From positions 1-64,000 of the forward strand of contig JANSYQ010000009.1 of NCBI GenBank assembly GCA_024742305.1: a stretch of DNA of 64,000 nt, written 5' to 3'. The position numbers were made by a program, and so were the translations under genes. Below the pieces are notes generated by a model. That model saw only the letters and a list, made by a program, of their open reading frames with translations, was not told where the DNA came from and did not search any database. The stretch comes from a bacterium (GTDB lineage Bacteria > Bacteroidota > Bacteroidia > Flavobacteriales_D > Crocinitomicaceae). Shown in pieces: positions 1-64,000 of the stretch. Numbering within the stretch: the first letter of the stretch is position 1; each line of letters opens with the position of its first letter.

Positions 1-1356
1 ACAATCGAATGTCGCTGGTGATACTGTCATAGACGCGATACCACAGTTATCTGAACTTCCGTTATCAATGTCTCCTGACGTGATTGTTGCCAATCCTGCA
101 CCGTCAAGGTATACTGTGATATTCTGACAAGCTGCCGTCGGTGCTGTTGAATCGACCACTGTTACAACTGATGTACATGCAGCAGAATTTCCACTTGCAT
201 CGGTTACTGTCAGTGTCACATTATTGGCTCCTACATCAGCACATGTAAAGGTTGATTGAGAAGCTGACAAGATTGGAGTTCCGCAATTGTCTGTAGAACC
301 TCCGTCAATATCAGCAGCGGTAATGGAAGCAATTCCTGCTCCATCTAAGTATACTGTAATGTCTTGACATACTGCCGTTGGAGTAACCGAGTCAACAACC
401 GTTACGATTGCCGAGCAAGATGCTACGTTTCCGCTTCCATCTGTCGCCGTTAATGTTACTGTGTTCGCTCCTACATTTGCACATGAGAACGAAGAAACAT
501 CAATACCAAGGGATGGTGTTCCACAGTTATCGGAAGAACCACCATCTACGTCTGCTGCCGTGATAGAAGCATTTCCTGCTCCGTCTAAGTATACAGTGAT
601 GTTCTGACAAACGGCTGTTGGAGCAACTGAATCTATGACTGTTACGATGCTTGAACAAGCTGCACTATTTCCTCCAGCATCTGTTACTGTAAGGGTTACA
701 GAATTCGCTCCGATATCAGCACAAGTAAATGATGATTGAGAAGGGGTATAGATAAGAGAACCGCTACAGTTATCAGATGAACCATTGTCCAAATCAGCAC
801 CTGTAATGGTAGCATTCCCTGCACCATCGAGATATACTGTAATATCTTGACAAACTGCCGTTGGAGTAACCGAATCAATTACTGTTACTGTCGCAATGCA
901 TGACCCAATATTACCGGAGGCATCGGCTACGGTTAATGTTACATTGTTTGCACCTGTATTTGCACAGGTAAATGAACTTTGGGAGAGCGCCAATGATGCT
1001 ACAGAACAGTTGTCTGTGCTTCCATTATCTACATCTGCTGCAGTGATCGTAGCAGTTCCTGCTCCATCTAAATAAACAGTTATGTTTTGACATACGGCAG
1101 TTGGTGCCACGGAATCCACAACAGTGACTACTGCCAAACAGTTGTCAGAGTTTCCTGCTGCATCTTCTACTGTTAACGTTACAACATTAGTTCCAATGTT
1201 CGCGCAGGTAAACAAAGTTTGACTCACGGAATAATTAGTAATTCCTATGTTGTCAGTACTTCCACCGTCAACGGCTGTTGCCGAGATGGTTGTGCTTCCT
1301 GCTCCACTTAAGTAAACCGTAATGTTTTGACAAATTGCAGTTGGTGGTTCTAAATC
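1..1356 (-). repeat. In-frame tandem repeat array, 240-243 bp period
   Basis: The motif encoding CQ(N/D)IT recurs at plus-strand positions near 122, 362, 602, 845, 1085 and 1325, giving spacings of 240, 240, 243, 240 and 240 bp. Each period encodes one HYR-like domain. Copies differ at many third positions, so the array is old or kept diverse rather than freshly amplified. The first unit (near 1260) has DNIG where the others have DNC, so it lacks one cysteine. The array continues past the window edge. Confidence 0.9.
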
Positions 1357-2610
1357 CGCAATTTCTAATGAACTTGTATAAATACCATATTCATCGGTAT
1401 CCAAGCCTGCAGTTGTACCTTTTCTCAACCCTCCTTGCCATACATATACCACCTCATTTGTGTCAACACTTAAGGCAACGTCAGACAACATTTGACGATC
1501 ATCTGTCGTGGTATTGATTAATTGTTCCGTGTTTAAATATGTAAGGTTATAATTGAAAACTCTTGCATAAACTCCTTGAAGACTCCCATCATTTGACTCG
1601 TCTGTCCATGTCACAGAGTAGTATGCTCCATCTCTTGTACAATTAATTTGAGGGTGATCTTGAGAACCGTTGGAACTATTACTTATTTTGAACACTCCGC
1701 CTACTGCCACTCCTGTATTATTAAATCTTTGACCGTAAATACCGTAATGATCACCGTCTTGATCAAAATAAGAGAAGACAGCGATGAATTCACCTGTACT
1801 GGCTCTCGCTAATGAAGGGGCTGATAAATTCTGATTTGTCTCAACCGCCAAGTAATAAACCGTCGACGTGGGACTCCCAGTATTGTCATAATTTCTCGCG
1901 CGAATCTCTGTAATTGGGTCTCCTGCAACATTATGATGTTGCCATCCGAAAATTACGTTACCACTGGAGTCCATAGCTAATGTTGGGTGGGAAAGATGCT
2001 GCCCGACTGAATCTATTGTATAGGCTGCTCCAATTGCTGCACCAGTAGCATTATAGTGTCTTCCTGATACAGCGTACTCCTTATCACCAGATATATTATT
2101 CATAAACACCACTGCAAACATGTCGTCGCTTGCAGCAACTTCAGGATACATTTGACTAGTGGTGGAACTTTCAATTTGCATTTCTGATGTTTGTGCCACT
2201 CCATCAATGTTATAGAATCGGATCATGCAATCCCAATCTTGGGAACCTGAATGATTTGATTGCCAAACTATCGCGATAGCACTTCCGTCAGGTGTAATTG
2301 CAACATCAGCATTTCTCTGATCGTTTGTCGTGTTTACGGTATTCACAAGGAAATCACTAACTCTCACGGAGTGATCAGCATTGTAAATCTTGGCGTAAAC
2401 TCCTAAACCACTTCCGTCTTGGAGTTCACTTTCCCAAACAACTACATACTTACCTGAGGTATCCATTGCCACAGCCGGCGACTGTTGAGTACTTGCAGTT
2501 GTGGTGTTTACCAGTGTTTCGGTGTTACCTACCGTTAACTGCGCACTAACCGGATTGGTTGCGAGCAATAGCGCGGTAAGGAACGCTAACTTCGTCCAAA
2601 TATCTTTCAT
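1..2610 (-). CDS. Large exported surface protein: predicted propeller plus HYR-like repeats (3' end outside window)
   Basis: The frame is open from an ATG at 2610 to the window edge (870 codons), so the C-terminus is missing. A signal peptide of about 24 residues (ending near VSAQ) is followed by seven units of roughly 55 residues. Each unit carries a variant of W-x-S...DG...G(I/V)Y-x-x-(Y/F)N, which suggests a seven-bladed beta-propeller up to about residue 412 (inference). From about residue 415 come HYR-like repeats of 80-81 residues with recurring TAVCQ(N/D)ITVYLDGAG, DNC, F(T/S)CA and SGN elements. The four regularly spaced cysteines per repeat resemble the four-cysteine HYR-like family. 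Such proteins are usually cell-surface or secreted adhesins exported by T9SS, but no sorting domain is visible because the end is cut off. It lies 22 bp downstream of the S74 fibre gene, probably in the same transcript. Function beyond surface adhesion is unknown. Confidence 0.85.
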   Translation of the reverse strand, partial: MKDIWTKLAFLTALLLATNPVSAQLTVGNTETLVNTTTASTQQSPAVAMDTSGKYVVVWESELQDGSGLGVYAKIYNADHSVRVSDFLVNTVNTTNDQRNADVAITPDGSAIAIVWQSNHSGSQDWDCMIRFYNIDGVAQTSEMQIESSTTSQMYPEVAASDDMFAVVFMNNISGDKEYAVSGRHYNATGAAIGAAYTIDSVGQHLSHPTLAMDSSGNVIFGWQHHNVAGDPITEIRARNYDNTGSPTSTVYYLAVETNQNLSAPSLARASTGEFIAVFSYFDQDGDHYGIYGQRFNNTGVAVGGVFKISNSSNGSQDHPQINCTRDGAYYSVTWTDESNDGSLQGVYARVFNYNLTYLNTEQLINTTTDDRQMLSDVALSVDTNEVVYVWQGGLRKGTTAGLDTDEYGIYTSSLEIADLEPPTAICQNITVYLSGAGSTTISATAVDGGSTDNIGITNYSVSQTLFTCANIGTNVVTLTVEDAAGNSDNCLAVVTVVDSVAPTAVCQNITVYLDGAGTATITAADVDNGSTDNCSVASLALSQSSFTCANTGANNVTLTVADASGNIGSCIATVTVIDSVTPTAVCQDITVYLDGAGNATITGADLDNGSSDNCSGSLIYTPSQSSFTCADIGANSVTLTVTDAGGNSAACSSIVTVIDSVAPTAVCQNITVYLDGAGNASITAADVDGGSSDNCGTPSLGIDVSSFSCANVGANTVTLTATDGSGNVASCSAIVTVVDSVTPTAVCQDITVYLDGAGIASITAADIDGGSTDNCGTPILSASQSTFTCADVGANNVTLTVTDASGNSAACTSVVTVVDSTAPTAACQNITVYLDGAGLATITSGDIDNGSSDNCGIASMTVSPATFDC

Positions 2611-2632
2611 AGGATCGTCTTTTAAATGTCGA

Positions 2633-4528
2633 TTATTTATCCTCTCCTACGAATGCTTCGATACCCGTGCTTTGCGTTTTAACTTCTACTTCAAGTGCTT
2701 CTAGTTCTGCTTTCAAAGTTGCCACGGCAGCATTGTACTCTTCCAATTGCTCGCCATACTTTTCCATCAATTGCTGCTGAGCCGCAAGAATTTCTTGTTG
2801 TTTTTCAATTTGAGCATCCTGAGCTGCAATTTTTGCATCCAACTCTTGTGTCGCTTTTACCAAAGGCACAACAAATTCAGCATAACGCAATCCGTACATT
2901 TCTTCATCCGTATTTTCAGGTACTTTCACACCCGAGAAATCATACCCAAGTTCTTGAGCAACTTTTTGTACATCTTGAGCAATGAAACCAGAATAAGTTC
3001 CTGATGCTTTTTGAGAGGCATTCATCCCATTGGTTCTGTTAAAGCCATTTAACTTCTCTGTATCGAAGTTATACGTCACTGGGTTTAACTTGTTAATGAA
3101 GTCGAGACCTGGGACATTCGATTGTACATTCGTTTTGAAACGACCATCAGAAGTTGCTGTCCAGTTTACTGTTCCTCCAATGGAAGTTGTTGCTGTATTC
3201 CCGATAAAGACTTCGTTTGAAACTGAGACGTTAGTTCCTGTTCCGATAGCAATGGAGTTTACTCCGGTAACACTTGAACCGATACCAAATGTCATGGACG
3301 AGTCTCCTGTAACACTTGATCCATAACCATAAGCCGATGAATAATTTCCCGAAGAATAAGCATCGTACCCGATTGTCATACCATTATCTCCGAGAATTGT
3401 GTCATATGCACCTATAGCGATAGAGTTATCTGCAATACTCAAGAGGTGATCATTTCCAATTGCTACTGACCTCAGCGCATTGGCTGCTTGACCGTTGTAA
3501 CCAATACCAACCGTATAATCGGTGTTGTTGTTGTAGTAGCTCAATTCAGCTCCAATACCTACCGTTCCTTGTCCATAGTTTCCTGCATTGTAACCGATAG
3601 TTACGGAATATTGTTCATCCACAGTTACATTGTACCCCATGAATACACATCCTTGATTATCACCGTCTCCGATATACCCTACACTTCGAAAATCAGCGAA
3701 AGACCCCAGTCCGACGTTGTAATTTCCTTCACGGTTGGAATAACCCGCTGCATGTCCAACATACGTATTGTGCCATCCTTCGCCTGTTAATCCATTGGTT
3801 CGGTTGTTGTCCCAACCTGCGTTGTTTCCAATAAAGGTATTGTAACTAGCATGCTCGGTTGCTGCTCCAGCTGCGTGACCGATCATGGTGTTACCGATAG
3901 TATTTCGCATATCTGTTCCTGCAGAATCACCTACTGCTGTGTTCCACCAACCTTCTTGCACATCATAAAGAGCGTCGTTACCAACAGCCACGTTTCTGTA
4001 ACCAATTGTGTTGGATCGACCTGCGTTGTTTCCGATGAAAGTGTTATCATCACCGTCTGTGTTGTTGTATCCGGAATCCTCTCCTACAAATACGTTATCG
4101 TTACCTGTCGTATTCAGATGACCTGACTCTTCTCCGATGAAAACGTTATCGAATCCTGAAGTATTTGCCTCCCCAGCTTCTGTACCGACAAACGTGTTAT
4201 CCGTTCCAGTACTTGCATAACCTGCACGTTTCCCAAGGAAAGTATTATCCACACCTGTAGTATTAGAGTGACCTGCATCCTGTCCAATAAAAGTATTGTC
4301 TGAAGCAGATGTATTGGAGAAACCGGCCTGTTCACCAATGAACGTATTATTACTTCCCGATGAAGTTGAATAACCGGAGGAATCTCCATAAAAAGTGTTG
4401 TAATCTCCCGAAGTAATGCTGGCTCCTGATCCAGTACCTTGGGTTTCGTTGAGTGTTTGTGCGTTGGTAGTAGCGCTAATAGCCAATGCTAAACAGGCAG
4501 CAAAAGCCGATTTCCATAGTGTTTTCAT
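2633..4528 (-). CDS. YadA-like beta-roll fibre protein with C-terminal S74 intramolecular chaperone domain
   Basis: 631 aa. A signal peptide (about 23 residues, ending TNAQ) precedes more than 20 copies of a short repeat such as N-T-F-I-G-x-x-A-G. These are the head repeats of trimeric YadA/Hia-type adhesins that build a left-handed beta-roll. The C-terminus starting at S460-D-G-R-F-K465 matches the Peptidase_S74 domain, including GFIAQDVQ near residue 515 and LRYAEFVVPLVKA near 547. It ends in a coiled coil with many Q, E and K residues. In this family the Ser and Lys five residues apart form the self-cleavage dyad after the domain has helped trimer folding. No anchor domain is visible. The gene sits directly upstream of the HYR-repeat gene. 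The fold assignment is strong; the biological target is unknown. Confidence 0.88.
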   Translation of the reverse strand: MKTLWKSAFAACLALAISATTNAQTLNETQGTGSGASITSGDYNTFYGDSSGYSTSSGSNNTFIGEQAGFSNTSASDNTFIGQDAGHSNTTGVDNTFLGKRAGYASTGTDNTFVGTEAGEANTSGFDNVFIGEESGHLNTTGNDNVFVGEDSGYNNTDGDDNTFIGNNAGRSNTIGYRNVAVGNDALYDVQEGWWNTAVGDSAGTDMRNTIGNTMIGHAAGAATEHASYNTFIGNNAGWDNNRTNGLTGEGWHNTYVGHAAGYSNREGNYNVGLGSFADFRSVGYIGDGDNQGCVFMGYNVTVDEQYSVTIGYNAGNYGQGTVGIGAELSYYNNNTDYTVGIGYNGQAANALRSVAIGNDHLLSIADNSIAIGAYDTILGDNGMTIGYDAYSSGNYSSAYGYGSSVTGDSSMTFGIGSSVTGVNSIAIGTGTNVSVSNEVFIGNTATTSIGGTVNWTATSDGRFKTNVQSNVPGLDFINKLNPVTYNFDTEKLNGFNRTNGMNASQKASGTYSGFIAQDVQKVAQELGYDFSGVKVPENTDEEMYGLRYAEFVVPLVKATQELDAKIAAQDAQIEKQQEILAAQQQLMEKYGEQLEEYNAAVATLKAELEALEVEVKTQSTGIEAFVGEDK

Positions 4529-4572
4529 CTCAAGTAATTTAGATAGAGTATGGTATTGTAAATTTACGAGAC

Positions 4573-4580
4573 CAAATATA
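4573..4580 (-). promoter_or_regulatory. -7 box of the surface-protein operon
   Basis: On the minus strand the sequence reads TATATTTG, an exact match to the Bacteroidota -7 element TAnnTTTG. It lies 44 bp upstream of the ATG at 4528. No clear -33 TTG sits at 17-23 bp spacing. Confidence 0.5.
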
Positions 4581-4649
4581 GGGAATCCAAACCTGTTAAA
4601 AAAACTAAAGATGAAAGAATGGGGTTAGGTAACAATTCCTTCACAATAG

Positions 4650-6623
4650 CTATTGACGATAATTCAACTTTATGTTTGACTTGTCCTCTTCGGTGTTCAA
4701 CAAATGGAGAATTTTTTGAGTGAATTTGTCCTCCGGTTTCAATTGAAGCAGTTGTTCACAGTATTGCTTCGCACGATCATATTCTCCTACTTCGATTGAC
4801 AATCGAATACCTAAGCGAAGTGCCGTAACCTCATCTGGATACTTATTGAATACCAAGTTATTTACATATTTATTAGCTTGCTCATACTCTTCACGGATAA
4901 GGTGAGTATAGGTCAGGCATCGAATATTTTCGAGGAGATGTTTGTCTGCTTTTTCAGATTCAAGGTACCACTTGTGCGCTTCGTTGTAATCTTTGTTCAC
5001 ATCCCGATGATAATTGCCCATCATATTGAGCAGTGCTGCATATTCTATGTCATTCCCATAAACAGCGTACGGTTCCAACTCATTGATAGCGCTTTCTAAC
5101 ATCTTGAACTTATCCTCATTGCTTTCTTGGAGTTTGATAGCTTCCGTAATAGGAGTACTCGCTCCAACCCAATAGGTTTTGTAGCTGTATTTACCCATGG
5201 AGAAGATTCGTTTCGACAAAGAATCTTGGTTTGCATTCACGAAAATGCCCATGGTGGCAATAAGAGAGAGTCCAACAGCTGGAGCCAAGAGATACGACGT
5301 AAAAGATCTTACTTCTTCCTTTTCTTCCTTCACCGATGAGATGATTGCTATGGCGAATACAATGAGCGTCACTGCGGGAATACTCATGAGATCCCAATCT
5401 GTTTGCATGGAAAGGAGCGGATTCAACACGAAAAAAGTAAGGAAATAGAATACAAATGCCAATCCTGAGATCATCACTAAAGGCTTGTTCCAATCGATGC
5501 TTTTGCGCTTAAAAATAAGCGCCGTACCTACGACTACAATGGCTATTGCCGACCATCCGAATGCCATATTGAAGTAATCGAAAAGGTGGCTCCAGCTGAA
5601 AAGGTTGTAACGATCTAAAGGGGCTGGATCGGACGCCTTGATTGGTAAAAAGATGGCATCGGTCAAGTTCTCCTCTGTATAACTCCTCGTTCCGAAAATG
5701 CTCTTTGTGACGAATGCGTAGATCGAAAATCCTATGGTGAAGAAAATGCCAAGAGCGGCAGCCCCAAATTTTCTCCAGCTCAGCTCTTTTCCTTTATTTC
5801 GTTGAAACAAAACGATCAGAGCTACGGCAAACGCGAGGAAAGTCAACAATCCGGAAACATGAAACTTCGCATTCAATAGACAAAGGATAAACACGATGGC
5901 TCCATTCTTCCATGTCGGCGATTCTAAAAAGCGAATCATTGCGTACCAAAATGCCGCGAGTAGAAATAAAACGGGAGCATATACCTCAATATGTCCGCAA
6001 AAATTTAAGGTAATAGGAGTTCCGATGGCGAGTAATGCAAACAACAACCTTTGTTGACTGTCCTTAGCTATTTTGAAGGCTGTTAACAGCATGAAAAATA
6101 CATAGCCCGCGCCGCAAACGGTTGCGTAGAGTCGAAAAGCTTCCCCCAACTGCATCTCTTTTGTAAATGATAACCAAGCAATAATTCCAAGTGTGGTATC
6201 CGTTCCAAGCTTCAGATTGGTCAAGTCAAAGCTGGTGACCATCTCTTTGTTCTTTGCAGTAAACTCAGTGACGATAAACTCTGTTGATGGAATGATTTTC
6301 AGAGAATCTCCGTAGACATCTTTGAAAATGGGTAGTTGATAAAATAGGATACCAGCAAGTGCAGTTATCGCAACAATCCAAATCCAACTATTGCCGCCAC
6401 TATTTTTGCCGCGAATGGATTTCCATGGATTGTACTTCTGACTGTAAAGTGTGAATGCTATTGCAGCCAAAACAATCAGCCAACCTTTTCCTTTACCAAG
6501 AAACGCCGGATAATGCAGCCCCCACCACGTATCTGGATAAAGGAGAGCCAACACATAAAGCAAAAGAACCACCAAGGCAATGATAGTCACTTGAAAATGC
6601 TCTGGAATGAAAGTTTTTTTCAC
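4650..6623 (-). CDS. Polytopic membrane protein, GT-C-like, with C-terminal TPRs (paralogue of 9130-11037)
   Basis: About 657 aa from a GTG at 6623. The frame is open up to 6830, but that would overlap the divergent gene at 6709, and the upstream residues look untranslated. About 10-12 hydrophobic helices fill residues 10-480, and TPR-like helices follow from about 510. Short motifs shared with the 635-aa neighbour are an acidic Y-G-D-S-L in the first large loop, G-H-I-E-V-Y-A-P, L-D-R-Y-N-L-F-S-W and N-P-L-L-S-M. An acidic first loop in a multi-helix protein is typical of GT-C glycosyltransferases that use lipid-linked sugars, so a transferase role is plausible but unproven. It diverges from the TMTC-like gene. 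Confidence 0.75.
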   Translation of the reverse strand: MKKTFIPEHFQVTIIALVVLLLYVLALLYPDTWWGLHYPAFLGKGKGWLIVLAAIAFTLYSQKYNPWKSIRGKNSGGNSWIWIVAITALAGILFYQLPIFKDVYGDSLKIIPSTEFIVTEFTAKNKEMVTSFDLTNLKLGTDTTLGIIAWLSFTKEMQLGEAFRLYATVCGAGYVFFMLLTAFKIAKDSQQRLLFALLAIGTPITLNFCGHIEVYAPVLFLLAAFWYAMIRFLESPTWKNGAIVFILCLLNAKFHVSGLLTFLAFAVALIVLFQRNKGKELSWRKFGAAALGIFFTIGFSIYAFVTKSIFGTRSYTEENLTDAIFLPIKASDPAPLDRYNLFSWSHLFDYFNMAFGWSAIAIVVVGTALIFKRKSIDWNKPLVMISGLAFVFYFLTFFVLNPLLSMQTDWDLMSIPAVTLIVFAIAIISSVKEEKEEVRSFTSYLLAPAVGLSLIATMGIFVNANQDSLSKRIFSMGKYSYKTYWVGASTPITEAIKLQESNEDKFKMLESAINELEPYAVYGNDIEYAALLNMMGNYHRDVNKDYNEAHKWYLESEKADKHLLENIRCLTYTHLIREEYEQANKYVNNLVFNKYPDEVTALRLGIRLSIEVGEYDRAKQYCEQLLQLKPEDKFTQKILHLLNTEEDKSNIKLNYRQ

Positions 6624-6708
6624 AGGGGTGAAGTTATAAATTCCCTCAAAAAGATTTTCATTCCGTTCCTTTTTCTTCCATAGCGTGAAAAATTGTAGAT
6701 TCGGACTT

Positions 6709-8592
6709 ATGTCGGAATGGAAGCAATGGTCGCAACATCCTTTCGCGATAGGGCTTATCCTATTCGCTGTGACATTTATGACATTTTCTACATCCTTGTC
6801 TAACGGTTGGGTGAATTGGGACGACCCCACTTACGTTCTCAACAACGCTTTGATTACTTCCGACTCGATTCAATGGAAAGCCATTTTTGAAACAGATCAA
6901 GTCCTTGGGATTTATCACCCTGTTACGCTAATTTCCTACGCGATTGACTATCAGATTTTGGGTTTGGACCCCTTTGGTTTTCATTTCACGAATGTTCTCT
7001 TCCATTCACTGAATACGGTTTTGGTATTCGTAGTAATCCGAAAATTAAAGACTCCTGTTTTAGTCGCAGCATTCACCGCATTTCTTTTTGGAATTCATCC
7101 TATGCATGTAGAATCTGTTGCATGGATCTCTGAACGAAAAGACGTTTTATACGTATTTTTTCTATTGCTGGCTTGGTTGAGTTATTTACAGTTTCGAATC
7201 AGTACCAATTCGAAAAAATGGCTTTGGTACGGCACCATTCTCGGACTGCTCGCGTTGTCAATATTGAGTAAACCGATTGCTTTCGTTTTTCCCGTAATTC
7301 TAGTTCTTACTGATGTTCTTTTGGACGGAAAACTTCGAATTAAATCCCTTGGAAATAAAATCCCCATAGCTGTTTTCGCATTAGCCGCAGTATTCTCAGC
7401 ACAATGGGGACAGGCAGAATCAGGATCGATTGCCATGAACCAAGAACATCCAGTCCCAACTTTTTTTTATGGTAGTTACAACCTCATTGTTTATGGATTC
7501 AAGGCATTTGTGCCCATCGAGCTTTCCGTTTTCCATCCGTTTCCAGTGGATTCTTCGATGAATTGGCTGTTCTATGCTTCCGTTGTGCCATTGGCTGTCT
7601 TTTTATGGTTACTCTATTGGTCGTTTCGGAATTCGAAAAAACTGTTTTTCGGATTGGCATTTTTTGTCATAACCATTGCTCCGTTATTACAAATAATTCC
7701 TTTTGGAAAAGCACTCACAAGCGAACGGTACACTTACTTGCCTTACATTGGGCTATTTTACCTCTTTGCATGCGGGCTTCAATATTTGAAAGATCAAAAA
7801 CGATTTCACCCTGCTCTATTTTTGGTCCTTATAACTGTTTTTCCTGTTCTTCTTGGAAGTCAATCTATTGATCAACAACGCAAATGGAATAATGGAGAAA
7901 CGCTTTGGACCAGTGCAATTGAGGCCTACCCTGATGCTTATTTCCCCTACTTATGTAGAGGCCGTTACTTCAAGCAAAAGGATCAGCTTAATCTTGCGTT
8001 TAATGACTTTCAAAAGAGCGTTCAATTTCACCCCAATGCAGAAGCATATTACGAATTAGGACTATTGTATGAAGCGCGAGAAGACTTTGAAAATGCTTTG
8101 GACAGATACTTGAAGGCTACTCAAGGTACAACGCCTTATCCGAAAGCGCACTTAAATGCTGCCAAGATATTCGGAATGAAGGGCGATGGAGACAAGGCAA
8201 AACATCACTTTGAAAGAGCTATTGAAATTGACCCTCAATATTCGCTCGCCTACTTCAACTATGCCGTACTATTGAAGATGCAAGGCAAACTTTCACGAGC
8301 GCTGAAGGCTGTTAACAAGGCGATATCTTTGGAGCCAAAGAACACCCGCTATCTTGAAATTCGAGCGGCTATTCATACAGATTTGGGCAATCGTAGTGAG
8401 GCCATTCGAGACTTTACAAAAGTTCTCAGCAGTCAGCCCGAGAATGGTGTGGCACATTTCTACTTGGGGATGAATTATGCGCTTTCCAATCAGAACGAAA
8501 AGGCACGCATGTCTTTCACAAAGGCAATTCGCTACGGCTATCCTGTTCCGGATAAGGTTCGCGCTGAATTCAATTTACCAGTTCCAAATTGA
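6709..8592 (+). CDS. TMTC-like membrane protein with C-terminal TPRs
   Basis: 627 aa from the ATG at 6709; an in-frame GTG lies at 6685. About ten membrane helices occupy the first 390 residues. The N-terminal W37-D-D39 motif, a loop containing HPVTLISYAIDY, and HPMHVESVAW...ERKDVLY match the TMTC (DUF1736) family. In animals TMTC proteins are O-mannosyltransferases, and the acidic DD pair lies where the GT-C catalytic Asp is expected. Six or so canonical TPRs follow (residues 410-610, for example AYFNYAVLLKMQGKLSRAL). A protein or envelope glycosylation role is inferred from the family; the acceptor is unknown. It is divergent from 4650-6623 and followed by the DUF2452 gene 38 bp downstream. 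Confidence 0.8.
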   Translation: MSEWKQWSQHPFAIGLILFAVTFMTFSTSLSNGWVNWDDPTYVLNNALITSDSIQWKAIFETDQVLGIYHPVTLISYAIDYQILGLDPFGFHFTNVLFHSLNTVLVFVVIRKLKTPVLVAAFTAFLFGIHPMHVESVAWISERKDVLYVFFLLLAWLSYLQFRISTNSKKWLWYGTILGLLALSILSKPIAFVFPVILVLTDVLLDGKLRIKSLGNKIPIAVFALAAVFSAQWGQAESGSIAMNQEHPVPTFFYGSYNLIVYGFKAFVPIELSVFHPFPVDSSMNWLFYASVVPLAVFLWLLYWSFRNSKKLFFGLAFFVITIAPLLQIIPFGKALTSERYTYLPYIGLFYLFACGLQYLKDQKRFHPALFLVLITVFPVLLGSQSIDQQRKWNNGETLWTSAIEAYPDAYFPYLCRGRYFKQKDQLNLAFNDFQKSVQFHPNAEAYYELGLLYEAREDFENALDRYLKATQGTTPYPKAHLNAAKIFGMKGDGDKAKHHFERAIEIDPQYSLAYFNYAVLLKMQGKLSRALKAVNKAISLEPKNTRYLEIRAAIHTDLGNRSEAIRDFTKVLSSQPENGVAHFYLGMNYALSNQNEKARMSFTKAIRYGYPVPDKVRAEFNLPVPN

Positions 8593-8618
8593 TACTTTAG
8601 ATTTTCTCTGTTTGTTCG

Positions 8619-8626
8619 TATCTTTG
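8619..8626 (+). promoter_or_regulatory. -7 box abutting the DUF2452 start codon
   Basis: TATCTTTG is an exact TAnnTTTG match ending only 4 nt before the ATG at 8631, so a transcript from it would be leaderless or nearly so. A TTG at 8589 is 27 bp upstream, longer than the usual spacing. Confidence 0.5.
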
Positions 8627-8630
8627 AGGT

Positions 8631-9083
8631 ATGTCTGAAAAATTTGAAAATCCTATTGATCCCGATAAGGTCACGGAAAATCCGCACTCGCTCGAATATG
8701 GGCATCATGCGGGTTCTGCTGTGGTAAAACCAGAGGATCAGGGAAAGGTGAAAGGGAGAGCAATCGCGGCGATGGAACATCAAACCGACATGCAGTTGGA
8801 TCAAATCAGAGAGCAGATGCAGCTTTTGGCAGATCAAGCGAAAGCATTGCAGGATCGAAAGGTTGTTTCCGAGATCATCTATGGAGCTGAGATGCGATTT
8901 GAACCATTAATTAATCACGTGTATCATTTGTACGAAAAGGAAAATCGGAGCTTTTTGTTATCACTCATTGCGCCGGATCAATGGGGACGTTCTAAGAAGA
9001 GTTTTGAGTTTGTGGCAACGGTTCGATTGTTGGCAGATCATACTTGGGAGGTAATTGAGAAGAACGAGGAATTTGAGTTTTAA
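8631..9083 (+). CDS. DUF2452 family protein
   Basis: 150 aa, the full length usual for this family. The whole sequence fits DUF2452, a conserved Bacteroidota protein of unknown function. Family-like segments are HHAGSAVVKPEDQGKVKGRA, the amphipathic helix with QLDQIREQMQLLADQAKALQ, and the ending with LYEKENRSFLLSLIAPDQWG. There is no signal peptide or membrane segment, so it should be cytoplasmic. A -7 box lies right against the start codon. It converges on the gene ending at 9130 across a 46-bp gap that holds a degenerate repeat. Confidence 0.85.
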   Translation: MSEKFENPIDPDKVTENPHSLEYGHHAGSAVVKPEDQGKVKGRAIAAMEHQTDMQLDQIREQMQLLADQAKALQDRKVVSEIIYGAEMRFEPLINHVYHLYEKENRSFLLSLIAPDQWGRSKKSFEFVATVRLLADHTWEVIEKNEEFEF

Positions 9084-9096
9084 CGGGAGAAGAAGG

Positions 9097-9133
9097 TAGG
9101 ACGGCTTGACTGCTGGGTTGCTTGATTGCTTAA
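9097..9133. repeat. Degenerate GACTGCT/CTTGATTGCTT repeat between convergent genes
   Basis: The short convergent gap contains CGGCTTGACTGCT, GGGTTGCTTGATTG and CTTAATC, the same words as in the larger array at 13100-13192. Function is unknown. Confidence 0.5.
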
Positions 9134-11037
9134 TCTTTTTGAAAAGCATGCATTATTTCTGTGTAGTACGAGTTTTCGGGAAAAAGTACTTGGAGTCGTT
9201 TTCCTAGTTTGAGAACCGCTTCCTTATTTTTTGCCTGAATTGCGCAGTCGAATGCAATATTTAACGCCCTTTCTTCGGAAGGATGTTTTCTTTTCACTAA
9301 CTCCATGCTTTCGTTAAGAGCTTCATCAAATTGACCGAGTAAATAAAAGGACTCAACAATTCCAATTCGGTTGTAGTTGAGATCGGCGAAGTATTCCCTA
9401 GACGCCAAATGCCATTTCAACGCCTCCTCGGCGTTTCCATTCTTTCGATATAATTGCCCAGTCTTCCATAGTAAATTGGCATACTCTTGATCTTTCCCTT
9501 TGATGGCGTAAGGCTCTAGTTTCTTGATATTTGATAGCAATCGCTTCTCGTAATTTTCCGGATCCATTTCTAGTCCCACCCGTAGCGTTTGAATAGAGCG
9601 AATCCAATACGTTTTAAAGGTATGTCGACCTAAATACTCCAGTCGATTCGAAGTCGCCTCAACATTGTGGTTTGTAGCAATAATTGGTATAGTCAATGTA
9701 GACAGCATCAATACTGGAACTGCCATTTTCACAGCAAATTCTCCATCTTTCACTTGGCTTAACAGTACCGCTGAAAATAATAGGAAGACTGGCGCTGGGA
9801 GGGAAAATAGATCGAAGTCTATGGGCATTGAAAGTAACGGATTCACCATGAAAAATAGCCCGACGTAGAAGATGAGCGTCATAGCTAAAAGAATCAGACC
9901 GTGGTGATGCCAATCTACCTTTCCTCTGCGAAAAATGGTAACGATAAGCACAAAAACTCCTCCTACCGACCACAAGAAGAATACATTGAAGAAATCCCAC
10001 AAATGATTCCAACTGAAAAGGTTGTAGCGGTCCAATGGAGCTTCGGGGGAAAAAGTGGGCAAAAATAATCGTTCCGAAGTGTCAATTTCCCCATTTAAGA
10101 AACGTGGGTCGGCGTGATCTTTAAAGATGAAGATATACGCAAAAATCCCAATAATGACGACCGGAACAATTGCCCAAAGCCACATTTTTTTCCATGTTAT
10201 ATGGCTAGCCAATGATTCTTTGAAATAGCTGCCCCAAGCTAGGGCGCACGTCGGCAACATAAGAATGGAGACAAAATGAAACTTCATGGCGAAAAGTAGA
10301 CTCACCAGCATTAACACTCCCCAAAGTTTCTTCTTCTCCTTTAGGAAAAGTAAGAGACACATGAGGGTGCTTGCCGTCATAGTAATTGCAGGAGCATAAA
10401 TTTCGATGTGACCAAAAAAGAGCTGAATAAATGGGGAAAGGAGTCCTAGTATCAATATGACATTGGACATGCGATTCTTTTCGAAATACCGATCGGTGAA
10501 CAGTGCCCAGCAAAAAATGAATACCATCCCGAAAATTGTTCCAATCCAGCGGAAGACTTCTGTTACTTTTGCTCCGGTTTCATAGGAAATAATTTCAACG
10601 GCATTCAGCACCGTTATCTCCCCTATTTTGGATTGAAAAACATTCATTGTAAATGCTTTAGCCGCTCTATCTTGGTTAAGTTCTTCAACTACCTCGGGCA
10701 AAAACTTTTGGTGACGTAATGCATCTCCGTAAGCATCATTTACAAAGTTGAAACTATGAAACAAAATCCCAAAGAGAACCGCCAAAATGGCTGCTTTACC
10801 GATACGATTAAAACGTAACTGCAGCAACCATCCCAATGCTTTTTTTTGATTTCCAAGTATTAGAAATCCGACCATTATGAGCAAGGTAAAAAGCACTGAC
10901 GCACTTGGTGCCAGTGTCAAGAAATGGAATCCCCAAAAGGACTCAGTAAACAACAGTGCCAAAAGGTAGAATGCAGCGATAAAGGCTAAAGCCTGCCAAA
11001 TTAACTGGTTGTCTTTATTCTTACCCTCGTTTTCCAT
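9130..11037 (-). CDS. Polytopic membrane protein, GT-C-like, with C-terminal TPRs (paralogue of 4650-6623)
   Basis: 635 aa from ATG. About 11 membrane helices are followed by about 170 residues of TPR-like helices. It shares the motif series of its paralogue: D-A-Y-G-D-A-L near residue 108, G-H-I-E-I-Y-A-P near 209, P-L-D-R-Y-N-L-F-S-W near 338 and M-V-N-P-L-L-S-M near 400. These common motifs, plus the same order of membrane part then TPRs, indicate duplication and divergence around the TMTC-like and DUF2452 genes. A lipid-sugar-dependent transferase activity is inferred only from the GT-C-like architecture. Confidence 0.75.
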   Translation of the reverse strand: MENEGKNKDNQLIWQALAFIAAFYLLALLFTESFWGFHFLTLAPSASVLFTLLIMVGFLILGNQKKALGWLLQLRFNRIGKAAILAVLFGILFHSFNFVNDAYGDALRHQKFLPEVVEELNQDRAAKAFTMNVFQSKIGEITVLNAVEIISYETGAKVTEVFRWIGTIFGMVFIFCWALFTDRYFEKNRMSNVILILGLLSPFIQLFFGHIEIYAPAITMTASTLMCLLLFLKEKKKLWGVLMLVSLLFAMKFHFVSILMLPTCALAWGSYFKESLASHITWKKMWLWAIVPVVIIGIFAYIFIFKDHADPRFLNGEIDTSERLFLPTFSPEAPLDRYNLFSWNHLWDFFNVFFLWSVGGVFVLIVTIFRRGKVDWHHHGLILLAMTLIFYVGLFFMVNPLLSMPIDFDLFSLPAPVFLLFSAVLLSQVKDGEFAVKMAVPVLMLSTLTIPIIATNHNVEATSNRLEYLGRHTFKTYWIRSIQTLRVGLEMDPENYEKRLLSNIKKLEPYAIKGKDQEYANLLWKTGQLYRKNGNAEEALKWHLASREYFADLNYNRIGIVESFYLLGQFDEALNESMELVKRKHPSEERALNIAFDCAIQAKNKEAVLKLGKRLQVLFPENSYYTEIMHAFQKD

Positions 11038-11071
11038 TGACTACAAATAGAATAAAAAATGAGGAAAATCG

Positions 11072-11105
11072 ATAAGGAATTAAGAATATTGAATATTGAA
11101 TAAGA
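11072..11105. repeat. AT-rich GAATATTGAATA intergenic repeat
   Basis: ATAAGGAATTAAGAATATTG followed by AATATTGAATAAG closely resembles the sequence at 13990-14021. Both lie in gaps between minus-strand genes. Confidence 0.45.
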
Positions 11106-11143
11106 GTCTCTGCTATTATTCTCAAGGTATGAGTTTTAAGAAT

Positions 11144-13048
11144 TTAATGGTTATATATCCTCATCTGTTTGATATACAATTGCCTCGTATCCCTATCCAG
11201 CTTGAACTCTAGGTCCAATGCCAAATTAAAATAGCTAGTTTTAGTGTAATGTGTTCGTGCATATCGCCTTTTGATCAGCTCCAAAACGTTCGCTAGGTGC
11301 TGAATTTCTTCTTCTGTCATAACAAGCTTGCCGTCGTTTAAAGAAGAGTAATTGATGATGTCAATACCGGCTTCTTGACGACCATAAATAGAAGTAGATT
11401 CATCCGGGTAGCAAATAAACTCATCGCATTGTACTCCGCCATTTGGCTGTACAACACTTTCATCGCCCAATTGTGCATTTACCACGAAGCCAAGGTAATC
11501 GTCGCGGTATAAATTGGATGTGATCGCTACACCATTCACCGCTTCATCAGGAAATGAACGATGCACCAAAATTCCCATGGCAACCGTGCTGTGATCAATA
11601 TTAAAAGCTTCGCGCTCCATGAAGGCGTTGAAGGACCAAAGGCTCGCCCAAACTTTTAGAATGGCTTTGTCTATTGGCTTTTCAGGATTACCAACCTCCC
11701 CTGTTTTTGAAGTATAAATCCCCGCACCTGAAAAGCCCTCACGATCTTCAGCATTTGTAGAGGAACGAAAACGCATACGACGATACTCCCCCAAACGAAT
11801 AATCATGTTTTCTACGTCACGCGTTAGTCTATCATCAACCGGCGTAGACTTGATGAGCTTTCGAATCTCCTTTAGCTCCGCTCGGATGTCGGCACTGTTT
11901 CGCATACGATTGTCTTTCGCTAGTAAAGCATCAATCTTCGACTGAATTCCATTTTTTTGAACGTGCTGATCGTAAAAATAAAAGGGAATGGCAAAAGCGC
12001 TTTCCGGAACGGCAAAGTCCATTTTTTTCGCGTATTGATTCAACTCACCCAAGTTGGAAGCCTTGCAACCAACGATATTACTGTGCTTCTCACCTAGTAA
12101 CTCAATTGGAATCAATGAGTCTACGCGAACATTTTTGGAAAGTTTGATAGTTCGACCTCTGTCCCAAATTTTACTCAAATCAGCGTTGGGTTCCGGATGG
12201 ATGTTAAAGGTGTCTTGCGAAACATCAAAAGAAATTTTGGCTCCATCCAAATCCAAAATACGTTGTGTACTGAAAATATCTGTGTAGGCGCATATTGGAA
12301 TTCGTCGATTCTGACCGAGTAAAGTCACATGACTCAATGGCGTTTGAAATTGCGTCACGATAACGCCTTGCACCATGGGAAAAACTTGCGGAATATCATC
12401 GATGATAATAATATCCTCAGGTCGGATGGAATCTCTTTGTTTATCCCAATCGGTGATCACCCTTAAGCGACCGAGAGCAGCATATTTGGAAATGGGTTGA
12501 TAACGTTGTCCATTATATATTTCAGAAGGACTTATCACCGGAATGTCATAATCGGAAAGATTCAATGAGTTGACGTGCGCCGTATTTAGCATTAGATACA
12601 TTCGGTCATCAAAAAATACCTCTCGCTTCACCGCCTGAAACAGCTTTGCTAGATGCTCGACATTCATTCTATCTGATGGTCCTAATTCCAACGTGAACTT
12701 GTCAAGAGCCCTGTAATAATTAATATTTGCGATTAAAAACCGTCTGTCTTCCCTATCAGAATAGGCTTCTTCATTGAATCGAGACAAATCGTTGGGAAAA
12801 TGCAATCGGTCCATACAAAATTGATAATGGTACTCGTACTGTTCCGAGGAAACAAAATGCAGAGAGTCGTTGTGGTTGTCGTATACAATCTTGAGGGACG
12901 AAACCTGACCGTATTTTTGATAGAGAGGAGTCGAGCTCCACTGATCAAACTGTTCTTGACTATGCAGAAACGGCGTGTGCACCTCAATTTGCGAATTCCC
13001 CGAGCAACTCAGAAAACATAAAAAGGGAAGCACAAATATCCAGCGCAT
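11144..13048 (-). CDS. Exported lipoprotein with PEP-utilising swivelling and PPDK-like ATP-binding domains
   Basis: 634 aa. The N-terminus (MRWIFVLPFLCFLSC) is a lipoprotein signal with Cys15 as the likely lipidation site. Residues 225-265 contain TPLSHVTLLGQNRRIPICAY, the phosphohistidine motif of the PEP-utilising swivelling domain (family form TSHxAxxAR..GIPA). Residues 325-630 match the pyruvate phosphate dikinase/PEP synthase nucleotide-binding domain: G-x-K-x-S-N-L-G-E-L, FRSSTNAEDREGFSGAGIY and a late Q-x-G-D-E-S-V-V. The usual PEP synthase has the ATP domain first and a C-terminal PEP/pyruvate barrel; here the order is swapped and the barrel is missing. A nucleotide-using domain outside the cytoplasm is unusual, so substrate and activity are open. 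Confidence 0.82.
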   Translation of the reverse strand: MRWIFVLPFLCFLSCSGNSQIEVHTPFLHSQEQFDQWSSTPLYQKYGQVSSLKIVYDNHNDSLHFVSSEQYEYHYQFCMDRLHFPNDLSRFNEEAYSDREDRRFLIANINYYRALDKFTLELGPSDRMNVEHLAKLFQAVKREVFFDDRMYLMLNTAHVNSLNLSDYDIPVISPSEIYNGQRYQPISKYAALGRLRVITDWDKQRDSIRPEDIIIIDDIPQVFPMVQGVIVTQFQTPLSHVTLLGQNRRIPICAYTDIFSTQRILDLDGAKISFDVSQDTFNIHPEPNADLSKIWDRGRTIKLSKNVRVDSLIPIELLGEKHSNIVGCKASNLGELNQYAKKMDFAVPESAFAIPFYFYDQHVQKNGIQSKIDALLAKDNRMRNSADIRAELKEIRKLIKSTPVDDRLTRDVENMIIRLGEYRRMRFRSSTNAEDREGFSGAGIYTSKTGEVGNPEKPIDKAILKVWASLWSFNAFMEREAFNIDHSTVAMGILVHRSFPDEAVNGVAITSNLYRDDYLGFVVNAQLGDESVVQPNGGVQCDEFICYPDESTSIYGRQEAGIDIINYSSLNDGKLVMTEEEIQHLANVLELIKRRYARTHYTKTSYFNLALDLEFKLDRDTRQLYIKQMRIYNH

Positions 13049-13099
13049 AGCATTGTTTATATACGGTACAATTTAATACAAATGTGGTTCAATGTTTCT

Positions 13100-13192
13100 A
13101 TTTGATTGTTTGACGAGTTGACTGCTTGACAAATTGACTGCTTGATGGATTGACTGCTTGATTATTTGACAAATCGACTGTTGGACGCATCA
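13100..13192. repeat. Degenerate TTGACTGCTTGA intergenic repeat array
   Basis: The gap between yaaA and the lipoprotein gene is filled with near-repeats of TTGACTGCTTGA and TTTGACAAATCGACTG at irregular spacing of about 14-22 bp. They code for nothing and lack the regular units and spacers of a CRISPR. Related words occur at 9097-9133. Confidence 0.65.
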
Positions 13193-13215
13193 ATTACGCC
13201 ATTTGTCTATTCGTG

Positions 13216-13974
13216 TTATCTCGTGAATACCCATTCGTCCTCCGTAGACAAATTCGCATCAAATTGATATCCTCCTATGTTGAAGCCTTTTATTTCCTCC
13301 GGATCTTCAATGTTGTTGTCCACGATATATCGTGCCATGGCCCCTCGAGATTGCTTTGCAAAAACCATGATCACCTTGTAGTCACCGTTTTTAAAATCTT
13401 TGAACACAGGAGTGATTACGCGCGCCTTTACGTTTTTCAGCTGTGCCGCTTTAAAATACTCGGCAGACGCACAGTTCACGATTACGTCTGTTTCTTCAGC
13501 ATTCAAGGCATCGCAAATTTTACTTCCCCAAAATTGGTATAGGTTCTTCTTTGCAGCTGTTACCGCCCATGATGTTCCCATTTCTAAACGATAGGGTCGA
13601 ACCACGTCCAATGGTCGCAGCATTCCGTAGAGTCCGGAAAGAATTCTAATTTTTTCTTGTGCCACCTGAATCCCTTTTTTGTCAAGTGTCAAAGCATCCA
13701 ATCCACGGTACACCTCACCATTAAAAATTGCCATGGCATGTCCTGTTTCTTCCGTGAGTTCAGTGGATGGTTCCCACGCTTGGTTGCGTTCGTAATTCAG
13801 TTGAGACAACTCCTTCGAGAGGTGCATCATCTTCCCGATTTTATTCGCGGAAAATTTTCGCATCTTCTTCATCAATCCTTCTGCCTCATTGATAAACATA
13901 GGCTCATAAACTTCCTGCGTTTTGAGTCTTTTGGTCATGTCTATCGCCTTCGCTGGAGATAATAAAACTTTCAT
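13216..13974 (-). CDS. yaaA: Peroxide stress protein YaaA (UPF0246/DUF328)
   Basis: 252 aa, full length for the family. It opens with KVLLSPAKAIDM, where family members have (K/R)xLxSPAKT, and ends with F-A-K-x-S-R-G-x-M-A-R-Y, IKGFNIGGYQFD and EDEWVFTR, all typical of YaaA. In E. coli YaaA is induced by OxyR and limits free iron and DNA damage during hydrogen peroxide stress, and the protein binds DNA. No signal peptide. It stands between intergenic repeats and shows no obvious operon partner. Confidence 0.92.
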   Translation of the reverse strand: MKVLLSPAKAIDMTKRLKTQEVYEPMFINEAEGLMKKMRKFSANKIGKMMHLSKELSQLNYERNQAWEPSTELTEETGHAMAIFNGEVYRGLDALTLDKKGIQVAQEKIRILSGLYGMLRPLDVVRPYRLEMGTSWAVTAAKKNLYQFWGSKICDALNAEETDVIVNCASAEYFKAAQLKNVKARVITPVFKDFKNGDYKVIMVFAKQSRGAMARYIVDNNIEDPEEIKGFNIGGYQFDANLSTEDEWVFTR

Positions 13975-13989
13975 AGCACTAATTTAATA

Positions 13990-14021
13990 AGGAATAATGA
14001 ATATTGAATAATGAATAACGG
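13990..14021. repeat. AT-rich GAATATTGAATAATGAATA intergenic repeat
   Basis: AATAAGGAATAATGAATATT followed by GAATAATGAATA is a second copy of the AT-rich element at 11072-11105, here upstream of yaaA. Confidence 0.45.
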
Positions 14022-14035
14022 TTATGATGGTTGAG

Positions 14036-14530
14036 TTACCCGCCAAATAATTTCATTATCATTTTCTCAAATCGCGTTCTAAAAGTTGGTTCGCAACCGG
14101 GCGGGATTGGCAAGTGAGCATTTACCTCGTCAGGGTCCTCTCGTCCCTCTGATCTCATTCCGAAAGACTCTCCCCTCGTTCTGTAACCTCCTGACTTCGT
14201 TGGAATGAACATTGTCGCATATCCGAATTCAAAAAACTTAGTACTTTGTAGCAGAGGCAAAAGCTTTGTAAAAGTAAGCTTGATCTTACGGTGATCGAAA
14301 CATAGCAACTTGAAGTTTCCTTCATTATTATTTTCGTGTATGGCATACAACAAGAGCTCACCCAATTGATTGTCAGAAAGAATACCTTGCAACTGATCCA
14401 CAAAAGCATCTAACTCTTCTTCCGCTAACTGCTCGCATTCAAAATATAGATCTATATGATGATTGGGTAAATGGTCAGCCTTTAGTCGCATGGAATGAAA
14501 GAGAAATTCCTTGAGTTCTTCGGTAGTCAT
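14036..14530 (-). CDS. Hypothetical protein
   Basis: 164 aa, not recognised. It is soluble, with no signal peptide or membrane helix. The first half looks alpha-helical and acidic (EELDAFVDQLQGILSDNQLG). The second half holds a stretch rich in G and R (TKSGGYRTRGESFGMRSEGR) and a Pro-rich turn near residue 138. The start lies 7 bp downstream of the SLC13 transporter stop, so the two are probably co-transcribed. No function can be assigned. Confidence 0.65.
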   Translation of the reverse strand: MTTEELKEFLFHSMRLKADHLPNHHIDLYFECEQLAEEELDAFVDQLQGILSDNQLGELLLYAIHENNNEGNFKLLCFDHRKIKLTFTKLLPLLQSTKFFEFGYATMFIPTKSGGYRTRGESFGMRSEGREDPDEVNAHLPIPPGCEPTFRTRFEKMIMKLFGG

Positions 14531-14537
14531 TGGTCTA

Positions 14538-15923
14538 TTATCGAATAAAAAGCATGGAGAAAAGCGTGATAATTAGCACTCCGACTATATTCAAGATGAA
14601 TCCAACGCGAACCATTTGATTCACCGTCACGCGTCCTGATGAGAAAATGATGGCGTTAGGCGGTGTACTCACGGGCAACATGAATGCACAAGAAGCAGCC
14701 AAGGTAACTGGCATACAAAGTTGAAGAATGGAATATTCATCGGCTCCAACCGCAAAAACTGCTACAATTGGAACAAACACTTGAACCAGTGCTAAATTGG
14801 ACATAACTTCTGTTCCGAAAATGGAAAATGAAACAAAAATGAGCAGAATCAATATCAACGGAAGTTCACGATAATTATTAAATGCCTGAGAAAGTTCTGC
14901 TACTACCCCGTTTACATCCATCATTTTTGCCAGTGCCATTCCACCACCAAAGAGCAAAAGAATTCCCCAAGCCATTTTTTTCGTATCCTTCCACTCTAGC
15001 AGTGCTTTCGATTTCGATGTACTGGGAACAACGAAGAGTAAAATCGCTCCTAAAATTGCCGGGATTTCATCGCCGTATTCTATCCCCAGTGCTGGTTCAA
15101 TTAGCGATTTAAACGACCAAAGAACCACAATAAAACCGAACAATATCAGTACGCGAATTTGATTTTTCGTCCAGGGCTCCTTCTCGAAGGTAAGCTCCTC
15201 TAGCTTTTCATTTCGTTCTTTTTTCAATAATAATCGGAAGTAGAAAAAGACGATGAAAATCATGATCATACTGAGCGGGAAGCCAATTTTGAACCAATCC
15301 ATAAATTCGACGTTGATTCCATACGTTTCATTCAACGCGCCTGCCATTGCTACATTTGGTGGCGATCCTACAAGCGTTCCCATCCCACCAATACTGGCTC
15401 CGTATGCAATAGAAAGCAGTAAATACAAGGAATACTTGGAGTTTTTCTTCTTCGGAATTTTATCGATTACGGCTAATGCCATGGGCAGCATCATGAGTGC
15501 GGTTGCGGTGTTCGAGACCCACATACTCAACAATGCAGTTGCCAGTAGAAAACCAAGTAAAATCCGTGATTTTGAATTTCCGATAGCGCGAATAATCAAT
15601 TCGGCAATGCGTTGGTGTACTCCCCACTTTTCCAAAGCCAGCGAGAGCATAAATCCTCCGAAGAACAGGAAAACGAATTTATGTCCATAGGCTTGTGCCA
15701 ATTCAGATGGATCCAATACGCCCAAAGGGACCGCAAGCAGCAAGGGTAAAAGCGCCGTAACATATATGGGGAGGACCTCAAAAATCCAAAAAACAACCAT
15801 GAGTGTTGCGATACCAATCGTGGCCCAAAATTGAAAGTTTTTCGAAGGTGCCAAAAGCATCATTAGGGCCGCCACAAATACAGTTAGCCCCATGATCATG
15901 TGTTTCATGGTTGTTTTACTCAT
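14538..15923 (-). CDS. SLC13/DASS family sodium:anion symporter
   Basis: 461 aa with about 11-12 membrane helices. It carries the two signature motifs of divalent anion:Na+ symporters: M-W-V-S-N-T-A-T-A-L-M-M near residue 130 and L-P-V-S-T-P-P-N-A-I near residue 419, where SNT-type motifs form the sodium and carboxylate sites. Family substrates are succinate, malate, citrate, sulfate or phosphate; the substrate here cannot be told. It is tightly packed between two small unknown genes (gaps 10 and 7 bp), suggesting a three-gene unit. Confidence 0.88.
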   Translation of the reverse strand: MSKTTMKHMIMGLTVFVAALMMLLAPSKNFQFWATIGIATLMVVFWIFEVLPIYVTALLPLLLAVPLGVLDPSELAQAYGHKFVFLFFGGFMLSLALEKWGVHQRIAELIIRAIGNSKSRILLGFLLATALLSMWVSNTATALMMLPMALAVIDKIPKKKNSKYSLYLLLSIAYGASIGGMGTLVGSPPNVAMAGALNETYGINVEFMDWFKIGFPLSMIMIFIVFFYFRLLLKKERNEKLEELTFEKEPWTKNQIRVLILFGFIVVLWSFKSLIEPALGIEYGDEIPAILGAILLFVVPSTSKSKALLEWKDTKKMAWGILLLFGGGMALAKMMDVNGVVAELSQAFNNYRELPLILILLIFVSFSIFGTEVMSNLALVQVFVPIVAVFAVGADEYSILQLCMPVTLAASCAFMLPVSTPPNAIIFSSGRVTVNQMVRVGFILNIVGVLIITLFSMLFIR

Positions 15924-15933
15924 GCGGTGCTTT

Positions 15934-16191
15934 TTAACTCAACCCGTTTAGTTTGTCGGTAAAATCAGCACTTGCTTTGTCCACTTCAGAGGCAATTTGT
16001 TTGAGTTCCTTCTTCTCGTTGGAACCATTTATTCGACCAATAATGTTTTCGTGAAAGTCTACCGCTTCATCAATTAATTTGTCAGCGCTGTCTGCTGATG
16101 GATGCTCATTCACAATGTGGTAATCGCAACTATCCAATACTTCGTATACGATTCTCTTTACGCGCTTTTTGAGAAGTTTCTTACTTGCCAT
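15934..16191 (-). CDS. Small conserved-looking hypothetical protein
   Basis: 85 aa. The N-terminus is strongly basic (MASKKLLKKRVKRIVYEVLD), and the rest is acidic and helical. There is no membrane segment. It is the first gene of the three-gene minus-strand unit with the SLC13 transporter 10 bp downstream. Charge pattern and size are compatible with a small nucleic-acid- or partner-binding protein, but this is a guess. Confidence 0.65.
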   Translation of the reverse strand: MASKKLLKKRVKRIVYEVLDSCDYHIVNEHPSADSADKLIDEAVDFHENIIGRINGSNEKKELKQIASEVDKASADFTDKLNGLS

Positions 16192-16272
16192 ATTCGTTTA
16201 ATTTCGGTTAATCATTCATTTATGCTTGCTTAAATATACACGAATTCTTTGCTCGTCCTCTCGTATTAATCT

Positions 16273-16306
16273 TTGTATTTTTAACATTCTTTAGTGCTTA
16301 CATTTT
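16273..16306 (+). promoter_or_regulatory. Possible promoter for the dioxygenase-like gene
   Basis: TTG at 16273-16275 and TACATTTT at 16299-16306 (one mismatch to TAnnTTTG) are separated by 23 bp. The start codon is 43 bp downstream. Confidence 0.35.
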
Positions 16307-16349
16307 GAACTCAGCGTCAAATGAAATGTAGTAGATCAAAACCCCTTAT

Positions 16350-16979
16350 ATGAACCGAAAAGAATTTCTGAAAAGTAGCGGCATGGCAGCCTTTGCCCTA
16401 ACCACAATCGGCTGTGCCGTTCCACGTGCATCACAATCAACAGAATTACCGGAATCGACGCACGTTGGTGATTGCGCTACCACAAATGACATTTTAGGTC
16501 CTTTTTATCGACCTGATGCGCCAGAAAAATCGGACATGACCTTTTCAGGATTGAGCGGATCTCGCGTTGCCATTAAAGGAAAGGTTTATACAGATGACTG
16601 CACGAGTATCTTGGAAAATGTAAAGGTGGAGATTTGGCACTGTGATACGAAAGGTGATTACGACAACACTTCTAGTGATTTCCGTCATCGTGCTCAACAA
16701 ACTACGGATAATGCGGGGGCGTACTCTTTCAAAACGATTTTGCCCGGCAAGTACCTCAATGGAAAACTGTATCGCCCGGCGCACATTCATTTTCGTGTGA
16801 CACATGAGGAACATCAAGAATTGATCTCTCAAATCTATTTTGCCGGAGACCCTCACATTGATGAAGACCCTTGGGCATCGCAAGAAAAAGCGAAAGCACG
16901 CATCTTGCCTATTGTTTTGGAAGATACCGAAGGAAATCTTACTGTTCAATTCGATATTTACTTGAACAAGTTGGCTTAA
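16350..16979 (+). CDS. Exported intradiol ring-cleavage dioxygenase-like protein
   Basis: 209 aa. The N-terminus NRKEFLKSS resembles a Tat signal with RK in place of RR, and T-T-I-G-C22 could be a lipobox. The core has LGPFYRPDAP near residue 49, EIWHCDTKGDYDN near 94 and YRPAHIHFRV near 141. By family knowledge the non-haem Fe(III) is held by two Tyr and two His; here the likely set is Tyr104, Tyr135 or Tyr141, His145 and His147. Cytoplasmic members cleave catechol or protocatechuate; exported single-gene members act on unknown substrates. No aromatic degradation genes are nearby. Its 3' end overlaps the convergent gene by 4 nt. Confidence 0.85.
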   Translation: MNRKEFLKSSGMAAFALTTIGCAVPRASQSTELPESTHVGDCATTNDILGPFYRPDAPEKSDMTFSGLSGSRVAIKGKVYTDDCTSILENVKVEIWHCDTKGDYDNTSSDFRHRAQQTTDNAGAYSFKTILPGKYLNGKLYRPAHIHFRVTHEEHQELISQIYFAGDPHIDEDPWASQEKAKARILPIVLEDTEGNLTVQFDIYLNKLA

Positions 16980-18439
16980 TCGGCTTCTGAGAAGAATTCC
17001 ATTTTGGGTAATCGTACTCGGTTGATTCCGTAGAAGTCGCGCTCAAGCACTTTATAATACAGGTATCCGTCGTAAATAATGGCTTGCTCCGTATGTGGCA
17101 TTCCTCCAAAATTCTTGAGGTAGCTTACGTTTCCTGTGAATGCATCCAAACCATAAACTTTATGATTCCCCTTGTCACGAGTATAGAGGTACAAATACCC
17201 TGTAGCCTTGTCTTGCAGCACGTTTTTCACATCACTTGGCACTGCAAAACTGGACGTTTTAATGGAATACCCGTAATGATCGAATACCTGAACTACATTG
17301 GAATCGAAGTCGACGACGGCCGCAAAATTGCCAATTTGGAAGGTTTTTACGTCGACGGGCTGCGTGAATAACATGTAAGCCGCCATTCCTTGTTCCCAAT
17401 TCTTACTTGCCTTCCATGCGTCTTGTGAACCGAATTGGGGTCCGCGTTGATTTTGGCCCATGGTTGTCAAGGAATCAGGAGCATTGAAAGTTAACGTAGC
17501 CTCGCGTTCTACACTCACTTCTGCCTCTCTTTGATCTATTCTAGCCCGTTTAAACTCTTCGGCAGTATCATGTCTACCGTACACGTCGCGTCGTTGTTGA
17601 CGCCGCAAATACACCGGATCTACTAAAGTATCTCCATTATTCGGGTCGACCATCTTACCTACTGCAACACTGGCTTCGAAAGCTGCTTGATAGCCTAGTT
17701 CATCTCTTTTGTGATAGATAGTGCGAGGCTCTTGCTTATTGTACAATACCAACTCGTATTCTTTGTTGAGGCTTTTGAGTTCTTCCATTACCAATCGGTC
17801 GTCAAACTTCGCTACACACGGACGAATATACTGATTGAACACTTCTATCGGCACTTCTGATAACATCACTAAGCCTGAATCCACAATAACGAATTGATAG
17901 GCTGTCTCCGCGTTTAATACGTAGGCGTTTCGAAAGCAATCAAAAAAGAGTTCCCGAGGCCTGTCAATATCCAAAGCGTAGCTCACCCCTTCTCGCCGCA
18001 AACTGTCCATTCCAAGGTAGTAGGTTCGCTTTTCTTTCTTAAGCGTTAAAATAGCTCCGTCCAAGGGCTGATAGTGAATAATATTTACGTTTTTGATGTC
18101 TAGTGCTTCCTCCGAATTACGACGCGTAATTACGATTGATTCAAACTCCTGAACCTCAACATCAAGTACAATGTCGTACTTACGTTTCCCTTTTTCTGCT
18201 TTGGTCCATGCTAATTCGAACCCAGCCATATCAACTCCGAATCGCTCTTCAGTGATCACCTCTGCGCGAAACGTTCCATCTTCTCTAGTACTATCCAAAG
18301 TAGTGCCTCGTTGATCGATAATAATCGCACCTTTCACCGGCGAGCCATCCAAGGTGGTCACTGTACCAGTTATTTCCATCTCCTGCGCAAATGCCGTGGA
18401 AACGAATAAAATGAAAAGATTAAAAAGAATTGTTTTCAT
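16976..18439 (-). CDS. Exported protein with N-terminal carboxypeptidase-regulatory-like domain
   Basis: 487 aa. A signal peptide (ends STAFAQ) precedes a beta-sandwich of about 75 residues (GTVTTLDGSPVKGAIIIDQRG...DGTF), the pattern of a carboxypeptidase-D regulatory-like domain. The middle has a charged helical part (residues 280-315). The last 150 residues show strand repeats such as YLYLYTRDKGNHKVYGLDAFTG and AIIYDGYLYYKVL, which look like propeller blades. No T9SS sorting tail is seen. Likely periplasmic or surface; function unknown. Confidence 0.75.
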   Translation of the reverse strand: MKTILFNLFILFVSTAFAQEMEITGTVTTLDGSPVKGAIIIDQRGTTLDSTREDGTFRAEVITEERFGVDMAGFELAWTKAEKGKRKYDIVLDVEVQEFESIVITRRNSEEALDIKNVNIIHYQPLDGAILTLKKEKRTYYLGMDSLRREGVSYALDIDRPRELFFDCFRNAYVLNAETAYQFVIVDSGLVMLSEVPIEVFNQYIRPCVAKFDDRLVMEELKSLNKEYELVLYNKQEPRTIYHKRDELGYQAAFEASVAVGKMVDPNNGDTLVDPVYLRRQQRRDVYGRHDTAEEFKRARIDQREAEVSVEREATLTFNAPDSLTTMGQNQRGPQFGSQDAWKASKNWEQGMAAYMLFTQPVDVKTFQIGNFAAVVDFDSNVVQVFDHYGYSIKTSSFAVPSDVKNVLQDKATGYLYLYTRDKGNHKVYGLDAFTGNVSYLKNFGGMPHTEQAIIYDGYLYYKVLERDFYGINRVRLPKMEFFSEAD

Positions 18440-18455
18440 ACCGTACCTTTTCTGC

Positions 18456-18486
18456 CAAACTTAGACAGCTTTTAGTATAGGGACAA
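18456..18486 (-). promoter_or_regulatory. Promoter of the 16976-18439 gene
   Basis: On the minus strand TTG (18484-18486) and TAAGTTTG (18456-18463) are 20 bp apart, fitting the Bacteroidota consensus TTG-N(17-23)-TAnnTTTG. The ATG at 18439 is 16 bp downstream. Confidence 0.6.
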
Positions 18487-18580
18487 TAAAACTTGGTAAG
18501 CGAAGAGAAAAGTAGCGTAAACGACGCTAAAATACAAGTGAATATAATTCAAAAGAGTAGCGAAATAGCCACGTCTAAAT

Positions 18581-18611
18581 AAAAAACCCTGACGTTCTTT
18601 CGAGGTCAGGG
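18581..18611 (-). terminator. Rho-independent terminator of pnp
   Basis: Minus-strand stem CCCTGAC / GTCAGGG with a short loop, followed by six T. It lies just downstream of the pnp stop. Confidence 0.85.
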
Positions 18612-18634
18612 CTTTCTTTATTGATGTGTTTTGC

Positions 18635-20782
18635 TTAATCTGCCTTTGGCGCTTCTTCTTTACGCTCTAGCTTTGGAAGCAATACTTTACGTGAAAGTTT
18701 CCACTTCTTCGTTTTTGGATCACGTCCAACCACTTTGAATTTCACCAAATCTCCTTCTTTACATACGTCCTCCATCTTGTTGATGCGTTCGTGAGCAAAT
18801 TCAGAAATGTGAATCAATCCATCGGTTCCAGGAACGATTTCTACGAAGACACCGTACGCTTGAAGCGACTTGATTTTTCCTTCGTATTCGGCTCCCTCCT
18901 CTACTTGTGGTGGGAACGCAATCAATTTGATTGCTGAAACCGCTGCGTTCATGTCGTCTGCATTATTCGACATTACCTGCACTTGTCCTTCACCCGTTTC
19001 CAACTCTTCAATGGTAATGTTCGTGTTGGTATCTTTCTGCAACTGCTGAATGATTTTACCTCCAGGGCCGATAATCGCTCCAATTGCGTCGTTCGGTACA
19101 TTGAACGCTTCAATTCGCGGAGTATGCGGTTTGAAGTCTTGATTCGGTGCTGCGATCGTCTTCAACATTTCGTTTAGGATGTGTACACGTCCTTCTTTCG
19201 CTTGATTCAACGCTTGAATCAATACTTCGTATGGAAGTCCGTCTACTTTGATATCCATCTGACACGCTGTGATTCCTGCTGCCGTTCCTGTTACTTTGAA
19301 GTCCATATCACCCAAGTGATCTTCATCTCCTAAGATATCGGACAATACAACGAATTTTCCGTCTCCTGCGATCAATCCCATAGCGATACCGGATACTGGA
19401 GCCTTAATTTGAACACCTCCGTCCATCAATGCCAATGTTCCGGAACATACTGTCGCCATGGAAGACGATCCGTTAGATTCCAAAATCTCAGATACCAATC
19501 GGATGGTGTAAGCATTATCTGCTGGAAGTACTGGTTTCAAGGCACGAAGCGCCAAGTTTCCGTGTCCAACCTCACGACGGGAAGTACCACGAATTGGTCG
19601 TGCTTCTCCGGTTGAGAATGGTGGGAAGTTGTAGTGCAACATAAACGGCACAGATCCTTTGAACGTTACATCGTCGATCATTTGCTCGTCCATTTTACCT
19701 CCCAAGGTCAATGACATCAACGCTTGCGTTTCTCCACGTGTGAAGATGGCAGAACCGTGAGCTGTTGGCAGGTAATCTACTTCTGACCAAATTGGTCGAA
19801 TTTCATTGAACTGACGTCCATCTAAGCGAACTCCGTCGTGTAGCATTGTATCGCGTACGGCTTTTTTCATCGCCTCTTTGAAGTATACGCCAATATATTT
19901 CTCTTCAGCCTCTAGCTCTTCTTCAGAAAGTGATTCGATGTACGCTTCTTTTACGCCACCAAACAATTCTGAGCGCTTGTGCTTGTCAGCAATTCCTTGC
20001 TTAGCAATCTCACGACATTTCTCGTAAGCAAATGCTGATACTTTCTCACGGATTTCATCGTTGTGATCTTCGTGTGAGTACTCACGCTTTGGAGAAGATC
20101 CTGGGATTTCAGCAGCTAGATCCAATTGGAACTGGCACTGCTCCTTGATTGCTTCGTGTGCAATCTTGATGATTTCCACCATCTCGTCTTCGGAGATCTC
20201 TTCCATCTCACCTTCCAACATCACGATGTTTTCTTTGGTTCCTGCGATGATACAATCAATATCTGACTGCTCCATCTCTTCCAACGTTGGGTTCACGATG
20301 AACTGTCCGTCTACGCGTCCTACACGTACTTCTGACATTGGTCCGTTGAACGGAATATCTGAAATTGCGATGGCCGTAGAGGCCGCAAATCCAACCAATG
20401 CATCCGGACTGTTTACCCCGTCATAAGCAATAAGCTGCATCATTACCTGAACCTCTGCGTGGTAATCGTCCGGGAAAAGTGGACGCAACGCGCGGTCTAC
20501 GATACGCATCACTAGAATTTCACGTTCTGAAGGTCGTGCCTCACGGCGGAAAAATCCACCTGGGATACGTCCGTCAGCTGCGAACTTCTCTTTGTAATCT
20601 ACTGTTAATGGAAGGAAATCAACTCCTTCTCGTGCATCCTTAGCAGCTACTACAGTTGCTAAAATCATTGTGTCGCCCATTCGTAACACTACAGCTCCGT
20701 CGGCTTGTTTCGCCAACCTTCCAGTTTCAATGGAAATTTCTTTACCGCCAGTAGTGATGGTCTTTTTTGTTCCTATATTCAT
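18635..20782 (-). CDS. pnp: Polyribonucleotide nucleotidyltransferase (PNPase)
   Basis: 715 aa, full length. Two RNase PH-like domains are joined by a helical linker, followed by a KH domain (AIGAIIGPGGKIIQQLQ near residue 568) and an S1 domain (GVFVEIVPGTDGLIHISEF near 650). The first core has GGFFRREARPSEREI and the second has FMLHYNFPPFSTGE and RREVGHGNLA, family hallmarks. It degrades RNA 3' to 5' using phosphate and can add tails. pnp often directly follows rpsO; here a four-helix-bundle gene and a terminator separate them, so pnp may have its own promoter. A clear terminator follows. Confidence 0.98.
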   Translation of the reverse strand: MNIGTKKTITTGGKEISIETGRLAKQADGAVVLRMGDTMILATVVAAKDAREGVDFLPLTVDYKEKFAADGRIPGGFFRREARPSEREILVMRIVDRALRPLFPDDYHAEVQVMMQLIAYDGVNSPDALVGFAASTAIAISDIPFNGPMSEVRVGRVDGQFIVNPTLEEMEQSDIDCIIAGTKENIVMLEGEMEEISEDEMVEIIKIAHEAIKEQCQFQLDLAAEIPGSSPKREYSHEDHNDEIREKVSAFAYEKCREIAKQGIADKHKRSELFGGVKEAYIESLSEEELEAEEKYIGVYFKEAMKKAVRDTMLHDGVRLDGRQFNEIRPIWSEVDYLPTAHGSAIFTRGETQALMSLTLGGKMDEQMIDDVTFKGSVPFMLHYNFPPFSTGEARPIRGTSRREVGHGNLALRALKPVLPADNAYTIRLVSEILESNGSSSMATVCSGTLALMDGGVQIKAPVSGIAMGLIAGDGKFVVLSDILGDEDHLGDMDFKVTGTAAGITACQMDIKVDGLPYEVLIQALNQAKEGRVHILNEMLKTIAAPNQDFKPHTPRIEAFNVPNDAIGAIIGPGGKIIQQLQKDTNTNITIEELETGEGQVQVMSNNADDMNAAVSAIKLIAFPPQVEEGAEYEGKIKSLQAYGVFVEIVPGTDGLIHISEFAHERINKMEDVCKEGDLVKFKVVGRDPKTKKWKLSRKVLLPKLERKEEAPKAD

Positions 20783-20836
20783 TTTTAATTGTTTACTTAA
20801 TTTAATTTCATATTGAAGGATTCGAGGATTCGAAAT

Positions 20837-21280
20837 TTAATGATTGAAAAAAGCTTCCCAACTCAATTTTGCCTCGTATACGATTTCACTTTCCTGAAAT
20901 TTATTGCCTCTTCGGTTTGATGATTGCAAATACTTCATGAATTGAACAAGCTGTGCAATTATGTGATTCACCTTACTCGTCAAGTCTTTTAATTGAGTTT
21001 GATTAATCACTTCAGAGTCTAAGGCACGATATAACTGAGATTTCAATTCTCCAGCACTAGCCTTCGAAATTGACAAAAAGTGAATAAACTCTTTGTTTCC
21101 ATCTCTCTCAAATCCCTCGGCAATATTATCCATAATACTGCCTCCAGTTTTGTAGATATGATTTACAAGAAACCCGTAAATCTTATCATCCTTTTCTTTC
21201 AATATGTCAAATAACATTTTGTTGAGTTCTCGACTGTCGTTCCAAACTTTTAGATCTTCAAAGCTTTTGTACACTGCCAT
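20837..21280 (-). CDS. Four-helix-bundle protein (23S rRNA IVS/S23 type)
   Basis: 147 aa. It starts with FEDLKVWNDSRELNKMLFDI and has the central I-Y-K-T-G-G-S-I-M-D-N-I-A-E-G-F, the signature of the four-helix-bundle family first found in intervening sequences of 23S rRNA and related to the diversity-generating-retroelement accessory protein Avd. Most stand-alone copies in Bacteroidota have no known role. Here it sits between rpsO and pnp, flanked by AT-rich spacers full of TTCAATT-like words. No reverse transcriptase or rRNA is near. It looks like an inserted accessory gene. Confidence 0.9.
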   Translation of the reverse strand: MAVYKSFEDLKVWNDSRELNKMLFDILKEKDDKIYGFLVNHIYKTGGSIMDNIAEGFERDGNKEFIHFLSISKASAGELKSQLYRALDSEVINQTQLKDLTSKVNHIIAQLVQFMKYLQSSNRRGNKFQESEIVYEAKLSWEAFFNH

Positions 21281-21331
21281 TTCTCAACTTCAATTTTGAA
21301 TTTTCAATTCTTCAATTTTTGAATTGAAAGC

Positions 21332-21365
21332 AAAAAAGGGACACCCGAACGAATTCGACTGTCCC
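21332..21365 (-). terminator. Rho-independent terminator of rpsO
   Basis: Minus-strand stem GGGACA / TGTCCC around a 16-nt loop, followed by six T. It lies 25 bp beyond the rpsO stop and separates rpsO from the four-helix-bundle gene and pnp. Confidence 0.8.
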
Positions 21366-21390
21366 CTCTCCAAGATGTTTATTAAAAGAA

Positions 21391-21660
21391 TTAACGACGA
21401 AGTCCTAACTCTTTTACGATTGCACGGTATCTTTCGATATCCTTGTTTTTCAAATAGTCTAGCAAACTACGACGTTTACCTACCATCAATTGAAGTGCAC
21501 GCTGCGTTCCGTAGTCTTTACGGTTCTTTTTCAAGTGCTCTGTCAAGTGAGAAATTCGGTAAGTGAACAAGGCAATTTGTCCTTCGGCTGAACCAGTATT
21601 TGCATCTGATCCTCCGTGTTTTTTGAAGATTTCTTTCTTCTTTTCTGCGTCTAAATACAT
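21391..21660 (-). CDS. rpsO: 30S ribosomal protein S15
   Basis: 89 aa, usual length. Signature segments are DANTGSAEGQIALFTYRI, LTEHLKKNRKDYGTQRAL and M-V-G-K-R-R-S-L-L-D-Y-L. S15 is a primary binder of 16S rRNA central domain and in several bacteria represses its own mRNA through the leader. A consensus promoter lies at 21719-21747 and a small hairpin in the leader at 21695-21709. A terminator follows, so it is probably mainly monocistronic here. Confidence 0.98.
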   Translation of the reverse strand: MYLDAEKKKEIFKKHGGSDANTGSAEGQIALFTYRISHLTEHLKKNRKDYGTQRALQLMVGKRRSLLDYLKNKDIERYRAIVKELGLRR

Positions 21661-21694
21661 GCCAATATTTATGTAAATAATTTTTATGTACTGC

Positions 21695-21709
21695 TATCGT
21701 CTTTCGATA
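21695..21709 (-). promoter_or_regulatory. Small hairpin in the rpsO leader
   Basis: Minus-strand TATCG-AAAGA-CGATA forms a 5-bp stem with a 5-nt loop about 35 nt upstream of the rpsO start. It may belong to an S15-binding leader, but size and sequence alone do not prove this. Confidence 0.3.
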
Positions 21710-21718
21710 ACAACGGTG

Positions 21719-21747
21719 CAAAGATACTCTTTTGTTGGAATTAACAA
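21719..21747 (-). promoter_or_regulatory. Promoter of rpsO
   Basis: TTG (21745-21747) and TATCTTTG (21719-21726) on the minus strand are 18 bp apart, an exact match to the Bacteroidota consensus. The leader to the ATG at 21660 is about 55 nt. Confidence 0.75.
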
Positions 21748-21777
21748 GCTTTTCAGCAAAGTTCTTGCAATTGGTCT

Positions 21778-22623
21778 CTACGATCGGAACAGTTCCAGCG
21801 AGAGTGCCAAAGTTTCTTTCAGTTCTTTACGATCTACGATGTAATCTAAGAACCCATGCTCTAAAACGAATTCTGATTTTTGGAATCCGTCAGGCAAATC
21901 ACGACCAATCGTTTCTCTTACAACGCGCGGTCCTGCGAATGCGATTAAGGCGTCTGGCTCTGCAATATTAATATCTCCCAACATTGCAAATGATGCAGTA
22001 ACACCACCAGTAGTCGGATCTGTCAGGAACGAGATGTAAGGCAATTTCGCTTCAGAAAGCTGACCGAGTTTACCGGAAACTTTTGCCATCTGCATCAAAG
22101 ACAATCCCGCTTCCATCATTCGTGCACCTCCTGATTTTGAGATGATCATGAAAGGCGCTTTTTCTTTGATGGCAACATCAATTGCACGAGCAATTTTCTC
22201 TCCCATAACCGACCCCATTGAACCTCCAATGAAAGAAAAGTCCATCGCAGCGATGACAATATTATTTCCGTCCAACTTACCCTTCGCCGTGCGAATAGCG
22301 TCTGTTAAACCTGTTTTCTTTTGTGTAGATTTAATACGATCCGTATACTTTTTGGTATCCTCAAATTTCAATGGATCACCTGCTTTCACCTTTGCATCCA
22401 ACTCCGTGTACTTTCCATCATCAAAAAGGATTTCGAAGTACTGTTGGGAGCCGATGCGCTCGTGGTGGTTACAGCGATTACACACGTAGGCCATTCCTGC
22501 CAACTCATCTTTGGAGTATATTGTCTTACAGTTCGAACATTTCTCCCAAAGCCCTTCGGGGGTTTCTCGCTTCTCTTTCGTAGAAGTTGTGATCCCTTCT
22601 TTCTCTCTTTTAAACCAACCCAT
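21778..22623 (-). CDS. accD: Acetyl-CoA carboxylase carboxyltransferase subunit beta
   Basis: 281 aa. An N-terminal four-cysteine zinc ribbon (Cys29, Cys32, Cys48, Cys51) precedes the crotonase-fold carboxyltransferase core with [18 protein letters not shown] and [18 protein letters not shown]. The end contains [21 protein letters not shown]. With AccA it transfers the carboxyl group from carboxybiotin to acetyl-CoA, the first step in fatty acid synthesis. It lies 72 bp downstream of fbaA on the same strand. Confidence 0.97.
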
Positions 22624-22695
22624 AGTATTAAATATCTTAAATGAAATTGAAAATGAAAAACCTAGCTTCCGATTTTCAACTATTTGTTTTCAATT

Positions 22696-23763
22696 TTATA
22701 ATGTGTTTACGTTATTCAAGTCAGCGAAAGATCGCTCCAAACGCTTGATAAACGTTAATTCACCGTCACGAATCCATTTGCGCGGATCGTAGTATTTTTT
22801 GTTTGGCTGATCGTCTCCTTCCGGATTTCCGATCTGTGTTTTCAAGTAGTCAATTTTGCTTGTAATGTAGTCACGACATCCTTCTGTAAAGGCGAATTGC
22901 AAATCGGTATCGATGTTCATTTTGATAACTCCGTAGCCGATGGCCTCGCGAATTTCTTCTAGTGTTGAGCCCGAGCCTCCGTGAAATACGAAATCAACCG
23001 GATTGTGCCCTGTGTTGTACTTTTCTTGAATGAAATTCTGTGAGTTTAGCAAGATTTTCGGTGTCAACACCACGTTCCCAGGCTTGTAAACTCCGTGTAC
23101 ATTTCCGAAAGATGCTGCAATGGTGAAACGATTGCTGATTTTGCTCAATTCTTCATAAGCGTATGCCACTTCCTCTGGCTGTGTGTAGAGTTTCGAAGAA
23201 TCGACATCGGTATTGTCAACGCCATCTTCTTCTCCACCGGTAATTCCCAACTCGATTTCAAGTGTCATTCCGATTTTATCCATGCGCTTCAAGTACTCCT
23301 TACAAGTCTCGATGTTTTCTTCCAAAGGCTCTTCGGAGAGATCGATCATGTGGGAGCTATACAAAGGCTTACCGGTTTCTTTGTAGAATTGTTCTCCAGC
23401 GTCAAGTAATCCGTCGATCCAAGGAAGTAATTTACGCGCCGCGTGGTCTGTATGTAAAATCACGGTAGCTCCGTATAATTCTGCCATGGCGTGAATGTGG
23501 CGCGCTCCTGAAACTGCTCCAGCAATTGCTGCCTTTTCGTCATCGTTAATCAGACCTTTTCCGGCAAAGAATTGTGCTCCTCCATTTGAAAACTGAATAA
23601 TGACAGGCGCGTTCATCATGGACGCTGCTTCCATTACTGCATTGACAGTGCTTGTATTGGTAACATTCACTGCGGGTAAGGCAAATCCTTTCTCCTTAGC
23701 ATAGGCAAAAATCTTTTGAACTTCATCTCCTGTTGCCACCCCGGGCTTGATTCCATGGCTCAT
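22696..23763 (-). CDS. fbaA: Class II fructose-bisphosphate aldolase
   Basis: 355 aa, class IIA length. Visible sites are V-I-L-H-T-D-H-A-A-R-K (Asp and His around the zinc), LEIELGITGGEEDGVDN, SFGNVHGVYKPGNV, FVFHGGSGST and the phosphate-binding K-M-N-I-D-T-D. It splits fructose 1,6-bisphosphate into glyceraldehyde 3-phosphate and dihydroxyacetone phosphate in glycolysis and runs in reverse in gluconeogenesis. It is the first gene of a likely fbaA-accD unit. Confidence 0.97.
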   Translation of the reverse strand: MSHGIKPGVATGDEVQKIFAYAKEKGFALPAVNVTNTSTVNAVMEAASMMNAPVIIQFSNGGAQFFAGKGLINDDEKAAIAGAVSGARHIHAMAELYGATVILHTDHAARKLLPWIDGLLDAGEQFYKETGKPLYSSHMIDLSEEPLEENIETCKEYLKRMDKIGMTLEIELGITGGEEDGVDNTDVDSSKLYTQPEEVAYAYEELSKISNRFTIAASFGNVHGVYKPGNVVLTPKILLNSQNFIQEKYNTGHNPVDFVFHGGSGSTLEEIREAIGYGVIKMNIDTDLQFAFTEGCRDYITSKIDYLKTQIGNPEGDDQPNKKYYDPRKWIRDGELTFIKRLERSFADLNNVNTL

Positions 23764-23837
23764 TACTATCTATTCTTTAAGGAATTAAAAATCGACAAAT
23801 TCTCCAATTCTCTAATTATAAAACTCTAGTCAGGCGG

Positions 23838-23845
23838 CAAAGTTA
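23838..23845 (-). promoter_or_regulatory. -7 box upstream of fbaA
   Basis: Minus-strand TAACTTTG matches TAnnTTTG exactly, 74 bp upstream of the fbaA start. No TTG is found at the usual distance. Confidence 0.45.
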
Positions 23846-23858
23846 AAGATTTATAGTA

Positions 23859-23884
23859 AGAAAAGGACACTTCTTGTCACCTTA
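23859..23884 (-). terminator. Possible terminator of the T9SS cargo gene
   Basis: Minus-strand AAGGTGACA-AGAAG-TGTCCTT can pair with a two-base bulge and is followed by TTCTT. It lies 30-55 bp past the stop at 23914. Confidence 0.4.
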
Positions 23885-23913
23885 TAATAACGACTACGGA
23901 AGTGTGCTGAAAA

Positions 23914-25464
23914 TTAGGGCGTAACGACGATTTTATAAGGTCCTGATTCGATCTTCAAAAAGTAAATCCCCGATGACAGTTGTGGCAAGGAAACCTGATT
24001 CAATCCTTTCTGCAAGTCCATTTCTAAAAATTGTTTACCGGAAACATTTTCAATTGAGGCACTTGAAGTTGTATTTGTCTGAATATTTAATACACCTTGA
24101 GATTCAATTGGGTTTGGATATAAATTCACCTCTGATAGCTCCTTGTCATCAATTGATAACAAAGGAGACAATTCGTAAATATCTATGCTCGGCGTTCCTT
24201 CTTCCCTAAATAGGAACAGTATGTTACCATTCATTTCCACCATCTTATGTTCAATGGGCCAGTCCTGAACCTGCAGACTTCCAGCGTCAGTGGAAACCAT
24301 GTGTCGATCGTAATCGATACCATTCAACCCTACTTCTAAGATTCCAGACATCTGTCCAAGAGAAGGGTGAATTTCATATAGGAAGAACGAACTTGCACCG
24401 ACATACGCAGAAGATGGTTGAATGCTCATTCCATCTGTAACGATATCAACAACTAATCCAGACGTAGCGTCAACGACGTACTTCTCTCCGACTAGAAACA
24501 ATCTATTATTGGCGACAACATGATGTTCTATCATATCGAACTGATTCACATCTATACTTGCATGAACAAATCCCTGTCCTTGTGCAGTAATATTCAATAC
24601 TTCACCATGCCCCGATTGCACTTTGTAGTACATCAAACTTGTCCCAAACTCAAACATTCTTCCCTTTGAAACAAATGCACCAGTATCAGCGAAATGAATA
24701 GTTGTAGTATTCATATCATCTATTTTATACACGCGATGAATAGTACCGGAAGCATCGTTCAATTTGGTCTGCACAAATACTTCGTTGTTTAATACTTTCG
24801 CATCAATGAATTCCTCTCCAGTTTCAAGTTGAGCCACCTCCATTGTGCTGAGTACTCCATTGTTATCTGTCGTCACCTTGATCTTCGTTCCGTTCTGGAT
24901 ACTATATGTGATATAGGCATAATCATCACCGCGCTGCCCGGCAAATTCATAAGGTTGGTCATCAGAACCATCGGCAATAGAACTGAAACCTGTCCCTCCA
25001 TCATATTTGAACAATTCACGACTAGACCCAATTATTGAGTTAACGAATATATCGCCATCGAATTCTGTAATTATTGGACTTGAGCTTGCTGGGCTATTGT
25101 CCATATCAAATAAATAAGTCGAAGTTCCATCAAACATAACAAGCTCTTGCCCTAGCCCTGGAATTGATCCTTTAAAGAACATCTTGCTCCCTTGAAACAC
25201 CGGATCACTTTTTATTGCCGCGACATTTGTAAAAGTCATCTCGACAAGCTGAGCTCCTGGTGATGGAAGAACATAAAAACGATTATCGAACGGTGAATAG
25301 GGATCACCTGTAACAACAATTAATTCCCCTGAAACAAAAGGCGATTCATAGATTTGTTTGATGTTTATCGAATCATGGTCATAGATCACATTAACCGATT
25401 GAGAATTCGCTTCAGAGAATATACCCAATGCGAACAAAAGCGTAAAGATTACTTTGTTTTTCAT
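23914..25464 (-). CDS. Secreted protein with T9SS type A sorting domain
   Basis: 516 aa from the ATG at 25464 (MKNKVIFTLLFALGIF), which gives a clean signal peptide ending EANSQ. The frame is open upstream to 25512, but the extra residues spoil the signal. The last 80 residues are a type A sorting domain: NLYPNPIESQGVLNIQT, then QKGLNQVSLPQLSSGIYFLKI and a basic-hydrophobic end. The domain directs export across the outer membrane by the type IX system. The preceding 430 residues look all-beta (probably propeller-like; short strands with G-D and F-E-F-G turns) and match no family I recognise. The upstream region is shared with divergent uvrD. Confidence 0.88.
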   Translation of the reverse strand: MKNKVIFTLLFALGIFSEANSQSVNVIYDHDSINIKQIYESPFVSGELIVVTGDPYSPFDNRFYVLPSPGAQLVEMTFTNVAAIKSDPVFQGSKMFFKGSIPGLGQELVMFDGTSTYLFDMDNSPASSSPIITEFDGDIFVNSIIGSSRELFKYDGGTGFSSIADGSDDQPYEFAGQRGDDYAYITYSIQNGTKIKVTTDNNGVLSTMEVAQLETGEEFIDAKVLNNEVFVQTKLNDASGTIHRVYKIDDMNTTTIHFADTGAFVSKGRMFEFGTSLMYYKVQSGHGEVLNITAQGQGFVHASIDVNQFDMIEHHVVANNRLFLVGEKYVVDATSGLVVDIVTDGMSIQPSSAYVGASSFFLYEIHPSLGQMSGILEVGLNGIDYDRHMVSTDAGSLQVQDWPIEHKMVEMNGNILFLFREEGTPSIDIYELSPLLSIDDKELSEVNLYPNPIESQGVLNIQTNTTSSASIENVSGKQFLEMDLQKGLNQVSLPQLSSGIYFLKIESGPYKIVVTP

Positions 25465-25566
25465 AAGACTAGTGTTTCCATTCAGTATAGGAAGCTTCTC
25501 CCCAATTGTCAAACCAAACTGTCAACTACCTTTTCAACAGTCGATGTGAATGAGTTATCTGTAGAA

Positions 25567-25600
25567 TTGCCATTATCTACGACTACATTTCCTACATTTG
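25567..25600 (+). promoter_or_regulatory. Promoter of uvrD/pcrA
   Basis: TTG at 25567-25569 and TACATTTG at 25593-25600 are 23 bp apart. The start codon is 52 bp downstream. Confidence 0.6.
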
Positions 25601-25652
25601 TGTTTAGGGATCAAATCAACCTTCAAATCCCCAATTTTCAACATTCAACGCA

Positions 25653-27935
25653 ATGGGTTATCTCGACGAACTAAACGAAAGTCAATTAAAGGCTGTGCAA
25701 AACATTGAAGGACCAACCATGGTAATTGCCGGGGCGGGTTCCGGGAAAACGCGTGTTTTGACCTTTCGCATTGCATACATGATGGAAAATGGTGTGGATC
25801 CGTTCAATATCATGGCGCTGACTTTTACCAACAAGGCGGCTCGTGAAATGACAGAGCGTATCGGAAACATTGTTGGGGAAGGCGAAGCTCGGAACATCAC
25901 CATGGGTACCTTCCACTCTGTTTTCTCAAGGATTTTGCGCTACAATGCAGATCGACTAGGATACCCGAGTAACTTCACGATATACGATACGCAGGACTCG
26001 AAGAGTTTGCTGAAGGAGATTATCAAACAATTCAACTTGGATGACAAGGCCTACAAACCCGGAAATGTGTTGGGGAGGATTTCATCTGCGAAAAACAACT
26101 TGATTTCTGCTGATGCGTATATGCAAAACCCAGATATTCAAGCGGAAGATAACATGGCGAAACGCCCGGAGTTGGGGCGTATTTACAAAACGTACGTACA
26201 GCGCTGTTTCAATGCCGGCGCAATGGATTTCGATGATCTTTTGTACAATACCAACGTTCTTTTGCGAGATTTCCCGGATGTATTGACGCATTACCAGCAC
26301 AAGTTCAAATACATCTTAGTGGATGAGTATCAGGATACGAACTATGCGCAATACCTCATCGTAAAAAAATTAGCTGCTGTATTCGAAAATATTTGTGTAG
26401 TTGGAGACGATGCCCAAAGTATCTACTCGTTCCGAGGAGCGAATATTCAGAACATTCTCAACTTTAAAAAAGATTATCCGGACTTCAAACTGTTCAAGCT
26501 AGAGCAGAATTATCGAAGTACCAAAAATATTGTGGAAGCCGCCAACAGCGTGATCGCCCGAAACAAGGATCAAATCAAAAAGAATGTTTGGACCGACAAC
26601 AGCGAAGGAGCGAAAATCAATGTTGTCCGAACGCTCACCGATAATGAGGAAGGAAAGTTGATCACCAACAAAATCTTTGACAAGAGCAAAGAACCTGGAT
26701 TGACGTACAATGACTTCGCCATTTTGTACCGAACGAATCGACAATCACGTTCCTTCGAGGAATCTTTACGAAAGTTGAATATTCCGTACAAAATCTACGG
26801 CGGTCTTTCTTTCTACCAACGAAAGGAAATCAAGGATTTGCTGGGCTATTTCCGCCTTACGGCCAATCCGCTGGATACAGAGGCGTTGAAGCGTGTTATC
26901 AACTACCCAAAACGTGGCATCGGCCAAACGAGTTTTCAAAACGTGATTGTCGCAGCGAACAACTACAACGTTTCTCCTTGGGAAGTAATCAGTGATTTTG
27001 CGAAATATCCTGTTCAGTTGACCACCGGTGCGAGAAACAAGATGATTGATTTTGTGATCATGATCAAAAGTTTTGCCGCTCAATTGGACAAAATGGATGC
27101 CTATACACTAGCGCAGGAAATCGCCAAAACTTCCGGTATTTTGAAGGAGATGCGCTCCGATAAAGACAAAGGACCTGAAGAAGTGGAACGATATCAAAAC
27201 GTGGAGGAATTACTTTCCGGTATCAAAGAGTTTACTGCCTCCCGTGAAGAAGGAGAGTCGAAGTCGCTTTCTGAATTTATGTTGGATGTAGCCTTACTAA
27301 CGGATGCCGACGAAGACAAGGGGGACGAGCGAAATCACATCACGTTAATGACCATTCACTCAAGTAAGGGACTGGAATTTCCACACGTTTACCTTGTGGG
27401 ATTGGAAGAAAACCTCTTTCCATCGCAAATGGCACTGCACTCAAGAACAGAGTTGGAGGAAGAACGTCGATTGTTTTATGTTGCAGTAACACGAGCGAAA
27501 GAAACCTGTACGCTTTCTTATGCAACATCTCGCTTTCAGTGGGGCAACTTAATCACCTCCGAACCAAGTCGTTTTATTGATGAAATTTCGCCGGAATACT
27601 TGCACTTCGAAACTCCTGAACGTGGTCGAGGTAGATCTTTGAGTGGCGGAATGAGTAATTCGTTTGAGAATCCTGCTGGACTTGGCGGACTGAACAAAAG
27701 TTTCGCAAAGTCGCCTTCCTTGAAGCGCGTGGACCAAGCAAAACCAAGCAAACCCAAAACGGGCGGAATGCTTGATTTAAAAGTGGGATACAATGTAAGT
27801 CATGATCGCTTCGGTAAAGGAAAGGTGATCAAGCTAGAAGGCAACGGACCGGATAAAAAAGCTACCATCTTCTTTCCGAAACACGGCTCTAAAACAGTTC
27901 TTTTGCGTTTCGCAAATCTAACGGTAGAAGAGTAA
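25653..27935 (+). CDS. uvrD: ATP-dependent DNA helicase UvrD/PcrA
   Basis: 760 aa, superfamily 1A. Walker A GAGSGKT is at residues 27-33. Other motifs are TFTNKAAREM (Ia), LVDEYQDTN (II), VGDDAQSIYSFRGA (III), EQNYRST (IV), LMTIHSSKGLEFPHVY (V) and EEERRLFYVAVTRAK (VI). The C-terminal tail, with VGYNVSHDRFGKGKVIKLEG, is the Tudor-like domain of PcrA/UvrD that contacts RNA polymerase. It unwinds DNA 3' to 5' in nucleotide excision and mismatch repair. UvrA is encoded about 18 kb away. PcrA is an equally good name. Confidence 0.96.
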   Translation: MGYLDELNESQLKAVQNIEGPTMVIAGAGSGKTRVLTFRIAYMMENGVDPFNIMALTFTNKAAREMTERIGNIVGEGEARNITMGTFHSVFSRILRYNADRLGYPSNFTIYDTQDSKSLLKEIIKQFNLDDKAYKPGNVLGRISSAKNNLISADAYMQNPDIQAEDNMAKRPELGRIYKTYVQRCFNAGAMDFDDLLYNTNVLLRDFPDVLTHYQHKFKYILVDEYQDTNYAQYLIVKKLAAVFENICVVGDDAQSIYSFRGANIQNILNFKKDYPDFKLFKLEQNYRSTKNIVEAANSVIARNKDQIKKNVWTDNSEGAKINVVRTLTDNEEGKLITNKIFDKSKEPGLTYNDFAILYRTNRQSRSFEESLRKLNIPYKIYGGLSFYQRKEIKDLLGYFRLTANPLDTEALKRVINYPKRGIGQTSFQNVIVAANNYNVSPWEVISDFAKYPVQLTTGARNKMIDFVIMIKSFAAQLDKMDAYTLAQEIAKTSGILKEMRSDKDKGPEEVERYQNVEELLSGIKEFTASREEGESKSLSEFMLDVALLTDADEDKGDERNHITLMTIHSSKGLEFPHVYLVGLEENLFPSQMALHSRTELEEERRLFYVAVTRAKETCTLSYATSRFQWGNLITSEPSRFIDEISPEYLHFETPERGRGRSLSGGMSNSFENPAGLGGLNKSFAKSPSLKRVDQAKPSKPKTGGMLDLKVGYNVSHDRFGKGKVIKLEGNGPDKKATIFFPKHGSKTVLLRFANLTVEE

Positions 27936-27988
27936 ATTGCAACCTTTCTTATTGATTCTGCGTATCTTATAGTAAATAATGATGCGTT

Positions 27989-28564
27989 ATGAAATATTTA
28001 GCTACAACTCTTATGTTGATCCTGTGCGGATCGGTAATGTCTCAAATTAAATTTTCAGACAAGACTTTCGACAACGGAATGCGTTATCCAGTGGCACATT
28101 ATTCTAAGAACCCAACGGTTGCTGATACCATGAATGCCATTATTCAAAGAAACTTAATGGATGCCGAGGTAAGCGACTTCTGCGTGGGCGATTACGGACT
28201 TGTACAAAAGGGAAATCATGTGGAACTCCATCTTGTTTGTAATTGTATTGACTTTGCAGAAACCGATCACCGTTATTTGTTCTTCAGTTTAGAAACAGGA
28301 CAGTTGGTTGATTACTCGGACCTTTTCGACCCGAAGGAAAAAGCGAAAGGACTTACGCGAATTAATGAACTTGTTTCCGATGCCGGTGACGACACGTGCA
28401 AAGCAGAACTTATTTCCAACGGAGAAAATCTCAATTGGAGCGATATGACTATTCGTTTGTATAAGGAAGGTTTAGAAATTCATCCGAAAGCCGGGAAATG
28501 CAACAACCCTGTGAAAGTTCCATGGACGGAAGTAAGTACGTATTTGAAGTATAACTTCCTTTAG
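27989..28564 (+). CDS. Small exported hypothetical protein
   Basis: 191 aa. The signal peptide is MKYLATTLMLILCGSVMSQ. The mature part has five cysteines, including C-N-C near residue 87, and ends with the segment VPWTEVSTYLKYNFL, which recalls the end of DUF3298-type domains (weak similarity). Probably periplasmic. It lies 53 bp after uvrD, with its own weak TATCTTAT box, and overlaps the convergent tamL stop by 4 nt. Confidence 0.65.
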   Translation: MKYLATTLMLILCGSVMSQIKFSDKTFDNGMRYPVAHYSKNPTVADTMNAIIQRNLMDAEVSDFCVGDYGLVQKGNHVELHLVCNCIDFAETDHRYLFFSLETGQLVDYSDLFDPKEKAKGLTRINELVSDAGDDTCKAELISNGENLNWSDMTIRLYKEGLEIHPKAGKCNNPVKVPWTEVSTYLKYNFL

Positions 28565-31203
28565 AAAGGATATCCAATTCCTAAATGGAAATTCGGAAGG
28601 TATAGGTTCGGCGTGAAATTCTCCCAATCAGGGCCGAAAACGTTCTCTACCTCTTGCAAGAACTCATCTTTTTTCTGGAAGATCCAGTTTTCGCCGGAAG
28701 GCAACGCCGGGTTTCTTATAGGAATACCTAAATCCAATCGGATGATGAAATAGTCGAGGTCCATACGCAATCCGAATCCTGTTGCCACGGCAATTTGGCG
28801 CCACCAGTCCGCCGAAATTTGTCCATTTAGTCGGTTGGGATCTTCAGATGTGGTCCAAATATTTCCAGCATCTACAAAAACTGCCCCTTTGAAAAATGAG
28901 TTAATGGCAAAACGGAACTCTCCGAAAGCGCCAAGGCGTAAATCTCCAATTTGCGTTGCACTCCGAAGTGTGTCCAAGTAGTATTTATATCCACCCGGTC
29001 CCAAAGTCCTTGCACGCCAACCTCGGTTGTCGTTGGCCCCACCAGCAAAGAAACTGTAATCAAAAGGTAACGCTGTTGTCGTATTCCCATATGGAATTCC
29101 ACCACCAATCTCCAGTTTCATATTGATGCTACGTTCGTTTCGGAACGGCTTGGAGAATATGAGTTCATTATCGAGACGTGCGAACTGTGAGTACCCTACT
29201 CCATTAATAGCATACTGTCCCAATTCCGTCGTATCTTGGAATGGTCGAAATACACTCAAAACATTTCCTGCCGGCTCAAATACTGAGGCAAAATACAATT
29301 GAGCATTCCCCTTCCTGTTGGGTTTCTCCTTAATATTGTACTCATAGCGAAAACGCCAATCCTGCCAAATAAACTGATTACTAAAGGCATTCAGCAAGAA
29401 CAAATCTCCCAAATCATCCAAGCGCTGCTGAAACTCTTCTGACTTATTGATATTGACAAAACGAACGACTGAGACTCCCGGTAAGCCCACTTCGAAAAGG
29501 GATGTTTTTGTAACAATGAACTTCCACTCGTAGTCCAATTGAAAGGAGCGACGCTCAAAATCCTCTCGGTTTTGATAGCTGTAACCGGCCGAGATAATTG
29601 TCTGCGGACGGCGTTTCTTGGAAATATCACTACTTCGTAATGGTAGTAATCCTGGTAGGGTCAATCGCACGCTTGGACCAATTTCAAAAGTGTTGAAACT
29701 TCGACCTGTGGTAACCACCTGACCGCCTTGCGATTCATCAAATATAGCAGGTTGTGACTCAAACCCACCGGAAATAGAAAAGGTCAATTTTTCTCCTCCG
29801 CGAAATAAATTACGATTGGTATAGCTGATGGATGCTGAGGCTCCTAAATATCCGTTGGTATTCGTTGCTCGAGGTTGAAAGGAGTAACTCTGACTCTTTT
29901 TCGGTGCAATGTAGTAGTGAATTTGTAAGCGGTTCGAGTCCAATTCGACAATCTCGGTTTTGATCGCCTTAAAAAGATCCATCCGAAGCAATGCAGCATA
30001 GGAATCCTCTGCGTTCTTGTTGGAATACCGCGAATCTTTTTCCAAAAAGTTTTGAGATTCAAGAACCAAAGGTTTTACGAATGGTTTTCCGTTGTAGTAG
30101 ATGATGGCTTCACGATTTTCTAACCTTCGTCCGCCTTTCTCCTTTGCATACACCATGGTATCTACGGTGTTCAAAAACGGACCGTTATAAAGCGAGAATC
30201 CATTTTTTTGCATCATATTCTTGAAGTTTCCTTCGTATTGCAAGGTGTCTGCCAAGTGAAAGAAGACCTCATCAATCACATATTTTCTGTGTCTGATTTG
30301 AACCAAAGAGTCAGAAGATGGGTTTGCACGAACCGTTCTATCCCCAAAAACAATGGTTAAATCCACGGACATATCTGCACTGGACGTATCTGCCAAATAG
30401 GTGATGTGATTGGCACTGAATCCGTAGAATGATGAGTCACGCATGAATTTCGCTACACGTGAGCGGTAACTGTCCAGTAATTCGGAATCGAATGGCTTAT
30501 CAATCAGCGGTGGATCGTGCCTTGTACGCACAAAATCATTGTACGCGGCCAAAACCTCTTCGTTTTTACAATCCACTTTGGTTTTGCGGATCATGTAACG
30601 ATCCCCAGTGGTTATGACATAACTTACGACAGCTTTTTGGTTCCCTTTATATTTTACCAATCCCTCTGCCTTGCCATAATAGTAACCTTTTTGTTTCAGG
30701 TAGGCAGACATCTGCTCCAAGGTCTTTTCAAATGCCGTACTATCAAAAATTACTGGAGGTTCACCAATTTCATACTTGTACCACTCGCGAAAAAATTTCG
30801 TTGGATTGATCGTGTCTTTTAGTCGAACGGTTTTGTGCGTGTAAAAGTCCTTCCCTTTTTCTTTCGCCTTTGCAATTCGTTTTTGATTGATACGTTTCTG
30901 CTTTTCCAAGCGACGTTGGTTTTCCGCTTTGATCTCAGCATCTTTTCTCTCTCGCTTCTCGGCAATTTTTAATGAATCAAAGGTATTGTAGGCGTTTAGT
31001 TTCCACTTGATCCACAAACGCTGGTAGTTCGCTGGTTGCCGCACAATTGAAGCCACATCGTCCTTATCCAACTTGTCTCCCTTAATGGTAATCTTGTTCT
31101 TTTTGATCAAATATTTGGATTCCGGAACATACTTGGTTTGATTACAACCAACTACGAACAGGATCAGGATCGGCAGAATATATGTAAGTTTGGTGCGCTG
31201 CAC
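28561..31203 (-). CDS. TamL-like lipidated Omp85 outer membrane protein
   Basis: 880 aa from a GTG; the codon just upstream in frame is a stop, so no longer start exists. A lipoprotein signal has Cys20 (LFVVGC). POTRA-like segments occupy roughly residues 30-430, interrupted by a highly charged Lys/Arg/Glu stretch at 75-120. The second half is a 16-strand-type Omp85 barrel: FSISGGFESQP, GGANDNRGWRARTLGPGGY and the conserved G-L-R-M-D-L-D-Y-F-I-I-R-L-D-L-G-I-P near the end. Lipidated TamA proteins (TamL) are typical of Bacteroidota and help assemble outer membrane proteins. A TamB partner is not adjacent. A -7 box lies in the 38-bp divergent gap. Confidence 0.88.
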   Translation of the reverse strand: MQRTKLTYILPILILFVVGCNQTKYVPESKYLIKKNKITIKGDKLDKDDVASIVRQPANYQRLWIKWKLNAYNTFDSLKIAEKRERKDAEIKAENQRRLEKQKRINQKRIAKAKEKGKDFYTHKTVRLKDTINPTKFFREWYKYEIGEPPVIFDSTAFEKTLEQMSAYLKQKGYYYGKAEGLVKYKGNQKAVVSYVITTGDRYMIRKTKVDCKNEEVLAAYNDFVRTRHDPPLIDKPFDSELLDSYRSRVAKFMRDSSFYGFSANHITYLADTSSADMSVDLTIVFGDRTVRANPSSDSLVQIRHRKYVIDEVFFHLADTLQYEGNFKNMMQKNGFSLYNGPFLNTVDTMVYAKEKGGRRLENREAIIYYNGKPFVKPLVLESQNFLEKDSRYSNKNAEDSYAALLRMDLFKAIKTEIVELDSNRLQIHYYIAPKKSQSYSFQPRATNTNGYLGASASISYTNRNLFRGGEKLTFSISGGFESQPAIFDESQGGQVVTTGRSFNTFEIGPSVRLTLPGLLPLRSSDISKKRRPQTIISAGYSYQNREDFERRSFQLDYEWKFIVTKTSLFEVGLPGVSVVRFVNINKSEEFQQRLDDLGDLFLLNAFSNQFIWQDWRFRYEYNIKEKPNRKGNAQLYFASVFEPAGNVLSVFRPFQDTTELGQYAINGVGYSQFARLDNELIFSKPFRNERSINMKLEIGGGIPYGNTTTALPFDYSFFAGGANDNRGWRARTLGPGGYKYYLDTLRSATQIGDLRLGAFGEFRFAINSFFKGAVFVDAGNIWTTSEDPNRLNGQISADWWRQIAVATGFGLRMDLDYFIIRLDLGIPIRNPALPSGENWIFQKKDEFLQEVENVFGPDWENFTPNLYLPNFHLGIGYPF

Positions 31204-31221
31204 TTAATGTAATACTTCAAG

Positions 31222-31229
31222 CAAATTTA
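31222..31229 (-). promoter_or_regulatory. -7 box upstream of the TamL-like gene
   Basis: Minus-strand TAAATTTG matches TAnnTTTG exactly, 18 bp before the GTG start. No TTG is at the usual -33 distance. Confidence 0.45.
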
Positions 31230-31241
31230 ATAAAAGCATTC

Positions 31242-31955
31242 ATGGATGCTCTCTCGAAAAATAAGATTAAATGGATCCGATCCTTGCGCCTAAAAAAAAA
31301 CAGGGACTCGGAAGGGCTCTTTGTTGTGGAAGGAGCAAAAATGGTGCAAGAAATTTTAAAGGATGAAAGTGCGACCGTTGAATGTTTGGTCACTACAGAT
31401 GAATCTCTTGATTTTGCTGGTACGCAATTTCATACGGATACTGCCACGATGAAGGCCATCAGCGGATTATCGACACCGAGTTCCTTGCTTGCGGTGGTGA
31501 AAAAACCTCAGATTTCAACGAAAAAATCACCTTGGACGCTTGTTTTAGATGGCGTTCAAGATCCAGGAAATATGGGGACAATCATTCGAACGGCGGACTG
31601 GTTTGGCATTACGGACATTGTTTGCTCTCAGCAAACGGTGGATTGCTTCAACCCAAAAGTTGTTCAATCGACCATGGGCTCAATTTTCAGGGTGTGCGTG
31701 AGGTATGAGAGGCTTGAGGATTACTTTGAAAATGTTGATCGTCCGGTGTTTGGCGCGCTACTCGAAGGGGAAAACATGCATTGTGTTACCGTACCCAAAG
31801 AAGGTATTCTACTGATGGGCAACGAAGGCAATGGCATTTCCGAAGAGTTGATTGATTTCATCTCCCACCCGATTCACATCCCAGGCAAAGGCGGCGCAGA
31901 GTCGTTAAATGTTGCTGTCGCGACGGGGATTTTGTTAGGAAGATTTTCCCACTAA
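31242..31955 (+). CDS. SpoU/TrmH-family RNA 2'-O-methyltransferase
   Basis: 237 aa. An N-terminal substrate-binding domain (LSKNKIKWIRSLRLKKNRD...F-V-V-E-G) precedes the SPOUT knot domain. The knot has the three family motifs: LDGVQDPGNMGTIIRTADWF near residue 105, L-L-M-G-N-E-G-N-G-I-S near 188 and IPGKGGAESLNVAVATGILL near 215. It methylates ribose in rRNA or tRNA using S-adenosylmethionine; the exact target is not deducible (RlmB or TsnR type). It is divergent from the TamL-like gene, a pairing I have the impression is common in Bacteroidota. Confidence 0.93.
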   Translation: MDALSKNKIKWIRSLRLKKNRDSEGLFVVEGAKMVQEILKDESATVECLVTTDESLDFAGTQFHTDTATMKAISGLSTPSSLLAVVKKPQISTKKSPWTLVLDGVQDPGNMGTIIRTADWFGITDIVCSQQTVDCFNPKVVQSTMGSIFRVCVRYERLEDYFENVDRPVFGALLEGENMHCVTVPKEGILLMGNEGNGISEELIDFISHPIHIPGKGGAESLNVAVATGILLGRFSH

Positions 31956-32041
31956 GATTTATCAAAAAAGGCGATCTGCCAAGTAAAAATTTACGGACTT
32001 CTAAAGCCTCAGTCCTCCGATTAAAAAATATTTCTTTATGT

Positions 32042-32065
32042 ACTTTCAATTATTTCTGAAAGTTT
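32042..32065 (+). promoter_or_regulatory. Palindromic operator upstream of the gbsR-type gene
   Basis: ACTTTCA-(6 nt)-TTCTGAAAGT: the core is CTTTCA at 32043-32048 and TGAAAG at 32057-32062, 8 nt apart. It ends just before the TATATTTG box and start codon. An almost identical site lies at 32595-32618 before the next gene, strongly suggesting binding by the GbsR-type regulator. Confidence 0.7.
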
Positions 32066-32067
32066 TA

Positions 32068-32075
32068 TATATTTG
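32068..32075 (+). promoter_or_regulatory. -7 box abutting the gbsR-type start codon
   Basis: TATATTTG matches TAnnTTTG exactly and ends 4 nt before the ATG at 32080. It lies directly downstream of the operator. The transcript would be leaderless or nearly so. Confidence 0.5.
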
Positions 32076-32079
32076 AAAT

Positions 32080-32577
32080 ATGAAATTAGACGAAGCAAAG
32101 CAGCATTTTATTCAATCATGGGGAACTCTAGGGTCTAACTGGGGTATAAACAGAACCATGGCACAGATTCACGCTTTGCTGTTGGTTTCCAGTGAACCAA
32201 TTTCTACGGAGGACATGATGGAGCAACTTCAGATTTCACGTGGAAATGCGAATATGAACACGCGCACTCTAATTGAATGGGGCATTGTGACCAAGACCCA
32301 TATTCCCGGTGAGCGCCGCGAGTTTTTCGTTACGGATAAGGATATTTGGGCACTGGCGAGACAAATAGTTAAGCAGCGTCGTCAACGTGAAATTGAACCC
32401 ATGCTCCGTGTCATTCAAGAAGTGAAAAACGTGGAGGGAAACGATAAGGAAACGAAAGAATTCAAAGAGTTAATCAACGATATTGACAGCTTCACCCAAA
32501 AGGCAGACGATTTAATGGATAAGTTCATTCGATCTGATGAACATTGGTTCTACCGTCAATTGCTGAAAATGGTGTAG
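32080..32577 (+). CDS. GbsR/MarR-family transcriptional regulator
   Basis: 165 aa. It fits the GbsR class of winged-helix regulators: FIQSWGTLGSNWGINRTMAQ at the start, a helix-turn-helix with MEQLQISRGNANMNTRTLIEWG near residues 47-72, and RREFFVTDKDIW in the wing. Family members control osmoprotectant or transport genes. Its start and that of the next gene are each preceded by the same palindrome, so self-control and control of the membrane pair are likely. Ligand unknown. Confidence 0.9.
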   Translation: MKLDEAKQHFIQSWGTLGSNWGINRTMAQIHALLLVSSEPISTEDMMEQLQISRGNANMNTRTLIEWGIVTKTHIPGERREFFVTDKDIWALARQIVKQRRQREIEPMLRVIQEVKNVEGNDKETKEFKELINDIDSFTQKADDLMDKFIRSDEHWFYRQLLKMV

Positions 32578-32594
32578 TATTTTTTTAACCATAT

Positions 32595-32618
32595 ACTTTC
32601 AATTATTCCTGAAAGTTT
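32595..32618 (+). promoter_or_regulatory. Second copy of the palindromic operator
   Basis: CTTTCA at 32596-32601 and TGAAAG at 32610-32615, 8 nt apart. It differs from the 32042 copy at one position within 24 bp and sits 14 bp before the ATG at 32632. Confidence 0.7.
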
Positions 32619-32631
32619 AAAAACAAATAAA

Positions 32632-33054
32632 ATGGAAAAAGAGAAAAAAATCGGAGCATGGCTGGGAATGGCAGGTGGACTGTTGGGTATAATAGCTGTA
32701 CTAGTCATTTTTGGAAAGAATTCCTTACGTCCTATGCACTACCCCTTGATTCTATCAATTATTTCCGTAGGACTGACTTTTTCTGCCTTATTCGGAGCAA
32801 AAGCAGCAAAGGAGATCAATCAAAAGAAACTGCATCCAGTTTTAGCTGGTATCAAGTCTACAGTATTCACCACCTTATGCAGTGACGTCGGTGTAACTAT
32901 TCTTATGGCTCTCATGCACGGAGAGCCCTCTTGGATTCTCTCCATTCCGGTAATTATGATCATGTCTTTTGTTGCAGGCGGCATCCCCATGCTCATTATT
33001 GCCATCATTTTTGGATACACCTTACAATTCACCCTTAAAAAACGTCTATCATGA
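32632..33054 (+). CDS. Small integral membrane protein, first of GbsR-linked pair
   Basis: 140 aa with four hydrophobic segments (about residues 8-27, 37-56, 74-92 and 102-132). Basic residues cluster at both ends. Not recognised. It starts 14 bp behind the palindromic operator and overlaps the next membrane gene by ATGA, so the two products are probably made together and may form one complex. The regulator next door suggests that their level is adjusted to some signal. Confidence 0.75.
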   Translation: MEKEKKIGAWLGMAGGLLGIIAVLVIFGKNSLRPMHYPLILSIISVGLTFSALFGAKAAKEINQKKLHPVLAGIKSTVFTTLCSDVGVTILMALMHGEPSWILSIPVIMIMSFVAGGIPMLIIAIIFGYTLQFTLKKRLS

Positions 33055-33497
33055 TAGAATTTAAAGTTCCCACAGGCCTCATTATTGCTGGTGGTATTGG
33101 ACAGATTTTCACCGCGTTGATATATCCTTACATCCGTCACGTTGTGTTCGATTGGTACAGCGACATTCAAAAACTGCGTCCGTTAAATCAGGAAATTGCT
33201 AAAACGTATGGCCGCTACATTCAAGGGCTCAATTTTTCGTTCGGAATCATCTCTTTATTGATGTTCTATGAGCTTCAGAACGGCACCGCTTTGGCATGCG
33301 CACTCACAGGATTGATCGCAGCGTACTGGATCGGAAAAATTGCCACTCAATTCGCCTATTACCCGATGTATGAAATCCCCAAGAAAACACTATTTCGGGT
33401 CGGTGAAGTATTGATGAACGGACTGTTCTTCCTATTCGCAGGAGTGTTCACTTGGTTGTTTGTAGTGAACCTCTTGCACTATTTTGGAGCGAATTGA
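33051..33497 (+). CDS. Small integral membrane protein, second of GbsR-linked pair
   Basis: 148 aa with four hydrophobic helices (about 8-28, 60-76, 80-98 and 120-142) and a loop after the first containing Y-P-Y-I-R-H-V-V-F-D-W-Y. Not recognised. The start codon overlaps the previous stop (ATGA), indicating translational coupling. It converges on the minus-strand gene ending at 33517. Confidence 0.75.
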   Translation: MIEFKVPTGLIIAGGIGQIFTALIYPYIRHVVFDWYSDIQKLRPLNQEIAKTYGRYIQGLNFSFGIISLLMFYELQNGTALACALTGLIAAYWIGKIATQFAYYPMYEIPKKTLFRVGEVLMNGLFFLFAGVFTWLFVVNLLHYFGAN

Positions 33498-33516
33498 TAA
33501 TCAACGGAACTAAATA

Positions 33517-34461
33517 CTATGGCAACGTGTAGCGAACTCCCCAGTTAATACCAAAGAATGGATTGATTTCAACCGGAGCACCGCTCAACATGTTAAATTC
33601 AGTTCCAATAAGTCCTTTTGCTTCGATACTGAATCGACTGAGAAAATCACGATTGTAGAATGGCGTATAGTCAATACCTATTGGAAGGTATGGTGCGAAA
33701 ACAAACATCATTTTTGCATCGAGTGCCTTATGTTCGCCATCGAGATATATTTCATTCGTGGAAGCCGCATATGGTGCTTGGGGCCAAATTGCATAGCTCG
33801 AATAATTCGGAAAGGCAAGGTAACCATCGTCGTCTCTATACTCGTATCTGTATGCTTGATATCGTGAATATTGAATATTCTGATGAACAGAAACGCCCAG
33901 TTGTGCACCGAATCCAGCAAAACCTGAAAAACGACTGCGTTCGGTTCTGAAAATGTACTCTCCTGACAATGAGACCAATTGTTTCGTATAGTAAAGTCGT
34001 TCCTTATCCATCCAAACGCTATCTAAGTAAACCAGTGATGGTCCTTGATCCGGATAATACACTTGAAATGAGTCCAAATGATCAGAAGTTGCAGTTATAT
34101 GGTTTTCACTAAGTACCATTGAATAACGTGAATAATTGACTCCAAACCGTACTTCTTGTCGCTTTTTTCCGGTGGAGAAACCTACATTCAAACCGAAGTT
34201 CGTCGAAGCACCACGGCCAATAGCAAATGGTGTATATGGATAAAATTTATCATCTGAACCTTCGAGTTCCTTTTTATTCTTCACAAATCCCTCAGCGCCT
34301 ATTTCAGAACCGAAGTCTGCATAATTTCGAGACCCCAAACTGAGGTCCATATTGATCATTTTCCATTTTAGAAGTGGCTGTATTTCCTCTTGATTTTCTG
34401 TATTCGATTGTGAAAGTGCAAAAACAGGAAGCAGGCAAAATATACCAATGAAGCTTTTCAT
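33517..34461 (-). CDS. Exported protein, probable outer membrane barrel
   Basis: 314 aa from the ATG at 34461 (MKSFIGIFCLLPVFALSQ), a clean signal peptide; a GTG at 34476 adds five residues. The mature part alternates amphipathic strands with aromatic girdle residues (FGLNVGFSTGKKRQEVRFGVNYSRY, SGFAGFGAQLGVSVHQN) and ends in R-Y-T-L-P. This is the pattern of an outer membrane beta-barrel, but no family is recognised. It lies 52 bp downstream of the FAD dehydrogenase. Confidence 0.7.
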   Translation of the reverse strand: MKSFIGIFCLLPVFALSQSNTENQEEIQPLLKWKMINMDLSLGSRNYADFGSEIGAEGFVKNKKELEGSDDKFYPYTPFAIGRGASTNFGLNVGFSTGKKRQEVRFGVNYSRYSMVLSENHITATSDHLDSFQVYYPDQGPSLVYLDSVWMDKERLYYTKQLVSLSGEYIFRTERSRFSGFAGFGAQLGVSVHQNIQYSRYQAYRYEYRDDDGYLAFPNYSSYAIWPQAPYAASTNEIYLDGEHKALDAKMMFVFAPYLPIGIDYTPFYNRDFLSRFSIEAKGLIGTEFNMLSGAPVEINPFFGINWGVRYTLP

Positions 34462-34513
34462 AATTAGTGATTTCACACCAAAACGGGGGACTCATTCAAT
34501 TGTTGTTCGTCGA

Positions 34514-36061
34514 TTAATTTTTAACATTTTGAACGATGGTTTTCACGCATTTCATTCCGTCAATCGCCGCTGAGATGATTCCTCCAGCGTAACCGGCACC
34601 TTCCGCACAAGGATACAATCCAGCGACATCAGGATGTTGTAGATCTTCCCCTCGTGGAATTTGAACGGGAGAGGATGTTCTTGATTCTGGTGCGTGTAAA
34701 ACCGCTTCATTCGTGAGATATCCATTCAATTTTTGTCCAAAATCTTCAAATGCTTTGCGCAATCTTCGCGCTACGAGGTCGGGCAATACCTTGTTGAGAT
34801 CTACAGAAACCAATCCAGGTTGATACGATGAATTTGGTAATGTTTCTGATTTTTTACCTTTTACAAAATCGACCATGCGCTGTGCCGGTACCTTTTGAGT
34901 TTTTCCTCCGGCTTCCCAGCACGCTTGCTCCACCGATCGCTGAAAGTCCAAGCATACAAAAGGATTGGTAGGATCATCAAAATCCTCCGGGTGAATCTCT
35001 ACCACAATGCCCGAATTTGACGTAGGATTGTTTCTTTTGGATGGTGACCAACCGTTGGTTACTACTTCGCCGGGTTCTGTGGCACAAGGAGCAATTATTC
35101 CGCCGGGACACATACAAAACGAGTAAACTCCTCTCCCTTCCACTTGCGTAACCAAGGAGTAGCTTGCTGGTGGCAAGAAATCATCGCTCTGTCGTCCGTG
35201 ATACTGAATTTTGTTGATCAATTCTTGTGTATGTTCGATGCGCACTCCTAGAGCAAATGGCTTTGCTTTCAACTCCCATTTGTTTTCCTGAAATAATTTG
35301 AAAATATCGCGTGCTGAATGTCCTGTGGCAACAATCACATGATCGAAAGAATATTTCTCCTTATGGTTGATTTCAACTCCTGTAATGCGTCCTGATTCCG
35401 ATAAAAATTGCGTGACTTTACTTTCGAAATGCACTTCGCCGCCACATTCTTGAATTTTCTCGCGCATCGCAACGATTATTCTCGGCAAGACGTTCGTTCC
35501 AATATGAGGATGTGCATCCACCAAAATATCACGCTTCGCTCCAAAGTCTACAAACCATTCGAGGGCTTTTCGTACGTCGCCTCTTTTTTTGGATCGCGTG
35601 TACAACTTTCCATCCGAATACGTGCCTGCGCCGCCTTCTCCGAAGCAATAATTCGATTCTGGATTCACAATTCCCTCTTTATTCAGGGCTGCTAAATCAC
35701 GACGACGAGCACGAACATCTTTACCACGTTCAAAAATCACGGGTTTCCATCCAAGTTCAAGCGCTTGAAGAGCAGCAAATAATCCAGCAGGACCGGCGCC
35801 AACAATGGCTATTTTCTTCTTTGGGTCTACTTTAACAGGTGAAAACGATGGAGGATCAGGGTATGATTCTTCAGCTCCGATCACTTCAAACGAACCGTTG
35901 ATTTTAATGGCCTTCTTGCGCGCGTCGATAGATCGTTTTTTCCACCGAAATTGAAAACTGTCTTCTTCTAAGCGCAATTCTTTGGCAATGCGTGATTTTA
36001 GAAAGGCATCATCCTTCGCCTGTTCGGGCGTCATCTGAAATTGAACGGTTTGTGGAGTCAT
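34514..36061 (-). CDS. FAD-dependent dehydrogenase (COG2509 type)
   Basis: 515 aa. After about 85 residues that resemble the usual N-terminal extension of this family comes the Rossmann dinucleotide motif KIAIVGAGPAGLFAALQALE. Then come F-G-E-G-G-A-G-T-Y-S-D-G-K-L, VIVATGHSARDIF, VYSFCMCPGGIIAP and a final G-A-G-Y-A-G-G-I-I-S-A-A-I-D-G. The family consists of cytoplasmic flavoproteins of unknown physiological substrate. A TATCTTTG box lies 7 bp from the start codon. Confidence 0.9.
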   Translation of the reverse strand: MTPQTVQFQMTPEQAKDDAFLKSRIAKELRLEEDSFQFRWKKRSIDARKKAIKINGSFEVIGAEESYPDPPSFSPVKVDPKKKIAIVGAGPAGLFAALQALELGWKPVIFERGKDVRARRRDLAALNKEGIVNPESNYCFGEGGAGTYSDGKLYTRSKKRGDVRKALEWFVDFGAKRDILVDAHPHIGTNVLPRIIVAMREKIQECGGEVHFESKVTQFLSESGRITGVEINHKEKYSFDHVIVATGHSARDIFKLFQENKWELKAKPFALGVRIEHTQELINKIQYHGRQSDDFLPPASYSLVTQVEGRGVYSFCMCPGGIIAPCATEPGEVVTNGWSPSKRNNPTSNSGIVVEIHPEDFDDPTNPFVCLDFQRSVEQACWEAGGKTQKVPAQRMVDFVKGKKSETLPNSSYQPGLVSVDLNKVLPDLVARRLRKAFEDFGQKLNGYLTNEAVLHAPESRTSSPVQIPRGEDLQHPDVAGLYPCAEGAGYAGGIISAAIDGMKCVKTIVQNVKN

Positions 36062-36068
36062 AGCGTTG

Positions 36069-36076
36069 CAAAGATA
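36069..36076 (-). promoter_or_regulatory. -7 box next to the FAD dehydrogenase start
   Basis: Minus-strand TATCTTTG, exact TAnnTTTG, only 7 nt before the ATG at 36061. Confidence 0.5.
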
Positions 36077-36178
36077 AGGGAGATTTTGAGTGACTCGCTG
36101 GATTTAGATGATAAGGGTAAAAGTAGACGTGAAGACTTAGAACAACTTAAGAAGATAGTAACATATTATCAACATTTC

Positions 36179-36220
36179 TAGAATTTTACAATTATCTAAT
36201 TAGGCAATTGTCTAATTAGA
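36179..36220. repeat. AT-rich CAATTGTCTAATTAG repeat
   Basis: AGAATTTTACAATTATCTAA, TTAGGCAATTGTCTAATTAG: a near-duplicate of about 17 bp in the spacer between porT and the FAD dehydrogenase. Similar words recur at 59934-59963 and, less well, at 23796-23815. Confidence 0.5.
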
Positions 36221-36248
36221 GCAGTAAAAGTGAAAGATATGCGCAAAT

Positions 36249-36995
36249 CTACCCCTCAAAGATTAAAGAGAACCACCAAACCTTGTTATACAACCGATCA
36301 ATAGGTTGCGCAATGGCAGCATTGTCTTTAACATGAGCGTTTCGGAAACCGTGCTGATATTTGACTTCCATTCCGAATTTGAAGTAGGGCGCAAAGAATT
36401 CTACTCCGAAACCGAGTTGCCCACTCCAGTCATGACGATTTAACTTAATGAATGGATCAGTGAAATTCTGACTAGCATCTTGCTGTGATTGTAGATCAAG
36501 CGTATACTGACCTCCTACGAGAAAGTACGACGCAAAATTGTTCACGCGCAGCGTTCGGAACTGGAACATGAGTGGGAAATCCAAGTTGGTGGAACTGATG
36601 CGTTCTTGATTGAAAATTTCCGTGGTATCGTTGGGCATGAATGTATAATTCAAAATGCGCTCTTGAAACGAAAGTGTTGGAATAAAGCGCAATCTTACAA
36701 CTGGCGTTCCGAGTTTCATGGTTGTTACAATTCCGAGCTGTCCTCCCGGCGCAGACTGATTGGTCAAGGATGTGACCCCATACTGTTCGTATGCGTTTAA
36801 TTCGCGAAGCATAGTGAAGTCGGATGTGTTTCCGCCCAACATAAATCCAAAGTGCAACAACTTTTCATCAAAGCGCTTGTAGTTCTCCGGTTTTTGACGC
36901 TGAGAGAAGCTGTACGAGGAAATCAATAGGAAAATGAGTATCAATCTCATGACCTTTGAAACGCTCATAATATTTGAATATTGTCTTCTTTGCAT
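36249..36995 (-). CDS. porT: PorT family outer membrane beta-barrel protein (T9SS)
   Basis: 248 aa from the ATG at 36995; in-frame ATGs at 36968 and 36950 would give a shorter, more usual signal peptide (MRLILIFLLISSYSFSQ). The mature part shows the PorT pattern: KLLHFGFMLGGNTSDF, RFIPTLSFQERILNYTF, L-D-F-P-L-M-F-Q-F and a late GFGVEFFAPYFKFGMEVKYQHGF. PorT (SprT) is required for T9SS export of gliding adhesins and sorted proteins. Its placement 3 bp after ubiE is typical of Flavobacteriales. A likely substrate is the sorted protein at 23914. Confidence 0.92.
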   Translation of the reverse strand: MQRRQYSNIMSVSKVMRLILIFLLISSYSFSQRQKPENYKRFDEKLLHFGFMLGGNTSDFTMLRELNAYEQYGVTSLTNQSAPGGQLGIVTTMKLGTPVVRLRFIPTLSFQERILNYTFMPNDTTEIFNQERISSTNLDFPLMFQFRTLRVNNFASYFLVGGQYTLDLQSQQDASQNFTDPFIKLNRHDWSGQLGFGVEFFAPYFKFGMEVKYQHGFRNAHVKDNAAIAQPIDRLYNKVWWFSLIFEG

Positions 36996-36998
36996 ATC

Positions 36999-37742
36999 CT
37001 ATTTCGACCCCCAATAAATCGTAGCAATGCCGCCACTTACCAATTGGCTGTCCACATTTTTGTAACCCACTTTCGTCATGATATCTAAAAAATCTTGTCC
37101 TTCTGGAAACGCTTCTACCGACTCCGGCAAGTACTCGTACGCACGCTTATCCTTTGAAATCGTTTTCCCTAAGAATGGAATCACTCTTTTTGAGTAGAAT
37201 CCGAAAGTTTGTTTCACCGGAAACTTGCGCGGTTTAGAGAATTCAAGAATGATAGCTCTTCCTTCTGGTTTGAGTACGCGCAGCATATCCGTTAATCCTT
37301 TCTCCAAATTTTCATAGTTACGCACACCAAATCCTACGGTGAGCGCATCAAAACGATTGTCTTCAAAAGGCAACTTCTCAGAGTCTCCCAGTTGCATGGA
37401 TATAATGTTATCTACACCTTTTCGTTTCATCTTTTCGATGCCAACGTCCAGCATCCCTTGCGAGATATCCACTCCAATTATTTCTTCAGGCTTCAATTTT
37501 AATGCCGCAATGGCAAAATCGCCAGTTCCTGTAGCAATATCCAAAACGGATTTTGGCTTTACTTCTTGAAGCAATCGAATGGCTTTCTTACGCCAAATTT
37601 TGTCAATTCCCAGCGACAGGAAATGATTCAGAAAATCATATCGCTTGGAAATATTGTTGAACATCGTTGCGACTTCTTCTTTCTTCGAAGTATCGCGATC
37701 ATTGTACGGTTTTACTACTTTCTTTTCTTCCATCTTCTTCAC
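36999..37742 (-). CDS. ubiE: Demethylmenaquinone/ubiquinone methyltransferase UbiE/MenG
   Basis: 247 aa. It has [20 protein letters not shown], the SAM-binding [17 protein letters not shown] near residue 65, the second motif [20 protein letters not shown], and [11 protein letters not shown]. It catalyses the last methylation in menaquinone synthesis, the respiratory quinone of Bacteroidota. The gene is 4 bp after trkH and 3 bp before porT. Confidence 0.97.
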
Positions 37743-37746
37743 TTTA

Positions 37747-39576
37747 TCAACCCACCATTGTATGTCCCGAAGGATACTTATAATTCTTACTCATTACGCG
37801 CTTCCCAACCAAATAAGCCAAGGTCAGCGTTCCAACACGACCAATAAACATGGCCACGATTAGTACAAATTTACCAACTGTACTTAACTCTGACGTAATT
37901 CCTGTTGATAAACCTACAGTACTGGCTGCAGAAACATGTTCAAATACAAGGTCCATGAAGTCGTATTTTCCTGAAGCCAGTAAATCCGCTTCACTTATCG
38001 CCAAAATAAACGGCCCAATAATATTTCCTATCACAAAGAATATGAAAATTGCGTAAGCCTTGAGAACTAAATCGTTGGAAATCGTTCTTTTGAACAGTTC
38101 CGTATGCTTCTTTCCTTTGATCGTAGATAGTACCGATGCCCACAAAATCGCAAAGGTAGACGTTCGAATACCCCCGCCGGCTGAACCAGAGGAAGCTCCA
38201 ATAAACATCAAAAAGAGAAAGATGATCAACACGGGAACACTCAAGGCTGCAGTATCTACTACATTAAATCCGGCATTACGCGTCGTCATGGATTCAAAAA
38301 GAGCCGTCACTACCATATCCAAGGTATTCTTTCCTTCCATGGTTCCATCCCACTCGAAAATAAAGAAGACAGCCGCCCCCAACAGCAAGAGACCTAAGGT
38401 GAAATACAAGGATATTTTCGTCCCAAACTCAAAGCTTTTCCATGGTGTACGCATTCGTTGACGAATCCGACGAATTTCGAAGACATCAAAAACATAAATC
38501 ATCCCAAAACCTCCAAGGAAGAATAGAATAAGGACCACTGTATGAACGAAGGTATTATGTATTACATCGGGATGCATCAAACCACCGTTTAAAGTAGAGA
38601 GTCCGGCGTTATTAAAGCCTGAAATCCCATGGAAAACCGATTGAAAAAAGCGCTCTCCGGTATCTGCGAAAACACCCTGATTTCCAAAACCGATAAATAG
38701 CAACACGATGCCAATCACCTCGAAAGCTGTTGCCCAAAGAACGATTTTTGCCAGCATCGACTTCGCTTTTAAAATAGAGTCACGATTCACAAAATCTTCT
38801 ATTACTTCGTGGTACTTAATTCCTACTCCGAATTTTGCCACCACAAGCATCAATGCCCCGAAGGCAATGGTGTTCAAACCTCCCAGTTTGATTAAAACCA
38901 TCACAACTACCTGCCCTTTGAAGGTGAGCGTTTCGGCTACATCTACCGTGGATAACCCCGTAACACTCACGGATGACATTGACAAGAACAACGAGTCAGT
39001 AAAGGGCAATCCACCTTTGACAGTTGACATCTCCGGGAGCATAAGAAGCAACCCACCGATGAGTGTCATTAAGGAAATGGAAATCGTAAATAGCCATCCC
39101 GGGTGAATCTTCATCCAAGGTTTGAAATTCCGCTGTTTGAAGAGGTTGTTAAGGATGATAATAAATATATATAACTGAACGAATATCGTGGAGAATGTCC
39201 CAAACTCATCAAACCCAATGGATTGAAAAACGGGTTCCAAAATCATTCCGTCGAAGAGGTTGTAGGCGATTCCTTCGACCAATAAAATGGTAATAATGAT
39301 GCCTTCGAACCAGTTATCCTTTATGAATTGCCGTGGATTGAAATCGTAAACAAACTTGATAAGGAAACGCGCAATGTAGAATCCGAAACTTGCCTGAATT
39401 ATTGAGAAACACATAGCTTCTGCCTCAGGTGTGATGTGGAATCCGTATAGGTAAATGAGTACACCAATAGCAGTAAGCGACACTAGAACGTTCAAAAAAG
39501 TCAATGCTCTCAGAACACCGGGTTTTGAATCATAAATCAACAAATTGATCCGCTCTCTCAGGTCGCGTATCCTCAT
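37747..39576 (-). CDS. TrkH/KtrB-type potassium transporter
   Basis: 609 aa with about 12 membrane helices. The four selectivity-type pore loops include [10 protein letters not shown] near residue 200, GFNNAGLST near 324 and [11 protein letters not shown] near 437. A wide family region ([15 protein letters not shown]) follows. The first 140 residues form an extra N-terminal helix bundle not found in short KtrB proteins. No TrkA/KtrA regulatory gene is adjacent. It overlaps the heptose kinase gene by 4 nt. Confidence 0.92.
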
Positions 39577-40559
39577 GCTTCTTGTAATTTCTCGATTTCG
39601 GCCTGCAATTGCTTTTTATCAACAGGAACCACACCACTGCGTTCACAGACCAGTCCGCCTGCCAAATTTGCCCATTCTGCAACTTCTCGAATTTCCATTC
39701 CGGCAGCCAAGCAAGCAGTAGCTACGGAAATTACGGTGTCCCCCGCTCCACTTACATCAGAAATGTTTCGAATGTGTGCAGGAACATAGTGCTTCGCACC
39801 AGTATTTCGGATAAAGACACCATGCTCCGAGAGCGTCACAAAGCTAATTTCGTTCTGCAATCGTGCTTCCATTTCTTCAATGGCGTCTTCAAATATTTTT
39901 TCTTTTGGTAATAAATCCGCGTCGATGTTGAGCCCCTCCTTCAATTCCTTCAAGTTAGGTTTGAACATCGTTACGTTCTTGTAGGAGAAGAAGTTCTCTT
40001 TTTTGGGATCGACGGTGGTAATCACTCCTTTCTCACGTGCCATTTTAATGACTTCCCCAATTACGCGCTCCGTCAACACTCCCTTGTTGTAATCTTCAAA
40101 AATGATTGCATCTATATCTCGCAAATGCTTGGCTACATTGGCAATCACTTGGTCCTCCTCCGCGGAAGTCAGGGGAGCAATAATTTCATCGTCGATTCGA
40201 AGTAACTGTTGGTGATTTCCAATAACGCGGGTTTTCACCGTGGTTTTTCGATCGGAACTCTGCTCCATCCCCGAAGTAACCATGCCCGCTTCTTCCATAA
40301 GATTCAAAAGATCGCTTCCACCTTCATCATTTCCAATTACACTTGTCAAAATCGGTGTTACACCCAAAGCTGCAAGGTTCAGTGCTACGTTGGCAGCACC
40401 GCCTAATCTTCGCGTACGATGTTTCAGATTGACAATGGGTACTGGTGCTTCCGGACTGACACGTGTTACGCGACCTTCCACGTAGGCGTCAATCATGACA
40501 TCACCGATAACGAGAATTCGTAAGGAATCGAATTTTGAAAATATGGTGGATACGTCCAT
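39573..40559 (-). CDS. PfkB-family kinase, D-glycero-beta-D-manno-heptose-7-phosphate kinase-like
   Basis: 328 aa. It carries RRLGGAANVALNLAALG near residue 50 and the C-terminal ATP/anion-hole motif D-V-S-G-A-G-D-T-V near residue 268, as in the kinase half of HldE (RfaE). The fused nucleotidyltransferase half is absent, so the second step must be encoded elsewhere. It phosphorylates heptose-7-phosphate for ADP-heptose, an LPS core precursor, if the assignment holds. It overlaps trkH (4 nt) and the aminotransferase (1 nt). Confidence 0.88.
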   Translation of the reverse strand: MDVSTIFSKFDSLRILVIGDVMIDAYVEGRVTRVSPEAPVPIVNLKHRTRRLGGAANVALNLAALGVTPILTSVIGNDEGGSDLLNLMEEAGMVTSGMEQSSDRKTTVKTRVIGNHQQLLRIDDEIIAPLTSAEEDQVIANVAKHLRDIDAIIFEDYNKGVLTERVIGEVIKMAREKGVITTVDPKKENFFSYKNVTMFKPNLKELKEGLNIDADLLPKEKIFEDAIEEMEARLQNEISFVTLSEHGVFIRNTGAKHYVPAHIRNISDVSGAGDTVISVATACLAAGMEIREVAEWANLAGGLVCERSGVVPVDKKQLQAEIEKLQEA

Positions 40560-41752
40560 TACTTCAACTTTTCAAGCGCCACTTTCAATCGGCGCATTGC
40601 CTCCGTGAGTGTTTCCTCGGAAGCAGCATAAGAAATACGAATGCAGTTCGGGTCACCAAATGCTTCCCCTGAAACCAATGCTACAAGTGCTTCGTTCAAG
40701 AGGTACATGGCTAAATCGTTGGCATCCTGAATTTTCTGTCCATCGAATTCCTTTCCGTAAAAGTACGAAACATCAGGAAAAACGTAGAATGCGCCTCCCG
40801 GAACGTTTGCCTTAACCCCTTCAATTTGACTTAGCGCATCCAAAACCAAGGATCTTCTCGATTCAAAAGCTTTCACCATATCTGCAACTTCACTCGGATC
40901 AGCGTCCATAGCTGCGATTACCGCGCGTTGAGTAATGGAACATGTTCCTGAGGTAAATTGCCCCTGAATTTTAGAACAAGCTTTCGCGATTTCCGTGTTC
41001 GCTCCGATGTAGCCAAGTCGCCAACCGGTCATTGCCCACGCTTTGGAAACACCATTTACAGTAACTACTTGATTTTTTACGTCTTCAAATTGTGCCAAAC
41101 TCTCGTGTTTCGACCCAAAATTGATGTGCTCGTAGATTTCATCGCAAATCACCACCATGTTGGGGTACTTAACAATAACATCTGCCAAATCGCGCAATTC
41201 CTCTTTACTGTAAACCGATCCCGTTGGATTACATGGTGTCGAGAAAATCATCATTTTCGTTTTCGGCGTAATAGCTGCTTCTAGTTGAGCACCCGTAATC
41301 TTAAAATCAGTTTCAATTCCCGCACTCACCGTAACGACGTTTCCTTCCGCCACCCGAACGATTTCTTTGTAAGAAACCCAGTATGGCACTGGAATAACGA
41401 CATCATCGCCAGGATTTACGATGCTTAAAACTGTGTTGGCAATGGATTGCTTGGCACCCGTTGACACAACAATTTGGTCCGGCGAGTAATCGAGGTTGTT
41501 ATCGCGTTTGAACTTTCGGGAAATGGCCTCACGGAGGTCCAAATACCCAGGAACTGGCGTATAGGTGGTGAAATTATCATCCATCCCTTGCTTCGCTGCA
41601 TCCTTAATGAAATCAGGCGTGTGAAAGTCGGGTTCTCCCAAACTCAATGAGATCACATCTTTGCCTTGAGCGCGCAACTCTCTACTCTTCTGAGACATTG
41701 CAATCGTTGCAGATTCCTCCATGGACTGCAGTCGTTCCGATAGTTCTATCAT
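40559..41752 (-). CDS. Class I PLP-dependent aminotransferase (aspartate aminotransferase-like)
   Basis: 397 aa. The fold-type I signature is complete: L-G-E-P-D-F-H-T near residue 38, S-T-P-C-N-P-T-G, V-I-C-D-E-I-Y and the Schiff-base lysine Lys237 in S-K-A-W-A-M-T-G-W-R-L-G. It moves amino groups between aspartate (or a related amino acid) and 2-oxoglutarate. It heads the tightly packed chain with hldE-like kinase, trkH, ubiE and porT. A -7 box (TAGCTTTG) lies 28 bp upstream. Confidence 0.92.
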   Translation of the reverse strand: MIELSERLQSMEESATIAMSQKSRELRAQGKDVISLSLGEPDFHTPDFIKDAAKQGMDDNFTTYTPVPGYLDLREAISRKFKRDNNLDYSPDQIVVSTGAKQSIANTVLSIVNPGDDVVIPVPYWVSYKEIVRVAEGNVVTVSAGIETDFKITGAQLEAAITPKTKMMIFSTPCNPTGSVYSKEELRDLADVIVKYPNMVVICDEIYEHINFGSKHESLAQFEDVKNQVVTVNGVSKAWAMTGWRLGYIGANTEIAKACSKIQGQFTSGTCSITQRAVIAAMDADPSEVADMVKAFESRRSLVLDALSQIEGVKANVPGGAFYVFPDVSYFYGKEFDGQKIQDANDLAMYLLNEALVALVSGEAFGDPNCIRISYAASEETLTEAMRRLKVALEKLK

Positions 41753-41780
41753 TTCTTTCGCTTGCGTTTAATACAAAGTA

Positions 41781-41788
41781 CAAAGCTA
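41781..41788 (-). promoter_or_regulatory. -7 box of the aminotransferase-porT chain
   Basis: Minus-strand TAGCTTTG matches TAnnTTTG exactly, 28 bp upstream of the start at 41752. No properly spaced TTG. Confidence 0.4.
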
Positions 41789-41915
41789 TAATAAAGTCAA
41801 GACAGGTAGAAGTAAATTCACGCAAAAACGCCGCTTTTTTGCAAGTTGAAATGTGAATAAAATCAAACGCCTTACAATCGTTAGGTGAACCGAATGCCGT
41901 AAATTCGCATTTGAT

Positions 41916-42746
41916 ATGAGTGATGAAGACTTTATCGATGTTGAAAAGCTGATTGCCAGCAAGAACCCGAAGACGCTGAAACGCACACCTCGCTTTGTGA
42001 TCAGTTATCTGAAGTATATTTTGCATCAGGCTGAAATTAATGCGTTCATTGCCGACCATGCTCACATAAAAAATGCCGAGTGGTGCCAAGCCGTGGTGGA
42101 TTATTTCGATATCACGATAAACGTTCGACACATTGAGCGCATTCCGAAAGATGGAAAGATTGTTCTAGCGATGAATCATCCGTTGGGCGGGATGGATGCC
42201 ATGATCTTGGTTTCTGCTCTCAAGGATCATCGAAAAGATTTAAAATTCATCGTGAACGATCTATTGATGAACTTGGACCCGATGAAAGAGATGTTTGTCG
42301 GAGTTGATAAAATCAACAAAAATAGAGCGTCTGTGCGTGAGCAAATCAAGGAACTTTTCCAATCGGATGAAGCAGTTTGTATTTTTCCGGCAGGACTTGT
42401 AAGTCGTAAGCAAAAAGGAGAAGTGAAAGATTTGGTTTGGAAGAAAACATTCGTAACTTATTCGAAAGAATTCAACCGAACAATAGTTCCAATATACATT
42501 GACGGCCGATTGTCGCGATTCTTTTACGGACTTTCCAATATTCGTGGCAAACTTGGCATCAAGACCAACATTGAAATGTTGTATCTTGCTAATGAATTGT
42601 TCAAACAACGAGATCGTCATTTTGAATTTGTTGTTGGAGAACCTATTCCCGCCACTGAACTGGATCCTTCTGTTGAAGACACGGAACTAGCACAGCAGAT
42701 TAAAGAAAAAGTCTACGACTTACGAAAAGAACTAAACAATGGATAA
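41916..42746 (+). CDS. Lysophospholipid/ornithine-lipid type O-acyltransferase (GlsA/OlsA-like)
   Basis: 276 aa. The PlsC motif is N-H-P-L-G-G-M-D (His88, Asp94), with five residues between His and Asp instead of the common four; this form occurs in the hemolysin-type acyltransferase group. A second motif C-I-F-P-A-G-L-V-S is near residue 154. It would add a second acyl chain to a lyso-aminolipid. The gene overlaps the GNAT acyltransferase gene by 8 nt. In Bacteroides such a pair (glsB, glsA) makes glycine lipids; the match here rests on order and family. Confidence 0.88.
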   Translation: MSDEDFIDVEKLIASKNPKTLKRTPRFVISYLKYILHQAEINAFIADHAHIKNAEWCQAVVDYFDITINVRHIERIPKDGKIVLAMNHPLGGMDAMILVSALKDHRKDLKFIVNDLLMNLDPMKEMFVGVDKINKNRASVREQIKELFQSDEAVCIFPAGLVSRKQKGEVKDLVWKKTFVTYSKEFNRTIVPIYIDGRLSRFFYGLSNIRGKLGIKTNIEMLYLANELFKQRDRHFEFVVGEPIPATELDPSVEDTELAQQIKEKVYDLRKELNNG

Positions 42747-43662
42747 CATCATTCCCCCCATAGACAGAGAGCTTCTAAAAAGCGAACTTTCGAAAGATTT
42801 ATTTCTGAGAAAAACGCGAAAGGGAGGAAATGAAATATACGCAGTAAACTTTCACAACGCCCCGAATGTCGTCCGCGAAGTAGGCCGATTGCGAGAAGTA
42901 TCCTTTCGAAAGGGCGGAGGCGGAACAGGAAAGGCACTAGATATAGATGATTATGATACTTCAGAGAAGTGCTACGATCAATTAATTGTTTGGTCGCCTG
43001 AAGATGAGGAAATCATTGGCGGTTATCGCTACATCCTTTGTAACAAGGTTTTGAACGATGAGTCGGAGAAGTTGGAACTTTCCACAGCGAATTACTTTCA
43101 GTTCAGCGAGGAGTTTGTTCGTTCATACCTACCGAATACGATTGAATTAGGACGTAGTTGGGTTCAGCCAAACTTTCAACCTGCCATAAATCCAAGGAAA
43201 GGTCTTTTCGCATTGGACAATATTTGGGACGGATTGGGCGCTATCGTATTGAACCACCCGGAAATAAAATACTTCTTCGGAAAAGTGACAATGTACCCTT
43301 CCTATAATACAGAAGCGCGCGATTTCCTTCTGCATTTTATGCACCATTATTTCCCAGATCGAGATCATTTGATGCATGCACATCACCAACTCCAGCAATC
43401 GTATGACAAGGCAGCGTTTGATGCTATCTTGGAGGGACTTGACTTCAAGGAGGGATTTAAAAAATTGAATGCTTTTGTACGAGAACGCGGCGAGTTCATT
43501 CCACCGTTGGTAAATATTTACATGAACCTGTCGCCTACGATGAAAACCTTCGGCACTGCTGTAAACCCCGAATTTGGAAGCGTAGAGGAAACAGCCATAT
43601 TAGTGACCCTAGACGATATTTACGAAGACAAGAAGGAGCGTCACATGCAGATTGAGGAGTAG
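42739..43662 (+). CDS. GNAT-type N-acyltransferase (GlsB/OlsB-like)
   Basis: 307 aa. It shows the OlsB/hemolysin-type acyl-ACP N-acyltransferase pattern: VREVGRLREVSFRKGGGGTG near residue 40, DIDDYDT, IIGGYRYILCN and ELGRSWVQPNFQ near residue 136. Such enzymes transfer 3-hydroxy fatty acids from acyl-ACP to the amino group of glycine or ornithine. It overlaps the preceding PlsC-type gene, so both steps of one aminolipid pathway are likely made from one transcript. Glycine-lipid synthesis is the best guess for this phylum. Confidence 0.88.
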   Translation: MDNIIPPIDRELLKSELSKDLFLRKTRKGGNEIYAVNFHNAPNVVREVGRLREVSFRKGGGGTGKALDIDDYDTSEKCYDQLIVWSPEDEEIIGGYRYILCNKVLNDESEKLELSTANYFQFSEEFVRSYLPNTIELGRSWVQPNFQPAINPRKGLFALDNIWDGLGAIVLNHPEIKYFFGKVTMYPSYNTEARDFLLHFMHHYFPDRDHLMHAHHQLQQSYDKAAFDAILEGLDFKEGFKKLNAFVRERGEFIPPLVNIYMNLSPTMKTFGTAVNPEFGSVEETAILVTLDDIYEDKKERHMQIEE

Positions 43663-43666
43663 TCTT

Positions 43667-43693
43667 TAGACGCTAGATATTCAGACGCTAGAC
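43667..43693. repeat. AGACGCTAGA tandem repeat
   Basis: TAGACGCTAGATATTCAGAC then GCTAGAC: two copies of AGACGCTAGA 15 bp apart in the convergent gap. Confidence 0.5.
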
Positions 43694-43724
43694 TCTCGAC
43701 CAGAATTACTCTTACATTTACGCA

Positions 43725-44351
43725 TCATTCTTGCTCAGAAGTCTCTAAAATCATCACGGATTGATAGAAAAATCCTTCAAAAGCTTTCGTCGCGCACATG
43801 AACCAATAACGGTCTTCCATGTAAAACTTCGGTTGAAAATACCACGGAGCGTACGAATTCATGCTATACCTTCCAGTTTCATTTTTTAAAACGATTATAT
43901 CGGTGTTTGCATCGGTAATCATGATCATGACGGTATCACTACTTTCATCAAGTGCCAAGATTCCATCAATACTGCTCTTTTCCCAATTAGCCATATTCAG
44001 GGTATCAAAGCCATTTACAACTTTCAAAAGTTCTTCTTGCGACTTCTTCAACTTTTGCCGTTTTGTTTTGAATTTCGTTTGCTCATGGCGCCTTTCTCCT
44101 TTGTACGAAACATCTAAGTGCCAAGCATTCCACTTGTCATCTTTCCTCCCAAATACAAGCGCATTGTAATTCCTTGACCACACACTCGATGTTGTAGCGT
44201 AGATATAGCAATCAAATTTTTGCACGTATTTCTCAATTTCAGGTCGCTCTTTATCATCTGCAAAACTTGAATCTAACTCAAGAGAAACAATATCCTGCCC
44301 GTTGCATAGAGTTGGAAGCAGACAAATCAAAATAAAAACAAATCGATACAT
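43725..44351 (-). CDS. Exported hypothetical protein
   Basis: 208 aa. The signal peptide is MYRFVFILICLLPTLCNGQ. The mature part has no membrane helix, is rich in aromatic residues, and contains the basic segment KGERRHEQTKFKTKRQKLKK. No family is recognised. It stands alone between the glycine-lipid pair and the sigma factor terminator. Confidence 0.65.
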   Translation of the reverse strand: MYRFVFILICLLPTLCNGQDIVSLELDSSFADDKERPEIEKYVQKFDCYIYATTSSVWSRNYNALVFGRKDDKWNAWHLDVSYKGERRHEQTKFKTKRQKLKKSQEELLKVVNGFDTLNMANWEKSSIDGILALDESSDTVMIMITDANTDIIVLKNETGRYSMNSYAPWYFQPKFYMEDRYWFMCATKAFEGFFYQSVMILETSEQE

Positions 44352-44391
44352 AGAAACTTGATGCTAAACGGAGCGATTTCCACAAAACAAG

Positions 44392-44419
44392 AAATCCCGA
44401 TGTTTTCACACCGGGATTT
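44392..44419 (-). terminator. Rho-independent terminator of the sigma factor gene
   Basis: A perfect 8-bp stem AAATCCCG / CGGGATTT with a 12-nt loop, followed on the minus strand by TTTCTTG. It lies 63 bp after the stop at 44482. Confidence 0.65.
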
Positions 44420-44481
44420 TATACTTACTACATTAAAAGTTATTGTGGACTCATCTCAAAGCAACAACCACTTTCAACTTC

Positions 44482-45078
44482 TTAAATATGAACGACCAAA
44501 TTGTGTTGATCGATTAATTTTCTCATGTTAATCAACGCGTAACGCATTCTTCCTAGTGCTGTGTTGATACTGATATCTTCCAACTCAGCAATATCTTTGA
44601 AAGACATTTCTTTAAAGATACGCATTATTAGAATATCTCGTTGTGATTCCGGCAAGTGATCGATAAGCCCGACCATTTGACCTTCCAACTCTTCGCGCGT
44701 TAGAATCTCAATGGCATTTTCATCTTCCTGTTGGATAGTGTGAAAAATATTGAAATCGTCGCGTTGCGAACTTGATTCCGAGATCATTTTTACTTTGTTT
44801 GCTTTTCGGAAGTGGTCTATAACCAAGTTGTGCGCGATACGCATGGCCCATGGCAAAAACTTTCCTTCCTCGTTATAATTTCCCGCTTTCAACGTGTTCA
44901 CGATTTTGATGAACGCATCTTGGAAGATGTCTTCCGCCAAAGCGTTATCACGAACTTTCATTGCAATAAAACGGTAAATTTTATCCTTGTGTCGCATGAG
45001 CAGTGTTTCGAATGCTTGCTCATCTCCATTAATATATGCGCTAACAAGAACGCGATCGTCGATGTTTTCCATAGCCAT
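44482..45078 (-). CDS. ECF-type RNA polymerase sigma factor
   Basis: 198 aa. Region 2 (A-L-A-E-D-I-F-Q-D-A-F-I-K near residue 46, then F-L-P-W-A-M-R-I-A-H-N) and region 4 (LPESQRDILIMRIFKEMSFKDIAELEDISINTALGRM) are complete. Region 3 is missing, as in ECF factors. No anti-sigma gene follows. It is divergent from uvrA, and it has its own promoter and terminator. Target genes unknown. Confidence 0.92.
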   Translation of the reverse strand: MAMENIDDRVLVSAYINGDEQAFETLLMRHKDKIYRFIAMKVRDNALAEDIFQDAFIKIVNTLKAGNYNEEGKFLPWAMRIAHNLVIDHFRKANKVKMISESSSQRDDFNIFHTIQQEDENAIEILTREELEGQMVGLIDHLPESQRDILIMRIFKEMSFKDIAELEDISINTALGRMRYALINMRKLIDQHNLVVHI

Positions 45079-45474
45079 AACTTACCTGTTTAAGTAGTTT
45101 AAATCTTGAGTTCAAACTGTGTTTAAGTAATGTTATATCCTATAGGCTATCGCGTTTTTATTTTGAATTGAATAACTAAGATACGAAAATTAAACAAACT
45201 ACCAAATCGGTAGACTATTTTTTTCACGTACATCAGCATAACGCATGCGCTTTACAAAGGGTTGGTAGAAACTTTGATTTTTTTTCATTTTTTTCTCGCT
45301 CTGCATTTCTACTGTTGGATTTACCGGTAGAATGATGTTTGCTATGCCCGCGTTTCGTTTCTTTTTCGTTCTTCGATGGCATGTAAATTCTCTTGATAAA
45401 ATATTTAACGATTACAGGTAATTCCCCCTCCTAGAACTATTATCTTTATGTCTTAGCAGTTAAATTATCATAGG
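45079..45474. other. 396-bp divergent intergenic region, sigma factor / uvrA
   Basis: It holds the sigma-gene promoter (45176-45205), a CTACC-AAATC-GGTAG hairpin followed by T7 at about 45200-45225 on the plus strand, two more GGTAGA words (45266 and 45330), and a weak TATCTTTA box 27 bp before the uvrA TTG. I see no open frame or structured RNA. Confidence 0.6.
45176..45205 (-). promoter_or_regulatory. Promoter of the sigma factor gene
   Basis: Minus-strand TTG (45203-45205) and TATCTTAG (45176-45183, one mismatch to TAnnTTTG) are 19 bp apart. The leader to the ATG at 45078 is about 95 nt. Confidence 0.5.
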
Positions 45475-48255
45475 TTGAAGCAGAAGGAAATCGAAATTAA
45501 AGGGGCAAGGGTTCACAACCTTAAAAACATTGATGTTAAAATACCACACGGAAAATTTACCGTTATCACGGGTTTATCAGGCTCGGGGAAATCGTCTTTG
45601 GCCTTTGACACATTGTATGCAGAAGGACAACGCAGATATATCGAAAGTTTGTCGTCTTATGCGCGTCAGTTTCTTGGGAAATTAAACAAACCTGAAACAG
45701 ACTACATCAAGGGAATTGCCCCGGCTATTGCTATTGAACAAAAGGTCACATCGAACAATCCGCGCTCAACCGTTGGTACAAGCACCGAGATTTACGATTA
45801 TCTCAAAGTACTTTTCGCCCGTATTGGTAAGACGTACTCCCCGATCTCAGGAAATGAAGTCAAAAAGCACTCGGTTACAGATGTTGTGGACCATTTACAT
45901 ACTTTAAAAGATGAATCTAGAGCTGTTATCCTAGCACCTTTAGAGGGATTTAAAAAATACGGCAACGAACGCCAATTAGAAATTTTGAAACAGCAAGGCT
46001 ACGTTCGATTGTATCATAATGACGCTTTTGTCTTGATTGAGGAAGTTATTGAGAAAACTCCCAAGGACATCTCCTCTGCCCTACTTGTGGTAGATAGAGT
46101 TCAAATCGATTTCTCAGATGACGACAATGTTTCAAGGTACGGCGACTCTGTGGCGCTTGCGTTCGCGGAAGGAAACGGTACCTGCCTGATTTTGGATGTT
46201 GCCAATGATAAAATGGCTGATTTCTCCAACCGTTTCGAACTAGATGGTATGGAATTTCAAGAACCCAGCGAGCATTTTTTCACTTTTAATAATCCTTTTG
46301 GTGCCTGCAAAACGTGTGAGGGATTTGGTCAGGTGATCGGAATCGACCCGAATCTCGTAATCCCGAATAAAGATTTGAGTCTCTACGAAGGAGCCGTTGT
46401 TGCTTGGAAAGGAGACAAGATGAGTGAATATCGAGATCGTTTTATTGCACAATCTTCGGATCATGGTTTTCCCATTCATCGCCCTATTTCAGAATTGAAT
46501 GAGGAGCAATTGGACCTGCTATGGCACGGAACCAAGGGCGTAAAAGGAATTCATGACTTTTTCCGTTTCGTGGAAAGTAAGTCATACAAAATTCAGTACC
46601 GAGTCATGTTGTCACGATACCGCGGTAAAACGGAATGTCCGGACTGCCGTGGAACTCGCTTACGCAAAGACGCCTCCTATGTAAAAGTAAACGGCAAATC
46701 AATCACGGATATCGTTCTAATGCCCGTGATAGATAGCTTGGCTTTCTTTGAAAGTATGAAGCCCGGGAAATATGATGCTCAGGTGATCAAGCGCATTCTT
46801 CCCGAAATCATCAACCGTCTGCGTTTTTTGGACGAAGTTGGACTCGGATATTTAACATTGAACCGTCAATCCAATTCACTTTCTGGAGGAGAATCTCAAC
46901 GCATCAACTTAGCGACCTCGCTGGGAAGTAGTTTGGTTGGATCAATGTACATCTTGGACGAACCTTCCATTGGTTTACACCCGAAGGATACGGAGCGATT
47001 GATCAACGTTTTGAAATCTTTGCGTGATCTCGGCAATACGGTAATCGTGGTAGAGCACGAGGAGGATATTATGAAGGCTGCGGATGAAATTTTGGACATC
47101 GGTCCGAAGGCTGGAGTCTTCGGTGGTGAAGTTGTTTTTCAAGGACCGCACAAGAAATTGATCAAAGCGAAAAACAGTCTCACAGCTCAATATTTGACTG
47201 GAAGCGAAGAAATCCCTGTTCCCCAGAAACGAAGGAAAGGGAAGAACAAAATATCTATCGTTGGAGCACGTCAGAACAACTTGCAACATATCGATGTCGA
47301 TTTCCCGCTGCATCAATTGGTGTGCGTCACCGGAGTAAGTGGTTCGGGAAAATCAACTTTAGTAACGGAAATTCTACTGCCGGCTGTTCGTAAAAAGTTA
47401 GACATCTACGGGGATAAACAGGGAGATTTCAAATCTATTTCGGGAGATTTCGCTCATGTGAAGGCGATTGAATTCGTCGATCAAAACCCCATTGGAAAAT
47501 CGTCACGATCCAACCCAATTACGTACGTAAAGGCCTTCGATGATATTCGTGATTTGTTCGCTCGTCAACCATTAGCAAAAACGCGCAACTACAAGCCGGG
47601 ATTCTTCAGTTTTAATGTAGAAGGTGGCCGTTGCGAGGTTTGTGAAGGCGAAGGCGAAATCACTGTTGGAATGCAGTTTATGGCAGATGTTCACTTGACC
47701 TGCGAGAATTGTACTGGAACGCGATACAAAGCCGAAACACTCGACATTCAATACGAGGGTAAATCCATTGCCGACATACTCAGCATGGACATTGCCTCTG
47801 CTTACGACTTCTTTAACACCTCGGAAGGTCGTATTGAGCAAAAAATTGCCGCGAAAATTGAACCCTTGATCAAAGTAGGGCTCGGGTATTTGCAATTGGG
47901 ACAAGCATCCAGCACGCTTAGTGGCGGAGAGGCTCAGCGCATAAAGCTCGCATCTTTTCTTGCCAAAGGAAGTTCAAGTCCTGCTACGCTCTTCATTTTT
48001 GACGAGCCCACAACTGGTTTGCATTTTCACGATGTCAACAAACTGATCATTGCCTTCAATGAGCTGATTTCGGCGGGACATTCCATCATCGTTATTGAAC
48101 ATAATTTGGACGTGGTAAAATGTGCCGACACAGTTATTGATCTTGGTCCAGGTGGTGGAAACGCTGGTGGGCAATTGGTTTTTACGGGAACTCCTGAAGA
48201 ATTGGCCCAATGCAAAGAAAGCGCAACTGGAATGTACTTAAAAGAGAAACTATGA
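45475..48255 (+). CDS. uvrA: Excinuclease ABC subunit A
   Basis: 926 aa. The start is a TTG: an in-frame stop at 45454 and the family-typical first residues [18 protein letters not shown] leave no other choice. Two ABC modules are present, with [20 protein letters not shown] near residue 33, [10 protein letters not shown] near 621, signatures [10 protein letters not shown] and [10 protein letters not shown], and [10 protein letters not shown]. Zinc modules are C-K-T-C...CPDC and [10 protein letters not shown]...CENC. It recognises bulky DNA lesions with UvrB. The next gene overlaps its stop (ATGA). Confidence 0.97.
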
Positions 48256-49262
48256 CTCGATCCCTCCTAATTATATTTCTCGCAGTAAGTATTCACCATT
48301 CAGCTCAGGCGCAATACCGACGGGATCTTGGTAAAGAAATGGACCGTTTGGATGCCGATGTTGCCTTGGTTCTGCGTAGAAGTTTGGATTACTTACCGAT
48401 TTGGTCAGAGAATTCGGATACGATATACGTCAATGTATTGGACCAATGGTACGCGATGGCACTTCGAGCTTCTTTAGTTGAAACAGAAATCAGAGGGGTT
48501 CCCGGAGGGTTTAATCAAGTGGAACTACTGGAGCCCGTTAGTTCAGAAACCATCGCTAGTTTTCAGTTGGACAATTACATGCGCCATGTGCGAGGAGATA
48601 CCCTAGACAACATTGAAGCGACCCTTACCACCCAAGGATTCTCGTCTATTCTCACGATAAATGTTAATGGCAAGGAGTTTTACAGACAACAATCAGTAGG
48701 CGAAGAATACCTTTTTCCAGTGATTTCTCCCGATAAAAAGTATGTGGCTTTTATTACAGTGATGAACGGCCTTATGATCGTAAAACTTCCCGGAAAGAAA
48801 TCAAGAGTGAGCAAAGCGGAGCAGCTACTCAATAAAGGAATCAACGCCATGAACGAAAACAATTGCGAGGTTGCGTTAGAAAACTTCAATGCCTCTTTGG
48901 AGAAAGACAGCACGAATGGTGCTGCTCTTCACAACAAAGCCTGTTGTCTTCTCACCACTGGCAAGCTAGATGAGTTGATTACTACGCTGAATATAGCTGA
49001 GCGATTAGATCCGGGCTATTTTGAAAACAGAGAGCTTCGTGCCGCTTGGCATTACCACAATCAGGAATACGACCAAGCGATCGACCTGTACAAACAGCTT
49101 ATCGAAGAACAGCCGTATTACACGGACACGTACTATTCATTGATTGCAACGTATGAAGAAATGGAAGATTACGATTCCATTTGTATTGTTATAGAACAAC
49201 TTGAAAGTACCGGAGTCCGCAACAAGAACCTCAAAGAGTACTTTGCTGATAAGTGTCCGTAG
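48252..49262 (+). CDS. Exported TPR protein
   Basis: 336 aa from the ATG at 48252, which overlaps the uvrA stop (ATGA); the frame extends upstream but only within uvrA. A signal peptide (SIHHSAQAQ) precedes a mixed domain of about 170 residues. Three to four TPRs follow: AEQLLNKGINAMNENNCEVA, ALHNKACCLLTTGKLDEL, AAWHYHNQEYDQAIDLYKQ, YYSLIATYEEMEDYDS. Probably periplasmic and protein-binding. Co-transcription with uvrA is likely by position, without an evident functional link. Confidence 0.8.
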   Translation: MTRSLLIIFLAVSIHHSAQAQYRRDLGKEMDRLDADVALVLRRSLDYLPIWSENSDTIYVNVLDQWYAMALRASLVETEIRGVPGGFNQVELLEPVSSETIASFQLDNYMRHVRGDTLDNIEATLTTQGFSSILTINVNGKEFYRQQSVGEEYLFPVISPDKKYVAFITVMNGLMIVKLPGKKSRVSKAEQLLNKGINAMNENNCEVALENFNASLEKDSTNGAALHNKACCLLTTGKLDELITTLNIAERLDPGYFENRELRAAWHYHNQEYDQAIDLYKQLIEEQPYYTDTYYSLIATYEEMEDYDSICIVIEQLESTGVRNKNLKEYFADKCP

Positions 49263-49288
49263 TTTAACTGAAATTCAAATCTCTCCCT

Positions 49289-49732
49289 ATGAGCGTTTGG
49301 TCCGAAACTATTCTAATTGACGCACCTATTGACTTGGTTTTTGAAACAATTTCCTCTCCTGAAAAATTTATGGAGGCCGTACCGCAAATTACCTCCATTG
49401 AATTTCTCTCGGAGCAACGATCCGGTCCAGGAACACAATTCAAAGAAACGCGCGTGATGGGAAAACGAAAAGCATCCACAGTTCTTAAAGTTGTAGATCA
49501 AGAAAGAAACTCACACATTCGAATGATTTCCAACGCTGGAGGCACTTCATGGGATTCTACATTTTCAACGAAAGCGGAAAAGGATGGTGTTCAATTACGG
49601 TTTGTTATGACGGCAGTTCCCTCGAATTTTCTTGCACGAATGTCTGTACGTATGATCAAGGGAATGATTAGCAAAGCTCTGCGAAATGACATGCTTGCCG
49701 TAAAGGAATATTGCGAGACTCAAAAAAAATAA
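49289..49732 (+). CDS. SRPBCC (START/Bet v 1-like) family protein
   Basis: 147 aa. It starts with SVWSETILIDAPIDLVFETI and has FMEAVPQITSIEFLSEQRSG-P-G-T-x-F-K-E-T-R, the hallmark of the SRPBCC fold, a hydrophobic-ligand-binding helix-grip domain. It has no signal peptide. The ligand is unknown. It lies 26 bp after the TPR protein and before the OmpA gene. Confidence 0.85.
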   Translation: MSVWSETILIDAPIDLVFETISSPEKFMEAVPQITSIEFLSEQRSGPGTQFKETRVMGKRKASTVLKVVDQERNSHIRMISNAGGTSWDSTFSTKAEKDGVQLRFVMTAVPSNFLARMSVRMIKGMISKALRNDMLAVKEYCETQKK

Positions 49733-49814
49733 CTGCACTTCACGGTTACCTTTTGCCCTTGAGATGCATTTATAGAAAAAGGAGGCTCCTACCGCCGACA
49801 AAAAATTCTTGATT

Positions 49815-51047
49815 ATGGTAAAAGCAATTGTTGCATTCGTATTAATTTCTTTTACAACTATCACCTCTTCAGCACAAGATGTTGAGTATCACGTTCTGTA
49901 TGATTCCGATAAATCCGACATTACAGAAAAGTATCAATCAGAATTGAACAGTTTGTTCGAGAGTACGCCCACAAGTCGCATTGATTCGGTTGTACTCGTG
50001 GGACATACAGACAGCGACGCCTCCGACGATTACAACATGAAACTGTCCCAAAAACGCGTGTTGGGCGTTGAGAGTTTTCTCATCAAAGCTGGCATACCTC
50101 AGAATATCATTTTCAGTTCCTACCAAGGAGAGGCGAAGCCAAGAGAAAGCAACAGCGACGCCAACGGGAAACAAGCAAACCGGCGTGTTCAAGTGCTGGT
50201 TTACGCACACCCCGTTCCGAAGGTCCAACCAACAGTGTATGAAGAACCCATTGATTTGTGCACTGAGGATACACTCATTGAGCTTGCTTCGGGCGGTAAA
50301 TACAAAATCAATCTCTGTGATTATTTAGCCAATCCGAATTGTGTGAAATTAAACGAGGTACGCTCTGCGGAATCCATGGCAGAAGCCGGACTAACAACTA
50401 TGTCCGAAGATGGAATAGCGCTCGTTTCAGCTGGAATGGTTGAATACGACATTTGTGAAGGCGTTGAAATCAAATTTTACCTCCCAACACGCACGGCTTG
50501 CAATATTGATGGCATGACTCTTTGGCAAATGAATGATGACGGAACTTGGCACGAAACGTCAAAAGATAAATTGGTACCCGTTGAAGTAGACGGAGAAACG
50601 TACTTCGAATTGGGACTTGCTGGAACGGGAATTAAAAACTGTGATCGTGGTCCATTTCCTGAAGAAGGCGGAGGTAGTATAACACGAAAATCTCGATTTA
50701 AAGTGAAGCGCAAATCGGGCTTGCATCTAGAATCCGTTACCATTTACTGCGATTGCCCATTGCGTGGTATGAGCATGACCTCCAAGCGTAAAAAAGGACG
50801 TAAAGTTATCTATGAACACGCAAAAGATTATTGTTGTCCGGGAATACGCGTATCAGCAGAAGCGACAACAGAAAATGGAGCGAAAGTTAGGTTGAGTCAA
50901 AGACCGTTGACTGAACTGGAGGGAAATACGTGTTTGGGGAATTGCAACACAACCGAACGAAAACGAATTTGGTTTATCACCACCTTAAACAAAGTCATTC
51001 ACCGTAAATACAAATTAGATCGTGAAGACTTTGACGAACAACTTTGA
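49815..51047 (+). CDS. OmpA-family protein with cysteine-rich C-terminal half
   Basis: 410 aa from the ATG at 49815 (MVKAIVAFVLISF), signal peptide ending SSAQ. The OmpA/MotB domain covers residues 20-130, with VVLVGHTDSDASDDYNMKLS and Q-A-N-R-R-V-Q-V-L, including the Asp and Arg that bind peptidoglycan. Unusually it is at the N-terminus, not the end. The rest has about twelve cysteines and a segment GMTLWQMNDDGTWHE that recalls ZU5-like domains (weak). The likely role is anchoring to peptidoglycan. A long hairpin follows. Confidence 0.85.
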   Translation: MVKAIVAFVLISFTTITSSAQDVEYHVLYDSDKSDITEKYQSELNSLFESTPTSRIDSVVLVGHTDSDASDDYNMKLSQKRVLGVESFLIKAGIPQNIIFSSYQGEAKPRESNSDANGKQANRRVQVLVYAHPVPKVQPTVYEEPIDLCTEDTLIELASGGKYKINLCDYLANPNCVKLNEVRSAESMAEAGLTTMSEDGIALVSAGMVEYDICEGVEIKFYLPTRTACNIDGMTLWQMNDDGTWHETSKDKLVPVEVDGETYFELGLAGTGIKNCDRGPFPEEGGGSITRKSRFKVKRKSGLHLESVTIYCDCPLRGMSMTSKRKKGRKVIYEHAKDYCCPGIRVSAEATTENGAKVRLSQRPLTELEGNTCLGNCNTTERKRIWFITTLNKVIHRKYKLDREDFDEQL

Positions 51048-51053
51048 TTAGGT

Positions 51054-51173
51054 AAATCTGTCGAGATGGATGCCGAACGTCCACAAGAGGTTTTTGATAC
51101 ATATTTGTCATCTCCATTGACATCGAAACCTGGACGAATCCGGCGCCCATCTTGATAGATTTGTAAAAATCTA
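51054..51173. repeat. Long imperfect hairpin between convergent genes
   Basis: AAATCTGTCGAGATGG...GCCG...CGTCCA at 51054-51083 pairs with TGGACG...CGGCGCCCATCTTGATAGATTT ending at 51162; GGTTTTTGA/TCGAAACC and TGTCA/TGACA continue the stem inward to a loop TCTCCAT. An alternative stem TAGATTT/AAATCTA (51156-51173) overlaps the transporter stop. Role unknown; it could end transcription from both sides. Confidence 0.6.
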
Positions 51174-52613
51174 TTCAGAAACCGATTCGTTGGGGTCGAT
51201 TTCGGCAAACTCCATCTTCTCAGACTTCGCGACGACAGCAGACACCGTTGCATCACTCGTCACATTGATTACCGTGCGACACATGTCCAAAATACGATCC
51301 ATCGGCAACACAATCGCTACCCACATTGGATTCAATCCGACAGATTCAAGCACTATCATCAACATAATCAATCCGGCACCTGGAACTGCAGCAGCTCCAA
51401 TGGAAGCCAATGTTGCGGTAAGTACAATCCCCAATTGTTGCATCAGATCCAAATCAACATCATGGTATTGCGCCAAGAAAATAACGGCTACAGCTTGATA
51501 CAAAGAAGTACCATCCATGTTCACAGTTGCCCCGATAGGAAGAACAAAATCTGTCGACTTTTCCGAAACGCCTAGTCCTTTGGTCACTCGGTTAATTGTC
51601 AACGGAAGCGTCGCTGCACTGGAACTCGTAGAAAACGCTAAAAACTGCGCCGGACTCATCTTCTTGAAGAAGGTCCCGTAAGAAATCGGCACTCCAAAAA
51701 GTCGCAACAACAGTGGATAAAAACCAAACATGAGCAAGCCAAGTCCAGCAATAACTACCAATGAATATTCTAGCAATTGGAGGAATATTTCGACAAGTTG
51801 CTCTAAACTATCTGCCGATTTCGCTAGAACACCAGCCATGAGACAGAAAACGAAAAAGGGAGCCGCAATCATGATGAGGTTCACCATTTTAATAAACACG
51901 TCGTTCATCCCTTCAAAGAAATTCACCACGCCATCAGAGCGACTATTCTTTGGAAGTAACGCCAATGAAAAACCAAAAAGTAAGGCAAAAACGATGACTT
52001 GAAGCATGAATCTTCCATCCCCCATTGCAACGATGATGTTACTTGGCACCATGTCCACTAGAGGCTGGAGCGGTCCATCGCCTGTTTTCGCTTTTTCGGC
52101 ATTTTCACGTTTCTCTACCGCTTTTTTGTATTCCTTTTTATCCTTTGATTCATTGTTTGCCTCGAGGGCTCTAGCTCTGTCCTCTTCTGAGACTTTTTCA
52201 AGCTCATGACGTCCATCCTTGATCTCAACTTTCGCTTCCTCTGCCCACAACTCATACTGCAAACGGCGCTGCACTCGCGTATCTTCGTTGCTGATTTTTC
52301 CGGGTTGAAATACGTTGACCAAGAGCAAGCCCATGGAAATAGACACGATAGTCGTCATGAGGTAAAGTCCGAGGGTCTTCCCTCCTATTCGCCCCAGTAA
52401 TCTTGGATCTCCCATTCCGGCAACTCCTGTAATAATGGAAAAGAGCACCAATGGAACGGCGATAAGTTTTAGCGCATTGATAAAGATGGTACCGAAGGGA
52501 TCAATCCAATCTATTGTGAAACTGTTCCAACCATAATATCCGGAGATAATTGCCCAAACAACACCCAGTGCCATGGCAATCAATATTTTCCAATGCAAAG
52601 CTAGTTTTCTCAT
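51171..52613 (-). CDS. Dicarboxylate/amino acid:cation symporter (DAACS)
   Basis: 480 aa, eight-helix glutamate-transporter fold. Serine-rich F-S-T-S-S-S-A-A-T-L-P near residue 332 and N-M-D-G-T-S-L-Y near 364 are the substrate and sodium motifs. A hydrophilic, highly charged insert of about 70 residues (108-180, rich in E, K and A) replaces the short loop after the third helix; GltP-type proteins usually lack it. Likely substrates are aspartate, glutamate or C4-dicarboxylates. Divergent from rho. Confidence 0.9.
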   Translation of the reverse strand: MRKLALHWKILIAMALGVVWAIISGYYGWNSFTIDWIDPFGTIFINALKLIAVPLVLFSIITGVAGMGDPRLLGRIGGKTLGLYLMTTIVSISMGLLLVNVFQPGKISNEDTRVQRRLQYELWAEEAKVEIKDGRHELEKVSEEDRARALEANNESKDKKEYKKAVEKRENAEKAKTGDGPLQPLVDMVPSNIIVAMGDGRFMLQVIVFALLFGFSLALLPKNSRSDGVVNFFEGMNDVFIKMVNLIMIAAPFFVFCLMAGVLAKSADSLEQLVEIFLQLLEYSLVVIAGLGLLMFGFYPLLLRLFGVPISYGTFFKKMSPAQFLAFSTSSSAATLPLTINRVTKGLGVSEKSTDFVLPIGATVNMDGTSLYQAVAVIFLAQYHDVDLDLMQQLGIVLTATLASIGAAAVPGAGLIMLMIVLESVGLNPMWVAIVLPMDRILDMCRTVINVTSDATVSAVVAKSEKMEFAEIDPNESVSE

Positions 52614-52690
52614 GAGTTCGAATATAGCGATTTGAATTATGATTAGTGTATTTCGCGCCCACTTCGAGAACCTCAGTGTTCGGAAACATT

Positions 52691-52730
52691 CTTTTCACCG
52701 TGCCTCTCCAATGTTCACCGAGGCTCTCCA
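52691..52730. repeat. 20-bp tandem direct repeat
   Basis: CTTTTCACCGTGCCTCTCCA then ATGTTCACCGAGGCTCTCCA: 16 of 20 bases identical. The second copy runs into AGTGAAC, giving GTTCAC (52713) to GTGAAC (52732), an inverted pair. It may be a regulator site. Confidence 0.5.
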
Positions 52731-52812
52731 AGTGAACGTGTTTCAGATCCAACTTTTATTTCGAGCTGCACTATTCACAGAACCAATGTGCAGAACTTAT
52801 TTTTTTCGAAAT

Positions 52813-52842
52813 TTGGACAATTCCAGATAATTCGTATCATTG
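52813..52842 (+). promoter_or_regulatory. Promoter of rho
   Basis: TTG (52813-52815) and TATCATTG (52835-52842, one mismatch) are separated by 19 bp. The leader to the ATG at 52927 is about 80 nt. Confidence 0.6.
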
Positions 52843-52926
52843 TACCACAATTTGCTCATCAGCAGCAAAAACTGAAAATTCTCAGATTTTAGATTACCCA
52901 ATAGATTAGTTTCACATCCCCAATTT

Positions 52927-54627
52927 ATGGACAAAAAAGAACTGGAAGGCAAGAAGGTTGCCGAATTACGAGAAATTGCCAAAGCTGCAGGTATTGATGC
53001 TGCTTCCCTGAAAAAAGGTGAAATAGTAGACAAATTACTTGCTGCGGGGTCAAATTCCAACGACTCTGGCGCATCCGCTGATTCGGAAGAAGGAGAACGC
53101 CCGAAACGCAAACGTGCCCGTCGTAAAGTGATGAGCGAAGATGCGGAAGGCCAACCAAGCCTATTTAAAGAGGATGCTCCGGCAAACTCTGAAAAGGAAA
53201 AGTCTGAGGGAGAAACAGCAAAGCAGCCAAAAAAGAAGAAAGCCGATATCAAATCGGAACTATTGGCAAAAGCAGCGGCGAAAGCGGAAGAAGTGGGCGC
53301 TACACCGGCACCAGCAGAAACACCACAAAATCAGTCGCAGAATCAAGGGCAAGCTCAAAATCGTCGAGGAGATCAAAATAAGGGTCGAAACGATCGTAAT
53401 GACAGAAATGATCGAAACGATAGAAACGACCGCAACGATAGAAACAGTCGAAACAACAATCGAAACAATAATCAGCGCAACTCCAAAGAGGATGACGAAA
53501 AGTACAACCTTGTTGGAATTGTAGCTGCAGAAGGAGTTTTGGAAGTAATGCCTGATGGATACGGATTCTTACGTTCATCAGACTACAACTATCTTCCTTC
53601 ACCAGATGACATTTATGTTTCTCAAAGTCAAGTGAAACTCTTTGGCCTGAAAACGGGAGATACTGTAACAGGTACAATTCGTCCACCGCGTGAAGGAGAG
53701 AAATTCTTCCCGCTAGTGAAAGTAGAGTCCATCAATGGTCGTCCACCATCATATATTCGTGATCGCGTGCCGTTCCAATACTTGACACCTTTGTTCCCGG
53801 ATGAGAAGTTCAAATTAACAGGACACGCGCAAGAGACGATGTCTACGCGAGTAATGGACTTGTTTGCTCCGATCGGTAAAGGTCAGCGTGGAATGATTGT
53901 GGCACAACCGAAAACGGGTAAAACGATGCTCTTGAAGGATGTTGCCAATGCTATTGCAGCCAATCATCCTGAAACGTACTTGATTGTTTTATTGATTGAT
54001 GAACGACCGGAAGAAGTTACAGACATGGCGCGCTCGGTAAATGCCGAAGTAGTTGCATCTACTTTCGATGAGCCGGCGGATCGTCACGTAAAAGTGGCGA
54101 ACATGGTCTTGGAGAAAGCGAAACGCATGGTAGAATGTGGTCACGACGTATGCATCTTGCTTGACTCGATCACACGTTTGGCCCGAGCTTACAACACCGT
54201 ATCACCAGCTTCTGGTAAAGTATTGTCCGGAGGGGTTGACGCGAACGCATTGCACAAGCCAAAACGATTCTTTGGATCAGCACGTAAGATTGAAAATGGA
54301 GGTTCACTTTCCATTCTAGCAACAGCCTTAACAGAAACGGGTTCCAAAATGGACGAAGTAATCTTCGAGGAATTTAAAGGAACGGGTAACATGGAACTTC
54401 AGTTGGATCGTAAGATTTCCAACCGTCGTATTTACCCTGCTATTGACATTATTTCATCCGGTACACGTCGTGAAGATTTGTTGATGGACAAGGATGTATT
54501 GCAACGCGTTTGGTTGATCCGTAAATTTATTGCCGATATGAACCCTGTGGAAGCCATGGAATTCTTGAAGGAGCGCATGGATAACACGATGTCGAACGAG
54601 GAGTTCCTCGTAACAATGAACAGCTAA
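52927..54627 (+). CDS. rho: Transcription termination factor Rho with long disordered insertion
   Basis: 566 aa against about 420 in E. coli. Residues 1-40 are the N-terminal helical Rho_N part ([14 protein letters not shown]). Residues 41-192 are low-complexity, basic and polar, with six consecutive Arg-Asn-Asp units at 154-171. The RNA-binding cold-shock-like fold begins near residue 196 ([14 protein letters not shown]), and the ATPase has [13 protein letters not shown] and [12 protein letters not shown]. In Bacteroides thetaiotaomicron a similar Rho insertion drives condensate formation. It ends 1 bp before the next gene. Confidence 0.97.
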
Positions 54628-54628
54628 T

Positions 54629-55219
54629 ATGCGTATTACCGTTCTCACCGGGCTTATTTGTTCAGTGATCTTCATAGCAGTGAAGATGGTGTTCTATTTC
54701 ACCCAACCTACGGGGTACGACATCACTGCACTTGTGTTGATCAATCTTTTCTTACTAATTGCCGCCATTGGAATTGGCTTGTTCATCCAAAAAATGCGCG
54801 ATACGGAAGAAAGTAATGGACTTCGAGACATTAAGAACGGAATGACAGCGGGGGTTCCTTACGCGTTGATCGTAGGGACGTTTCTCTACTTCTATTATGC
54901 GAAAATTGATCCGGAGTTTCATCAACACAAATTGGCAGAGCGCGAGTATGCGATTGATCAACAATTGAATGCACCAGGCGGTGTTGCGAAGATCAAAAAG
55001 GAAAACCCTGACTTGGAGGTACTTTCGAAAGAAGAGATCAAAGAGCAGGCCATGAACAGCGCTCGAAGTACCTTGAATGCTACAGCTACTTTGGTTGTAA
55101 CACTGCTTGGGTTGATTGTGATGTCGGCAATGAACAGTATTTTCATTACGATTATATATCGAAGGATTGTTTTTAGACCAAGGAAGAAGCCCGAAACTTT
55201 GGACTCACCTTCTGAGTAA
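54629..55219 (+). CDS. DUF4199-like membrane protein
   Basis: 196 aa. Two N-terminal helices, a conserved-looking loop (R-D-I-K-N-G-M-T-A-G), a third helix, a cytoplasmic helical part (residues 95-140) and a final helix, then a basic tail: the arrangement of DUF4199 proteins common in Bacteroidota. Function unknown. It follows rho by 1 bp, so it is probably co-transcribed with it. A terminator follows at 55345. Confidence 0.75.
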   Translation: MRITVLTGLICSVIFIAVKMVFYFTQPTGYDITALVLINLFLLIAAIGIGLFIQKMRDTEESNGLRDIKNGMTAGVPYALIVGTFLYFYYAKIDPEFHQHKLAEREYAIDQQLNAPGGVAKIKKENPDLEVLSKEEIKEQAMNSARSTLNATATLVVTLLGLIVMSAMNSIFITIIYRRIVFRPRKKPETLDSPSE

Positions 55220-55344
55220 TTCTTTTCTCGATTCACCAATTAATTGTCCTCATCTTTTCAAGGCCTGCCGGTTGTTTGCTTTTCACCGCAATGACGTAAA
55301 GGGCGAGAAGGATGGGCTGTGTATGTTTTAGTGGTGTAGGCAAA

Positions 55345-55382
55345 AGGGCAACTGCAAGTCTAGCTCTAGAAGCCCTCTTTTT
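55345..55382 (+). terminator. Probable terminator of the rho operon
   Basis: AGGGC (55345-55349) pairs with GCCCT (55372-55376), with an inner TCTA-GCTC-TAGA hairpin, followed by T5. Confidence 0.45.
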
Positions 55383-55410
55383 AATGCTGACATCACAGGA
55401 AGTCACTGCG

Positions 55411-55440
55411 AAAAAAAGGCAAACCTTTCGATCTGCCTTT
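55411..55440 (-). terminator. Rho-independent terminator of the 55478 gene
   Basis: Minus-strand stem AAAGGCA / TGCCTTT with a 12-nt loop, then a run of T. It lies 38 bp past the stop at 55478. Confidence 0.7.
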
Positions 55441-55477
55441 CTTCTTGTGTAACTTATCTATCTTATGTACTTACTCG

Positions 55478-55897
55478 TTACCTAAAGAAGTTGATGTAAG
55501 AGTTTTCTGCATTCAAATGCAATGGCTCCGGGAACTCGCCATGGATGATCAATACATTTTCGTGTCTGTGCTCCAATGATTCTAGTTTTTTGCGGTTCAA
55601 AAGTAATACCGATGTATGCCCATGATGATCGAGCGTATCTAGAATGGTTTCGCCATTAAAATCGCACTGCCAATGGATCTCTGAACAATTCTCCGCGTAG
55701 GCGAATTCTACGGTTGGCATTTGATAATAATGATGTTCGCCAATCCCAGACAAATTGAATACCAAGCGTAAAAACCCTCCTTCCAAAACCAGTTGCTCAT
55801 CGGTTACTCCCAATTCCTTCAAACTAATTTTTCCTGCTCTTGGCGCATCAAATGCGATACTGATTTCTCCTGGTGTAATGTCAACTGTTTCTCCCAT
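55478..55897 (-). CDS. Hypothetical protein
   Basis: 139 aa, soluble and acidic, predicted mainly beta. It has G-I-G-E-H-H-Y-Y-Q and an H-H-G-H cluster near residue 93, which could bind metal (inference). No family is recognised. It is monocistronic, with a terminator at its 3' end, and upstream there is a near-match CAACTTTG to the -7 box. Confidence 0.65.
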   Translation of the reverse strand: MGETVDITPGEISIAFDAPRAGKISLKELGVTDEQLVLEGGFLRLVFNLSGIGEHHYYQMPTVEFAYAENCSEIHWQCDFNGETILDTLDHHGHTSVLLLNRKKLESLEHRHENVLIIHGEFPEPLHLNAENSYINFFR

Positions 55898-55997
55898 TCT
55901 GTTTGTTTTAAGTGTTTATTCAAAGTTGATGAATAACTACCCGATAAAACATGAGGAAAGTCAGGATCAGAAATGAGAATGAATAGGTGGAGCATCC

Positions 55998-56258
55998 TTA
56001 TAAAAGGACAAAAAGTAACAACAAAATCATGAGAGTTCCCCATACAATTAGTGCGCCAACTAAAAAGCGACGCCTGCGTTTTTGAATAATCTCAGCGACA
56101 ATTTGTTTTCGCTCTTCATCGGAAACCTCTTTGTATTTTAAGCCTTCGTTGGGTCGAGAGCCATCCAGTTTATCGAATGGAGTGCGTTTCACTCTACGAT
56201 TATTATTAATCAAAGAGGACAACGCCTGAGAGACAAAACCGGGAACGGGGAGTTTCAT
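55998..56258 (-). CDS. Small membrane protein, C-terminally anchored
   Basis: 86 aa. A soluble N-terminal part (residues 1-55, basic) is followed by KRRRRFLVGALIVWGTLMIL, a single hydrophobic helix at the C-terminus. The start overlaps the stop of the upstream 63-aa gene (ATGA). No family recognised. The soluble part contains D-E-E-R-K-Q-I-V-A-E-I-I. Confidence 0.6.
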   Translation of the reverse strand: MKLPVPGFVSQALSSLINNNRRVKRTPFDKLDGSRPNEGLKYKEVSDEERKQIVAEIIQKRRRRFLVGALIVWGTLMILLLLFVLL

Positions 56259-56446
56259 ATCGCCATAGATTGTGCAACTGAAATCAATTGCGAAGTTATA
56301 TGCGTTTCGCCACCTTTAAGAGCTTGTTGGCGCGCATAGACAACCAAATAAACCAGTCCGAAAACAACCATCATTATTATGAACATCAACAGTAGATTCA
56401 CTGCAACGCTCTGGCTTACCCTTAATGATTTATCCCTTGTATTCAT
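56255..56446 (-). CDS. Small single-pass membrane protein
   Basis: 63 aa with one hydrophobic helix (residues 16-40). It has an overlap of 4 nt with the next gene, supporting that it is real. Not recognised. It lies 39 bp downstream of the GT-C glycosyltransferase. Confidence 0.55.
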   Translation of the reverse strand: MNTRDKSLRVSQSVAVNLLLMFIIMMVVFGLVYLVVYARQQALKGGETHITSQLISVAQSMAI

Positions 56447-56485
56447 CGCGAGATGAAGAATTGCATCCTTTTAAAAAGGTACTAA

Positions 56486-58012
56486 TTATTTCCCACTTAC
56501 ATTAAAGCGCAGGATACTCCCTCGCTCATAACGTTTTATAATATGCAAACTTAAGTCCTTGGATAATGTGCTTGCATCTTCAAAAAGCAGGTTCGCCAAT
56601 TCTGAGTTATTACTCACCAATATCAACCCTTTTTTGTTGCTTAGCATCGTTTTCCTCAAGTTGTAAATATCCAATTGCGCATTTGAAGCCCCATTCACCA
56701 AAAACAATTGGTCATGATTTACGCCTGATTCAATTGCGATATAATAGGATGACTCCCAATCAATGAAATCTACTACTAGTGCGTCTTCTTCTTCCAAGTT
56801 TGATTTGATAACCTCACTCATTTGAACCACATCTTGATTTCGCAAACGAGCTACAGCAGCCAAACCTTGCGAAGAAATGCGTTGAAAATGATCTAGCGCG
56901 TAGTGCGTTGAGGTTCCATCAGGAAATATGTTAGCATAATTCGGCTTACCCCAAATAAAAGAAAGCGGTAATAACGTAATGATTCCGAATTTGACTATCT
57001 GAATCAATCTTTTACTTTCTAATTCCCAAAGCAGTGCTAATAGCGGTAATGAAAAAACAATTAATGTCCCAGTGAAACGATGCTGGTTCAGCAAAGTTCC
57101 GTTGTTGCTTTTATAAATAAAGACTACTAGAAGCAATAAAAATACGCCTCCCCATCGCCATTTATTCCATTGAAATTGTTTACGTCGAATTAATTTAACA
57201 AGTCCCCAAATCAATGCAACAACAAGTATTGGTGAGAATAAGAAAAACCAACTGGCTGGAAAAAAGAACCACCGTAAAAGAATGATATCTCTTGGTAAGT
57301 AAGAATTTACGCCTTCTTGTACTACATTCCAATCATACGCACCGGAAAGTCCATAAAAGAAGTCTTGATGCGACATGTAGTTCCCTATCATCCAAAAAGC
57401 GGGGAATATCATGGCTGTAACCCAAAAAAGCCCCGTCGTTTTCCACGACTTTTGTATTACTCCAAAACCGGTAAAAACGGCAAATAGCAACCACCCTTCG
57501 TATCGAAAACCGCATGCTAAAGTCATAAATAGACCTGCCCAAAATGCATCGACGAGCGACGATTCTCGCCAAGATTTGCTTAATGAGTTCATACTCAAAA
57601 GAAGGAGTAAAATGAAAGGTGTACCGGACAGCGTGTGATAACTATTTCGAAATAGAACGGGGGAACAGACTAGAGCTAATGCAATCCAAAAGGCAGCCTT
57701 TTCGTTGTATTCTCTTTTGATAAAAGCATACATAGGAATTGCTGACAAAGAAGAGAGCAACACAGAAATGAGAATTGGTATTGTCTGATGGTCGCCTGTT
57801 ACCCCAATGATCAATCCGTAGAAATACTGGTGCATGGGTGGCCAAACTCCATCGGAAATCCACGTTGGGTTTTCCCACCATTCTTGCGCCATAAAGATTC
57901 TTGTTACTGCATCGGCATCAACCACTTGAGAGAATGGTAATGTAGTAAGCCTAAGTAAAATGGCAATAAATACAACGATTACAACCGGAAGGTCAGTTCT
58001 TCTAATCCTCAT
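56486..58012 (-). CDS. GT-C family glycosyltransferase-like membrane protein
   Basis: 508 aa with about 11 membrane helices. The first loop holds V-D-A-D-A-V-T-R-I-F-M-A-Q-E-W-W, an acidic motif like the catalytic Asp of GT39/ArnT-type enzymes, and G-V-W-P-P-M-H-Q-Y-F. The last 130 residues are soluble. It should transfer a sugar from a lipid carrier outside the inner membrane to an unknown acceptor. It is 13 bp from the Mpl ligase gene. Confidence 0.85.
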   Translation of the reverse strand: MRIRRTDLPVVIVVFIAILLRLTTLPFSQVVDADAVTRIFMAQEWWENPTWISDGVWPPMHQYFYGLIIGVTGDHQTIPILISVLLSSLSAIPMYAFIKREYNEKAAFWIALALVCSPVLFRNSYHTLSGTPFILLLLLSMNSLSKSWRESSLVDAFWAGLFMTLACGFRYEGWLLFAVFTGFGVIQKSWKTTGLFWVTAMIFPAFWMIGNYMSHQDFFYGLSGAYDWNVVQEGVNSYLPRDIILLRWFFFPASWFFLFSPILVVALIWGLVKLIRRKQFQWNKWRWGGVFLLLLVVFIYKSNNGTLLNQHRFTGTLIVFSLPLLALLWELESKRLIQIVKFGIITLLPLSFIWGKPNYANIFPDGTSTHYALDHFQRISSQGLAAVARLRNQDVVQMSEVIKSNLEEEDALVVDFIDWESSYYIAIESGVNHDQLFLVNGASNAQLDIYNLRKTMLSNKKGLILVSNNSELANLLFEDASTLSKDLSLHIIKRYERGSILRFNVSGK

Positions 58013-58025
58013 AAAACTACCCCGA

Positions 58026-59390
58026 CTACAGCTGTTGACTTTTCAACTCTTCCCCCAACGCTTCATAGTCAATTCCATCAAAATTCCCAGAAGACATCAT
58101 TAGCAACACTTTATTCTTCCAGTCGCGTTTATGTATGAAATCCAATACTTCTTGTGTTTTATTGACCACTTTCACGGTTCCTCCAAACCCGGCAGCCACT
58201 TGCTCCTTTGTAATTGGCTCCAGTTTTTTATGTGCTACCACTTCAGGACTAAAATACACCAATGCATCATCAGCAGCATTCATGGCGCCATCGTACTCCG
58301 GTAGGAACTCTTTTTTCAAGGAGGAAAATGTGTGCAGTTCCATGCAGGCAACTACGTCTCTATCCGGATATTGTTCTTTCACTGCCTTTGTAGTTGCTTT
58401 TAATTTGGACGGCGAGTGCGCGAAATCCTTGTACATAGTGAACCCTTCGGTTTCGGTCACTTTCTGCAATCGTTTGCCGGCTCCGGTGAAAGAATGCATG
58501 GCGGTTAGGAAATCATTCGGTGAAATCCCCATAGCCTCTCCTACGCGCATGGCTCCCATCAGGTTTTGAAGGTTGTGTGCGCCAAAAATCTTCATGGGAT
58601 AGTCGGCCCCTTCAAAGTGGACCAGTGTTCCCTCTTCTGTTACTTCATAATCAGGTGTTTCGTAGGATACGCACTGAATCGCGTCTTTGTATTTATCGCC
58701 CAACTTCGTTACTTCCTCATCCTCAGCATTAAACACAAAAGTTCCCCCCTGTTCTATTTGCTGGCAGAAAATGTTGAATTGTTCTACGTAATTCTTGTAT
58801 GTCGGGAAAACGTTGATATGATCCCAAGCTATTCCACTGATTATCGCAATATCGGGTTGGTACAAATGAAATTTCGGTCGACGATCAATTGGCGAACTCA
58901 AGTATTCGTCACCTTCTAAGATCATCACGGGAGCATCTTCCGTAATTTTCACCATGCAATCGTAGCCTTCTAGTTGTGCCCCTACCATGTAGTCGACATT
59001 CAAGTTCAGTGCATTCACAACGTGTAAAATCATGGAAGTGATCGTCGTTTTCCCGTGCGAACCGCCAATAACAACTCTTGTCTTCTCTTTGCTTTGCTCA
59101 TATAGATACTCGGGGTAAGAGTAGACCGGAATACCTTTTTCTTTTGCTGCGATTAGCTCCGGATTGTTCTCTCTAGCATGCATCCCAAGAATAACAGCGT
59201 CTAAATCATCCGTGATTCGCGAAGGATCCCAGCCAATATCGTTTGGTAAAATGCCTTCCCTTTTCAAACGAGATTTTGAGGGCTCGAAAATTTCATCATC
59301 CGAGCCTGTCACTTGCATTCCTTTACGACTTAATGCGATGGCTAAATTATGCATGGCGCTTCCACCAATAGCTATAAAATGAACTTTCAT
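58026..59390 (-). CDS. mpl: Mpl-like UDP-N-acetylmuramate:L-alanyl-gamma-D-glutamyl-diaminopimelate ligase
   Basis: 454 aa from the ATG at 59390 (MKVHFIAIGGSAMHNLAIAL); the longer frame to 59555 runs inside the upstream gene and is rejected. It belongs to the Mur ligase superfamily: GGSHGKTTITSMI near residue 116, E-G-D-E-Y, D-H-I-N-V-F and a late DFAHSPSKLKATTKAV. Mpl recycles murein tripeptide onto UDP-MurNAc. It overlaps the upstream small membrane gene by ATGA. Confidence 0.9.
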   Translation of the reverse strand: MKVHFIAIGGSAMHNLAIALSRKGMQVTGSDDEIFEPSKSRLKREGILPNDIGWDPSRITDDLDAVILGMHARENNPELIAAKEKGIPVYSYPEYLYEQSKEKTRVVIGGSHGKTTITSMILHVVNALNLNVDYMVGAQLEGYDCMVKITEDAPVMILEGDEYLSSPIDRRPKFHLYQPDIAIISGIAWDHINVFPTYKNYVEQFNIFCQQIEQGGTFVFNAEDEEVTKLGDKYKDAIQCVSYETPDYEVTEEGTLVHFEGADYPMKIFGAHNLQNLMGAMRVGEAMGISPNDFLTAMHSFTGAGKRLQKVTETEGFTMYKDFAHSPSKLKATTKAVKEQYPDRDVVACMELHTFSSLKKEFLPEYDGAMNAADDALVYFSPEVVAHKKLEPITKEQVAAGFGGTVKVVNKTQEVLDFIHKRDWKNKVLLMMSSGNFDGIDYEALGEELKSQQL

Positions 59391-59746
59391 TCCTTGCGTT
59401 TCAATAATGTGTAAAAATCTGATAGAACGGGGAAAATGAGAAATAAAGTCCCATAATCCGTTACTAGATGGAACATTCGTGCACTTTCTTGCGAGGCCAT
59501 AAATGTAGGAAGCATTGCCGCTGCCAATCCAAGGTAATAGAGCCAATCCCACCAATGTCTATCTCTGTACAGCCAACGTTTGAGCATCTGTATGAGAACA
59601 TAGCCTAGAAAAAGAACCATAAGGTAGCGCGGTAGGACACGGATACCGTCTAAATCGTCAATTTGCCAATAGTAGGCGACAATGACGGACGCAATGGCTA
59701 GTAAACTCAACAGAATGACTCCATGAATTGCTTTTGATGACTGCAT
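59387..59746 (-). CDS. Small membrane protein
   Basis: 119 aa with about three to four hydrophobic helices and a Trp-rich loop (KRWLYRDRHWWDWLYYLG). Not recognised. Its stop overlaps the mpl start (ATGA), so it is probably translated together with mpl. A strong palindrome TACTTTT/AAAAGTA lies 4 bp upstream of its start. Confidence 0.6.
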   Translation of the reverse strand: MQSSKAIHGVILLSLLAIASVIVAYYWQIDDLDGIRVLPRYLMVLFLGYVLIQMLKRWLYRDRHWWDWLYYLGLAAAMLPTFMASQESARMFHLVTDYGTLFLIFPVLSDFYTLLKRKE

Positions 59747-59933
59747 CAGATACTTTTTTCTGAAAAGTAAAAAGAAAGGATGTTTAAAAAACCAAGTAGG
59801 GAAACACTTTCACACAGATGGATGCGGAAAACGGTGAATACCAAAGTTTAGAGAAATAAAATAATTCACATACGGAACACGTTAGATGCTCATATATAAC
59901 TCAATTATTGCCCAAATTCGACATTTCTCGAAT

Positions 59934-59963
59934 TGTATAATTGTCTAATTGTAGAATTGTAGA
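59934..59963. repeat. AT-rich AATTGT-CTAATTGTAG repeat
   Basis: CGAATTGTATAATTGTCTAA then TTGTAGAATTGTAG; the same words as at 36179-36220. Confidence 0.45.
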
Positions 59964-60014
59964 CAAAGAATGAAGTCCTGTTACCTAATTCCAACGACCT
60001 CTTTTCCTCTAAAA

Positions 60015-61076
60015 CTACTTCAAATACGCCCCGAACCCATCTGTCATTTCGCTGAGAATTTCTCCAGTACCATCATCATATAACAGATAGATATCTAAAT
60101 CCAATTCCGGATGATTTTGCACGAACTCCATGGATTTTTCAACTCCCATAACCATAAATGCAGTCGCATAGGCATCTGCTTCAGCACATGAATTTGCTAT
60201 TACGGAAGCACTTAATAATGAATGCTGAACCGGACTTCCTGTTTTTGGGTCAATCGTATGGGCATACTTTACACCATCTTTGATGTAGAACTTTCGGTAA
60301 TTCCCACTGGTAGCAATCGCCTTATCGGTAATATGAACAACATTGTTTATTACACGCTTTCCCTCTTCCTGCTGAGGCGAATCTATCCCAATGCGCCATT
60401 TTTCGTTCTCGCGGTTCTTCCCTTTCACAACAATTTCGCCACCAATCTCTAGGTAGTAATCTTGGATACCATTTCTCTTCAAATAATCGGCAAGAACATC
60501 TACTGACAGCCCTTGTGCGATGGCATTGAAGTCCAAACGGAAAGACGGGTGTTCTTTAACGAAGGTACCTCTCCTCTCTACGAATTTGGCTTTAAACAAA
60601 GGGTTCCCAAGTCCTACAAAAGTGAGGATGCTATCTAGCTCAGACTGGGTTGGAATGGGTGCCTCTTCTTTGAAAAATCCCCATGCTTTCACCAATGGAA
60701 AGACAGTGGGATCAAATGCCCCGTTCGATTTTTCAAAAACCTCTTGGCTGATTTTGAAACAATCCAAAAAGTAACCGAATTCGTCCGTAAAATGAATCGT
60801 GTCACTCCCATTATTTATTGCAGAAATTTGCGACTCATCGATGTACGTAGATAATGCCATATCAAAGTCATGCAGTATGGAGTCTAGTGCTACTTTTCGA
60901 ATTTTATCGGCAGGATCTTTGAGAATTACGCCATAAGTGGTTCCTTGAGTCTCACCACGAATCTCGCGCCATTCTTCTTTTGCAGTCTCTTTTTTTTGTG
61001 TTGAATTACACCCTATTAAAAGGCTACTTAGTATGAGTAACAAGGTGAGGACCTTGTGTTTCAGAGTTCCAAACAT
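60015..61076 (-). CDS. apbE: FAD:protein FMN transferase, ApbE-type lipoprotein
   Basis: 353 aa. A lipoprotein signal has Cys23 (LLIGCNST). The ApbE core has [12 protein letters not shown] near residue 42, [24 protein letters not shown] near 183, and [22 protein letters not shown] near 270. ApbE attaches FMN covalently to threonine in proteins such as NqrB/NqrC or Rnf. No Nqr/Rnf genes are in the window. The start overlaps the end of the upstream giant gene by 53 nt. Confidence 0.95.
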
Positions 61077-64000
61077 GTTCCGTTACAGCTGTTCCGTTTT
61101 TTGAATAAGTAATAGCGCCACGTGATTGCGTTCTAACGTAAACATCAGCATGACCGTCAATAACTACCACTCTGCGCGTCACAATGGCTGTCATCAATCC
61201 ATTTTGGTCGTTCTGCGCAAAGTTTTCTTCTGTTACACCTTCGGGATATTCTTCTCCTAATGAATTGGCAACCTTTACTTTCTTTTGAGGTGAATCATCG
61301 ACTTTACTGATCTTGTCAGCGTTTTCGAAAAGCTGTTCTTGCTTTGAATCCTCTCGATTCTGCTTTTCACGATTGGTGATGCGTTTTGAGTCGCCCAACA
61401 ACTCCTGATTTTTCGATTGCTTGGTTGTTGAAGATTTTGAATTCTCGTCGTTTTCTAGCGCAATGTTGTCCACTTGTTTTTGAACGCCCATTCGCTCCTC
61501 CTCATCGCTGATATCAGAATTGATAACTGTTTGCGTATTGATTATCTCCTTGTTAGAATACGCCTGATCCTTGTCTTTGCCCGTTAGCGCATCTTGCGCT
61601 TCCGCCAATTGCTTGTCTCCTTCTTTCAACACTTCAACGGATGCAATGCGGTTATCATCCATGCCGCTCATATCAGAACGCGTTTTTTCCTCGTACGCCT
61701 CTATTTGAGCATCTGCGTCCATAGCAAATACGCGCTCGTCGGCATTTTGTTGATCTGCTCGATCCTGAATACTCTCTCCAAGCTCGTAAAGTTTCGCTCC
61801 GTTCTTGGCAATCCCTTCTTCGTCTTCTGCTGTTTTAGTGGAATACTTCTTTTCAATATCCACGATAGCCAAGTTTGCATCCCACACATCCACTGATTCG
61901 GAAGTACCCAAATCATAATCCGCGTTGGCAATTTCATTGTTAATGACTTTTACTCCTTCGTTATTATCCCCTGAAATTTGAACGTCTTCAGCCGTTTTGT
62001 AATCTACTTTTTGATAGACACCATCAATTACCGTTTGTGAAGTGTGATTTGCTTCGAAGTCCTCTTTGTTTCTGACGTCATTTTCTTCGTTGACGTCGGT
62101 GACAATCTCAACAACATCATTTCTCACCTTGTCGCGTTCTTGGGTATCATCAATATTCTCGCTCACCACTTGATTTTTCACTGCGGTCAGCTTCTCATCA
62201 GAGGTTATATTACTGCTGTAATCGCTTTGAGCATCTTCACGGAAAGCATCTTCTAGAGCCTGTTCGTACGTAAGAACCGTTTCTGCGTTATCTCTATATA
62301 CATTCACATCTTCACCGTACTCCAACGCGACTCCTTCAACGATATTTGTTAGTTGCTCTTGATCACTGATATTCACATTGTAGTCCATTCGAGAGTCATC
62401 GGCCTCTAATTCGCTCAATTCCTCTTGTGCTGCCTTTAGAATGTCTGCATTTTCACCTTGTTGCATTACTGCTCCTTCAGAGTAGGCATCTGCCTCTGCC
62501 AATGCTTTCACTAACTCCTGGCGAGCATCATCACGTTCGTCCGATTTTTGAGCCAAGCGCTGATCTATTCCTTCCTTGGACTTGTCGAATTTATCCTGCA
62601 TTTTACTTTGCTCGATTTTTTGACGCTCATCCTCCGCCTTCGCGAATAATGCCTGTCCATCAAGAATCGAGCCTGATATTGGCGTTCCTAGATCTTCCAA
62701 TTTTGCCGATTGAACACTAGCTGGATTCAAAATAGCTTCGATCTCCGCCAGTTTTTTCTTTGGGTAAGGATCATCCTCCTTCATCCCGATAGCGTTTGTG
62801 TAGCGTTCCTTCGCCTTTTCGTAATCTTCTTCCTCAAAGTTGGCATCTGCCGCCTCGATAAGTTTCTTGTATTGCTTTTCGAAGAGCACAATCGACTTAG
62901 CTTTTTCTCTTTTCACGCACTCGTCGACCTGCGCTTGAGCGTAGCCATCCGTTGGAATAATAGCCAAAGCTTCCTCATACATGTGCTTGGCATCTAGATA
63001 GGATTCAGATTCAAACAACTCGTCAGCCTCTGCAATTTTCGCATCAAATTTATTTCGTAATGCCAGTTCTTCCGCATTTTTGTTGGCAATGTCATCCAAA
63101 ATTTGCTGGATTTCATCAATCTTGTCAGTAGCAGCTTGATCTTTTGCTTTCGCAGACAATGCATTTTGGAACGCCGACAAAGCTGCTTCATACTCCTTCG
63201 CATCTTGTTTTTTCTGCCCTTTTTCCATGTACTCTTTATACAGGGCCTCACGCTCTTCTATTGAAGCAAGATTGGACAGAATCCCATTTATTTCGTCGAT
63301 TTTATCTTTTGGTGCTTGCTCGTTTTCCTTTAGAATGGCAGCTTCTTTGAATTCCGCCAGCGCCTTTTCATACTTTTCATCATCGAAGAGTTTTTGACCA
63401 TCTTCCATGTGCTTAGCGTAGTCTGTGTCACGCTTTTTGTACAATTTAATTCTATCGCGAAGTTCTTTAATCTGATCTCTGTGCTCTGTGCTGGAAACAA
63501 GTCCTTCCGTTAAGTCCAATATTGAACCACCTCGATCATAGTCGCCTTCTTCGATTTTTTCCTCTGCGATGCGCAAGTTCTTTTCGATGGCTTTGTTGGC
63601 ATCATTTTGATCGTTTCGCGACAACTCCTCTGCGTTGGCCGCTTTGTCCACAGGTTCTTGCTCATTTGGCTTGAGAACTCCTGCTGCATTGAAGGCTTCA
63701 ATGGCTTCCACATACTTTTTATCCTCTACCAATTGATCGCCTTTGTCCAGCAACTCACGGTATTCCTTGTCCAATTTTGCCTGCTCCTCTGCATCTTGCA
63801 TTTGTTGCTTGGCATCTGCAATCTTTTGGTCGGGAACTTCCGATTCCGATTTAACGGTCTTCGCTTCCTTGAACTTCTCTATTCCCTCTTCGAATTGACC
63901 ATTATTCACCAATTCATCACCGGCTGCCAATAATTCGTTGAACTCGGCATCCTCTTCGTTTTGTTGAGCTGCAAGAGCCTCAGCAGCCGCAATATCTTCT
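61024..64000 (-). CDS. Giant acidic TPR and repeat protein (5' end outside window)
   Basis: At least 991 residues are visible; the frame is open to the edge, and a TTG at 63930 is not a convincing start because the same repeat pattern continues upstream. The N-terminal half has at least six degenerate TPR-like units of about 60-70 residues, such as [13 protein letters not shown] and [20 protein letters not shown], rich in Glu and Lys. The second half is Asp/Glu/Asn-rich with recurring segments like [34 protein letters not shown] and [20 protein letters not shown]. The end is a short beta-like tail ([20 protein letters not shown]). Function unknown; a scaffold in the periplasm or cytoplasm is possible. 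The downstream gene is apbE. Confidence 0.8.

Follow-up and report, generated by a model that had tools for sequence, protein, structure and literature searches.

The window analyzed here is a 64,000-nt stretch of a Crocinitomicaceae contig (JANSYQ010000009.1, positions 1 to 64,000). Near its middle, a gene for a winged-helix regulator of the GbsR type lies between two palindromes and is followed by two small membrane protein genes. The features are listed below, numbered from the first nucleotide of the window.

32042..32063, no strand: operator 1, ACTTTCA-N8-TGAAAGT, upstream of the regulator and covering the predicted -33 region
32068..32075, + strand: predicted Bacteroidota -7 box TATATTTG, matching the TAnnTTTG consensus, 4 nt before the regulator ATG
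32080..32577, + strand: GbsR/Mj223-type winged-helix regulator, 165 aa, assigned from a PDB 1ku9 match, the CudC model and Pfam MarR_2
32595..32616, no strand: operator 2, 15 nt before the first cargo ATG, with no TAnnTTTG box around it
32632..33054, + strand: small membrane protein, 140 aa, first cargo gene ("slot 1"), lineage-specific and recognized by hydropathy
33051..33497, + strand: small membrane protein, 148 aa, coupled to the first, with scattered relatives at 62-69% identity

The regulator gene and its flanking operators

The sequence itself shows the regulator gene between a pair of nearly identical operators, of a type found across the family. ACTTTCA-N8-TGAAAGT occurs at 32042-32063 (ACTTTCAATTATTTCTGAAAGT) and 32595-32616 (ACTTTCAATTATTCCTGAAAGT), with a start-to-start distance of 553 bp. 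The initial annotation had reported CTTTCA-N8-TGAAAG twice at this distance, and both copies were recovered at those positions. It had also described a single difference between the copies across 24 bp; the single mismatch holds, but the stretch common to both sites is 25 bp long (32041-32065 versus 32594-32618). The exact 12-base pattern has just these two copies in the 4,090,148-base (4.09 Mb) genome, both within the unit, which agrees with its description as a self-contained regulatory unit; a genome search for further sites, as had been proposed, returned no additional exact copy. Read backwards, the pattern had 0 matches in the same 4,090,148 bases. When one mismatch was allowed in a relaxed pattern, 21 further places were found compared with 15 for the reversed control, so the remainder looks like background. 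Within the window, the bare pattern with up to two mismatches is not rarer than chance (7 found, 6.08 expected), and only two of these seven matches are exact.

The best PDB match of the regulator is 1ku9, Mj223 from Methanocaldococcus (E 4.3e-16, residues 3-146). This similarity to the Mj223/GbsR-type winged helix places it in the GbsR family of the MarR superfamily, as the initial annotation had it, and Mj223 is named as the structural template for the GbsR family in the excerpts of PMC6207618 used here. Among NCBIfam models the best was CudC (E 3.6e-14), with 52.9 bits and thus below the cut-off of 218, and the Pfam MarR_2 score (26.2 bits) is slightly under its cut-off of 27. Of 299 genomes from the order, 81 encode a relative at E <= 1e-15; for the phylum the count is 123 of 395 at E <= 1e-20. 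Among plasmids, the 40 relatives listed share 33.8-45.2% identity with the regulator, and many of them are annotated as GbsR or MarR proteins. Among 92 regulators, the aromatic residues F10, W14, W21, W67, F83, and F128 are kept in at least 80%.

Conservation of the operator and its counterparts in other bacteria

Loci were collected from the window, genome contigs (4), and further sets of 40, 28, and 9, giving 82 in all. Except for some of the last 9, they were chosen by regulator similarity and availability; G257, G172, G056, and G125 were picked with known sites in view. At 78 of these 82 loci, the core TTTCA-N8-TGAAA was found no more than 130 bp upstream of the regulator. The 82 represent part of about 200 genomes with a match, hardly sample the regulators of other classes at about 40% identity, and share descent, so that the counts are not independent. 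The initial annotation had named a lack of sites upstream of orthologues as grounds for rejecting the operator, and the sites were present. Other spacers (2-7 and 9-16) were seen upstream of the regulator in 0-2 loci each, and mononucleotide shuffles gave a mean of 0.045 loci per set with the core at this place, although the shuffles, like the Fisher tests below, ignore kinship. With ten loci added, the count rose to 88 of 92. The four loci without an exact upstream core comprise one with a single mismatch (G297) and three without a site (L106, L112, and L164), of which L164 is the one examined from the regulators of other classes at about 40% identity. A search of the 500 bp behind the regulator found the core at 56 of the 82 loci and no core at the other 26.

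Genome-wide counts gave a similar association. The 14-base site is present in 57 of 299 genomes, 51 of which have the regulator, and the reversed control pattern is present in 9 genomes. Ten of the sites that do not adjoin a regulator were inspected: five head c2-type or DCC-TIGR01777 genes (G232, G278, G276, G250, and G248), and the other five lie inside ORFs (G262, G294, G296, G257:C103, and G056:C51); the regulator-less sites G015:C28, G027, G131, and G197 were left out of these ten. The operator-plus-box pattern was found in 53 of 80 genomes, 44 of 52 with the regulator versus 9 of 28 without it. Because regulator-less genomes also match and the reversed pattern is found in 19 of the 80 genomes, operator-plus-box alone is not specific, and single matches mean little without context.

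The operator has a counterpart with a published footprint. CydE, a GbsR-type repressor from Alishewanella sp. WH16-1, protects two sites against DNase I and represses its own operon, according to the excerpts of PMC6096048 used here, which give site 1 as TATTTCAGAAATTTCTGAAAGTTCA. This site contains TTTCA-N8-TGAAA, the core of both window operators. By this core, a yardstick set here rather than one that defines the family in the papers, both window sites carry a CydE-type operator; the words palindrome and inverted repeat are absent from the main text of PMC6096048. The two systems are alike in the regulator type, the presence of two binding sites, and the site 1 core. They differ in layout: CydE binds two sites within a single promoter region, the second with a different sequence, whereas the window operators are near-identical and flank the regulator gene. 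They also differ in cargo, which for CydE is cytochrome bd, derepressed by sulfate, and in the window is the membrane pair. By its neighborhood the window regulator does not fit the CydE subgroup, as it is not next to cydAB or cydDC.

The core also occurs with proteobacterial relatives carried on plasmids. In six of 12 such relatives the exact core stands 28-44 bp ahead of the regulator gene; closely related Rhizobium account for two of the six. Another two (L235 and L240) have TTTCT-N8-AGAAA instead, at 35 and 43 bp, which may represent changed recognition. The remaining four have neither palindrome; one of these adjoins IS110 genes, and two are distant matches. Half of the set (6 of 12) precede cydDC or cydAB genes.

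Other characterized members of the family show further likenesses. CioR of Chromobacterium violaceum is also a GbsR-type regulator encoded in the operon that it directly represses, cioRAB, but its cargo is cytochrome bd; no operator sequence was found for it in the excerpts of PMC11837568, nor was an operator sequence found in those of PMC7186363. GbsR, OpcR, and OpuAR of Bacillus, as well as CudC, belong to the same family as the window regulator, with Mj223 as template, but they control osmoprotectant cargo, and choline or betaine is the ligand of GbsR and OpuAR. For GbsR-type proteins of Bacteroidetes, which share phylum and family with the window regulator, a 2018 survey reported no consistent picture from gene neighborhoods (PMC6207618), and the operator, the twin layout, and the shared cargo set were not found in the excerpts of that survey. 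In a limited search of the open-access literature, we found no earlier description of the twin-operator cassette. The unit is one version of a regulon recurring across the class; its novelty is that of a variant of GbsR-type autoregulation and not of a new kind of system. An operator that matches a footprinted site makes the GbsR-type regulons of Bacteroidetes readable from sequence, and the shared operator links these regulons to recurring membrane, lipid, and thiol proteins.

Predicted promoter architecture and proposed mode of control

The Flavobacterium -7 box is TAnnTTTG, at positions -12 to -5 (PMC9723704). Of 78 first operators, 46 have this box behind them, compared with a mean of 2.4 and a maximum of 9 in shuffled sequences. 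Two classes of loci could be told apart by the offset of the box. Long-offset loci have, in 39 of 41 cases, a TTG within the right half-site, 18-20 bp ahead of the box. Among 14 loci of the other, short-offset class, which includes the window, 0 have a TTG 16-24 bp before the -7 box, and taking the left half-site as the -33 element there is only a reading. An ATG stands 3-4 nt after the box in 37 of 48 loci with a clear start codon (seven loci with unclear regulator starts were excluded), and the gap in the window is 4 nt. A transcript from this box would start at or next to the ATG, and the regulator mRNA is therefore predicted to be leaderless.

The surroundings of operator 2 are different. 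The enlarged set has TAnnTTTG behind the first operator at 55 of 88 loci, whereas 0 of 58 second operators have it in the next 45 bp (Fisher p 3e-17). Extending the search to 70 bp after operator 2 gave one box in 56 loci, at offset 56, and none was found in the 80 bp before operator 2 or inside it (0 of 56 loci; shuffles 4.8). The next ATG after operator 2, counted as the first ATG in any frame, follows at a median of 16 nt, within 39 nt in 58 of 58 loci, and at 0-4 nt in 13 of 58. Operator 2 therefore probably does not serve a promoter of its own, contrary to what the initial annotation implied.

A pair of separately controlled promoters, with operator 2 overlapping a non-consensus promoter of the membrane pair, is an alternative that we consider unlikely. 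It would account for the position of operator 2, which in the window ends 15 nt before the first cargo ATG and elsewhere is always close to one. Weak boxes are also common: 33 of the 88 first operators have no exact TAnnTTTG either, so a missing box at operator 2 is no proof against a promoter. Against this alternative stand the consensus boxes, frequent after first operators and lacking in the 45 bp after second ones, their absence before or within operator 2, and the loci in which an ATG 0-4 nt away leaves no room for a -7 box.

We favor, as fairly probable, an autorepressor cassette with one promoter and a second, internal operator. In the arrangement we infer, a regulator dimer bound at operator 1 would cover the -33 region of the sole recognizable promoter and so repress its own transcript. 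Read-through from the regulator promoter would transcribe the two membrane genes. Close to the cargo start, operator 2 could bind a second dimer that acts as an extra block, either as a roadblock to elongating polymerase or through contact with the dimer at operator 1. Some ligand or stress would release the repressor, and regulator and cargo would be switched on together. This model predicts a second layer of control via the internal operator, and the cassette would be a compact, conserved case of predicted leaderless autoregulation.

The sign of regulation could be the opposite one, with the regulator an activator, or an activator at one operator and a repressor at the other. The MarR superfamily does include activators (PMC6207618), but operator 1 overlaps the predicted -33 region, as would be expected for a repressor, and the four GbsR-family members studied by the time of that survey were all repressors according to its excerpts. 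We regard activation as improbable. More doubtful still is a true osmoprotectant role like that of GbsR, OpuAR, and CudC, in which the regulator would bind choline or glycine betaine. CudC is its best NCBIfam model, but the score is far under the model's cut-off, and no choline, betaine, or Opu gene was seen among the window neighbors (by eye) or in the annotated part of the cargo; in addition, the aromatic cage is described in excerpts of PMC6207618 as absent from GbsR-type proteins outside the osmostress group. This candidate was rejected on the CudC score together with the annotated part of the cargo, which gave no support to the hint of salt or osmoprotectant stress in the initial annotation. 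Least credible is a role of the palindrome in RNA, as a hairpin ahead of the cargo start: operator 2 is near an ATG and would be part of the transcript, but operator 1, upstream of the predicted start and untranscribed, has the same core, which CydE binds as DNA.

Also in favor of the autorepressor reading are site pairs that lie away from the regulator gene (G232, G278, G276, G248, and G395). Operator 1 comes first there, then a -7-like box, a mini-ORF 2 to 15 codons long, the second operator, and finally cargo, which consists of c2-type membrane genes or of DCC and TIGR01777. G232 and G278 share one genus, and G276 and G248 another. G232, G278, and G395 have a perfect -7 box, and in G276 and G248 it is one base off. 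In G276 the mini-ORF, read by eye from the ATG that comes after one overlapping the box, is MEENE; the G395 box was also read by eye. The mini-ORFs of G232 and G278 begin with MEL, as many regulators do, and so may be regulator relics. A search of 80 genomes for exact twins 84-114 bp apart returned G276 (plus a second pair), G248, and G395; it missed G232 and G278 because the core of their second operator has one mismatch. In the distal twin-operator leaders L170, L171, L172, L175, and L210, the mini-ORF ATG lies 2-4 nt after the -7-like box, at about the usual place of the regulator ATG. Single distal sites with a promoter were found before DCC-TIGR01777 in G250 and before an operon with DUF2071 in G573.

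Spacing between the distal operators is 102 bp in G232, 103 in G278, 104 in G276, 92 in G248, and 102 in G395. Paired operators mediate repression in the lac and gal systems, and a distal spacing of 92-104 bp resembles known repression-loop spacings. Compared with lac and gal looping, however, there are only five distal cases, two pairs of which come from one genus each, and the distance between operators 1 and 2 at regulator loci showed no helical phasing (49 loci). A broader proposal can be built on these pairs, namely a class-wide switch with one promoter and two operators, in which operator 1 would lie in the -33 region of a leaderless promoter and operator 2, near the cargo start, would act on elongating polymerase or through dimer-dimer contact. 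A leaderless mini-ORF in place of the regulator at some distal sites, with both operators kept, would then suggest that the twin layout itself is selected. We put this forward tentatively, as a possibility that falls somewhat short of even.

Cargo genes and history of the cassette

The cargo in the window is the pair of ORFs 32632-33054 and 33051-33497, which overlap at ATGA, in line with the translationally coupled pair noted initially after operator 2. The initial annotation had called both products four-helix membrane proteins. Hydropathy gave four segments for the 140-aa protein and four peaks, two of them overlapping, for the 148-aa protein. The 148-aa protein was modeled with four long helices at moderate confidence (pLDDT 69.8), and a PDB search with this model returned nothing at E <= 0.001. 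For the 140-aa protein, the model is of poor quality (pLDDT 59).

The 140-aa protein had no match at E <= 1e-5 in 198 other genomes of the order. Its similarity to the slot-1 protein of G060 is weak (E about 5e-5 among 1611 ORFs); as a control, the best eight of 40 shuffles had no match up to E 10. Across loci, slot 1 often holds a small membrane protein, and its family varies. Relatives of the 148-aa protein at 62-69% identity were found in eight places outside the window. Two of the eight, in G319 and Cellulophaga, are downstream of the regulator and the second operator, and the C. baltica locus (L007) shares the layout of the window. In the regulator-less genomes G133 and G274 the gene is coupled to TIGR01777, and 4 of the 8 places have no visible link to the regulon. 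No relative was found among plasmids or viral contigs. A resemblance to a protein of the G573 distal operon (E about 3e-4) was set aside as unsafe, given that about 1e-3 was attained by 2 of 40 shuffled sequences.

Genes for TIGR01777 epimerases stand downstream of the regulator at 31 of 45 loci, a set that includes loci truncated by contig ends. They were also present in 16 of another 18 stretches, in one of which (L228) the regulator ORF was not recognized. A Pfam scan of ten representatives named DCC1-like (below cut-off), DUF4166, DUF2071, fatty-acid desaturase, and methyltransferase proteins in the cargo, and many other cargo ORFs were unnamed. The same operator thus heads operons elsewhere with TIGR01777, DCC-type thiol-disulfide proteins, desaturase, DUF2071, DUF4166, methyltransferase, and small membrane proteins, and the 148-aa protein itself occurs in such operons; the cargo therefore probably has an envelope or membrane function. 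Besides the two small membrane genes, the regulator has as a neighbor in the window an ORF that by eye resembles RNA methyltransferases.

Operons of another kind were seen in the f9 family (L040, L042, L043, L046, L047, L049, L054, L056, L057, L062, and L165-L168), where the genes after the regulator, read by eye, include ferritin-like, YfiR-like, TPR, and large HAMP/SpoIIE-like proteins in varying sets. Two of these loci, L165 and L167, show overlap between the core site and the preceding ORF.

A tree of 92 regulators places the window regulator with that of a sister MAG (92% identity) and with G118 (support 96/94), apart from six regulators of the same genus. Those six sit at another locus, at which the window genome has TIGR01777 between the same neighbors. 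The genes on either side of this TIGR01777 gene are homologous (72-78% and 57-60% identity) to those bordering the same-genus cassettes, the upstream one being present in 6 of 6 and the downstream one seen in 4 of 6. No regulator was found at this TIGR01777 locus, and the exact core site is absent from the 8-kb stretch. Loss at the TIGR01777 locus with gain of another cassette, or an old duplication, would each fit this pattern.

Some minor features were recorded alongside. In the sister MAG contig (L004, JADFAL010000027.1), a break was seen in the part from about position 3560 to the end. The contig matches the window through operator 2 and at about the ATG switches to a gltD-like ORF, named by eye, which looks proteobacterial and continues into unrelated sequence near the contig end; the junction is either a chimeric assembly or a transfer. 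Elsewhere in the window, an S15-Flavobacteria ribosomal protein leader (Rfam RF03161) lies at 21658-21726 on the - strand, and short tandem arrays with 16-bp and 9/18-bp units lie at 13098-13170 and 53385-53454.
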